Source: Candidatus Aenigmatarchaeota archaeon (GTDB taxonomy: Archaea > Aenigmatarchaeota > Aenigmatarchaeia > GW2011-AR5). From it: a DNA stretch of 38,712 nt. Both the position numbers and the translations under genes were made by a program. The stretch lies in NCBI GenBank assembly GCA_018304585.1, contig JAGVVY010000028.1, forward strand, positions 1 to 38,712. Direction: 5' to 3'. Below the pieces are notes generated by a model. It made no database searches. It had not been told where the DNA came from and saw only the letters and a list, made by a program, of their open reading frames with translations. This document shows, piece by piece, positions 1-38,712 of this stretch (within the stretch, counting starts at the first letter, position 1; every line of letters begins with the position of its first letter).

Positions 1-55
1 TTAGCCTCGTTTTTATGCCTTCAATCTCTTCAATCAGGTCAAGTTGCTGTTTCAT
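1..55 (-). CDS. 5' end of a hypothetical protein (MKQQLDLIEEIEGIKTRL...), truncated by the window start
   Basis: ATG at 55 on minus strand, open to the window edge; TATA-like CTTTTTAAG upstream. Confidence 0.4.
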   Translation of the reverse strand, partial: MKQQLDLIEEIEGIKTRL

Positions 56-159
56 AGAAATAATTAGAACCGGTGACTTAAAAAGGTATGCACATAGCTA
101 CGCAGAAAGATAAACGGGTTTATAGTTAACACTGGGAGAACTATAATTTATGATAGAAC

Positions 160-1362
160 TCAGTACCGTCTTCCGAAACTGCGTTTTCGCCCGCCGAATC
201 CGCCGCCTCGTCTCGGGCCGCGGGTATCATGGGAGCGTATGTTGACTTTGATCTTCGGATAGTCGTGCTCTTCTGCCTTTTCTATGTCCTTGACCTGCCT
301 CAAGATCCGCCTGAAAAGCTCGTGGTCCCTGACCGCAAGCAGCGTTATGGCCTTGCCCTCGGCCTCCATTCTTGCGGTTCTGCCTATCCTGTGCGTGTAG
401 GAGTCAGGGTCATTGGGAACATCGAAGTTGAATATATGAGTCACGTCCTTGATGTCCAGCCCGCGGGACGCGACGTCGGTTGCTACAAGCACGTGCGGCC
501 TGCCCTGATGGAAGCTTTCCATGACCTTCATTCTTCTTGCCTGCGGCATATCGCCGTGTATCGCCTCGGCATCCACGTCGTTCTCCTTGAGAACACCTGC
601 AAGTATGTCAGCCATCCTCTTGGTGCCGGCGAATACTATCGCGCGGGAGGGCTTCTCCTTCTTGACAAGGTGCACCAGCAGGGACATCTTTTCCTCGTCC
701 CTGACGTTGTAATAATACTGCTTCAGCTTGTGCTTCGGCACGAAAATCTGGGCCTTCAGTTTCACGGGCTCCTTCATGAAGTTCCTTATTATGAACATTA
801 TCTCGTCCGGTATCGTCGCTGAAAAAAGCATGGTCTGCCTCTGCTTTGGCAGGCCGGACATTATCCTCCTTATGTCATCTATGAAGCCCATGTCCAGCAT
901 CCTGTCAGCTTCATCAAGAACGAAGTACTTGACGCCGTGAAGGTCTATTGTTCTTCTTTCCATGTGGTCGAGTATCCTTCCCGGCGTGCCCACGACGACT
1001 TCTGCCCGGCGCAGATGGCTTATCTGCGGCTCTATAGATACGCCGCCGAATACGCGGCAAACCTTTATGCCGCCGAAAGAAACCGAATGCATGAAATCGG
1101 CGACTTGGTTGGCCAATTCTCTTGTCGGAACGAGAATAAGGGCCTGCACGCCGCCTTCGCGCTGCACGCCGTGAAGTATAGGAACGGAAAAAGCGAGAGT
1201 CTTGCCCGAGCCGGTCATGCTCTGGCCTATCACGTCCTTGCCCGCCATTCCCGGCGGTATGGACTTCTCCTGTATCTCGGTAGGCTCGGTTATGCCAAGC
1301 TTGTGTATAAGCTCCAGCATTCTTGTGTCTATGTTCATTTCTTCAAACTTCATATCAATCAT
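160..1362 (-). CDS. DEAD-box ATP-dependent RNA helicase
   Basis: Motifs MTGSGKT, PTRELA, VLDEADRMLDMGF, SAT, DVASRGLDI, HRIGRTAR; basic Gly/Arg-rich C-terminus. Confidence 0.97.
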   Translation of the reverse strand: MIDMKFEEMNIDTRMLELIHKLGITEPTEIQEKSIPPGMAGKDVIGQSMTGSGKTLAFSVPILHGVQREGGVQALILVPTRELANQVADFMHSVSFGGIKVCRVFGGVSIEPQISHLRRAEVVVGTPGRILDHMERRTIDLHGVKYFVLDEADRMLDMGFIDDIRRIMSGLPKQRQTMLFSATIPDEIMFIIRNFMKEPVKLKAQIFVPKHKLKQYYYNVRDEEKMSLLVHLVKKEKPSRAIVFAGTKRMADILAGVLKENDVDAEAIHGDMPQARRMKVMESFHQGRPHVLVATDVASRGLDIKDVTHIFNFDVPNDPDSYTHRIGRTARMEAEGKAITLLAVRDHELFRRILRQVKDIEKAEEHDYPKIKVNIRSHDTRGPRRGGGFGGRKRSFGRRY

Positions 1363-1418
1363 AGGTTAGAACGGAACGGTTAAATACCTTTTACGGGGAC
1401 GAAAGGCCGGAAAACCCG

Positions 1419-1889
1419 CTAGAAATCCCCTTCAAGAATGTATTCCCATTCGCGGAAGCCCATGTTCTTGTAGAATTCCATGCCTGCTTTGTTGGCCAAT
1501 GAGGCGATAGTCCTAAAGCGCGATATGCCGCGTTTCCTGCACCACCCGGCAAACGCATTGAAAAGTGCCCTGCCTGCCCCAGACATACGGCATTGCTCAC
1601 GGACGAATATGCTGACAAGCTCGCCGTATGCCGGAATGGTCTTGTATTCCTCTCTGGTAACGGCTCCGATTATATACCCGAAAATTTTACCCTGTGAAAC
1701 CGCGACAAAAGTGCAAGCGTCGTCACTTTCTATTCTGTTACTCAAATACCGTCTGCCGGATTCCGAAAGCGGCCAGTCAGGGTTCACGGTAGGGTCGAAG
1801 CTTCCAGCCTCAAGGACGCACAAGTCCCTGCAAAGAAGTGCTATGTCCTCCAGATCCTTCACTGTCGCCGGGCGCACGCTGAATTTCAT
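1419..1889 (-). CDS. GNAT family N-acetyltransferase
   Basis: MKFSVRPATVKDLEDIALLC...SIFVREQCRMSGAGRALFNAF...NKAGMEFYKNMGFREWEYIL; start trimmed from the longer ORF to the ATG at 1889. Confidence 0.85.
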   Translation of the reverse strand: MKFSVRPATVKDLEDIALLCRDLCVLEAGSFDPTVNPDWPLSESGRRYLSNRIESDDACTFVAVSQGKIFGYIIGAVTREEYKTIPAYGELVSIFVREQCRMSGAGRALFNAFAGWCRKRGISRFRTIASLANKAGMEFYKNMGFREWEYILEGDF

Positions 1890-1944
1890 ATCCAGAATAT
1901 TTGCCGGGTTAACTATAAATCGTATGAGATGAAAAGTAATCCGG

Positions 1945-2478
1945 ATGACGACGCACCAGGAAAAAGAGGAGAGGAGGCAAAGGCGGGAAGAAACCGCGGA
2001 GCAGGAGCGCAAAAAGCGCGATGCCAAGAAAAAAGTCAAGCAAATGATAGTCATTTCTACGGGACTTGCGGTCGTAGCCGTGGTTGCTTTCCTGCTTTCC
2101 AATGCATCGCCTGCCGTACCGGACAGGCCTATAATCGGCGATCACTGGCACGCGGATTATTCAATAGAGATATGCGGGGAAATGCAGCCCATCATTCCTG
2201 AATTCCCCGGTGGCATCCATACCCACGGCGACGGAAAGATGCACATACATCCGTACGTGGAAGAAGAAACCGGAAAGCAGGCGAACCTGGCATTATTTTT
2301 CAGCAACGCGGGCATGGAGATCAGCAACTCTTCCATACAGATGCCCGGCGGCGCGGAGATAACGCAATGCAACGGTGTTCCGGGCAAGACGTCCGTTACT
2401 TTGAACGGGAACACGCTTGCTGATTATCCGTCTTATGCGATGCAGGACGGAGACGTGATAGCTGTCAAGTTCTCATGA
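1945..2478 (+). CDS. Membrane-anchored His-rich protein (DHWHA...GIHTHGDGKMHIHP)
   Basis: Basic coiled N-terminus, one TM helix, then a His-rich putative metal-binding domain; TATA box GTTAACTATAAAT about 30 nt upstream. Confidence 0.75.
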   Translation: MTTHQEKEERRQRREETAEQERKKRDAKKKVKQMIVISTGLAVVAVVAFLLSNASPAVPDRPIIGDHWHADYSIEICGEMQPIIPEFPGGIHTHGDGKMHIHPYVEEETGKQANLALFFSNAGMEISNSSIQMPGGAEITQCNGVPGKTSVTLNGNTLADYPSYAMQDGDVIAVKFS

Positions 2479-2525
2479 CGCCCAAAAGATTGGGCATCGG
2501 CTGTTTTATATTTTGCCGGATATCT

Positions 2526-3536
2526 ATGGAAATGAAGAGAATGCTCCTTGCAGAGGAAACGCTGTTCAGGGATGAAGAAAGTTTTTCCTTTGACCACGTG
2601 CCGGACGTATTCTCCTTCCGCGACAACCAGCTCAATGCCATGGCAGCCGCGCTGAAGCCTGCAAAGCGCAACAGGAAAGCCGCGAATCTGCTGCTGATAG
2701 GGGGGCCTGCAACGGGAAAGACTACTGCGGTTAAGATAATATTCGAGCAGCTGTCAGGGCCGGTTTGCGTCCGGATAAACAGCGAAATAGCGGCTTCGCC
2801 TTACAGGGTTTTCTCGGAGATTCATCGGAAGATATTGGGGTTCCTGCCTCCGGACACCGGTATATCGCTTCCTGCGATATACGACAAGATATTCGGGCGG
2901 CTTCTGCGGGAAAAAAAGTATCTGGTGGTGGCATTGGACGACGTACAATATCTCCTTTCAGACATGAACAAGGTGCTTTACGATCTCCTGAGGGCGGGCG
3001 AAAGCTATCCGGGCGCAGGCGTGTCGGTCATAGCGGTTACGGACAAGAACATAATGCAAAAGCTTGACGACAAGGTCCGCTCGGTCTTCCAGCCGCAGGA
3101 GATAAGGTTCCCGGAATATACCGCAGAGGAGACGTTCCAGATACTGAAGCAGCGCCGCGATGCGGGTCTTTATCCCGGAGTCCTTGAGGATTCGCTGCTC
3201 AGGGAGATAGCGGCCGCGGCCTATGCGAAGCATGACATTCGTTTGGGCATAGAAGCCGTCCGGAAAGCTGCCGTAAACGCAGAGGCAGAGGCTTCCCCGT
3301 CAATAGAACGAAAGCACATAGTTCTGGAAGAAGCTTCCCTGCCCAAGGAGGAATCGGAATTGCTCGCGTTCATTCCTGCGGAAGGCATAAAGTCCGGCGA
3401 CCTATATGCACACGTTGAAGAAAAAATGGGCTATACCAAATTTTACCGCGTTCTCCAGCGGCTTGAGGCGGCCGGTGCAATAGAAGCGGAAGCTATAAGA
3501 GGCGCCGGCAACAGTAGATTAATAAAAAAGAGGTGA
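2526..3536 (+). CDS. cdc6: Orc1/Cdc6 family replication initiator (AAA+ with C-terminal winged helix)
   Basis: Walker A GGPATGKT, Walker B VVALDDVQYL, Orc1-like N-terminus (F.FDHVPDVFSFRDNQLNAMAAAL), C-terminal wHTH; start taken at the second Met after TATATTT. Confidence 0.85.
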   Translation: MEMKRMLLAEETLFRDEESFSFDHVPDVFSFRDNQLNAMAAALKPAKRNRKAANLLLIGGPATGKTTAVKIIFEQLSGPVCVRINSEIAASPYRVFSEIHRKILGFLPPDTGISLPAIYDKIFGRLLREKKYLVVALDDVQYLLSDMNKVLYDLLRAGESYPGAGVSVIAVTDKNIMQKLDDKVRSVFQPQEIRFPEYTAEETFQILKQRRDAGLYPGVLEDSLLREIAAAAYAKHDIRLGIEAVRKAAVNAEAEASPSIERKHIVLEEASLPKEESELLAFIPAEGIKSGDLYAHVEEKMGYTKFYRVLQRLEAAGAIEAEAIRGAGNSRLIKKR

Positions 3537-3540
3537 ATGC

Positions 3541-3714
3541 ATGATAGGAAAACTTCTCGGCAAGAAGAAAGTTCCTTTCGGCGGCTATTCCATAAGCTTC
3601 GCCGGCAGGACAGAAACCGTTGAGGAAATCTTCGGAAACAAGCCCATAACCCCAAGCGAAATGACCAAGAAGATCTGGGAATTTGTCAAGAAGAAGAAGC
3701 TCTCGAACAGGTAA
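3541..3714 (+). CDS. 57-aa protein with SWIB-like C-terminal segment
   Basis: MIGKLLGKKKVPFGGYSISFAGRTETVEEIFGNKPITPSEMTKKIWEFVKKKKLSNR*; SD GAGGTG just upstream; absent from the ORF track (below length cutoff). Confidence 0.75.
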   Translation: MIGKLLGKKKVPFGGYSISFAGRTETVEEIFGNKPITPSEMTKKIWEFVKKKKLSNR

Positions 3715-3723
3715 AGCGCGTTG

Positions 3724-3936
3724 TTATTTTTTCGGCTGATTTGCAGGATTTTTTATCCTTATTGCAACTGCGGCGGCCGCTATCAAAAGAGTGGTTGCCA
3801 ACGGCAATATGCCGGAATCCATGCCGTTGTCCGGCGTTTCCGGGCTCTGCTCAACAGGTATGCCTACGTTCATGCCGCCTGAAACTTCTTCCTGAATCAG
3901 CAAGACGAGAAGCAGCATGGCCGCAATAAGCTTCAT
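3724..3936 (-). CDS. Small exported/membrane protein (70 aa)
   Basis: N-terminal signal-like helix and C-terminal TM; 4-nt ATGA overlap with the upstream ATPase gene. Confidence 0.6.
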   Translation of the reverse strand: MKLIAAMLLLVLLIQEEVSGGMNVGIPVEQSPETPDNGMDSGILPLATTLLIAAAAVAIRIKNPANQPKK

Positions 3937-5354
3937 TTCTTTTCCCTCGACCGCATGAAGCCGATTGCCGTTGCAGACAGCAGGAACGCCGCTGTAAGCG
4001 CGGCCGCGAGCCTGAGTTCAAAAAACGAATAGGCGGATCCCATGGCAAATGCGAATAATGCGCCTCTCTTGACGCTGGAAAAGTACGCCTTCAGGCCCCG
4101 CACAAGCCATAATAGCGGAGGGAAGTGCTTGTACTCGTCCCTTATGTATATGGCATCGTCCTCCTCTTCGGGAATTTTATTGCGCTCCTGTTTAGGAGTT
4201 TCTTCCACCTGATCGTCTTCCTTCTTATTCTCTTCTTTTTTTTGGGCTTCTTTCTGTACTGTTTCGTGCGGTTTTTCGATTTTTCTTTCTTTCTTCACGG
4301 TTTTCATGCCCTTTCTTTTCCAGAGCGGCGTTATCTTCACCTTTTCGTTGCCGCTTTTGGACGAAAGATTGACGAAACCGGTCCCGACTTCGGTCAGGTT
4401 CTTGATTTCCTCGAAATTTATGCCCATCTGCCTTCCGACGAAGATCGCGTCCTTCTCCAGCCGGCATTGGAACGCTATTATGCCCCCGACGTTTGCAAGG
4501 ACCGTGTCCGAGAAGTCGGAAGGCCTTTGCGAAGAGAGAATTACGCCGGTGCCGTACTTTCTTGACTCCCTGAGAAGGTCGTTGAGCGGCGACTTGTCGT
4601 CTATGAGCCTGTGAGCCTCGTCCACGATGCAGTAAAGCACCATCTTGTCCGTTTTTCCGCGCGCATAGAGCTCGTACTTCAATTTATTGATGAAGAACTC
4701 GGCAATCGCGTATTTCACCTCCTCGGTCGGCATGTTCTTGAGCTTGAGGACCGTAGTCTCGGCAAATATGTTCTTGAACGGTATCGTGCTCTTCTTTGAC
4801 GTGAAAAAACCTGTGTTGAAGAGCGGCCGCAGCCTTACGAGCAGCGTTTCTACCGTCTGCGAAGACCTTTTTTCCTCCTTCAGGTACTCGGCCTTGTTTT
4901 CAAGTATATTCTTCACGTCCTCGAACGTCGGCGCGTCCTTGCGTTCCATGCTCCTGATGTCTATTCCCTTGTCGCGATACGCCGAGAGTATTGCGTCCTG
5001 CAACGCGCCTTCCTGCTGCACGCCGAGCGCGAAGATCTTTTTCAGTATGTTTGAGACCTTGTACATCGCGGCTTCCGGGGTTTCAGGCGCGTATTCGAGC
5101 GGGTTTATCGTCATGTTGGTGAAATCGAGCACATTGTCGGCGACGTCGTCAAAGTCCTGGTGGAAATCCACGATGAAAGAAGGTACGCCGGCCGCCGAAA
5201 GCTCATGGACGACCGCTTTCAGCGTCTCGGTTTTTCCGGAGCCCGAAGTTCCGACGACCATGAAGTGCGGATTTTTTTCGTTCTTCGGCATCCACTTTAT
5301 CTCGTTTCCGCTTTCGCCTTTGCCGAGGATGATCTCAAGAGCCATCATAATCAT
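3933..5354 (-). CDS. HerA/DUF87-type (VirB4/FtsK-like) ATPase with acidic/basic linker and C-terminal TM helices
   Basis: Walker A GTSGSGKTE, Walker B CIVDEAHRL, SSQRPSDFSDTVLANVGGIIAFQC motif. Confidence 0.88.
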   Translation of the reverse strand: MIMMALEIILGKGESGNEIKWMPKNEKNPHFMVVGTSGSGKTETLKAVVHELSAAGVPSFIVDFHQDFDDVADNVLDFTNMTINPLEYAPETPEAAMYKVSNILKKIFALGVQQEGALQDAILSAYRDKGIDIRSMERKDAPTFEDVKNILENKAEYLKEEKRSSQTVETLLVRLRPLFNTGFFTSKKSTIPFKNIFAETTVLKLKNMPTEEVKYAIAEFFINKLKYELYARGKTDKMVLYCIVDEAHRLIDDKSPLNDLLRESRKYGTGVILSSQRPSDFSDTVLANVGGIIAFQCRLEKDAIFVGRQMGINFEEIKNLTEVGTGFVNLSSKSGNEKVKITPLWKRKGMKTVKKERKIEKPHETVQKEAQKKEENKKEDDQVEETPKQERNKIPEEEDDAIYIRDEYKHFPPLLWLVRGLKAYFSSVKRGALFAFAMGSAYSFFELRLAAALTAAFLLSATAIGFMRSREKK

Positions 5355-5450
5355 TGTATACTAAAGGACATAAATACCGGGATTATTTTTTCTGCAAAAG
5401 TCAATTTCATCCGGCATAACGGAAATTTATATTGTAAAAAATCGGAATAC

Positions 5451-5459
5451 TTAAATATA
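5451..5459 (+). promoter_or_regulatory. TATA box (TTAAATATA) for the micro-ORF at 5492
   Basis: AT-rich TATA-like element 33-41 nt upstream of the ATG; SD-like AAAGGTG at 5478-5484. Confidence 0.5.
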
Positions 5460-5491
5460 GCTCGCGGAAATATAGTTAAAGGTGAATACAA

Positions 5492-5521
5492 ATGGCAGCC
5501 AAGAAAAAGAAGAAAAAGTAA
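5492..5521 (+). CDS. 9-codon micro-ORF MAAKKKKKK
   Basis: ATG GCA GCC AAG AAA AAG AAG AAA AAG TAA preceded by SD AAAGGTG (7-nt spacing) and TATA, followed by a T-rich tract. Confidence 0.4.
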   Translation: MAAKKKKKK

Positions 5522-5538
5522 GTAACTAAAATTATATA

Positions 5539-5560
5539 ATTTTTCTTTTCTTTTTTATTT
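5539..5560 (+). terminator. T-rich terminator following the micro-ORF
   Basis: aatttttcttttcttttttattt run immediately downstream of the micro-ORF. Confidence 0.45.
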
Positions 5561-5565
5561 CATTC

Positions 5566-6270
5566 TCATTTCAGCGCATAATAAATTCTCCTGTTGTTCT
5601 TCCCCTTGTTCTCGATCTTCAGAAGCTCGATTATACCCACTTCCTTCGTGTTGGCGACGTGCGTTCCGCCGTCGGCCTGCCTGTCTATGCCGGCTATTTC
5701 CATGATATGAAGCTCGTTCACAGACGGCGGAAGCGCCTTAGCGAGCTTTACAACACCCTCTATTTTCATGGCTTCTTCCGTTGCCATGTAATAGTGCTTC
5801 ACGTCAATGGCAGCGGCAACCGCGTCGTTCGCCTTGCGCACATACCCGGCTATCTTCTTGCGGTCCAGCGTTTCCAGTGAAAAATCTATGCGGCTCTCCC
5901 GTTCTCCCAGTTGGTTGCCGGTTATGAGCGCCCCTGTTTCCCTGTTCATTATCGCGCTAAGGATGTGCGCTGCAGTGTGCATCCGCATCAGCGCGTAGCG
6001 CCTTGGCCAGTCGATGACGCAGTGAACCCTGTCACCCTCCCCGAGGCCTTCGCTGTCGACCTCATGCGACACGTTTCCGTCTTTTTTTATTGCAAAAACG
6101 ACCCTGAACTCCGCTCCGTCGCCGCGTTTTATGACGCCCGTGTCATTGGGCTGTCCGCCGCCGTTCGGGTAGAAGGCGGTGTTGTCAAGGATTATGAATT
6201 TCCCGTCTGCCTTGGCAACGGTCGCGTCAAACTCCTTCAGGTACGAGTCTTCCAGATAAAGGGGGCGCAT
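5566..6270 (-). CDS. alaX: Alanyl-tRNA editing protein (AlaX family)
   Basis: LDNTAFYPNGGGQPNDTG; MRMHTAAHILSAI (HxxxH); ADGGTHVANTKEVG. Confidence 0.9.
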   Translation of the reverse strand: MRPLYLEDSYLKEFDATVAKADGKFIILDNTAFYPNGGGQPNDTGVIKRGDGAEFRVVFAIKKDGNVSHEVDSEGLGEGDRVHCVIDWPRRYALMRMHTAAHILSAIMNRETGALITGNQLGERESRIDFSLETLDRKKIAGYVRKANDAVAAAIDVKHYYMATEEAMKIEGVVKLAKALPPSVNELHIMEIAGIDRQADGGTHVANTKEVGIIELLKIENKGKNNRRIYYALK

Positions 6271-6355
6271 TTCCTATCCTTGGAGGGAATGTTTTTATTT
6301 GTTTGAATCTTACTCCGGCTTCAGCTAAAATCTTGGAGAAAGAGTGGATCTTAAG

Positions 6356-6874
6356 CTACTTCTTGAGCTCGTTATTAGGATTTCTGACATGCTTTGGAGG
6401 ATTCGACACCGCATGTGACCAAGGTCGCGCAAACTCCCGCTTAAGCATGTCCAGTTCCTCTGATAACCCTGCGAATCTTGCTCGGAGAGCAGAACCTTCC
6501 ATGGCTGCTACGTATCTATGATAATCCCTCGCGCCTTCTTCAAGCGTGCCGTCGCGCTTCACATTCGAGTCAAGCCAAGAGTAGAAATATGAATATTTAT
6601 CGAAAGTCCGTTTCATATATCTCATTAATAGAGAGGCTTGTGGATAATCGAAGGGGCTCGTAATTAAGCATTGCCTGTACCACTCGTCGAGGAGAGATTT
6701 GCCTCTAGAAAAATCGGGATTACAAGGGACACCATGCCGGTGTCCTACGTATTGCGCTAAAGCAAGAATTTTTTCAGGCGGGAGCTCTGATGCTTTTGGA
6801 TATAATTCTATTATCCTGCTTACGGCTTCGTTTACAGGGTAGACTTCATGTACTCGTTGAGTATTGTTATACAT
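6356..6874 (-). CDS. Hypothetical protein (172 aa)
   Basis: Intact ORF with plausible composition; no recognised family. Confidence 0.6.
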   Translation of the reverse strand: MYNNTQRVHEVYPVNEAVSRIIELYPKASELPPEKILALAQYVGHRHGVPCNPDFSRGKSLLDEWYRQCLITSPFDYPQASLLMRYMKRTFDKYSYFYSWLDSNVKRDGTLEEGARDYHRYVAAMEGSALRARFAGLSEELDMLKREFARPWSHAVSNPPKHVRNPNNELKK

Positions 6875-6881
6875 ATCATCT

Positions 6882-7085
6882 TCACTTCTTCTCGGTTTTT
6901 ATCTCCTTGGAAGAGCAGGACGGGCACTTCAGGGTGTTGTAGAACCATACGTAGCTGCAGGAATGGCATTTCCACTTGTCAACGAACTTCTTCTTGTGCT
7001 TCAGCACGCGGGTCGATGCCTTTTCCAGCATTTCCACGTCTTCTCTCGTCAGAAAGCCGACTATCTTCCGCTTCAATTCACTCAT
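6882..7085 (-). CDS. Small zinc-ribbon protein
   Basis: WKCHSCSYVWFYNTLKCPSCSS: two CxxC pairs. Confidence 0.75.
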   Translation of the reverse strand: MSELKRKIVGFLTREDVEMLEKASTRVLKHKKKFVDKWKCHSCSYVWFYNTLKCPSCSSKEIKTEKK

Positions 7086-7162
7086 AAGTAGTATATTACA
7101 GCAGAAACCTTCTTAAGGCTTTGCATTTGTTCTGACTCGGTAGTGACTAATCTATAAGTGGG

Positions 7163-7825
7163 ATGCCTGATTTTTATCCTTTTGCGCCATTAAAAACGGA
7201 CATGAAAGTCGTGCTCGGCAAGCCGGCAGCCATAAGCATAATTCTATCAGCCGTGGAAGTATATAAAAAGGAAACCTACGGCATACTTCTTGGGGAGCGC
7301 AGCGGCCAGACGATACGGGTAAATCAGGCGTTGAGCTTCCAGTCCGCCAACCGCGACTACGGGTATGTTTCCATGGACGCGGCAAGGGAAAACAGGATAA
7401 ATTACATACTCCGCTACCTTTCCGGCTTCAAGGTGGTGGGGGATTTCCATTCGCATCCCGACGAGCCGGAGAAGCTGAGCAAGCATGATACCGAGGAACT
7501 GAGGAAATCCGGGGAAGGGACGGTTTCCGTCCTCGTATTGGTGAAAAAGGCATCCGCCGGCAAGAAATGGAGGTATGATGCTGCAGGCAGGAGGATTGCC
7601 GGCGTGCTCGCGGGCAGGTATTTCATAGGCATCACGGCGTGCATCTATAATTACAAGAAGAAGAGGGCCGAGCGGATACCCATAGTCTGCAGGCACCTCA
7701 AGGAAATGAACCAGAGGATAAATCTGTATTCGAGCCTGGAAAAGAAGCTCGAGCGGCTTGAGCGCGAGGAAATGCGGGCAAAGCGCATGAAGAAGATGCT
7801 TGTCGCAAAGAAGATGCGGATATAA
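7163..7825 (+). CDS. JAMM/MPN+ (Mov34/PAD-1-like) metalloprotease domain protein
   Basis: EVYKKETYGILLGE..., VVGDFHSHPDEPEKLSKHDTEEL (HxH...D JAMM signature); basic helical C-terminus. Alternative start at 7202. Confidence 0.85.
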   Translation: MPDFYPFAPLKTDMKVVLGKPAAISIILSAVEVYKKETYGILLGERSGQTIRVNQALSFQSANRDYGYVSMDAARENRINYILRYLSGFKVVGDFHSHPDEPEKLSKHDTEELRKSGEGTVSVLVLVKKASAGKKWRYDAAGRRIAGVLAGRYFIGITACIYNYKKKRAERIPIVCRHLKEMNQRINLYSSLEKKLERLEREEMRAKRMKKMLVAKKMRI

Positions 7826-7941
7826 GGCTTCGCTAATTATTACAAATTGCCGTTTGGCAGGCCTTCCGATATCTAAATCGGCACCATCTTCTTTTTATTC
7901 TCCCGCGGCAATTAGGAAAAGCAAATACAGGAGGCGATTGA

Positions 7942-8112
7942 ATGTCTTATAGCGTGGCATCCAAGGTAAAGGAATTGATAAAAGCAAGAGAAATGAACTG
8001 CGCAGGCGACTTCTGCGACGCCCTTGACAAGCACATCGAGCAAAAGATTGACAGGGCGGTGGAAAGGGCCAAGGCCAACGACAGGAAGACGGTCCGCGCA
8101 GCCGACCTGTGA
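7942..8112 (+). CDS. Minimal histone-fold-like protein (56 aa)
   Basis: MSYSVASKVKELIKAREMNCAGDFCDALDKHIEQKIDRAVERAKANDRKTVRAADL*; SD GGAGG upstream; terminal RAKANDRKTVRAADL resembles the histone-fold GRKTVxxxD motif. Missed by the ORF track. Confidence 0.75.
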   Translation: MSYSVASKVKELIKAREMNCAGDFCDALDKHIEQKIDRAVERAKANDRKTVRAADL

Positions 8113-8166
8113 TTTTCCGGCGGTTATTTTTTGGGCTTTTGCGTGTTTTAAGCTTTCCATTATTTC

Positions 8167-8212
8167 GGCTTTGTTTAAATGAACAGGTAAAAACGATTAT
8201 TTAAATAAAGCC
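8167..8212. mobile_element. 46-bp MITE-like element (short variant), TIR GGCTTTGTTTAAAT
   Basis: 14-bp TIRs with one mismatch (GGCTTTGTTTAAAT / GGCTTTATTTAAAT), flanked by 9-bp direct repeat CATTATTTC (8158-8166 and 8213-8221). Confidence 0.75.
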
Positions 8213-8266
8213 CATTATTTCTGTGATGGCGTTAACCTGTGCCCGTAGACCCCAAAGTTTACGGTA

Positions 8267-8530
8267 TTATTTCTCCTCTTCCGGATTCTCCTCGTCCTCT
8301 TCCTCAAGCTCCGCCTCTTCTGCGGACTCGGCATCAGTTTCGCTTGCGGTCCTCATCATTATTTCAAGGCCCGGACCGGATTTCCTTTTCAGAACCTCGT
8401 ATTCAGTGCCGCACTTCTCGCATGACACGGGCCTTGGGTCGCTTATGCTTGCTTTGGCCACGGAAATCTTCTTTTCGCATTCGCGGCACTCAAAGCTGTC
8501 CGAGTCGGACTTGAACTGTATGTTTTCCAT
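8267..8530 (-). CDS. Zinc-ribbon protein with highly acidic C-terminal tail
   Basis: FECRECEKKI...VSCEKCGTEYEVLKR then EEAELEEEDEENPEEEK. Confidence 0.75.
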   Translation of the reverse strand: MENIQFKSDSDSFECRECEKKISVAKASISDPRPVSCEKCGTEYEVLKRKSGPGLEIMMRTASETDAESAEEAELEEEDEENPEEEK

Positions 8531-8560
8531 GGCTTAGATCTTTCTTCGGGTCTATAAATA

Positions 8561-8756
8561 TATAGTGGATGACATGGCTTTGTTTAAATAATCCCTTATG
8601 GCCACAACAGGTTGTGCCATAGGTTTATCAAAACGCAACATCTTGTGTGAGAAAACCATTTATTAAACAAAGCTGGATGACATTAGTTTTCAGGCATTCT
8701 GATGCCATCCGCATACAGCAAAGGCAGTTGTCCATATACTTCTGTCATTCGCTATA
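8561..8756. repeat. REPIN-like palindromic repeat, copy A (interrupted by a 99-bp MITE)
   Basis: TATAGTGGATGACAT | MITE + TSD | TAGTTTTCAGGCATTCTGATGCCATCC...TGTCATTCGCTATA; about 88 bp without the insertion. Confidence 0.65.
8576..8674. mobile_element. 99-bp MITE copy 1
   Basis: Near-identical to 11283-11381; TIRs GGCTTTGTTTAA / TTAAACAAAGCT; 9-bp TSD GGATGACAT (8567-8575, 8675-8683). Confidence 0.85.
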
Positions 8757-8860
8757 GATAACTGCTTATAATTATATATCATTTAACTTTCGCAATTATC
8801 TGTATATTGCTGCCGGCGTTCCATATTAAAGGCTTCGCAGGGAATGTTTTTCGGATAGCA

Positions 8861-11110
8861 ATGTTCTTGCAAGACGGCCTTATGGGCCATATTACATCGC
8901 TCGCCAAAGCCATGCCGGACGCTCCGGCCCTGCTTTCGTGTGACGACGGGGGCAAAATACTGGATACTGTCAGTTATTCGGCTCTTCGCCAGAGGCTTGA
9001 AAGGATAGGCTACTGGCTGCAGTCCATGAAACTCTCCGGAGGGGACGTGATAGCGCTTGGAATGCATAACAGGGCGGAATTGCTGCTTGTGAGCTGGGCT
9101 GCGTGGTCTCTTGGCATAATAACCGCTCCGCTTGACGTAAGAAGGGATGCCGAAGAGCAGCATCTTTACAAGATAGGCCTTACCAGGCCGAAGCTGCTGA
9201 TAGGGGATGGAAAATTCGCCAATCTGCTGGAGAATTTTGAAGACGTTGGAGCCGTTTCAGCGCTTTCCGATGCCAAGCCGGTTGCATGGAAGAAAGGCAT
9301 TGAACATCCTGCCCTCATACTTTTCACGTCCGGCACGACTTCTCACCCGAAAGGCGCAAAACTCAGCCTGAAAAACCTGGTCACCAATGCCGACGGCATC
9401 AGGGGCTGGTTCAAAATCACGGAAAAAGACAGGTTCCTGGTCTTGCTGCCGCTGCATCACATCAATTCTACAAGCTTTACGCTTGCAACAGTCTTAGGCG
9501 GGGCGAGCATAGCGATACCACCCGCTTATTCAAGCTCAAAGTTCTGGCCGCAGTTGGCGAACAGCCAAAGCACGTTTACGTCAATTGTGCCAACGATATG
9601 CTTTGATCAGTTGTCGCAGGAAGCCGCCTTTAAAGCGGAAAACAACCTGCAAGTCACAAGGATACAGATAGGCTCCGCGCCGGTCATTGCGGGCGATGCG
9701 AAGAAGTTCATTGAGATGTACAAAATACCGCTTTATCAGGGCTACGGCCAGACCGAAACCGCATTGCGCGTTACGGGGATGCCGCTCGAGCTTGACGAGA
9801 AAACTTACAGCAGCCTTGTCGCCGAAAACAGCATAGGCAAGCCGATGAAATGGGCCGACGTCATAATAATGGGGAAGGACGGCAAAGCCCTGGCCGAAGG
9901 CGAGGAAGGCGAACTTGCAGTCAGGGGCGACGCAGTCATGGAGGGCTATCTGGGCGACGGGAATAACAGGGGCGCCTTCAGAAACGGCTACTTCCTCACC
10001 GGCGACATAGGGTTTTGCAGGAAAATAAACGGCGAGCCGTTCTTCTTCCTCAAGGGCCGGTCAAAGGAGATAATAATCAAGGGAGGGGTCAATATTTCCC
10101 CGGCTTCAGTGGAAGACCGCCTGAAGCAATGTGATTCTGCCATAGATCAGGCTTACGTGGTGGGCGTGCCTGACAGGCGATACGGCGAAGAAGTCGCCGC
10201 TGTTGTCTGCTGGAAGAAAGGCGAAGACGCAATAAAAGCCGAAGCCAAGCTAAGGTACAGGCTAATGAACCCGCTTCCAAACATAAGGTCTTTTGAAGTG
10301 CCGCAGTATATAACCACCCTAAACGCTTCGGAATTGCCGATGACGTCAACGGGCAAGGTCCAGCGTTCCGTTCTCAGGAAAACGATCGCGCCGGAGAAGT
10401 TCAGGCACGTCAATTCCATAGTTTCCAGCGAAAAATATGAATTTATCCGGCTCGCGGCATACGAGAAGCCGCGCATGAAGGAGGCGCTTGAGCTTTTCAA
10501 CCGCTGCTGGCAGCCTCTTGTCATAGACGCCGAGAAACTTCAGGCGCACGTGAGCAACGGCTTCATAATCATCTGCATCCCGAAAGGCGGCGGACCCATA
10601 CAGAGCATGATAAGCCTGCTTCGTACGGACATGGGCGAAAAAGAACTTTCCAAATCAACATACGACGAACTCACAGGAAACCTGTCAATGGCAACGAGCA
10701 AGCTCTACGGCAGGAACATAGTGTGCGTTTCCATATGCAGCGCGTCTTACGTGCCTCAGACTCCCGGCAACGCCAAAGCCCCGCCCGCTTCGGAAATGGA
10801 AAAATATCTTGCGTCGGGCGGAGATCCCGTTTATGCCTTCCACGTCAAGAAGAAAGGTGATATAGAAGGCGCCAAGCTGCTGTCGTTGCTGCCCGATGCC
10901 AGGCCGGATGACAAGCTGTCCCTCGGCTATTGCATGCTGCTTGAATACCCGTCAATACCGGCGGTGCCTTGCATTCCCAAGAGTGGTTCGGCGGCTTCGC
11001 AGCTTATAGAAGCCGTCATGGAATTTGCAAGGCAGCAGGACGTGAAGCGCGTATTTGCCTTCTCAAGGCCCGCAGGCTCGTCGGAATATTTTGGGGCGAA
11101 GAAGAATTGA
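8861..11110 (+). CDS. AMP-forming acyl-CoA synthetase / AMP-ligase with about 240-aa C-terminal extension
   Basis: LILFTSGTTSHPKGAKLS, YGQTETALRVTG, YFLTGDIGF, GRSKEIIIKGGVNISP, TSTGKVQRSVLRK; extension after the adenylation domain not recognised. Start could also be the ATG at 8882. Confidence 0.88.
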   Translation: MFLQDGLMGHITSLAKAMPDAPALLSCDDGGKILDTVSYSALRQRLERIGYWLQSMKLSGGDVIALGMHNRAELLLVSWAAWSLGIITAPLDVRRDAEEQHLYKIGLTRPKLLIGDGKFANLLENFEDVGAVSALSDAKPVAWKKGIEHPALILFTSGTTSHPKGAKLSLKNLVTNADGIRGWFKITEKDRFLVLLPLHHINSTSFTLATVLGGASIAIPPAYSSSKFWPQLANSQSTFTSIVPTICFDQLSQEAAFKAENNLQVTRIQIGSAPVIAGDAKKFIEMYKIPLYQGYGQTETALRVTGMPLELDEKTYSSLVAENSIGKPMKWADVIIMGKDGKALAEGEEGELAVRGDAVMEGYLGDGNNRGAFRNGYFLTGDIGFCRKINGEPFFFLKGRSKEIIIKGGVNISPASVEDRLKQCDSAIDQAYVVGVPDRRYGEEVAAVVCWKKGEDAIKAEAKLRYRLMNPLPNIRSFEVPQYITTLNASELPMTSTGKVQRSVLRKTIAPEKFRHVNSIVSSEKYEFIRLAAYEKPRMKEALELFNRCWQPLVIDAEKLQAHVSNGFIIICIPKGGGPIQSMISLLRTDMGEKELSKSTYDELTGNLSMATSKLYGRNIVCVSICSASYVPQTPGNAKAPPASEMEKYLASGGDPVYAFHVKKKGDIEGAKLLSLLPDARPDDKLSLGYCMLLEYPSIPAVPCIPKSGSAASQLIEAVMEFARQQDVKRVFAFSRPAGSSEYFGAKKN

Positions 11111-11228
11111 ATTGATCAGGCGAAGCCCGATAAGCCTGATATTTTCTCATTTCTTTTTGATGTTGTTTGCACTCGATAGTTTCTTTTTCCGGATTCTTCA
11201 GAGTTTCTAAAAGTTCTTCGTAATCCAT
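11016..11228 (-). pseudogene. Possible truncated AlbA_2/Schlafen-type N-terminal fragment
   Basis: MDYEELLETLKNPEKETIECKQHQ resembles the start of AlbA_2-domain proteins; the rest runs antisense into the 3' end of the ligase gene. Confidence 0.35.
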
Positions 11229-11282
11229 CTAATGTCCCTATTATTCTGAGAGTATGACATTTATAAAAGCACCGTCTTCAAC

Positions 11283-11381
11283 GGCTTTGTTTAAATAATC
11301 CCTTACCGCCACAACAGGCTGTGCCATAGGTTTATCAAAACGCAACATCTTGTGTGAGAAAACCATTTATTAAACAAAGCT
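11283..11381. mobile_element. 99-bp MITE copy 2
   Basis: Near-identical to copy 1; 9-bp TSD GTCTTCAAC (11274-11282, 11382-11390). Confidence 0.85.
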
Positions 11382-11385
11382 GTCT

Positions 11386-11574
11386 TCAACCCAGATCCGT
11401 ATCTATGTCGTCCAGGGTGTTCTGAAGGCCTTCGACGTCTGTGGCTATGTCGTCCACCGCTTCGGATGCCTGCTCCTGGGTTTTCACCGGGCTATCGTTG
11501 CCCACGCAGCCACTCATGAAAACGAGCGAACTGAGCGCAACAAGCAGCATGAAAGCGGATTTCACGTTCATCAT
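11386..11574 (-). CDS. Small lipoprotein-like protein (62 aa)
   Basis: MMNVKSAFMLLVALSSLVFMSGCVGN lipobox followed by heptad-like acidic helix; 4-nt overlap with upstream gene. Confidence 0.65.
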   Translation of the reverse strand: MMNVKSAFMLLVALSSLVFMSGCVGNDSPVKTQEQASEAVDDIATDVEGLQNTLDDIDTDLG

Positions 11575-13763
11575 ATGTCACCTTGTTCTTCTATAACCGG
11601 CTCTGAAACTGCAGGTTGTGAAGGCTCGCCTACTATAGGCGGCTGCGGTTGGCCAAAGTTTCCGCCTTCAAATCCCTGACCCGGCGCCGGATTATTTATG
11701 GGCCTGAAATTATCTCCCTGCACCGGGTATTGCATTCCCGGACCTCGACTATCTACCGGCCTGAAAGGCTCCCTGTAATTGCCGCCGAATTCATCGTTGA
11801 ATCCGGGTTGCCTAAAGTTTTCAGGCGGAGGCCTGCCGAATTGCTGATCCTGCAAATCGCTTCTGAATTCATCGTCTCTTGCGGTGCCCTGGTCGCTTCT
11901 GTAATCCTGCGGAATCGGCTGGTATTGATCATATTGATTGTTATATTGGAATTGGCTTCTGCCTTCTGCCAAAGCGGTCAGCCCCTGCCTCGCTTCAGGC
12001 GGAAGCCGGTCGCCGAAAGTATCAAGGCACTTCTTTGCGTTCTCGGCATTTTCAAAGCAGGCCTGCTTGCAATCCTCGCCCTGACATACGCCTTCAACTG
12101 CGCCGCCTGCCTGAACGCCTTCCTGCTTCATCATCTCGTAAAGCGGCCCTTCGCAGTAAGGCAAAACGTCAGTTTCAGGATCTCTTATGCCCAGGCTGTA
12201 TTTCTCTATCCTGCACGTCATTGAGAGGCTTTCGCTTCCTTGTGCCATGGTTGCCTGAAGTATGCACTTGTTGTCTTCAAGCCCTGTAATCTCAACCGCA
12301 GGGCCGCTCCTTCCTTCGGGCAGGAATTTCACAGGGCTGCATATCCTGATTGCCTTGTCAAAGCATCTTTCGTCGGTGCCGCAGTCGCTGCCGGTTCCCG
12401 AAACTATGTTGTCCACTTCATCGCTGGAGCTGAGCATCACGTAAACTATGTCTTTTATGGCGACATCCTTGAGATACTTTATGTCGTGCTTTATTTCCGT
12501 CATGTCTTCAATGGTGAGGTCGTCGAGCCTTTCCTTCATCTTGTCCTTTATGTCCTGCACGCTGCCCTTGGCGGATTCAAACATGTCGGCAACCCTTCTG
12601 AACCTGTTCTCGTCCTTCGAGCCCGTTGATTTATAATAATCAGCGACATCATCAGCCTGCTTCGAGAGCTTGTCAAGCTCGACCACAAGCTTTTCCAATT
12701 TGAATGCTATTGAAAGAACTTCCGTGGAATCCGGCACTCCGGAAGGCCTTTCCACATAAACGTCGTTCGCATCCCCTGCGCGGACGCATTCGGCGAACCT
12801 GACGCATCCGTTGTTGTCCCTCTTGACTATCATTTCACCGCCATCCTGGTGGCATTTGCCGTAAGCGGCGTCTTCAACGTTCTGCCTGCAGTAATTCTGC
12901 TGCGTGCATCTGTAGAATATGCACCCGTTCTGGTCAAAGTCTTTCATTATATTCAATCCGCCGGAGCTGCACTCGTTTTCAGCCCTCGCGCGGGATTCCT
13001 GCGTGCCCGGGCAGGTATTTTGCTGCTGCTGTATGCATGATGCGACGCCGCAGCCGTTTTCCTGCCTTACAACGCCCTTGAGGCCCGAAGATTCGCAGCT
13101 TTTAAGGGTAGTGTCTATCTGTTCGCGGGAAGGGCACTGGTCGTATTTCTTGAACAGCTGCCCCTGAAGCTGCCCCCCTTGTTCAAACTGGCAATAGAAC
13201 GTTTCGCACCCGTTCGGCGACTTGGAAAATTGCGGCACTCCCCCGCCGTTCCTGCAAGCATCTATGCCGTCCTTTGGCAACGGCGGGCAGGAAACCACCC
13301 CCTCGCATACTACGCGGACAAAGCCCGTTTCGTCGCGCTCTTCCCTGCATCCGGGCGGCGGACCCCTGTGCTCGGGCTGACCCTGAGGCGGCTGGCCGTC
13401 AGGAGGAAAGTTTCCCTCCGGCGGGCGGTTTTGGTTTTCTTCCGGCAAAGGCGCGTTTTCATCGTGCCCGCCCGTTTCTGCATCAGAAGAATCCGGCGTG
13501 CCTTCGCTGCCGTCAATCGTGCCGGTTTCGTCGTGCTGCTCCTCGCCAGAGGCGTCCTGCCCTTCATCGCTGTCAATCGTTTCCTGCGGCGGGGGTTCGG
13601 AATTCTCCGGAGCCGGGTCATTGGACGGCTCCGAAGGCGGAGGCGCCTGTTCAATGCTGCCTTCTTTCAGTTCTCCTTCGTCGCTTTGGGCGAACGAAAC
13701 GGAAAGAATTAATACGGCGGCAGCAAATAATATGAATATGTTTTTCGCTGCCTTGTTAAGCAT
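11571..13763 (-). CDS. Large secreted Cys-rich protein with four Cys modules and low-complexity linkers
   Basis: Signal peptide MLNKAAKNIFILFAAAVLILSVSFAQ; modules of the type C...C..GG......NGC..F.C; P/E/G-rich N-linker and Q/N/P/R-rich C-tail. Start trimmed to ATG 13763. Confidence 0.8.
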   Translation of the reverse strand: MLNKAAKNIFILFAAAVLILSVSFAQSDEGELKEGSIEQAPPPSEPSNDPAPENSEPPPQETIDSDEGQDASGEEQHDETGTIDGSEGTPDSSDAETGGHDENAPLPEENQNRPPEGNFPPDGQPPQGQPEHRGPPPGCREERDETGFVRVVCEGVVSCPPLPKDGIDACRNGGGVPQFSKSPNGCETFYCQFEQGGQLQGQLFKKYDQCPSREQIDTTLKSCESSGLKGVVRQENGCGVASCIQQQQNTCPGTQESRARAENECSSGGLNIMKDFDQNGCIFYRCTQQNYCRQNVEDAAYGKCHQDGGEMIVKRDNNGCVRFAECVRAGDANDVYVERPSGVPDSTEVLSIAFKLEKLVVELDKLSKQADDVADYYKSTGSKDENRFRRVADMFESAKGSVQDIKDKMKERLDDLTIEDMTEIKHDIKYLKDVAIKDIVYVMLSSSDEVDNIVSGTGSDCGTDERCFDKAIRICSPVKFLPEGRSGPAVEITGLEDNKCILQATMAQGSESLSMTCRIEKYSLGIRDPETDVLPYCEGPLYEMMKQEGVQAGGAVEGVCQGEDCKQACFENAENAKKCLDTFGDRLPPEARQGLTALAEGRSQFQYNNQYDQYQPIPQDYRSDQGTARDDEFRSDLQDQQFGRPPPENFRQPGFNDEFGGNYREPFRPVDSRGPGMQYPVQGDNFRPINNPAPGQGFEGGNFGQPQPPIVGEPSQPAVSEPVIEEQGDI

Positions 13764-13807
13764 AGTGAATTTTGGATTCGGGCCATATATAAAGTTAACG
13801 TGATTCC

Positions 13808-14287
13808 ATGAAAATCGGGCTGGTTGCATTGTCGGGGGTCGCCTTGTTTTTACTCGTTGTTATATCCAGGCCGACGGACCTTGGCGTTCCCCCCGAAATA
13901 TCGTCGCAAGGTTTCGTGCCGGTAAGCATTGAAATGAACGGGAGCGACATGGTGCTGACCGGCGGATGCAGGAGCATTTCAATGACGATAAGCGAGCATC
14001 AGGCGATCTCCATCGCAAGCGGGCTGAACAAAGAATTTTATATCAGGCCGCTCACGCACGATCTCATGAGGGATGTATTCGAGAATTACGGCATAGAACT
14101 GGCTGCGGCAAGGATAGATTCTTTCACGGACGGCGTGTATACGGCCAAGATATACGTCAGGAAGGATTCCAAGATTCTTGAGATGGACGCAAGGCCTACG
14201 GATGCGGTGGGTCTTGCCCTGAGGATGGATGTTCCCGTATACTTCAACGAGGAGCTATTGGGAATCAACGGTGAAAAGACATGCTGA
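13808..14287 (+). CDS. Membrane-anchored bifunctional nuclease domain (DUF151/BFN) protein
   Basis: N-terminal TM; ...SEHQAISIASGLN...RPLTHDLMRDVFENYGIE...RPTDAVGLALRMDVPVYFNEEL. Confidence 0.8.
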   Translation: MKIGLVALSGVALFLLVVISRPTDLGVPPEISSQGFVPVSIEMNGSDMVLTGGCRSISMTISEHQAISIASGLNKEFYIRPLTHDLMRDVFENYGIELAAARIDSFTDGVYTAKIYVRKDSKILEMDARPTDAVGLALRMDVPVYFNEELLGINGEKTC

Positions 14288-15030
14288 ATCGCCGCCGCGG
14301 CATAAACAGTAATTTGGCCGCAGCAGGATTCGTAGCCATATTTATTCTGGGGCTGCTCGGCGGCTATTATTACTTCGGTTTGCAGAATCAGGAGGCGCCA
14401 ATCGCGGCTTCCGGGGAGGAAAGCCGGACGGTAGAGATGATCATAGCCGCGGTTGATTCCGAAGGAAACGGGGTCACAGGCAAGCTCTTCACAACGGTGC
14501 GCCCGGCCGCTTCTCCGGGTTCCGGCCAGGTTCTTGTGAGCGTGAACAACGTGCTGTCGCAGCTCGATACTCAGGCTTCTGCCAGGACAGCGGTCCATGC
14601 CGCAGGCAGATATGCCGATAAGGATATCGGCGATTACGACGTCATCTATGTCATGGAGGTCAATGCGCAGTCGATAGAAGGCCCTTCCGCGGGCGCGGCA
14701 ATGGCCGTGTCTGCGCTGGCCGCCCTCAACGGCAATTCGATGGATCCGCGCGTTTCAATAACGGGGGCCATAAGAGAAGACGGCACGATAGCGCCCGTGG
14801 GCGGCATTGAAGAAAAGCTCGCAGCGGCAAAGAAAGCCGGCGTAACTACGTTCCTTGTGCCGGGCGGCCAGTCGTCGCAGAGCACTGCAGAGCGCTCAAA
14901 AGCCTGCACAACCAGGGGCGGCTACGAATACTGCAGGATAGTATATGCGGTAAAAAAAACCAGTATAAGCGATGAAGTAAAGGAAGTCTCGGATATCGGC
15001 GAGGCTTTGGCGTATTTTGTCAAGAACTGA
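14281..15030 (+). CDS. Membrane-anchored Lon-like S16 protease domain protein (no AAA domain)
   Basis: N-terminal TM; EGPSAGAAMAVSALAALNG (catalytic Ser) and VGGIEEKLAAAKKAG (catalytic Lys). Confidence 0.85.
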   Translation: MLNRRRGINSNLAAAGFVAIFILGLLGGYYYFGLQNQEAPIAASGEESRTVEMIIAAVDSEGNGVTGKLFTTVRPAASPGSGQVLVSVNNVLSQLDTQASARTAVHAAGRYADKDIGDYDVIYVMEVNAQSIEGPSAGAAMAVSALAALNGNSMDPRVSITGAIREDGTIAPVGGIEEKLAAAKKAGVTTFLVPGGQSSQSTAERSKACTTRGGYEYCRIVYAVKKTSISDEVKEVSDIGEALAYFVKN

Positions 15031-17548
15031 TTCCATTTCTGTTTATCGCTGCCTGGGCGGCCGCCAGCCTTGCAACTGGTATCCTGTAAGCTGAGCAGGA
15101 GACGTAGTCAAGCCCGATAGAATCGAAGAACTTTATCGATTCCGGGTCGCCTCCGTGCTCCCCGCATACGCTCATCCTGATGTTCTTTCTCTTGCCGGCA
15201 ACGGTTGCAATTCTTATCAGGGCGCCAACGCCGTTCTTGTCTATTGCAAGGAAAGGATTTTCTTCAAGTATGCCGGCTTCCAGGTATTTATTGAGGAATT
15301 TCTTTTCAGCATCATCGCGGGAAAACCCGTATGTCGCCTGGGTAAGGTCATTAGTTCCGAAAGAAAAGAACGCAGCGTGGTCGGCTATCCGGTCCGCCGT
15401 GATGCAGGCTCTCGGCAGTTCAATCATCGCGCCCACGGAATAATTGACCCATTTTCTGTGCCTTGCCATGAAATCCCGCGCGGTTCTGTCAACAATGGCT
15501 CTTGCTTCCTTCATCTCCTCCCATGAGCTCACAAGCGGAATCATTATTTCCGGAGCGGCACCCGTTTCCATGGCGGCTGCAATTATGGCCTTCGTCTGCA
15601 TTGCGTATATTTCCGGAAACACTATGCCGAGCCTGCAGCCTCTGAGGCCCATCATCGGGTTCTTTTCTTTCAAAGACAATGCCTTCTCAAGCATCCTTTC
15701 TTTTTCCGCCGCATCCTGGCGCTCTTGTTTGAGCGATGCGATCTCTTCCTTCAGTTTATCGGAATCCGGCAGGAATTCGTGGAGCGGCGGGTCAAGCAAT
15801 CTTATCGTGACGGGAAGGCTTCCCATGACGGCGAATATGCCTATGAAATCCCGCTTCTGGAATTCCATCATTTTTTCCAGGGCTTCGGTTTTGTTTTCAT
15901 CAAGTATCATCTTCTGCATCTCTGCAAGGCGCTGTCCGAAAAACATGTGCTCTGTCCGGCAGAGGCCGATTCCGCGTGCCCCGGCTTTCAATGCTTTTTC
16001 CGCATCCCCGGGCGTATCGGCATTGGCAAAAACCTTCATGCTTGCAAACGAATCGCACCATGATAGTAACGTGTGAAAATACCCGGACTGCGCAGGCTGT
16101 GTCATGGGCAGTTCGCCGGCCATGATCTCTCCGGTATATCCGTCTACCGTTATTACGCTTCCTTCGGCAAGCGAAATTCCGCGTGTGGAAACCGTGCGTG
16201 CTTCGCGATCCACTTGAATATCAGCGCCGGTTATGCAGGGTATGCCCATGCCCCTTGCTATCACTATGGCATGCGAAGTCGCCCCGCCTGCAGCTGCTAC
16301 CACGGCCTGGCACGAAGGCATGGCAGGCATGTCTTCGGGCGACGTGTCCCTGCATACGAGCACGACTTTCCTGCCCTTTGCCGTGAGTTCGGCGGCCTTT
16401 TGCGGATCAAGGATTATTTCTCCCGACGCCGCGCCCGGGGAGGCGCCCGTGCCCCTGGCTATCACGCGTTTCTGCGCCGCCGGATCTATTCGTTTTTGCA
16501 GAAGGCTTCCGGCTTCGTAAGGATCCGCCCTCATTATGGCCTCCTGCCGCGTTATGAGCCCTTCCTCTGCCATTTCCACGGCCGCGCGCACCGCCGCTTC
16601 CGGCGTCCTCTTCGCCGCGGCAACTTCCAGAACATAAAGCCTGCCTTTCTCAACCGTGAACTCCATGTATTGCAAGTCCCTGTAGTGCGATTCAAGAAGC
16701 GACGCTATCGTTGCCATCTCGGCATACGCTGACGGAAAGCTTTCTTTCATGCGTTCTATAGGCGCGGGCGTCACAAGCCCCGATACCAGATCCTCGCCTT
16801 GCCTGCCGGAAATAAATTCGCCGTATATTTTCTTCTTGCCCGTTGACGGGTCTCTGGAGAAGCATACGCCCGTGCCTGAGCCGGGCAGATTCCCGTAAAC
16901 CATGCTTTGCACAATGCAGGCGGTGCCTGCGGAATCGCCAATGCCGCTCTTCCTCCTGTAATCCGCGGCTTTCTGGGAATTCCATGAGCGGAATATGCCG
17001 CGTATGCATTCGAGTATCTGCTCTTCCGGGTCCTGCGGGAATACGCGTTTCTCCGCTTCTATTGTCTTCCTGAAAGATTCGCAGTCGTTTTTTTTGCTGC
17101 CGGAAGCCCTGAACTTTTCAGGCGGCATGCCCAGTGTCACGATGCCGAACGTTTTTATGAAGCGGGCATAAGAGTCGTACGCGAAATCTTCCCCGTTTTG
17201 CCGCGCGAAAATCCTGACGTTCTGGTCATTCAATCCTGCATTAAGGACGCTCTCCATTATGCCCGGCATCGAAATTTCGGAGCCGTGCCGCACTGAAACC
17301 GTGATGCCCTCCCCGAATTTTTTGTCCGTGCCGTCCTCAAGGCACGGAAGCCGTGCCCTTATTTGCTCTTCGCATTCTTCGGGCAGCCTGCCTGAGCGCA
17401 GGAAGTAGGCGCAGGCATCCGTCGTCACAACGAATCCGGGCGGCACCGGCAAGCCCATGCCGGTCATTTCCGCAAGATTCGCGCCCTTTTCTCCAAGAAG
17501 TCCGGATGCATTAGCCGTACCCTCGCGCAGAGTGTAGACATATCTCAT
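15020..17548 (-). CDS. ppdK: Pyruvate, phosphate dikinase
   Basis: GEKGANLAEMTGMGLPVPPGFVVTT; VSVRHGSEISMPGIMESVLNAGLND; GGATSHAIVIARGMGIPCITG; FFSFGTNDLTQATYGFSRDD; SVCGEHGGDP. Confidence 0.93.
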   Translation of the reverse strand: MRYVYTLREGTANASGLLGEKGANLAEMTGMGLPVPPGFVVTTDACAYFLRSGRLPEECEEQIRARLPCLEDGTDKKFGEGITVSVRHGSEISMPGIMESVLNAGLNDQNVRIFARQNGEDFAYDSYARFIKTFGIVTLGMPPEKFRASGSKKNDCESFRKTIEAEKRVFPQDPEEQILECIRGIFRSWNSQKAADYRRKSGIGDSAGTACIVQSMVYGNLPGSGTGVCFSRDPSTGKKKIYGEFISGRQGEDLVSGLVTPAPIERMKESFPSAYAEMATIASLLESHYRDLQYMEFTVEKGRLYVLEVAAAKRTPEAAVRAAVEMAEEGLITRQEAIMRADPYEAGSLLQKRIDPAAQKRVIARGTGASPGAASGEIILDPQKAAELTAKGRKVVLVCRDTSPEDMPAMPSCQAVVAAAGGATSHAIVIARGMGIPCITGADIQVDREARTVSTRGISLAEGSVITVDGYTGEIMAGELPMTQPAQSGYFHTLLSWCDSFASMKVFANADTPGDAEKALKAGARGIGLCRTEHMFFGQRLAEMQKMILDENKTEALEKMMEFQKRDFIGIFAVMGSLPVTIRLLDPPLHEFLPDSDKLKEEIASLKQERQDAAEKERMLEKALSLKEKNPMMGLRGCRLGIVFPEIYAMQTKAIIAAAMETGAAPEIMIPLVSSWEEMKEARAIVDRTARDFMARHRKWVNYSVGAMIELPRACITADRIADHAAFFSFGTNDLTQATYGFSRDDAEKKFLNKYLEAGILEENPFLAIDKNGVGALIRIATVAGKRKNIRMSVCGEHGGDPESIKFFDSIGLDYVSCSAYRIPVARLAAAQAAINRNGISS

Positions 17549-17676
17549 GGATTAATAATGGCTTTCGTATTTAATAAATGAGGAAAATATTCATTTAGGT
17601 TATAAAAATCGCAGGTTTCTTTTGAGCTAAATTATTATTTCCTCTTGCCAAACTTTCTTTCACTCTCGATCCAACC

Positions 17677-19251
17677 TTATTTGGCGTTTTCAGCGAACCT
17701 CATGGATCTTTTTTTCCTGTTGTAGCTGACAGCAAACCTATGCGCCTCGTCTCTTATTGATCTTACGAGAAGCATCATCGAAGAGTTCTTGGGAAAGCGC
17801 ATGGGCATCCCGCTCTCCGGCATGAAGATCTCCTCATCTTTTTTGGCAAGTGATATTATCGGTATTTTAAGACCGAGATCTTTCAATGCGCCAAGCGCGG
17901 AATTCAGCTGCCCCGGCCCGCCGTCTATGATTATAAGATCCGGCATAGAGTCATTCTGGTCGCGGAGTCTGCGGTATCTCCTGTGCACCACTTCTTTCAT
18001 GGCTGCAAAATCGTCACTTTTTCCGCTAAAGGTCTTTATTTTAAACTTCCTGTATCCCTGCTTATCCTTTGCGTCTTCTGTGAATCTCACCATTGAAGCG
18101 ACAATGTAGTCATATCCAAGATTAGAGATATCAAAGCATTCAATGATTCTTGGTAGTGAAGGCAAATTCATCTTTTCTTGCAGTTCATTCAAAGCCTTAT
18201 TGCCTATTTTCAGCGCGGCATTCTTTTCTGCAATGGCTACAAGTGCCATGTTTTCTTTTGTTTCCGGCGGAAGAAGTCTTATGCTTCTTCCTGACAATTT
18301 TTCAAAATATGATTGAAGCGTCTCATCGTCCCAGAATTTCCTGTTGACTATTATCTCATCGGGGATTTCATTACTAAAATAGTAGGTTTTTATGAAATTC
18401 TCAAAGACCTCATTTTCAGATTCTTCAAAATGAGGCGTTATCATGTACTCATTTTTTCCCGAAATAACGCCGCGCTTTATATAAAATACCTCGAAGATGA
18501 AGCGTTCCCCGTCTTGAATACCGGCAATGACGTCCTGATCGACCTTTTTGGCGATATTTATTTTCCGTTTTCCTGATACCCTGTCTATTATCTCTATCTG
18601 GCGTCTTTTTTCCAGGGCAAGCTCATACTTCATGGATTGGGAAGATGCTTTAAGTTCTTCATTGAGCTTGTTTCTCAAAGGCGCTGTATCCCCGGAAAGA
18701 AATTCTATGGCATGACGAACCTGGTCTAGATATTGTTCATGGCTTACCAGCTTGATGCATGGAGCTGTGCAGATTCCGATATAATAGTTAAGGCATGCTT
18801 TTTTTGGCAGTTTTTTGCAGGTGCGAAGCCGTAATGACTTGACCAGAAGCTCTATTGTATCATCTCTTAGCCTTGAATCAATATACGGGCCGAAATAAGT
18901 TCCGTCTCCCTTGGCGTTCCTTGATATCATAACGCGCGGAAATTTTTCGTTGGTTATCTTGATATAAGCGTAGGTCTTTGAATCCTTGAGGGATATGTTA
19001 TATTTCGGCCAGTGCTTTTTTATAAGCTGGTTCTCAAGAAGCAGAGCTTCAGTCTCGTTATTGACGACTATGAATTCTATGTCGTTTATTTTATGCACAA
19101 GTGCCTGAGTTTTTGCATTTTTCTTCCCTGAAAAATAAGATAAGACCCGCTTTTTAAGTATCTTGGCTTTGCCTATGTAGATTATTTTCCCAGACGAGTC
19201 CTTGAACAGGTAAACTCCGGGGTCATCCGGAACGTTCGGTATCATAATCAT
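17677..19251 (-). CDS. uvrC: Excinuclease ABC subunit C (lacks C-terminal HhH region)
   Basis: GIY-YIG N-terminus PGVYLFKDSSGKIIYIGKAKILKKRV; IECFDISNLGYDYIVASMVRF; DLIIIDGGPGQLNSA; ends at RDEAHRFAVSYNRKKRSMRFAENAK. Confidence 0.93.
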   Translation of the reverse strand: MIMIPNVPDDPGVYLFKDSSGKIIYIGKAKILKKRVLSYFSGKKNAKTQALVHKINDIEFIVVNNETEALLLENQLIKKHWPKYNISLKDSKTYAYIKITNEKFPRVMISRNAKGDGTYFGPYIDSRLRDDTIELLVKSLRLRTCKKLPKKACLNYYIGICTAPCIKLVSHEQYLDQVRHAIEFLSGDTAPLRNKLNEELKASSQSMKYELALEKRRQIEIIDRVSGKRKINIAKKVDQDVIAGIQDGERFIFEVFYIKRGVISGKNEYMITPHFEESENEVFENFIKTYYFSNEIPDEIIVNRKFWDDETLQSYFEKLSGRSIRLLPPETKENMALVAIAEKNAALKIGNKALNELQEKMNLPSLPRIIECFDISNLGYDYIVASMVRFTEDAKDKQGYRKFKIKTFSGKSDDFAAMKEVVHRRYRRLRDQNDSMPDLIIIDGGPGQLNSALGALKDLGLKIPIISLAKKDEEIFMPESGMPMRFPKNSSMMLLVRSIRDEAHRFAVSYNRKKRSMRFAENAK

Positions 19252-19254
19252 GAT

Positions 19255-22104
19255 TTAGAGCATTCGCTTTAAAAATTGGCCAGTATAAGACGCAGGTTCC
19301 ATGGCAACTTCTTCCGGCGTTCCCATGGCTATTATTCTTCCTCCACCTCTTCCGCCTTCCGGGCCCATGTCTATCAGGTAATCGCAGGATTTTACGATAT
19401 CAAGATTATGCTCGATGACAAGCACGCTGCTTCCTTTTTCAACCAGCCTATTGAGTACCATTATGAGCTTTCTTACATCCTCAAAATGCAATCCGGTGGT
19501 GGGTTCATCAAGCATATAGATCGTATCCCCTGTTTTTTGCTTTGATAGTTCTCTCGTCAGTTTTATTCTCTGCGCTTCGCCTCCTGAAAGCGTATTGGAG
19601 CTTTGCCCTAGCTTGATGTATCCCAGACCAACGTCGTATAATGTCTTTATTTTTCTTGATATGCCCGTGTGATTTTCAAAGAATTTCGTGGCGTCTTCAA
19701 CGCTCATGTCAAGAACATCAGCTATGTTTTTTTCTTTGTATGTGATTGCAAGAGTCTCCTTGTTGTACCGTTTGCCTTTGCAGTCTTCGCATTGCACATA
19801 AACATCGGGCAAAAAGTTCATTTCTATTTTTATTACGCCGTCCCCTTTGCAGCTCTCGCAGCGCCCGCCTTTGACATTGAAGGAGAATCTCCCTTCTTTG
19901 TAGCCTCTGGCGCGGGCTTCTTTCGTGAAAGAAAAAATCTTTCGGATTTCATCGAATATTTTGGTGTAAGTAGCTGGATTGGATCTTGGCGTTTTCCCTA
20001 TAGGATCCTGGTCTATGACTATCACGTTTTTGACGGATTTTGGGATTTCTATGCCGTTGTTTTTGCCTATTTTCTCGGCGATCATGCCTGAATGCTTCTT
20101 CAGCAAGGGAACAAGCGTCTGGTTTATCAGGGTCGATTTTCCGGATCCTGATACGCCCGTTATTCCGCAGAGCACGCCTGTCGGCAACGAAATGGATATG
20201 TTTTTCAGATTATTCTCCGAAGCGCCTTTTACAACTATGAAGCCTTTTGGTTCTCTTCTGTGCTCTGGTATATCTATTTTTGCATGCCCTGAAAGGTAGC
20301 GGCCGGTTATGCTGTTCTTGTCTTTGGCTATATCATCAGGCGTTCCCTGCGAGGCAACATGGCCTCCATGCACGCCTGCGCCGGGCCCCATGTCAATTAT
20401 ATAATCCGCTGCCTTTATCGTGTCGTAATCGTGTTCGACAACTATGAGCGTATTTCCTATGTCCCTGAGCCTCTGAAGGGTTGCAATAAGCTTGTTATTG
20501 TCCCTTTGATGCAGCCCTATGGAGGGTTCATCAAGAATATAAAGAACGCCCATGAGGTTCGATCCTATCTGCGTTGCAAGGCGTATTCGCTGCGCTTCGC
20601 CGCCCGATAGGGTCTTTGAGCTTCTCGAAAGCGACAGGTAGCCAAGGCCCACGTTTGTAAGGAAGCTGATCCTGTCATCGATTTCCTTGAGTATCTGCTT
20701 TGATATTATCTTGTCTTTTTCCGAAAGGCTCTCTGCAAGATGCATGAAAAATTTGGCGCAAGCATCCAGGTCCATCTCCGTAATGTCAATTATGGATTTT
20801 CCTGCTATGCTGACCGAAAGCACGGTTTCCTTGAGTCTCTTTCCTTCGCATACGCGGCATAGCTTCCCTATCATGAATCTTTCAAGGTCTTCCTTTCTTT
20901 CGTCGGATTCTGTCTGTTTGTACAGTCTTAGCGTTTGGGGTATTATTCCTTCCCAGCCGTTTTCCATGTTCATTGAAGCGCCGTTGCTCCATCTGCCGTC
21001 TATTCTTTCAGTCGTTCCATTAAGAAGTACATCGAGTTGTTTTTTTGAAAATGCCGATAGGGGGGTGAAAATGTCGAATCCGAATTTTTTCCCGACAACG
21101 GCAATCTGCTGGCATCTCCACTGCAAATCCATTCTCCCATAGACCGCAATGGCGCCGTCAATCATAGATTTGCTTTTATCCGGAATCAAGAGATCCTGCG
21201 ATATTTCCAGCGTTTCTCCGAGGCCCAAGCACCCCGTGCACGCGCCGAAAGGCGAGTTAAACGAGAACATTCTTGGTTCTAGCTGCTGGAACAAAACTTC
21301 AGGATGCCTGGGGCACGCGCCGAACGTTGAATAGATTGTCTCGCCTGCGCCTCGTTGTATCTCTTTTGTTTTCTTTTGCATTTTAGCCGGGTCAAGAATT
21401 ATTACGGTTCCCTTGCCGGCATGCACCGCCTGCTCAACGTCTTCCGATATCCTGGAGCGGTTATCGTCGCTGGCATCCAGCCTGTCCACAACCGCTTCTA
21501 TCCAGTGCTTTTCATAGCGAGCTAATTTCATACTATCTTTTATCTCATCAAGCCTGCATATTTCCCCGTCAATGCGCACGCGGCTGAATCCGTCTGATAA
21601 CATTCCTTCGAAAATTTTCTCATGGGTTCCTTTAACTCCGCTTATCAGAGGGGCAAGAATTATAATCTCCTTTTTTTCAGACATGACCAGGTTTACTATG
21701 TTTTCCACTGACTGCGGCCTGATTTGCGATTTGCACTTAGGGCAGTGTATTGTCCCTATGCGTGCAAACAGAAGCCTGAGATAATCATATATCTCAGTTA
21801 CCGTCCCTACCGTTGATCTTGGGTTTTTTGAGGTCGTTTTTTGCTCTATGGATATTGCAGGCGAAAGCCCGTCTATCAAATCTATATCCGGTTTATTCAT
21901 CAATCCCAAGAACTGGCGGGCATATGCAGAAAGTGATTCGACATACCTGCGCTGGCCTTCGGCATATATCGTGTCAAACGCCAAAGTCGACTTCCCTGAG
22001 CCTGACATGCCCGTTATTACGACAAGCTTGTTCCTTGGTATTTCCACGTTTATGTTCTTCAGGTTGTGTTCCCTTGCTCCTCTCACTACTATTTTATCCA
22101 GCAT
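19255..22104 (-). CDS. uvrA: Excinuclease ABC subunit A
   Basis: [67 protein letters not shown]2C zinc modules. Confidence 0.98.
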
Positions 22105-22108
22105 AATA

Positions 22109-24031
22109 TCAATTCTTTATCGAACTCTCGAGCTCCTGCATTGCATCGCGCAGTTCTATGGCCCGCTCAAAATTAAGATTTTCCGCTGCAGTCCTCATCT
22201 CGGCTTCCAGCTCGATGATTTTTCTTTCAATATCAATTCTTGCCATGTGCTTGAATCCTTTTATTTTGCCGGGCTTGACTATGTTTTTGATGATCGTTTC
22301 AGGGGTTATGCCATGTTTTTTGTTATATGCCTGCTGCATGCGCCTTCGTTCATCTGTTATCTTTACCGCCCGCCTTATCGAATCAGTCATCTGGTCGGCA
22401 AAAAGTATTACACGGCCGTTTATGTTTCTTGCGGCCCTTCCTATGGTTTGTATCAGGCTCCTTTCGTTTCTCAAAAACCCTTCTTTGTCGGCATCCAGTA
22501 TGCATACGAGCGAGACTTCTGGTATATCCAGTCCTTCTCGCAAAAGATTTATTCCGACAAGAATGTCAAACTCGCCCGACCTAAGCTGCCGTATTATCTC
22601 TATCCTATCAAGGCTTTCGATATCCGAGTGCATGTACCGAACCTTCAGCCCTTCTTTTGCAAGATAATCTGTCAGATCCTCAGCCATCCTTTTTGTCAGT
22701 GTCGTGATAAGAATCCTTTCACCTTTTCCAATGGCTTTTCGCATTTCATTCACCATATAAGGTATATGGCCTTTTATCGGCCTCACGGATACCTCCGGAT
22801 CAATCAAGCCTGTCGGACGTATTATCAGGTTCACAACTTGCCCTGACATCTGCAGTTCATATTCGGCGGGAGTTGCTGAAACAAAGATTGTATGGCGGAA
22901 GTACTGCTCAAACTCCGGGAATTTAAGCGGGCGGTTGTCAAATGCGCATGGCAGTCTGAATCCAAAATCGACAAGATTCTTTTTGCGCGAATAATCCCCT
23001 TTATACATGGCTCTAGACTGGGGTAGTGTCTGATGGCTTTCATCTATTATCAGAAGAAAATCCTTCGGGAAATAATCAAGGAGAACAAATGGCGGTTGGC
23101 CCTTTTTGCGATTATCGAAATGCCTCGAATAATTTTCTATTCCGCTGCAATAACCGACTTCTTTTATCATTTCTATGTCGTATTTGACGCGTTTTTCAAG
23201 CCGTTGTGCTTCAATGCCCGACAATTCCGGCAGTCTTTCTGCAAGCTCTTTTTTAATCTCTCCTATGGCGGCTTCATGTTTTTGTTCCGGCGTTGCAAAA
23301 TGTTTTGCAGGAAAAATTGTTGCACTTTCGAGGACATTGATCACGCTTCCCGTTATGCCGTCCATCTCGGACATCTTATCAATAGCGTTTCCGAACAGCT
23401 CTATTCGTGCTATGTTATTCCCGTACGCCGGGATGATGTCTATTACGTCGCCCCTTGCGCGGAATTTTCCCGGCTCAAGGTATTGATCGCTTCTTTCATA
23501 CTGCATCTCTATCAATTTTCTTATCAGGTCATTTCTCGTAATCTTGTCGTTCTTTATCAGCGTAAGCGAGAGGCTCTTGAAGTCATCAGGATTGCCAAGT
23601 CCGTATATGCAGGATATTGAGGCGACAATTATAGTATCCGGCCTTGATATGAGGGAGGTCACGGCCTTCAGCCTCATTTTTTCTATCTGTTCGTTGATTG
23701 TCGCATCTTTCTCTATATACAAGTCGGTTGTGGGCACATAACTCTCCGGCTGATAATAATCATAATATGAAATGAAATACTCCACGCAGTTTTTGGGAAA
23801 CATTTCCTTAAGCTCTACATATAGCTGAGCTGCGAGTGTTTTGTTGTGTGCAAGTACAAGGGTAGGCTTTTGTATCCTGCCTATTAAATTAGCCATGACA
23901 AATGTCTTCCCGCTTCCCGTTATGCCGAGCAATGTCTGCATGGGGTATTTTCCGTAGCCTTCGTGAAGCTTTTCTATGGCCTCTGGCTGCCCTCCTGCCG
24001 GCTTGAACGGCGAGTGCAGTTCGAATTTCAT
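22109..24031 (-). CDS. uvrB: Excinuclease ABC subunit B
   Basis: [69 protein letters not shown]-terminal UVR motif. Start trimmed from ORF to ATG 24031. Confidence 0.98.
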
Positions 24032-24096
24032 GCGATCGCAATAATATAAAATATAATTAAGCTTAAACGTCGATTCGGGACAATAATGCAAGGAAC

Positions 24097-24558
24097 TTAC
24101 AGCCTGCCCATCTCGCGCAATATCTCCTCGTCCAGCGCGGCGCTTCTCTTTTTCGTGAGCGTAGCGGCCATAGCATCGAGTTCCTTCTCGTCTGTCTGCT
24201 TCCTCGGGTAGCTTATCACGACCGTGTCGCCCTGCTTTCTCGGTATCACGTGGAAATGAACGTGGCTCACTATCTGGCCCGCGGCCTTGCCGTTGTTCTG
24301 CAGCACGTTCACCCCTTCGCACCCCGTTCTTTCCTTGACCAGCGTCGCAACCTTCTTGGCGACGATGACGGCCGCCTTCAGGCTCTCGTCGTCCGCGTCG
24401 AAAAGATTCTCCGCGTGCTTCTTTGGCACGACCAACGCGTGCCCGGGGTTTGCCGGGTTTATGTCAAGAAACGCCACCGTAGCGGCGTCCTCGTAAATCT
24501 TTTTTGAGGGTATTTTCCCCGCGATTATCCCGCAGAACAGGCAGTCCATGCATAGCAT
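24097..24558 (-). CDS. HIT family hydrolase
   Basis: CLFCGIIAGKIPSKKIYED..., NPGHALVVPKKHAENLFD, HVHFHVIPRK. Confidence 0.92.
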   Translation of the reverse strand: MLCMDCLFCGIIAGKIPSKKIYEDAATVAFLDINPANPGHALVVPKKHAENLFDADDESLKAAVIVAKKVATLVKERTGCEGVNVLQNNGKAAGQIVSHVHFHVIPRKQGDTVVISYPRKQTDEKELDAMAATLTKKRSAALDEEILREMGRL

Positions 24559-24574
24559 TGCAGAGAAAATGATT

Positions 24575-24617
24575 TATAGTTCTCCAAGGAAACAAGCAAT
24601 GTACTTGGAGAACTATA
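24575..24617. repeat. Perfect 14-bp inverted repeat, 15-nt spacer (hairpin 1)
   Basis: TATAGTTCTCCAAG (24575-24588) / CTTGGAGAACTATA (24604-24617). Confidence 0.85.
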
Positions 24618-24618
24618 T

Positions 24619-24660
24619 GTTAACCCGGTAAATCATATTCGGAATCTTTACCGGGTTAAC
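24619..24660. repeat. Perfect 14-bp inverted repeat, 14-nt spacer (hairpin 2)
   Basis: GTTAACCCGGTAAA (24619-24632) / TTTACCGGGTTAAC (24647-24660). Confidence 0.85.
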
Positions 24661-24670
24661 TATAAAATCT

Positions 24671-24967
24671 TCAAATGAGCGCCGGCAGCGTGAAAAAGAT
24701 CGTCGCGAACAGCGATATTATCGTCATGGCCGCGAATATCAGCTTGAATGCCGTTTCATGGTGCCTGGCCATCCCGGTGCCTGCAAGAAGCATGGCTAAA
24801 GGCGCCATCGGCGCAAATACGAGGAGCAGGTAAACGTAAAATTCGGCGTAAGGCGTAAGCACGCTCAGTGCCGGCAGGATGAAATAGAAGACGTTGACGA
24901 TCAGGACCATGAAATAAACCGTGCTGATAGCCAAAAATTTAGGCGAAAGCCCTTCAGGAATGTTCAT
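24671..24967 (-). CDS. Small membrane protein (3 TM)
   Basis: Hydrophobic segments; 4-nt overlap with upstream gene. Confidence 0.65.
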   Translation of the reverse strand: MNIPEGLSPKFLAISTVYFMVLIVNVFYFILPALSVLTPYAEFYVYLLLVFAPMAPLAMLLAGTGMARHHETAFKLIFAAMTIISLFATIFFTLPALI

Positions 24968-25977
24968 TTCAGGTCACCGATGAACCTTTCAAAATTGCTC
25001 CAGCGCGTCTTCTGGGACGCGTAATAAATCACGTCCTGTATCAGTTTCATTGAGGTCTTCGGGTACATTTCATTAAGAAACGCGGACGTTTCAAACATTA
25101 TCGCGCTTCCCCCGGTCTTCTCCAGCAGCTTCTTCACGTTCCCGTCCCCCCTCTTGCCGGTAAATGATTTCTGGTAGGTTATCCGGAATTCCGTGGCTTC
25201 AATACTCTCTTCCAGCATCTTTTCATATCTGGCCCAGTCCAGCCCTTTTTCCATTTCCTCGGCATTCCTGCCAAGTATCCTTGCGGCGTTGCTTATGTCT
25301 TTTTTCACGTCGTTCCTGTAGCTACCCTGCATGGCCTTCAGGCTGAATTTCCTGAACCTATAGCCTATGCTTCTTCTGAGCCAGTTGCCGGCCCAGGACA
25401 CGGCATAGGCCTTCATGTGATTTTTTATCCGGGCGAGCCTCTCTGCGTTCTTCTTGTTGGCTTTCTCGACCGCCTCCTTCACCACGTTCTCGTTGAACCA
25501 TTTTCCGTTGTTGGTGCAGACATCCAGTATTGACGGAAAATTCTTGAGGCGCATTGCCTGGGCATGGATTATCGCGTACAGCGGCGTCTTGGGAGCGAGG
25601 GTTTCGGCCGCCATCCAGAAATGGTTGTGCACGTTGACCTTTTCCAGGTATTCCTCCTGATCCTGAGAATAGAAGGCGTATTTTTTCTCAAAAAGCATCC
25701 GCTTCTTGTAATTATCCGCGGCCTTGAACATCTCGAGCGCCTCGTCCATACTGGCCGGTTTCCTGAAAAAATCAACGCCATATCGGCCTGCGCGAGGGAC
25801 GGTGCAGACTATGCCGAGGCTTCCCATGCGTTTTGTGAGCATCGACGTGATGAATTCGCACCCCGCGTCCCCCCGCATGACCGGCGAGAGCGTGGTAGTG
25901 GCATGCGGGGCTATGAACACGGGGCCGGAATTGTTGTTCTTGAGAAGCATGAAACCCTCTTTGTAATACGCGCGCAT
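24964..25977 (-). CDS. FGase-superfamily-like hydrolase (paralogue 1)
   Basis: GPVFIAPHATTTLS...GCEFITSMLTKRMGSLGIVCTVPRAGRYGVDFFRKP...PLYAIIHAQAMRLKNFPSILDV...IMFETSAFLNE, co-linear with 26014-26976. Confidence 0.5.
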   Translation of the reverse strand: MRAYYKEGFMLLKNNNSGPVFIAPHATTTLSPVMRGDAGCEFITSMLTKRMGSLGIVCTVPRAGRYGVDFFRKPASMDEALEMFKAADNYKKRMLFEKKYAFYSQDQEEYLEKVNVHNHFWMAAETLAPKTPLYAIIHAQAMRLKNFPSILDVCTNNGKWFNENVVKEAVEKANKKNAERLARIKNHMKAYAVSWAGNWLRRSIGYRFRKFSLKAMQGSYRNDVKKDISNAARILGRNAEEMEKGLDWARYEKMLEESIEATEFRITYQKSFTGKRGDGNVKKLLEKTGGSAIMFETSAFLNEMYPKTSMKLIQDVIYYASQKTRWSNFERFIGDLK

Positions 25978-26013
25978 TGGAATCAAGTTATTTATGGCGG
26001 TCCGAGGATAAAA

Positions 26014-26976
26014 ATGCTTATGCTCTCGTTCCGCTACATGCCCGGTTTTAACGTCATAGAAAGCGGAAAGCCCGGGCCTATATTCGTTGCCCCCCATTCT
26101 ACGCTTACCTACTGCTCTGCCGAGCGCGAAGATGTGGGCGCCGAGAACACGGCCGTTGCAGGCGTCAGCGCCATGGGCGGATCGGCAATAATCTCAACAA
26201 TACCGCGCCACGGCGTTCTGGGTATAGACTATAACCGCCGCGTTCCAAAGAAGGCCGAACTCGCAAAGGATCTCGGCGACATAAAGGGCAACGACAAACT
26301 GACTTCATATTACAGGAATTGTGCATGGATAGCCGAGAACCCGTTGCAGGATTCTTACAAGAAAAAGATATATTCCAGCTTCTGGAAAACTGTTGAAACG
26401 ATGGGGAAACGGCATAAGCGGCCCTTCTTCGTCTTCTGCCATACCTTAAGCTCAAGGATAAAGAATCTGCCCTCGGCCGTGGACCTTGTTACCGGAAGGG
26501 GGGCATGGATAGAAAAGGGAAAGGTCGAAAGGATCGCCGCCAAATTGAACAGAAAACACGATTTTAGCCGGTACAGGGAAGACTGGATTTTGGACATGAA
26601 ATTCCACGCTATGATGGAAAAAAAGATATTAGGAAGGCATTTTACTTCGATAAAGGACTCAAAAGGCATGCGCAGGGAGTGGATGCTTCAGGATATAGAA
26701 AAAGCTAACAGTATATCGGGGAAAAAACTGGACATAAAGACGATTGATTTTCTGGAGTACTACCGCGCTATAGAGGACGTGATGAAAAAAAGCGACATAA
26801 AGATAACCGTTGAGAACGTCTATTTCGGCGACACGGCAAAGCCTGTCCTGCCGCTTCTCAAAAGAACCAATGGATCGGGCCTTGAAGTCGAGGCGCAGTC
26901 GTTCCTCAACGAGAATCATGCCGAGGAGGTCGTTTCCGTCATTGAAGGCGTCGTGAAGGAATTCCATAGCGGATGA
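26014..26976 (+). CDS. FGase-superfamily-like hydrolase (paralogue 2)
   Basis: GPIFVAPHSTLTYC...GAENTAVAGVSAMGGSAIISTIPRHGVLGIDYNRRVP...PFFVFCHTLSSRIKNLPSAVDL...LEVEAQSFLNE; SD GAGG upstream; longer ORF trimmed to ATG 26014. Confidence 0.5.
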   Translation: MLMLSFRYMPGFNVIESGKPGPIFVAPHSTLTYCSAEREDVGAENTAVAGVSAMGGSAIISTIPRHGVLGIDYNRRVPKKAELAKDLGDIKGNDKLTSYYRNCAWIAENPLQDSYKKKIYSSFWKTVETMGKRHKRPFFVFCHTLSSRIKNLPSAVDLVTGRGAWIEKGKVERIAAKLNRKHDFSRYREDWILDMKFHAMMEKKILGRHFTSIKDSKGMRREWMLQDIEKANSISGKKLDIKTIDFLEYYRAIEDVMKKSDIKITVENVYFGDTAKPVLPLLKRTNGSGLEVEAQSFLNENHAEEVVSVIEGVVKEFHSG

Positions 26977-27010
26977 TATTAGTTTTCAGGCATTCTAATG
27001 TCATTTGCTA
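26967..27010. repeat. REPIN-like palindromic repeat, copy C (single hairpin)
   Basis: TAGCGGATGATATTAG-TTTTCAGGCATT-CTAATGTCATTTGCTA; 16-bp stem if G-U pairs allowed. Confidence 0.7.
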
Positions 27011-27915
27011 TAGAATACATGCTCCATCTCCCAGTTCAGGGGAACCGGCTGCCTGTTCCTTATGACAGCGGGAATTACACTGTAGGATTCCAGTCTTTTA
27101 CCGGAAAACTTCATCTTCACTATGGCGCTCCTCGAAACATTCCTATGCACGCTTTCCTTCTGGTCGAAGACAAAATTCCCGAGGGAGTAGAAGATTATGC
27201 CGCCCTTGTACCTTTCTATTTTCTCCAGCACGTGCGGATGATGCCCTATCACTGCGTCCGCTCCGGCGTCGATCGCTTCCTTCGCATACATCTCCTGCGA
27301 CTTGATTATTTTGCCGGTCAGATACTCCTTTCCCATGTGGAGGGATATTATCGCCACGTCCGCCTCGCTCTTCATTTCCCTTATCCGCTTCCGTATTACC
27401 GCGGCAAAATCTTTTGTCGTGGCGATCCCCGGCCTCGTCTTTGATGGCGCGAATCCCCGCGGCACGATGGAAGAGAACGCTGCAAAGCCAAAAGCGACTC
27501 CGTTCCTGCGCAGTATATCATATTTCTTTATCGGTATTCCGTTCCATCTGTCTTGCGAATACTCCAGCCCGACGTTCCTGATGCCCGTCTTGCCAAGGAA
27601 TCCAAGCGTGTCGCCGAGCGCCTCGGCGCCGTAATCCAGGGAATGGTTGTTGGCAAGCGACACGATGTTTATTCCGGAATACCGGAGGCTCTTTATAGCT
27701 TCCGGCGGCGCCTCGAACACGATGCGCTTGTTGCGGTTGGCCGTGCCGCGGCTGGAAATGGGGGACTCAAGGTTGGCGAACGTTATATCGGAATCGCGCA
27801 GCAGCGCGGCGCACTGCGAGAAAGGATACCTGTAACCGTGCCTTAGTATGGCGCTGGAAACGCGCCGATCCAGCATTACATCGCCCACAGCGGTGACGAT
27901 CGTTTTCCGCGGCAT
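27001..27915 (-). CDS. CapA family (poly-gamma-glutamate/capsule-type metallophosphatase fold) protein
   Basis: VGDVMLDRRV, ANLESPIS, SLANNHSLDYG, IISLHMGKEY, GADAVIGHHPHVLEKIERYKGGIIFYSLGNFVFDQ. Confidence 0.9.
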   Translation of the reverse strand: MPRKTIVTAVGDVMLDRRVSSAILRHGYRYPFSQCAALLRDSDITFANLESPISSRGTANRNKRIVFEAPPEAIKSLRYSGINIVSLANNHSLDYGAEALGDTLGFLGKTGIRNVGLEYSQDRWNGIPIKKYDILRRNGVAFGFAAFSSIVPRGFAPSKTRPGIATTKDFAAVIRKRIREMKSEADVAIISLHMGKEYLTGKIIKSQEMYAKEAIDAGADAVIGHHPHVLEKIERYKGGIIFYSLGNFVFDQKESVHRNVSRSAIVKMKFSGKRLESYSVIPAVIRNRQPVPLNWEMEHVFYSK

Positions 27916-27973
27916 ATCATTAACTGTGCGCGGCGGTTTAAATTTCAGAAATTCCGCCGGAGCATGACTATAA

Positions 27974-28414
27974 TCATGTTCCGTCCTGGAATTGCGCCGG
28001 CCGCGCCGCATCCCGGGAATATGTTCTTGTATCCGTTACGCTGGCCCCGGGAAACGCGCCTAATATTTTATCCGTACCGGCCCTGTCGGTATACGCGATG
28101 ACATCCAGCCATTTTCTTCCGGGCCACCTGCCGCCTTGATACGTGTCAATATGGAGGGGCGAGCCATTAGCACAATTTTTTACATAGTCACGCAAAGCTT
28201 CATCCCTTTGAAATACGCCGGAAAAACGCAATTGATAGACTCTGAAAAGATTCGCCGCTGTCAATTCGTGCTCGAAATCTCGGGATAACGTTGGCCCTGC
28301 GTGAATTGAAAATGGTGGCCATCTCCCCTCAACGATCTCGTCATCGTCGCCATAATAGTCTATAACAAAGACTGCGCCTTCCGGATATTCCGGCCTTTCC
28401 CATAAATGTGCCAT
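27974..28414 (-). CDS. Hypothetical protein
   Basis: MAHLWERPEYPEGAVFVIDYYGDDDE...; TATA-like TTTTAATAT about 25 nt upstream of ATG 28414. Confidence 0.5.
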   Translation of the reverse strand: MAHLWERPEYPEGAVFVIDYYGDDDEIVEGRWPPFSIHAGPTLSRDFEHELTAANLFRVYQLRFSGVFQRDEALRDYVKNCANGSPLHIDTYQGGRWPGRKWLDVIAYTDRAGTDKILGAFPGASVTDTRTYSRDAARPAQFQDGT

Positions 28415-28465
28415 ATAAGGGCTATGGCGGAAACATATTAAAATCAAAATTTTCTCAGGAACGCT

Positions 28466-29341
28466 TCATAATGCATCCGCCCTGAGTTTCGCCCACTCTT
28501 CTGCGCACTCGGCGAGGACCTGCGCCGCTATCTGGTAGCGCAATTTCGGCAAAGAAGGATGTTCTTTCATGACGCGGCCGTGCCGGTTGAATTCCACGTG
28601 AATTCCGAAGCGCCGGTCGCCGTTTTTTTCGTTGTGTTCCTTGACGTGCCTATATAGGGTATAATTCTTGCTTCCAGTAAACAGGCTTTTGCTTACCTTT
28701 ACACTGATGTCTATCCTGACATTGCGTTCTTTCAGCCGGTCCTTGAGCCTTTTCACGAAGAACCTGCGGAAGGAAAAAGCGTTCTTGCCGCCGCCGATAT
28801 AGGACCTGTCCGGGCCGAAGCCCAAAAGGACGTCGGCCTGCCTGTGGGAATGCATGCCGTGATAGGAAAGCATTATCCTGGGATTCATGGATTCTATGGT
28901 TTTATGATAGAACTCAAAAATATGCATCAGGCTTTTGTTCGTGCTTATCGGGACGTGCGATTCCGCCTCCTCTCGGCCTTCGTCTGCCATGAACGGCAAG
29001 ACCCTTAGTTTCATGCCTTCGGCATCGGACGGCCGGGCTAAATCGAGTTCTGTCCTGAGAATCGTCGGTATTATGTATGCGGACTGCGAATGCCACGCGG
29101 CAAGCTTCGCCAGAGTGGCGGTATTGGCGTCGCCTATTCCTATATAGGCTTTCTTGCCGTGCTTGGGCGACTCTATGCGCGCAGTCTGCGCATGCTCGGC
29201 GACAATGAGCATCCTGCTGCGGGAATAATCCTCCAGCGCCTCGAACAACAGGCTATTTGCATGGCGGGGCCTGAAATTAGCCTCGAACGCGGAAAGGTCT
29301 TCTTCAGTTTTCAGAAGATTGAGTGCCCTCATCTGCCCCAC
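28466..29341 (-). CDS. N-formylglutamate amidohydrolase-like protein
   Basis: MLIVAEHAQTARI; IIPTILRTELDLARP; LSYHGMHSHRQADVLLGFG; FTGSKNYTLYRHV; GIHVEFNRHGR. Confidence 0.65.
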   Translation of the reverse strand: MGQMRALNLLKTEEDLSAFEANFRPRHANSLLFEALEDYSRSRMLIVAEHAQTARIESPKHGKKAYIGIGDANTATLAKLAAWHSQSAYIIPTILRTELDLARPSDAEGMKLRVLPFMADEGREEAESHVPISTNKSLMHIFEFYHKTIESMNPRIMLSYHGMHSHRQADVLLGFGPDRSYIGGGKNAFSFRRFFVKRLKDRLKERNVRIDISVKVSKSLFTGSKNYTLYRHVKEHNEKNGDRRFGIHVEFNRHGRVMKEHPSLPKLRYQIAAQVLAECAEEWAKLRADAL

Positions 29342-30252
29342 GCCATCTCCTCCACCGCCTTGAAAATAGGGGCTATCAGCCTGTCCTTCTTGGATATCTC
29401 CGCTTCATGCCTGACATAATCCATCATCAATGCCGCAACGTTCGTTTCAGTCGCATGGGTTATGCCTTCAAAATGCACGTTTACGTTCGCCTCTATGACT
29501 ACAGGGCCTTTCTTGCCCTCTATTATGTCTATTCCCGCTATGCCAAGGCCGAGCGCTTTGGCGCTGCGTATGGCAATCTTTGTCATTTCCTGGCTGAGCC
29601 TTATCTTCCTGCCCGTTCCGCCGGCGCCTATGTTGGCGCGCCTCTCGCCTTTTTCAGCCACCCTCTTCATGGAAGCGGCGACTTCGTGCCCGATTACAAG
29701 GGCCCGTATGTCTTCGCCCGGGGTGCCGACAAATTCCTCAAGCATTATCGGCTGCTTCATGCCTTCTATCGTATCAAGTATAGGCAGGGCCGAAGACGGG
29801 CTTTCTGCAAACATGACGCCCTTGCCTAACGAACCCTGCAGTAGCTTTATCACTACAGGATACTTCATGTTTTTGAGTATAGGTTTCATCCCCTTTACCG
29901 TTGAACTAAGGTAGCTGAGGGGCGTCGGTATGCCGGCTTTCTCAAGCTTCAGCAGCGTAAGGAACTTGTCGTGCGTTACTATTATAGATTCCGGCGTGAT
30001 GGGCATGTAGGTCCTGCCTTCCAGGAGCTTGCATATAACGTAGCCGTAGTTCCTGTAAGTTCTCGGTATCCTCGGAAAGACGATATCGTATGAGGACAAA
30101 GGCGTGCCCTTCAGCAGGAGCGGTTCGCCGTCCTGTATTCTTACGTCGGGTATCTGGGCATAGGTGACCTTGTCAAACCTTTTCTTCGCTTCTTCCAGAA
30201 GCCATAGGTCCTGCGGCTTCTTTTCCCTTGAACCGAGGATGCATATCTTCAT
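29329..30252 (-). CDS. RimK-like ATP-grasp ligase
   Basis: PVVIKLLQGSLGKGVMFAES; PIMLEEFVGTPGEDIRALVIGHEVAASMKR; GIAGIDIIEGKKGPVVIEANVNVHFEGI. Confidence 0.88.
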   Translation of the reverse strand: MKICILGSREKKPQDLWLLEEAKKRFDKVTYAQIPDVRIQDGEPLLLKGTPLSSYDIVFPRIPRTYRNYGYVICKLLEGRTYMPITPESIIVTHDKFLTLLKLEKAGIPTPLSYLSSTVKGMKPILKNMKYPVVIKLLQGSLGKGVMFAESPSSALPILDTIEGMKQPIMLEEFVGTPGEDIRALVIGHEVAASMKRVAEKGERRANIGAGGTGRKIRLSQEMTKIAIRSAKALGLGIAGIDIIEGKKGPVVIEANVNVHFEGITHATETNVAALMMDYVRHEAEISKKDRLIAPIFKAVEEMAWGR

Positions 30253-31100
30253 TGTTTCACCCCGAAAAGATCAAGTATGCGGCTGAGTATGCCCCTTGGA
30301 GTGATAGGCGCCTTCACGTTGGCCTTGGCATGCTCAAGCAAAGGCGTGAACACGTCCTTGCCGGACAGCCTTTCTATCGTTGCAAAAGGGGGGGATAACG
30401 AGAAAGACGCTACCGTGTCGCCGGCAAACGTGACAAAGCCGTAGGCGGAACCCATGCTTTTAGTCGCCCTTACGGCGGCTTCCTTGATTCCGGTCCCTAC
30501 TCCGGTTCCCCTCATTTTGCCATTGATTATCTCAACAGACGAAACGATATCGTTCCCTACGACGAAGCATCCTATGATTTTGTCAGAAACGGGCTTCCGT
30601 ATGGTAATTGCCTGGCCGCTTTTTCTCAGCCTTATCATGGACTTCATGTGCCTGGCGTCTTCGATAAGCGACGAGCGTTCGCCTATGGTAACCCGTATGG
30701 GAAACTCAAGCTCCGGAAGTATCTGCTCTACCGCGTTTTCGCTTATGGCGTAATAGGTTTTGGGCAGCTCGAACCCCGCCCGCCTGAGCTTCATTGCGCC
30801 TACAAGCTTCTTTTGATATGCCAAGAGCCCATCGAGCCCATAAGGAATGTAAGTTGATGAGGCTTCAAGTGCTGTCACGATCGAGAGAAAAAGATCGCTG
30901 TGCCTTGCTGACGGGAAAGGCAGGACTGCTTCAAACTTGGCTATGTCATGGTCGCCAAAAACAAGCCTTGTTCTTCCCTCCCCGCTTTCTATCCTTATTT
31001 CGTCTGCAGGCACGTAGACGCATTCGTCAAAAATACCCTCTGCCTTCCTGATAAAGGGGGATTCCTCCCTCGAATCCATGCCTATGATTGCGGCTTTCAT
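30249..31100 (-). CDS. Degenerate RimK-like ATP-grasp paralogue
   Basis: Same N-terminal layout as the neighbour (MKAAIIGMDSREESPF...) but catalytic motifs eroded; 4-nt overlap with 29329-30252; TATA TTTTTATAAG upstream of ATG 31100. Confidence 0.6.
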   Translation of the reverse strand: MKAAIIGMDSREESPFIRKAEGIFDECVYVPADEIRIESGEGRTRLVFGDHDIAKFEAVLPFPSARHSDLFLSIVTALEASSTYIPYGLDGLLAYQKKLVGAMKLRRAGFELPKTYYAISENAVEQILPELEFPIRVTIGERSSLIEDARHMKSMIRLRKSGQAITIRKPVSDKIIGCFVVGNDIVSSVEIINGKMRGTGVGTGIKEAAVRATKSMGSAYGFVTFAGDTVASFSLSPPFATIERLSGKDVFTPLLEHAKANVKAPITPRGILSRILDLFGVKQ

Positions 31101-31167
31101 GCAAGACAATCTTGCCGTTTTCTTATAAAAAGGCATACAAGCCGCGATAAAATGGACTTAACATGAA

Positions 31168-31188
31168 AGTAATGGGCCGGGAGGATTT
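31168..31188 (-). repeat. Partial tRNA 3'-end-like copy (TTCAAATCCTCCCGGCCCAT)
   Basis: Matches the T-loop/acceptor end of the adjacent tRNA-Trp (TTCAAATCCTCCCGACCCCAT) nearly exactly. Confidence 0.55.
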
Positions 31189-31231
31189 GAATCTTTTCTC
31201 GCGCTTATCAATTCCGGAAAGCTAAAAAATA

Positions 31232-31386
31232 TGGGGTCGGGAGGATTTGAACCCCCATTAGCTGGTTTCTTCTAAATCATCGCCGCTTGCGCGGCTCTTA
31301 GCTCCAGAAGAGCTGTGCCCGGTCGCTCTTTTTACGGAGCGGCCGTGACTGGAGCCAGCGATCCTGCCTGGTTAGACTACAACCCC
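31232..31386 (-). tRNA. tRNA-Trp (CCA) with intron of about 82 nt (about 31267-31348)
   Basis: Acceptor GGGGUUG/CGACCCC; anticodon stem GCUGG/CCAGC with loop CUCCAG; T-arm GGGGGTTCAAATCCTCC; intron placed after position 37. Confidence 0.85.
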
Positions 31387-31509
31387 TCCAAGCCCAATAT
31401 TAGAGGGCAAATTTATAAAGCAGGGCGCGGCGCGGCTTTATGCAGGAAGGATATATAAAGCTCACGTGGCCGCAAAATGCTTAAATAGGGCTTGGGAATC
31501 AACCTAATA

Positions 31510-31875
31510 ATGGAAACCAAAAAGATAGGGGAGTACGCTTTCCTGGCAGGCATAGCAATCGCTGTGCTGGCAGGCCTGGTGTCCGGCGTGACGCCTACGG
31601 CCATAGCCGCCTATGCAGCGCCGATATCGATGCTGCTGGTCGTGCTGGGAATAGTAGTGGGCCTTCTCAACATATCCGAGAAGGAAACCACAGCGTTCCT
31701 CGTGGCTGCTATAGCCCTCGTGACGGCCGGTACGGCAAGCTTTGCCGCTATCGACATCGCCGGCGTGGGCGCAATTCTTGGCGGAATTGTCAAGAATATA
31801 GCAGTGCTGGTAAGCCCCGCTGCCGCAATAGTGGCAGTAAAGGCGATATACAGCCTCGCACAGGGACAGAAGTAA
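31510..31875 (+). CDS. Small membrane protein (about 4 TM)
   Basis: METKKIGEYAFLAGIAIAVLAGLVSG...; TATA-like CTTAAATA upstream. Confidence 0.7.
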   Translation: METKKIGEYAFLAGIAIAVLAGLVSGVTPTAIAAYAAPISMLLVVLGIVVGLLNISEKETTAFLVAAIALVTAGTASFAAIDIAGVGAILGGIVKNIAVLVSPAAAIVAVKAIYSLAQGQK

Positions 31876-31881
31876 ACCAGA

Positions 31882-33090
31882 CTATTTTTTGTTTTTATTA
31901 TTTTTCATTAGGTTTTGTTCTTCCTGCTTTGGTAGTATCAGGACCATCAAGGTCGTATAGACTATGCTCAGAAAGACGACGTTCATGACTACCTTGGAAA
32001 ACATGCCGGTATTGGGAATTGTATATAATATAGGCAATTGCGTTAGGAGCACAGGGATGAAGTCCCTGGGAACCATGATACGCATGATATTCTTTTCGTA
32101 AGCGCTTAGTTTTTCCCCTATCGTGCTTGCATCGACTGCAAGGAACCGGGCCATTATTACGGCAAGGGTGACTGCATGCCCTATAATGAGGGTCTCCTGG
32201 TCAAGCGAAACCACCATTCCTATGTAAACGAAGAAGAAGGACCGTACGAAAAAGGATATCTCGGACTGGAAGTTCTTGAGCAGGTGGTTTACGGTGAATT
32301 TTCGTTGGGTTTTCAGTATCTCGGAGAATGTGGAGGCATTGCCGAGGACTATGCCGAAAAGAAGGGCGGCAATGGCCCCGCTTCCGCCGGCGTATTCGGT
32401 GAAAGTATACAGGAGCAGGAGCGCCCCTAATGTAAGCATATAGTCAAATTGCCTGCCTTTCAGGTAGTCGAGCACGAAGAGCCATATAATTCCTGCAACC
32501 AGGCCGAGCATTGCGCCTACCGAGAAAACGCTTAGGACGCTGCTTACGGGGTTGCCGATCATGCCGCCTGTCATGATGCCCATGACTGCAAGCGAAAGAA
32601 CTATGACCATGGGATCGCTGAATATCGATTCAAAGCCTATTACAGTTCGTATATTTCCTCTTATTTTGAGTTTTGTCACAAGCGGCACGACTATTGCCGA
32701 GCTGGTGCCGGCAAGAAGGCAGCCTATGAGCAGGGACGGCAGGAATCCCAGGCCGAAGAACATGCAAACGCCCGTCACGGCGGCTATGGTAAAGGCTGTT
32801 GTAAACACTGAAAGCAGCATGCTTCGCGAGAATTGCCTCACCATTTGGTAGAAGTTTATGTTGAGGCCGGCGTCGAACAATATCATGAACAGCGCCACCG
32901 ATGCGAGGAAGCCCGATATCGAAAAGAAGAAAGACGTGTCTATTATCCTGAAAGCCGAGACGAGATAACCGAAAAGCATGAGCCACAGGACATCGGGTAT
33001 CTTTGTTTTCTCGAAGATTATAGAACCCGCATAGCCTATTATGATTGTCAGCCCGGCGATCACCATGAGTCCCGGGACGTCGAAAGGCAT
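31882..33090 (-). CDS. Cation/proton antiporter (CPA family, KefB/NhaP-like)
   Basis: About 12 TM; IPDVLWLMLFGYLV, LFDAGLNINF, LAGTSSAIVVPLVTKL. Confidence 0.85.
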   Translation of the reverse strand: MPFDVPGLMVIAGLTIIIGYAGSIIFEKTKIPDVLWLMLFGYLVSAFRIIDTSFFFSISGFLASVALFMILFDAGLNINFYQMVRQFSRSMLLSVFTTAFTIAAVTGVCMFFGLGFLPSLLIGCLLAGTSSAIVVPLVTKLKIRGNIRTVIGFESIFSDPMVIVLSLAVMGIMTGGMIGNPVSSVLSVFSVGAMLGLVAGIIWLFVLDYLKGRQFDYMLTLGALLLLYTFTEYAGGSGAIAALLFGIVLGNASTFSEILKTQRKFTVNHLLKNFQSEISFFVRSFFFVYIGMVVSLDQETLIIGHAVTLAVIMARFLAVDASTIGEKLSAYEKNIMRIMVPRDFIPVLLTQLPILYTIPNTGMFSKVVMNVVFLSIVYTTLMVLILPKQEEQNLMKNNKNKK

Positions 33091-33160
33091 GAAATCAATC
33101 TTATCGCGGCCGATATATAAACGATTGACGGCTTGAAAAGGATTATCGGTTCTATTGTTT

Positions 33161-34060
33161 TCAAATCATCCCGATTTCCGTCAGGTATTCCTGAACGCCT
33201 TTCTCAACGGAGTATTTTGCCTTGAACCCCAGAACTTTTTCTGCGTTTTCGGTCCATGCCTGGGTATTGTTCTGGTATCCGTCCTGATAAGGATTGTCGA
33301 TGTATTCCGGTTCCATGTCTTTACCCAGAACTTCATTCAAAATGCCGATGAGTTCGTTAAAGCTCGTGGCTTTGCCTGTGCCTACGTTGACTATGCAGTT
33401 TTGCTTGGCTTTCATCGCTTTGAGATTGGCTTCTACAACGTCTTTGACGTAAATATGGTCCCTCATCTGTTCGCCGTATTTGAATATCTTTGGCCTTTTG
33501 CCCGCAACCATCCGGAGCGCAAGCTGGTATATCATGCTCGCCGCCTTCTTCTTGTAGCGCTCGCGAGGGCCGAAAACGTTGAAATAGCGCAGCCCTATGA
33601 TTTTTATTCCATCATTCCAATGCATTTTCGCAAGATTATCCATGGCAAGTTTTGAAAGACCGTAAACATTAAGAGGTGCGTTCTGATCTTCCTTCATAGG
33701 CACCGGACCGTTGCCGTAGACTCCTGCAGACGAGGCATAGACAAGATCTATTCCTTTGGCTGTTGCGTAATCAAGGACAGTTTTGAATCCTTCTACATTG
33801 ACAGAGAATACCGTGCCTTTATCTGTTATTGTGGTGTCTGTTATGGCTGCCTGATGAAAGATAATATCAGGCTGTGAAATTTTTGCTATTGTTCCGCTAT
33901 CGCGTATATCGCCATTTATAATATTGCCGTCAAAGCCTTCAAGATTTTTGTTGTCAGCTGAAGAAAGATTATCCAGAACTGTTACTTCATGCTCATCCTG
34001 CAATGCAATACAAAGATTGCTTCCTACGAATCCTGCACCGCCTGTGACAAGAATTTTCAT
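33161..34060 (-). CDS. NAD-dependent epimerase/dehydratase (UDP-glucose 4-epimerase-like, extended SDR)
   Basis: MKILVTGGAGFVGSNL; YASSAGVYGNGP; YGLSKLAMDN; LRYFNVFGPRE. Confidence 0.92.
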   Translation of the reverse strand: MKILVTGGAGFVGSNLCIALQDEHEVTVLDNLSSADNKNLEGFDGNIINGDIRDSGTIAKISQPDIIFHQAAITDTTITDKGTVFSVNVEGFKTVLDYATAKGIDLVYASSAGVYGNGPVPMKEDQNAPLNVYGLSKLAMDNLAKMHWNDGIKIIGLRYFNVFGPRERYKKKAASMIYQLALRMVAGKRPKIFKYGEQMRDHIYVKDVVEANLKAMKAKQNCIVNVGTGKATSFNELIGILNEVLGKDMEPEYIDNPYQDGYQNNTQAWTENAEKVLGFKAKYSVEKGVQEYLTEIGMI

Positions 34061-34128
34061 ATCTGTAATCTTTTGTAATGCTTATAAAAGATTTTTTTGG
34101 GAGAAAAAAGAAAAGTTCATAGAATTTA

Positions 34129-34350
34129 TCATTCTTTTCTGAACTCCATGTCCGCCCGATAATTATTCGGAGGAGGCTCCTCAGAGCTGCCGGGAATTCC
34201 TAAACCGGGCATGGGGTAGAAGATTCCCTTTCCCGGTGGATTGTATCGTGGGATTTCAATGCAAAACATGGGCGGCATCATTTCCGATGCAGGTGTTATT
34301 CCGTATGATATGGGCATTGACCACTCGTTCTCATGCATTAGATAGTCCAT
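34129..34350 (-). CDS. Hypothetical Pro/Met-rich protein (73 aa)
   Basis: TATA CTTTATATA and SD GAGGTGAG upstream of the ATG. Confidence 0.6.
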   Translation of the reverse strand: MDYLMHENEWSMPISYGITPASEMMPPMFCIEIPRYNPPGKGIFYPMPGLGIPGSSEEPPPNNYRADMEFRKE

Positions 34351-34424
34351 AATTTCTCACCTCTAAATAATTGTTTTCGCAGTATATAAAGATTTAGATA
34401 TTTTACTATCTATTAATAACAACA

Positions 34425-35492
34425 TTAAATAAACTCCCGTACCCTTTCAAAAAAACCTTTCTTTGTTTCAACATTCTTTTCAAACGCTCCGCGCAATCTT
34501 TCTTCCTGTTCCCTTGTCAATTTCTTTGGTATTTCAACTATGATTTTAACCATCTGGTCGCCGCGCCTGCTCGACCCGGGTATTGGCATACCTTCGCCTT
34601 TCATACGGAATATCGTATGGCTTTGCGTTCCATGAGGAATTATGAGTGTTGCCTTGCCGTCTATTGTTTTGATTTCTACCTCTCCGCCGAGCATGGCAGT
34701 GCCAAGATCAATGTATACAGTGCAATAAAGGTCATTGCCTTCACGTTCAAATACCGGATGTTCCTTCAGGCGAATGAGAACATAAAGATCGCCATACGGT
34801 CCGCCGTTTTCTCCAGGACCCCCCTGACCTGCGAATCTTATGTATTGACCGTCATCCGCTCCGGCCGGGATTTCAACTTCTACCTCCTTTTCGATCTGGC
34901 TGCCGCCCGCGCCTCCGCATTCGCGGCACACCTTCTCCGCCGTCTTGCCGGTTCCGCGGCACCTGCTGCACGTCATGACGCTGATGAACTGGCCAAGAAA
35001 GCTTCTCTGGACGCGTTTTATCTCGCCGGAACCGTGGCATTCGCTGCACGTCTTGAGGCTGCTTGCGCCCGTGCCTTTGCATGAGCGGCATTCCTCGAAG
35101 TGGGGGAATCTTATTTTTTTTGTGGCACCTTCAAACGCCTGCTCCAGCGTCATTTCGACTTCATATCTCAGGTCGCCACCTTTCCTTTTGCGGGATGTAA
35201 AACCGAATGACTCGAATATGTCCTCAAAGCCCCTGTCAAACATATCCTCGAATCCGGCCCCGCCGGAAGAAGCCTGGCCCGGGGCCGAGCCGAACTGGTC
35301 GTAATGCTTTCTTTTCTCCGGATCGCCGAGCGTCTGGAAAGCCTCGTTGATTTCCTTGAACCGCGTCTCGGCGCCTGCGTTCTTGTTCACGTCCGGATGC
35401 CATTCGCGCGCGAGCTTCCTGAAGGCCTTCTTTATATCGTCCTGCGTAGCGCTTCGCGAGACGCCCAACTTTTCATAATAATCCTTGGCCAT
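34425..35492 (-). CDS. dnaJ: Chaperone DnaJ (J domain, G/F region, CxxCxGxG zinc modules)
   Basis: DYYEKLGVSRSATQDDIKKAFRKLAREWHPD; CRSCKGTGASSLKTCSECHGSG; CSRCRGTGKTAEKVCRECGGAG. Confidence 0.97.
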   Translation of the reverse strand: MAKDYYEKLGVSRSATQDDIKKAFRKLAREWHPDVNKNAGAETRFKEINEAFQTLGDPEKRKHYDQFGSAPGQASSGGAGFEDMFDRGFEDIFESFGFTSRKRKGGDLRYEVEMTLEQAFEGATKKIRFPHFEECRSCKGTGASSLKTCSECHGSGEIKRVQRSFLGQFISVMTCSRCRGTGKTAEKVCRECGGAGGSQIEKEVEVEIPAGADDGQYIRFAGQGGPGENGGPYGDLYVLIRLKEHPVFEREGNDLYCTVYIDLGTAMLGGEVEIKTIDGKATLIIPHGTQSHTIFRMKGEGMPIPGSSRRGDQMVKIIVEIPKKLTREQEERLRGAFEKNVETKKGFFERVREFI

Positions 35493-35600
35493 AGCAAAAG
35501 GTATATTATACCGAAACGGCTTAATTCATAAGGGATGATGGCGTTCTAAAGTTGCATCGTAACGGCTTTTGCAGGGATTAAAGCCTCTCGGGCGCTCATC

Positions 35601-35682
35601 TATAGCAGATGGCATTAGTTTTCAGGCATTCTCTACATACAGCAAAGACAGGGTTGCCCGGATACTTTTGCCATTTGCTATA
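35601..35682. repeat. REPIN-like palindromic repeat, copy B
   Basis: TATAGCAGATGGCATTAGTTTTCAGGCATTCT...TGCCATTTGCTATA. Confidence 0.65.
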
Positions 35683-35867
35683 ATCTGCCATACATAGCCT
35701 TTCAGGAAGCGTGGTTGGAGCGGATAACCAAACTCTATGCGGAACTGGATACTCCGGCTTGCAGGCGGACGTTTCCTATACAGTAAAAATTCTATTAACG
35801 AAAAACAGGATTCTTGAGTTTTGCATTCGGCAAAAACTATTAACCGTACAAAAAACCATACATAGCT

Positions 35868-36410
35868 ATGCCGTTCTTCGATTCGACGTTCAAGGAGATA
35901 CTTTCCTCCCAGGCCGCTTCCGTAGCCGGCGGCCTGATAGCCGGCACGCTTCTCGCGTTTTATACCGACAAGATGCTGCTCCTGCCCGGAATGCTCATAC
36001 TCATACCGGGGTTCCTCGAGATGCGCGGAAACATAAGCGGCTCGTTCTCGTCGCGGATCGCCTGCGGGCTTTTCCTTGGCGTGGTGAAGCCGGAAAAAAT
36101 ATGGACAAAAATAGTCAAAGGCAATCTTGTCGCGTCTTTCCTGCAGGCAATCCTTGTGTCGTTTTCGCTTGGCCTTCTGGCATTCGTCTTCAATTATGTT
36201 CTTCTTGGCGTTTCCTCTGCGGGCATAATCGTCATTCCGTTTGTCGCGGGCATCATAGCAAATGCGATAGAAATACCGCTCGCACTTTCCATGACATTCT
36301 ACCTGTTCCGGAAAGGGCATGACCCCAACAATGTAATGGGCCCGTTATTGACGTCTACGGGCGACGTAATAAGCACAATTTCTCTTCTGGCAGCGGTGGC
36401 GATAGTATGA
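35868..36410 (+). CDS. MgtE/SLC41-like integral membrane half-protein (1)
   Basis: LIPGFLEMRGNISGSFSSRIA...DPNNVMGPLLTSTGDVISTISLL. Confidence 0.75.
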   Translation: MPFFDSTFKEILSSQAASVAGGLIAGTLLAFYTDKMLLLPGMLILIPGFLEMRGNISGSFSSRIACGLFLGVVKPEKIWTKIVKGNLVASFLQAILVSFSLGLLAFVFNYVLLGVSSAGIIVIPFVAGIIANAIEIPLALSMTFYLFRKGHDPNNVMGPLLTSTGDVISTISLLAAVAIV

Positions 36411-37117
36411 ACGTATCAAAAAAACGCTTTCTGGCAAGGCACCTTCGTATCCTGCAGAAGATAAAGAAAGACCGCGTTCATCCGTTGTTCTATCATATAC
36501 ACAGGAAGTATGGCATATCAAAGAAGACGCTTTTCTACATGAAGGAATACGGGCCCCGCCGCAACGTGCCCGCAACGATACTGAAGGAGAGCCTGAAGAT
36601 GCTGTTGCTCGCCTCCATATTGAGCTCTTTGGGCGGCTTCTCGCTGGAAACTATAAGGCCGCTCCTGCTCTCGGTGATGCCTATCGTGATACTGCTCCCG
36701 GCGCTGAGCGACATGATAGGAGACTATGGTATAATTTTCTCGTCGAAGCTGGCCACGATGCTGCACGAAGGCCGCGTCGGCAAAAAGTGGTGGAACAACG
36801 GCGACCTGCGAAAGCTTTTCGCGCAGATATTGATCATATCGTTTTTCACTGCAACGGCGAGTTCTGTTGCGGCGCTTGGCATATCGTGGGCGTCCGGCTA
36901 CGGATTTACGCCCCTTCTGGCGGCCAAGATAATGGCGATAAGCCTGCTTGACACGATTCTGCTCGTCTTATTGATGTTTCTTGTAGCGGTTGTGGCAGGC
37001 ATCCATTACTTCAGGAAAAAGGAAGACCCCAACAACTTCCTGATACCCATAACCACGTCCGTGGCCGACTTCGGGAACATGGTTTTACTGTCTTTGCTCG
37101 TTATTATTTTCTTTTAG
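36407..37117 (+). CDS. MgtE/SLC41-like integral membrane half-protein (2)
   Basis: LPALSDMIGDYGIIFSSKLATML...DPNNFLIPITTSVADFGNMVLLSLL; ATGA overlap with the previous CDS. Confidence 0.75.
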   Translation: MNVSKKRFLARHLRILQKIKKDRVHPLFYHIHRKYGISKKTLFYMKEYGPRRNVPATILKESLKMLLLASILSSLGGFSLETIRPLLLSVMPIVILLPALSDMIGDYGIIFSSKLATMLHEGRVGKKWWNNGDLRKLFAQILIISFFTATASSVAALGISWASGYGFTPLLAAKIMAISLLDTILLVLLMFLVAVVAGIHYFRKKEDPNNFLIPITTSVADFGNMVLLSLLVIIFF

Positions 37118-37207
37118 GGCGGCTTAGAAATTTGCCATCAAATAACTCAAACTATACGATTATTTTCTGAAAGAAAAATATAAATGCTGCCCATGGCAAT
37201 AACTAAC

Positions 37208-38712
37208 ATGAAAGGCGTTTCTCATGTCGTGGCTATCCTGCTCCTCACAATCATTACCCTTGCCATCGCAGGAATGACTTACATTAGCTATACAGGAATA
37301 GCTGACGTGGCGACGAAAACCAACGACAAGCTTCCTGAAAGCTTCAAGGTCGTGAGCACGAGCGAAAGAATGGTATATCTCAAAAACACCGGCCCTGAAG
37401 ACATGTCCGTACCGTTATTCTTCACCGAAGACGGCGAAGTGCAGGCTACACGAGGCTGCGAATTCTTAAAGCCGGACGAAATATGCGGTTATGAACTTGA
37501 CCTTAACGATGGCGTTCATGAAGTGACTATCGGCGGCGAATCCAGCAGGAAAGCAATCCTGTATGTGGGCGTGGAGAAGCCGACGATTGACGTGCCGACA
37601 ACCACGATAATACCGCCGGTAACGAGCCCGCCGCGCGTTATTCCGACTACTACGGTGCCTGGAAGTGTTACGACGACAACACTTTCTCTTCCACATAGAA
37701 GGGTATTCGTCAGTTCGACGACTTACAACGCTAATCTGGGCGGTCTTACAGGCGGAGACGCTAAATGTCAGACACTCGCAGACGCCTCAGGCCTTGGCGG
37801 GACGTGGAAAGCTTGGCTTTCCGACGACACGACAAATGCGATAGACAGAATACCGGATGCCATATACACAGATGCATGCCGCAACGTGCTGATAAACGGC
37901 AAGAGCGATTTTACTGATAGAGTCATCACCAGTCCAATACGTCGTGACGAGAATTATATGCTAATGGCAGAGGATGCAATTGTTTTCACAGGCACGAGGA
38001 ACAATGGGCTCAAACATGAAAAGTCATGCGACGAATGGACGTCTGACCTAACTAAAGATAATTTTGCTTATGGCAGGACCGCTTCTGTATCTGAATGGTC
38101 TCTTAAGGCTTATGATGACTGTTTACGTGTTAGACACTTGTATTGTTTTGAGACGGTTCCGCCGGCTACTTCTCCTTCAGCCCCGGCCGAATGCGCTGCT
38201 TCCACAGTCACATCAACCACGAGTACTACTACCACCACTATCATGCCCCTTCCAGATAGGAGGGTATTTGTTACATCGGTTGCTTACGGGACGTTTATGG
38301 GGGGGCTTTCGGGCGCGGATAACAAATGCACAGCTCGTGCTTCTGCAGCAGGACTTTCAGGTGCATGGACCGCCTATCTTTCTGACGCTTCTACGAATGC
38401 CAAAGACAGGATTCCAGATGGAATCTATTATAAAATGCTATCTGACGGAAGCACGATAATTGTAGCGAATGGCAAAGTAGATTTGACGGATGGTACGATT
38501 GAGAGTAGTATAGACATGGATGAAAGCCGTAGCATAATTTCTTCATCGGCCGTGTGGACGGGTACTGATTCTTCAGGCAGTAGTGTTCTTAATGGGCACT
38601 GCAATTCTTGGACTACTGAAAGCACCGCTTACAGCGGTACTACAGGACGGTCGGATAGTTCCAGTGGCTTCTGGGCCAACTACGGATCTGTAAGCTGTGG
38701 AACAAGCCTTGC
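37208..38712 (+). CDS. Pilin-signal surface protein with two DUF1554/lectin-like domains and Thr-rich linkers, truncated by the window end
   Basis: MKGVSHVVAILLLTIITLAIAGMTYISYTG; repeats RVFVSSTTYNANLGGLTGGDAKCQTLADASGLGGTWKAWLSDD and RVFVTSVAYGTFMGGLSGADNKCTARASAAGLSGAWTAYLSDA. No stop before window end, so missing from the ORF track. Confidence 0.8.
   Translation, partial: MKGVSHVVAILLLTIITLAIAGMTYISYTGIADVATKTNDKLPESFKVVSTSERMVYLKNTGPEDMSVPLFFTEDGEVQATRGCEFLKPDEICGYELDLNDGVHEVTIGGESSRKAILYVGVEKPTIDVPTTTIIPPVTSPPRVIPTTTVPGSVTTTTLSLPHRRVFVSSTTYNANLGGLTGGDAKCQTLADASGLGGTWKAWLSDDTTNAIDRIPDAIYTDACRNVLINGKSDFTDRVITSPIRRDENYMLMAEDAIVFTGTRNNGLKHEKSCDEWTSDLTKDNFAYGRTASVSEWSLKAYDDCLRVRHLYCFETVPPATSPSAPAECAASTVTSTTSTTTTTIMPLPDRRVFVTSVAYGTFMGGLSGADNKCTARASAAGLSGAWTAYLSDASTNAKDRIPDGIYYKMLSDGSTIIVANGKVDLTDGTIESSIDMDESRSIISSSAVWTGTDSSGSSVLNGHCNSWTTESTAYSGTTGRSDSSSGFWANYGSVSCGTSL

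Follow-up and report, generated by a model that had tools for sequence, protein, structure and literature searches.

What could two ATP-grasp genes do beside several genes for FGase-like hydrolases in a genome of Candidatus Aenigmatarchaeota (DPANN)? Paired ligases and peptidases that attach glutamate and cut it off again have been described chiefly for bacterial ribosomes and eukaryotic tubulin, and amidoligase gene neighborhoods, reportedly treated by Iyer et al. in 2009, are relevant here. Our literature search found no paper linking Aenigmatarchaeota with ATP-grasp proteins or describing a RimK ligase/pseudo-ligase pair. With moderate confidence, we favor the interpretation that the locus is a RimK-type reversible amino-acid tagging module.

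Gene organization of the locus

The window, i.e., the whole stretch of DNA analyzed, consists of 38,712 nucleotides and originates from a genome with a completeness of 82.5%. All ORFs named in a previous sequence-only reading of this DNA were present at the positions given there. The features were assigned as follows.

30249–31100, minus strand: g1, degenerate RimK paralogue (pseudo-ligase), based on a weak TIGR00768 match, residue loss, profile homology, and dN/dS
29329–30252, minus strand: g2, predicted RimK-family ATP-grasp amide ligase with complete canonical catalytic residues, based on PF08443, TIGR00768, and solved relatives
28466–29341, minus strand: g3, putative second FGase-like family, probable trimming peptidase, based on motifs, profile-profile comparison, and distribution
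27974–28447, minus strand: g4, orphan hypothetical ORF, judged to be outside the system, missing at the sister locus
27001–28011, minus strand: g5, CapA (PF09587, E=8e-66), judged to be outside the system, found in 1/19 genomes of the family
26014–26976, plus strand: g6, FGase-like family c1, divergent paralogue of g7 (E=1e-34 to g7)
25978–26013: 36-bp spacer between the divergent genes g7 and g6, defined by position
24964–25977, minus strand: g7, FGase-like family c1, based on its motif, AF2 model, and match to 2ODF
24671–24967, minus strand: g8, hydrophobic protein of 98 amino acids, overlapping g7 and kept in the genus only (3 loci)

The g1 and g2 genes overlap by 4 nt (ATGA), and g2 and g3 overlap by 13 nt if a GTG start is used or by 4 nt (ATGA) if the ATG start at 29332 is used. 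An alternative in-frame ATG upstream of g1 would start at 31136. The g8 product is a possible accessory of the system.

Downstream of g3, g4 and the CapA gene follow on the same strand. Both had been counted as members of the cluster, but the sister genome has neither, and CapA was missing from all 18 other genomes of the family; we therefore placed CapA and g4 outside the system. A poly-γ-glutamate capsule system (CapABC/PgsBCA), which had also been considered, was rejected because CapC (PF14102) was not found in the genome (82.5% complete) and CapA is unique within the family.

An intact RimK-family ligase and its degenerate paralogue

The earlier assignment of g2 as a RimK-type ATP-grasp was borne out by matches above the cut-offs of both PF08443 (E=4e-40; 138 bits, cut-off 21) and TIGR00768 (184 bits, curated family cut-off 143.4). 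The active-site residues K, K, G-loop, D, R, R, N, D, E, and N are all kept in g2, and the ATP-grasp catalytic Lys, the glycine loop, and the metal-binding Asp/Glu/Asn are also kept in its orthologues. The best solved relatives are RimK α-L-glutamate ligases (E=1e-69). The score against NF007764, the equivalog model of the S6-L-glutamate ligase RimK, was 136 bits, under its cut-off of 331. These residues and matches predict that g2 is a RimK-family ligase whose active site is intact.

In g1, which matched TIGR00768 weakly (E=1.7e-6), the catalytic Lys, the glycine loop, Asp/Arg, and the metal-binding Asp/Glu/Asn are largely gone, and its orthologues likewise lack the catalytic Lys, the loop, and the metal residues. 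A profile built from the degenerate copies nevertheless retrieved RimK structures with an E-value of 7e-33. Thus, the two ATP-grasps proposed earlier are both of the RimK type, but given the loss of catalytic residues in g1, the notion of two working ligases was dropped. Despite this loss, g1 is under purifying selection, with a dN/dS of 0.058 versus 0.040 for g2. In every family sampled, the second RimK copies lack the catalytic residue set, and the intact and degenerate copies formed two clades in the phylogenetic tree (93% of bootstrap trees; UFBoot/SH-aLRT 94/88). The separation of these clades across the phylum indicates an ancient ligase/pseudo-ligase pair.

Two families of FGase-like proteins

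The g6/g7 family (c1) is unknown to Pfam. At the gathering score of PF05013, there was no match in the genome (g3, g6, and g7) or among 42 family members; the FGase-like proteins had no hits in Pfam or NCBIfam, nor did their relatives in Pfam; and PDB searches by phmmer and by profile, with g7 and g3 as queries, yielded chance matches only. The g7 protein contains the motif PH.G, D, R..GIDFNR, H, and E, and its AF2 model had a pLDDT of 88.7. In a Foldseek search with this model, the top five matches were all 2ODF with a probability of 1.00, and the next, unrelated match had a probability of 0.33. The 2ODF protein is itself picked up by the PF05013 profile. The model thus predicts an FGase fold for g7, with 2ODF as the sole convincing structural match and the FGase motif conserved. 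In profile-profile comparison, c1 scored above the shuffled null against PF05013.

The g3 protein contains the motifs H, D.NT, R..DLAR, HGM, and VEFN and appears to represent a second, more remote FGase-like family. Its hhalign probabilities were low, 9% to PF05013 and 41–51% to c1, and were above all 60 shuffles in each case. Since the single-sequence AF2 model of g3 had a pLDDT of only 34, its putative fold was assigned by profile comparison alone. The proposal of three FGase-like proteins was accordingly upheld, for g7 by structure and for g6/g7 and g3 by profile-profile comparison above the shuffled null. The g3 family was confined to 7/156 genomes of the phylum, and a scan of viral contigs found no relatives of g3.

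Co-occurrence across Aenigmatarchaeota

The 156 genomes of the phylum comprised 48 with RimK genes and 108 without. The c1 family was present in 28/48 RimK genomes versus 3/108 others (Fisher p=7e-15, not corrected for phylogeny), and RimB (PF05618) was present in 31/48 versus 4/108 (p=3e-16, also uncorrected). RimB, found in 35/156 genomes in total, often adjoins RimK, including intact RimK in about 10 loci, and is missing from the window genome. Among RimK carriers, g3 was found in 0/31 genomes with RimB versus 6/17 without (p=0.001, not corrected for phylogeny), and RimB was missing from all seven g3-containing genomes. This mutual exclusion suggests that g3 may replace RimB, and g3 is a probable trimming peptidase. 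Ten genomes contained RimK genes without RimB, g3, or c1; several of these are fragmented MAGs. The gene association was conserved across Aenigmatarchaeota, and the presence of polyglutamate-trimming RimB beside the ligase in relatives fits the previous suggestion that the locus writes and trims an amino-acid tag.

Comparison with known systems

The locus resembles the RimABK system for polyglutamylation of ribosomal S6 in Pseudomonas, in which RimB strips off the glutamates that RimK attaches and also stimulates RimK (PMC11957791). Both combine a RimK-family ligase with a peptidase that trims or, here, probably trims, and in the window's relatives RimB adjoins intact RimK. The present locus, in contrast, has a conserved dead RimK paralogue and FGase-like peptidases; no RimA was seen, and the genome has no RimB. 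To our knowledge, bS6, the target of bacterial RimK, is absent from archaea.

The Rlo operon, encoding the retropepsin RloA, the inactive transglutaminase RloB with seven transmembrane helices, and the ATP-grasp RloC, similarly combines an ATP-grasp, a RimB-like protease, and a membrane protein, and the link to osmotic stress is Rlo's (PMC12239564). Here, however, no inactive transglutaminase was seen, an MscS-like membrane protein occurs in relatives only, and FGase-like enzymes are added. HutG (PF05013, N-formylglutamate amidohydrolase) shares the fold predicted for g7 and the motif PH.G / D / R..(V/I)D.NR / H / E, whereas g7 has no Pfam match, is longer, has extra helices, and lies outside a histidine-degradation locus. 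In alphaproteobacterial operons, an FGase likewise adjoins an ATP-grasp, pairing ligase and amidohydrolase, but that ATP-grasp is glutathione-synthetase-like, a QEGLA-motif gene lies between, and the FGase is a bona fide PF05013 member.

Alternative explanations

It is possible, though unlikely, that the ligase acts like MptN, CofF, or MyfA/MyfB and extends the glutamate tail of a small cofactor, which the FGase-like proteins would shorten. The MptN and CofF models score on all 30 intact copies, and the methylofuran glutamate chain requires two ATP-grasps, MyfA as well as MyfB (PMC8141765). However, g2 is far under the cut-offs of MptN (122 bits, cut-off 350) and CofF (54 bits, cut-off 300) and nearest to RimK structures, one of the two ligases is dead at this locus, the system is accompanied in relatives by RimB, which cleaves peptide chains, and no cofactor genes were noticed adjoining the locus. 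Somewhat less probable still is an osmotic or turgor module, in which the ligase would make a soluble pool of glutamyl peptide or polyglutamate, the peptidases would consume it, and an MscS-type channel would vent it. Among the loci of relatives, 24 contain an MscS-like gene (PF00924/PF05552), which frequently separates the pseudo-ligase from c1; free poly-α-glutamate can be made by RimK (PMC11957791); and the Pseudomonas rlo locus, with its ATP-grasp and retropepsin, acts in hypo-osmotic stress (PMC12239564). Against this, the window genus has no MscS neighbor at the locus, and adjacency alone does not prove a shared function.

That the RimK pair and the FGase-like hydrolases merely sit together is improbable. 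In Woesearchaeota, judged by gene neighborhoods only, the c1 family occurs as a stand-alone gene without the RimK pair and is thus able to act independently, and CapA and g4 show that foreign genes do insert at the locus; yet the parts co-occur over many families, even in G116, a single-contig genome in which they are dispersed on the chromosome, and the g1-g2-g3 overlaps are short. A LysX/ArgX-like role of g2, acting on the amino-group carrier LysW in lysine/arginine synthesis, was rejected as close to refuted: g2 scored 138 bits against LysX_arch, under the cut-off of 275.6, and LysW (TIGR01206) was over its cut-off in 0/156 genomes of the phylum.

Proposed mechanism and implications

In the favored tagging module, g2 would catalyze the ATP-dependent attachment of an amino acid, most likely glutamate, to a free carboxylate, possibly in several rounds. 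The dead g1 probably binds g2 or the substrate and would be a subunit that contributes specificity or regulation rather than catalysis. The g3 protein, encoded in the operon, and g6/g7 alongside would act as FGase-like metallo-amidohydrolases that take off the added residues or recycle them, g3 having the role that RimB plays in relatives. More tentatively, the system may be an undescribed reversible glutamylation of proteins or peptides in DPANN archaea, with a ligase/pseudo-ligase pair co-inherited since before many families split and a trimmer swapped between the RimB retropepsin and the FGase-fold g3. Because g3 and RimB exclude each other, residues attached by g2 are predicted to be removed by g3, which three purified proteins would suffice to test directly. 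If this is such a system, reversible tagging occurs even in organisms whose genomes measure only about 0.8 Mb; the locus would also offer a naturally occurring pair of ATP-grasp ligase and pseudo-ligase to study and would delineate two families of FGase-like peptidases overlooked by current databases.

Gene organization

All ORFs named in the sequence-only reading were found, with overlaps as it gave them. They are arranged as follows:

30249-31100, minus strand: g1, degenerate RimK paralogue (pseudo-ligase)
29329-30252, minus strand: g2, intact RimK-family ligase
28466-29341, minus strand: g3, predicted N-formylglutamate amidohydrolase (FGase)-like protein of a second, more remote family
27974-28447, minus strand: g4, hypothetical ORF
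27001-28011, minus strand: g5, CapA
26014-26976, plus strand: g6, FGase-like paralogue, divergent to g7 (36 bp between)
24964-25977, minus strand: g7, FGase-like paralogue, divergent to g6

The g1/g2 overlap is ATGA; that of g2/g3 is 13 nt with the GTG start of g3 or 4 nt with an ATG start at 29332. The source genome, assigned to Candidatus Aenigmatarchaeota by named matches, has 825,503 bases with a completeness of 82.5%.

CapA and g4 had also been counted as members of the system. Neither is present in the locus of the sister genome G070, and within the family PF09587 was confined to a single genome out of 19; both were excluded. Their slot (27001-28447), which a different short ORF fills in G070, is a site of recent insertion that separates the operon from g6 and g7. 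CapC was not found in the genome, and LysW scored over the cut-off in 0 of the 156 genomes of our phylum comparison.

A tRNA gene with an intron of ~80 nt and an apparent CCA (Trp) anticodon lies just upstream of g1 (31232-31386, minus strand; Rfam tRNA, 38.8 bits); ARAGORN did not call it. Elsewhere in the window are a JAB/MPN-domain protein (7163-7825, plus strand; PF14464), a possible deconjugating peptidase, and a 752-aa protein with no Pfam match (11571-13829, minus strand), which has a relative in genome G069 (cluster c56).

Ligase and pseudo-ligase

g2 was assigned to the RimK-family ATP-grasps by TIGR00768 (184 bits; cut-off, 143), and every equivalog model scored far under its cut-off. 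A profile of 30 g2 orthologues matched the RimK structures 7qys, 5zct, and 4iwx best (E about 1e-66 or better), followed by ArgX/LysX-type structures. g1 was weakly recognized as RimK directly, and the profile of its relatives retrieved the same RimK structures (E=7e-33). When 14 diagnostic alignment columns were scored in every RimK copy, intact copies retained both lysines, the glycine loop, Asp-x-Arg, the Asn that follows the two Arg residues, and Asp/Glu/Asn. This catalytic set is lost from the second copies, where arginine often takes the place of both lysines.

In the maximum-likelihood tree, built from 71 copies, one branch separated intact from degenerate copies (93% of bootstrap trees; UFBoot/SH-aLRT, 94/88), and many sub-branches matched between the two sides. 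The two genes have therefore probably been inherited together for a long time. Comparison of the window with G070 gave a dN/dS of 0.058 for g1 and 0.040 for g2; thus, g1 is a maintained pseudo-ligase rather than a decaying gene.

FGase-like proteins

g6 and g7 are homologous (E=1e-34) and belong to a family, c1, that about 31 Aenigmatarchaeota genomes encode; in Woesearchaeota, c1 has members that stand alone. None of 36 members scanned matched PF05013. The columns that are invariant or nearly so trace out an FGase-like motif: the H in PH.G, then D, R...GIDFNR, H, and E. The AF2 model of g7 (26 sequences; pLDDT 88.7, pTM 0.89) matched five chains of 2ODF (Atu2144) in a Foldseek search of the PDB (probability 1.00, target TM up to 0.62, E about 1e-3), with no unrelated match over 0.33. 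A PF05013-type profile built from ten bona fide proteins (HutG and relatives) retrieved 2ODF and 2Q7S, deposited as N-formylglutamate amidohydrolase, and aligned with c1 by hhalign (E=7.5e-5, probability 62%; unrelated control, 0.1%).

g3 forms a small family of its own, found in 7 of 156 genomes. Its hhalign E values were 2.7e-4 against c1 and 3.7e-3 against PF05013; the H, D, R..D, H, and E positions follow roughly the same order, and in each comparison it scored above all 60 column-shuffled nulls. These sequence comparisons suggest that its fold is likely FGase-like.

Stand-alone c1 genes occur in loci of Woesearchaeota and related organisms (L164, L165, L169-L172, L174-L176, and L178), mostly without RimK neighbours; in several, rRNA methyltransferase-like and CCA-adding-enzyme-like genes are nearby. 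A 450-470 aa ATP-grasp of another kind (PF02655) lies near c1 in L103, L115, L118, L134, and L141 and could be another type of partner ligase.

Conservation in the phylum

RimK genes were found in 48 of the 156 genomes by a phylum-wide search, and PF05618, the family of the glutamate-trimming protease RimB, in 35. The neighbours of RimK in relatives include c1, a 130-aa RimB-type PF05618 protein (53 bits versus 27), and a 280-aa MscS-like protein (PF00924/PF05552). In families f28-f30, this MscS-like gene separates the pseudo-ligase from c1 (L108-L114, L131, L137, and L141). c1 was present in 28 of 48 genomes with RimK versus 3 of 108 without, RimB in 31 of 48 versus 4 of 108, and both together in 26 genomes (p<1e-14 in each case, uncorrected for phylogeny). 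The core idea of the sequence-only reading is partly borne out: the gene association is conserved in related genomes, the check that it proposed, and one of its two ligases is a dead but conserved partner.

In relatives, the system comes with RimB, whose place g3 appears to take. Every genome with g3 lacks RimB; among RimK carriers, g3 occurred in 0 of 31 with RimB and 6 of 17 without (p=0.001). g3 directly adjoins the intact ligase in all six loci with the full gene.

Proposed function

In Pseudomonas, RimK puts glutamates on RpsF, and RimB takes them off and stimulates RimK (PMC11957791). By analogy, g2 would add glutamate, the presumed donor, and g3 would remove it in place of RimB; glutamyl amides that are set free or left behind may be the substrates of g6 and g7. 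g1 would serve as a partner without catalytic activity, perhaps in a heteromer. In alphaproteobacterial operons, an FGase likewise adjoins an ATP-grasp. The MscS-like genes beside the system in relatives, and the part that the rlo system plays in osmotic stress (PMC12239564), make an osmotic role possible. RimK-type ligation with trimming is a class of system already known; the dead partner, RimB in relatives, and the apparent g3 substitution go beyond the sequence-only reading and are the more interesting points.
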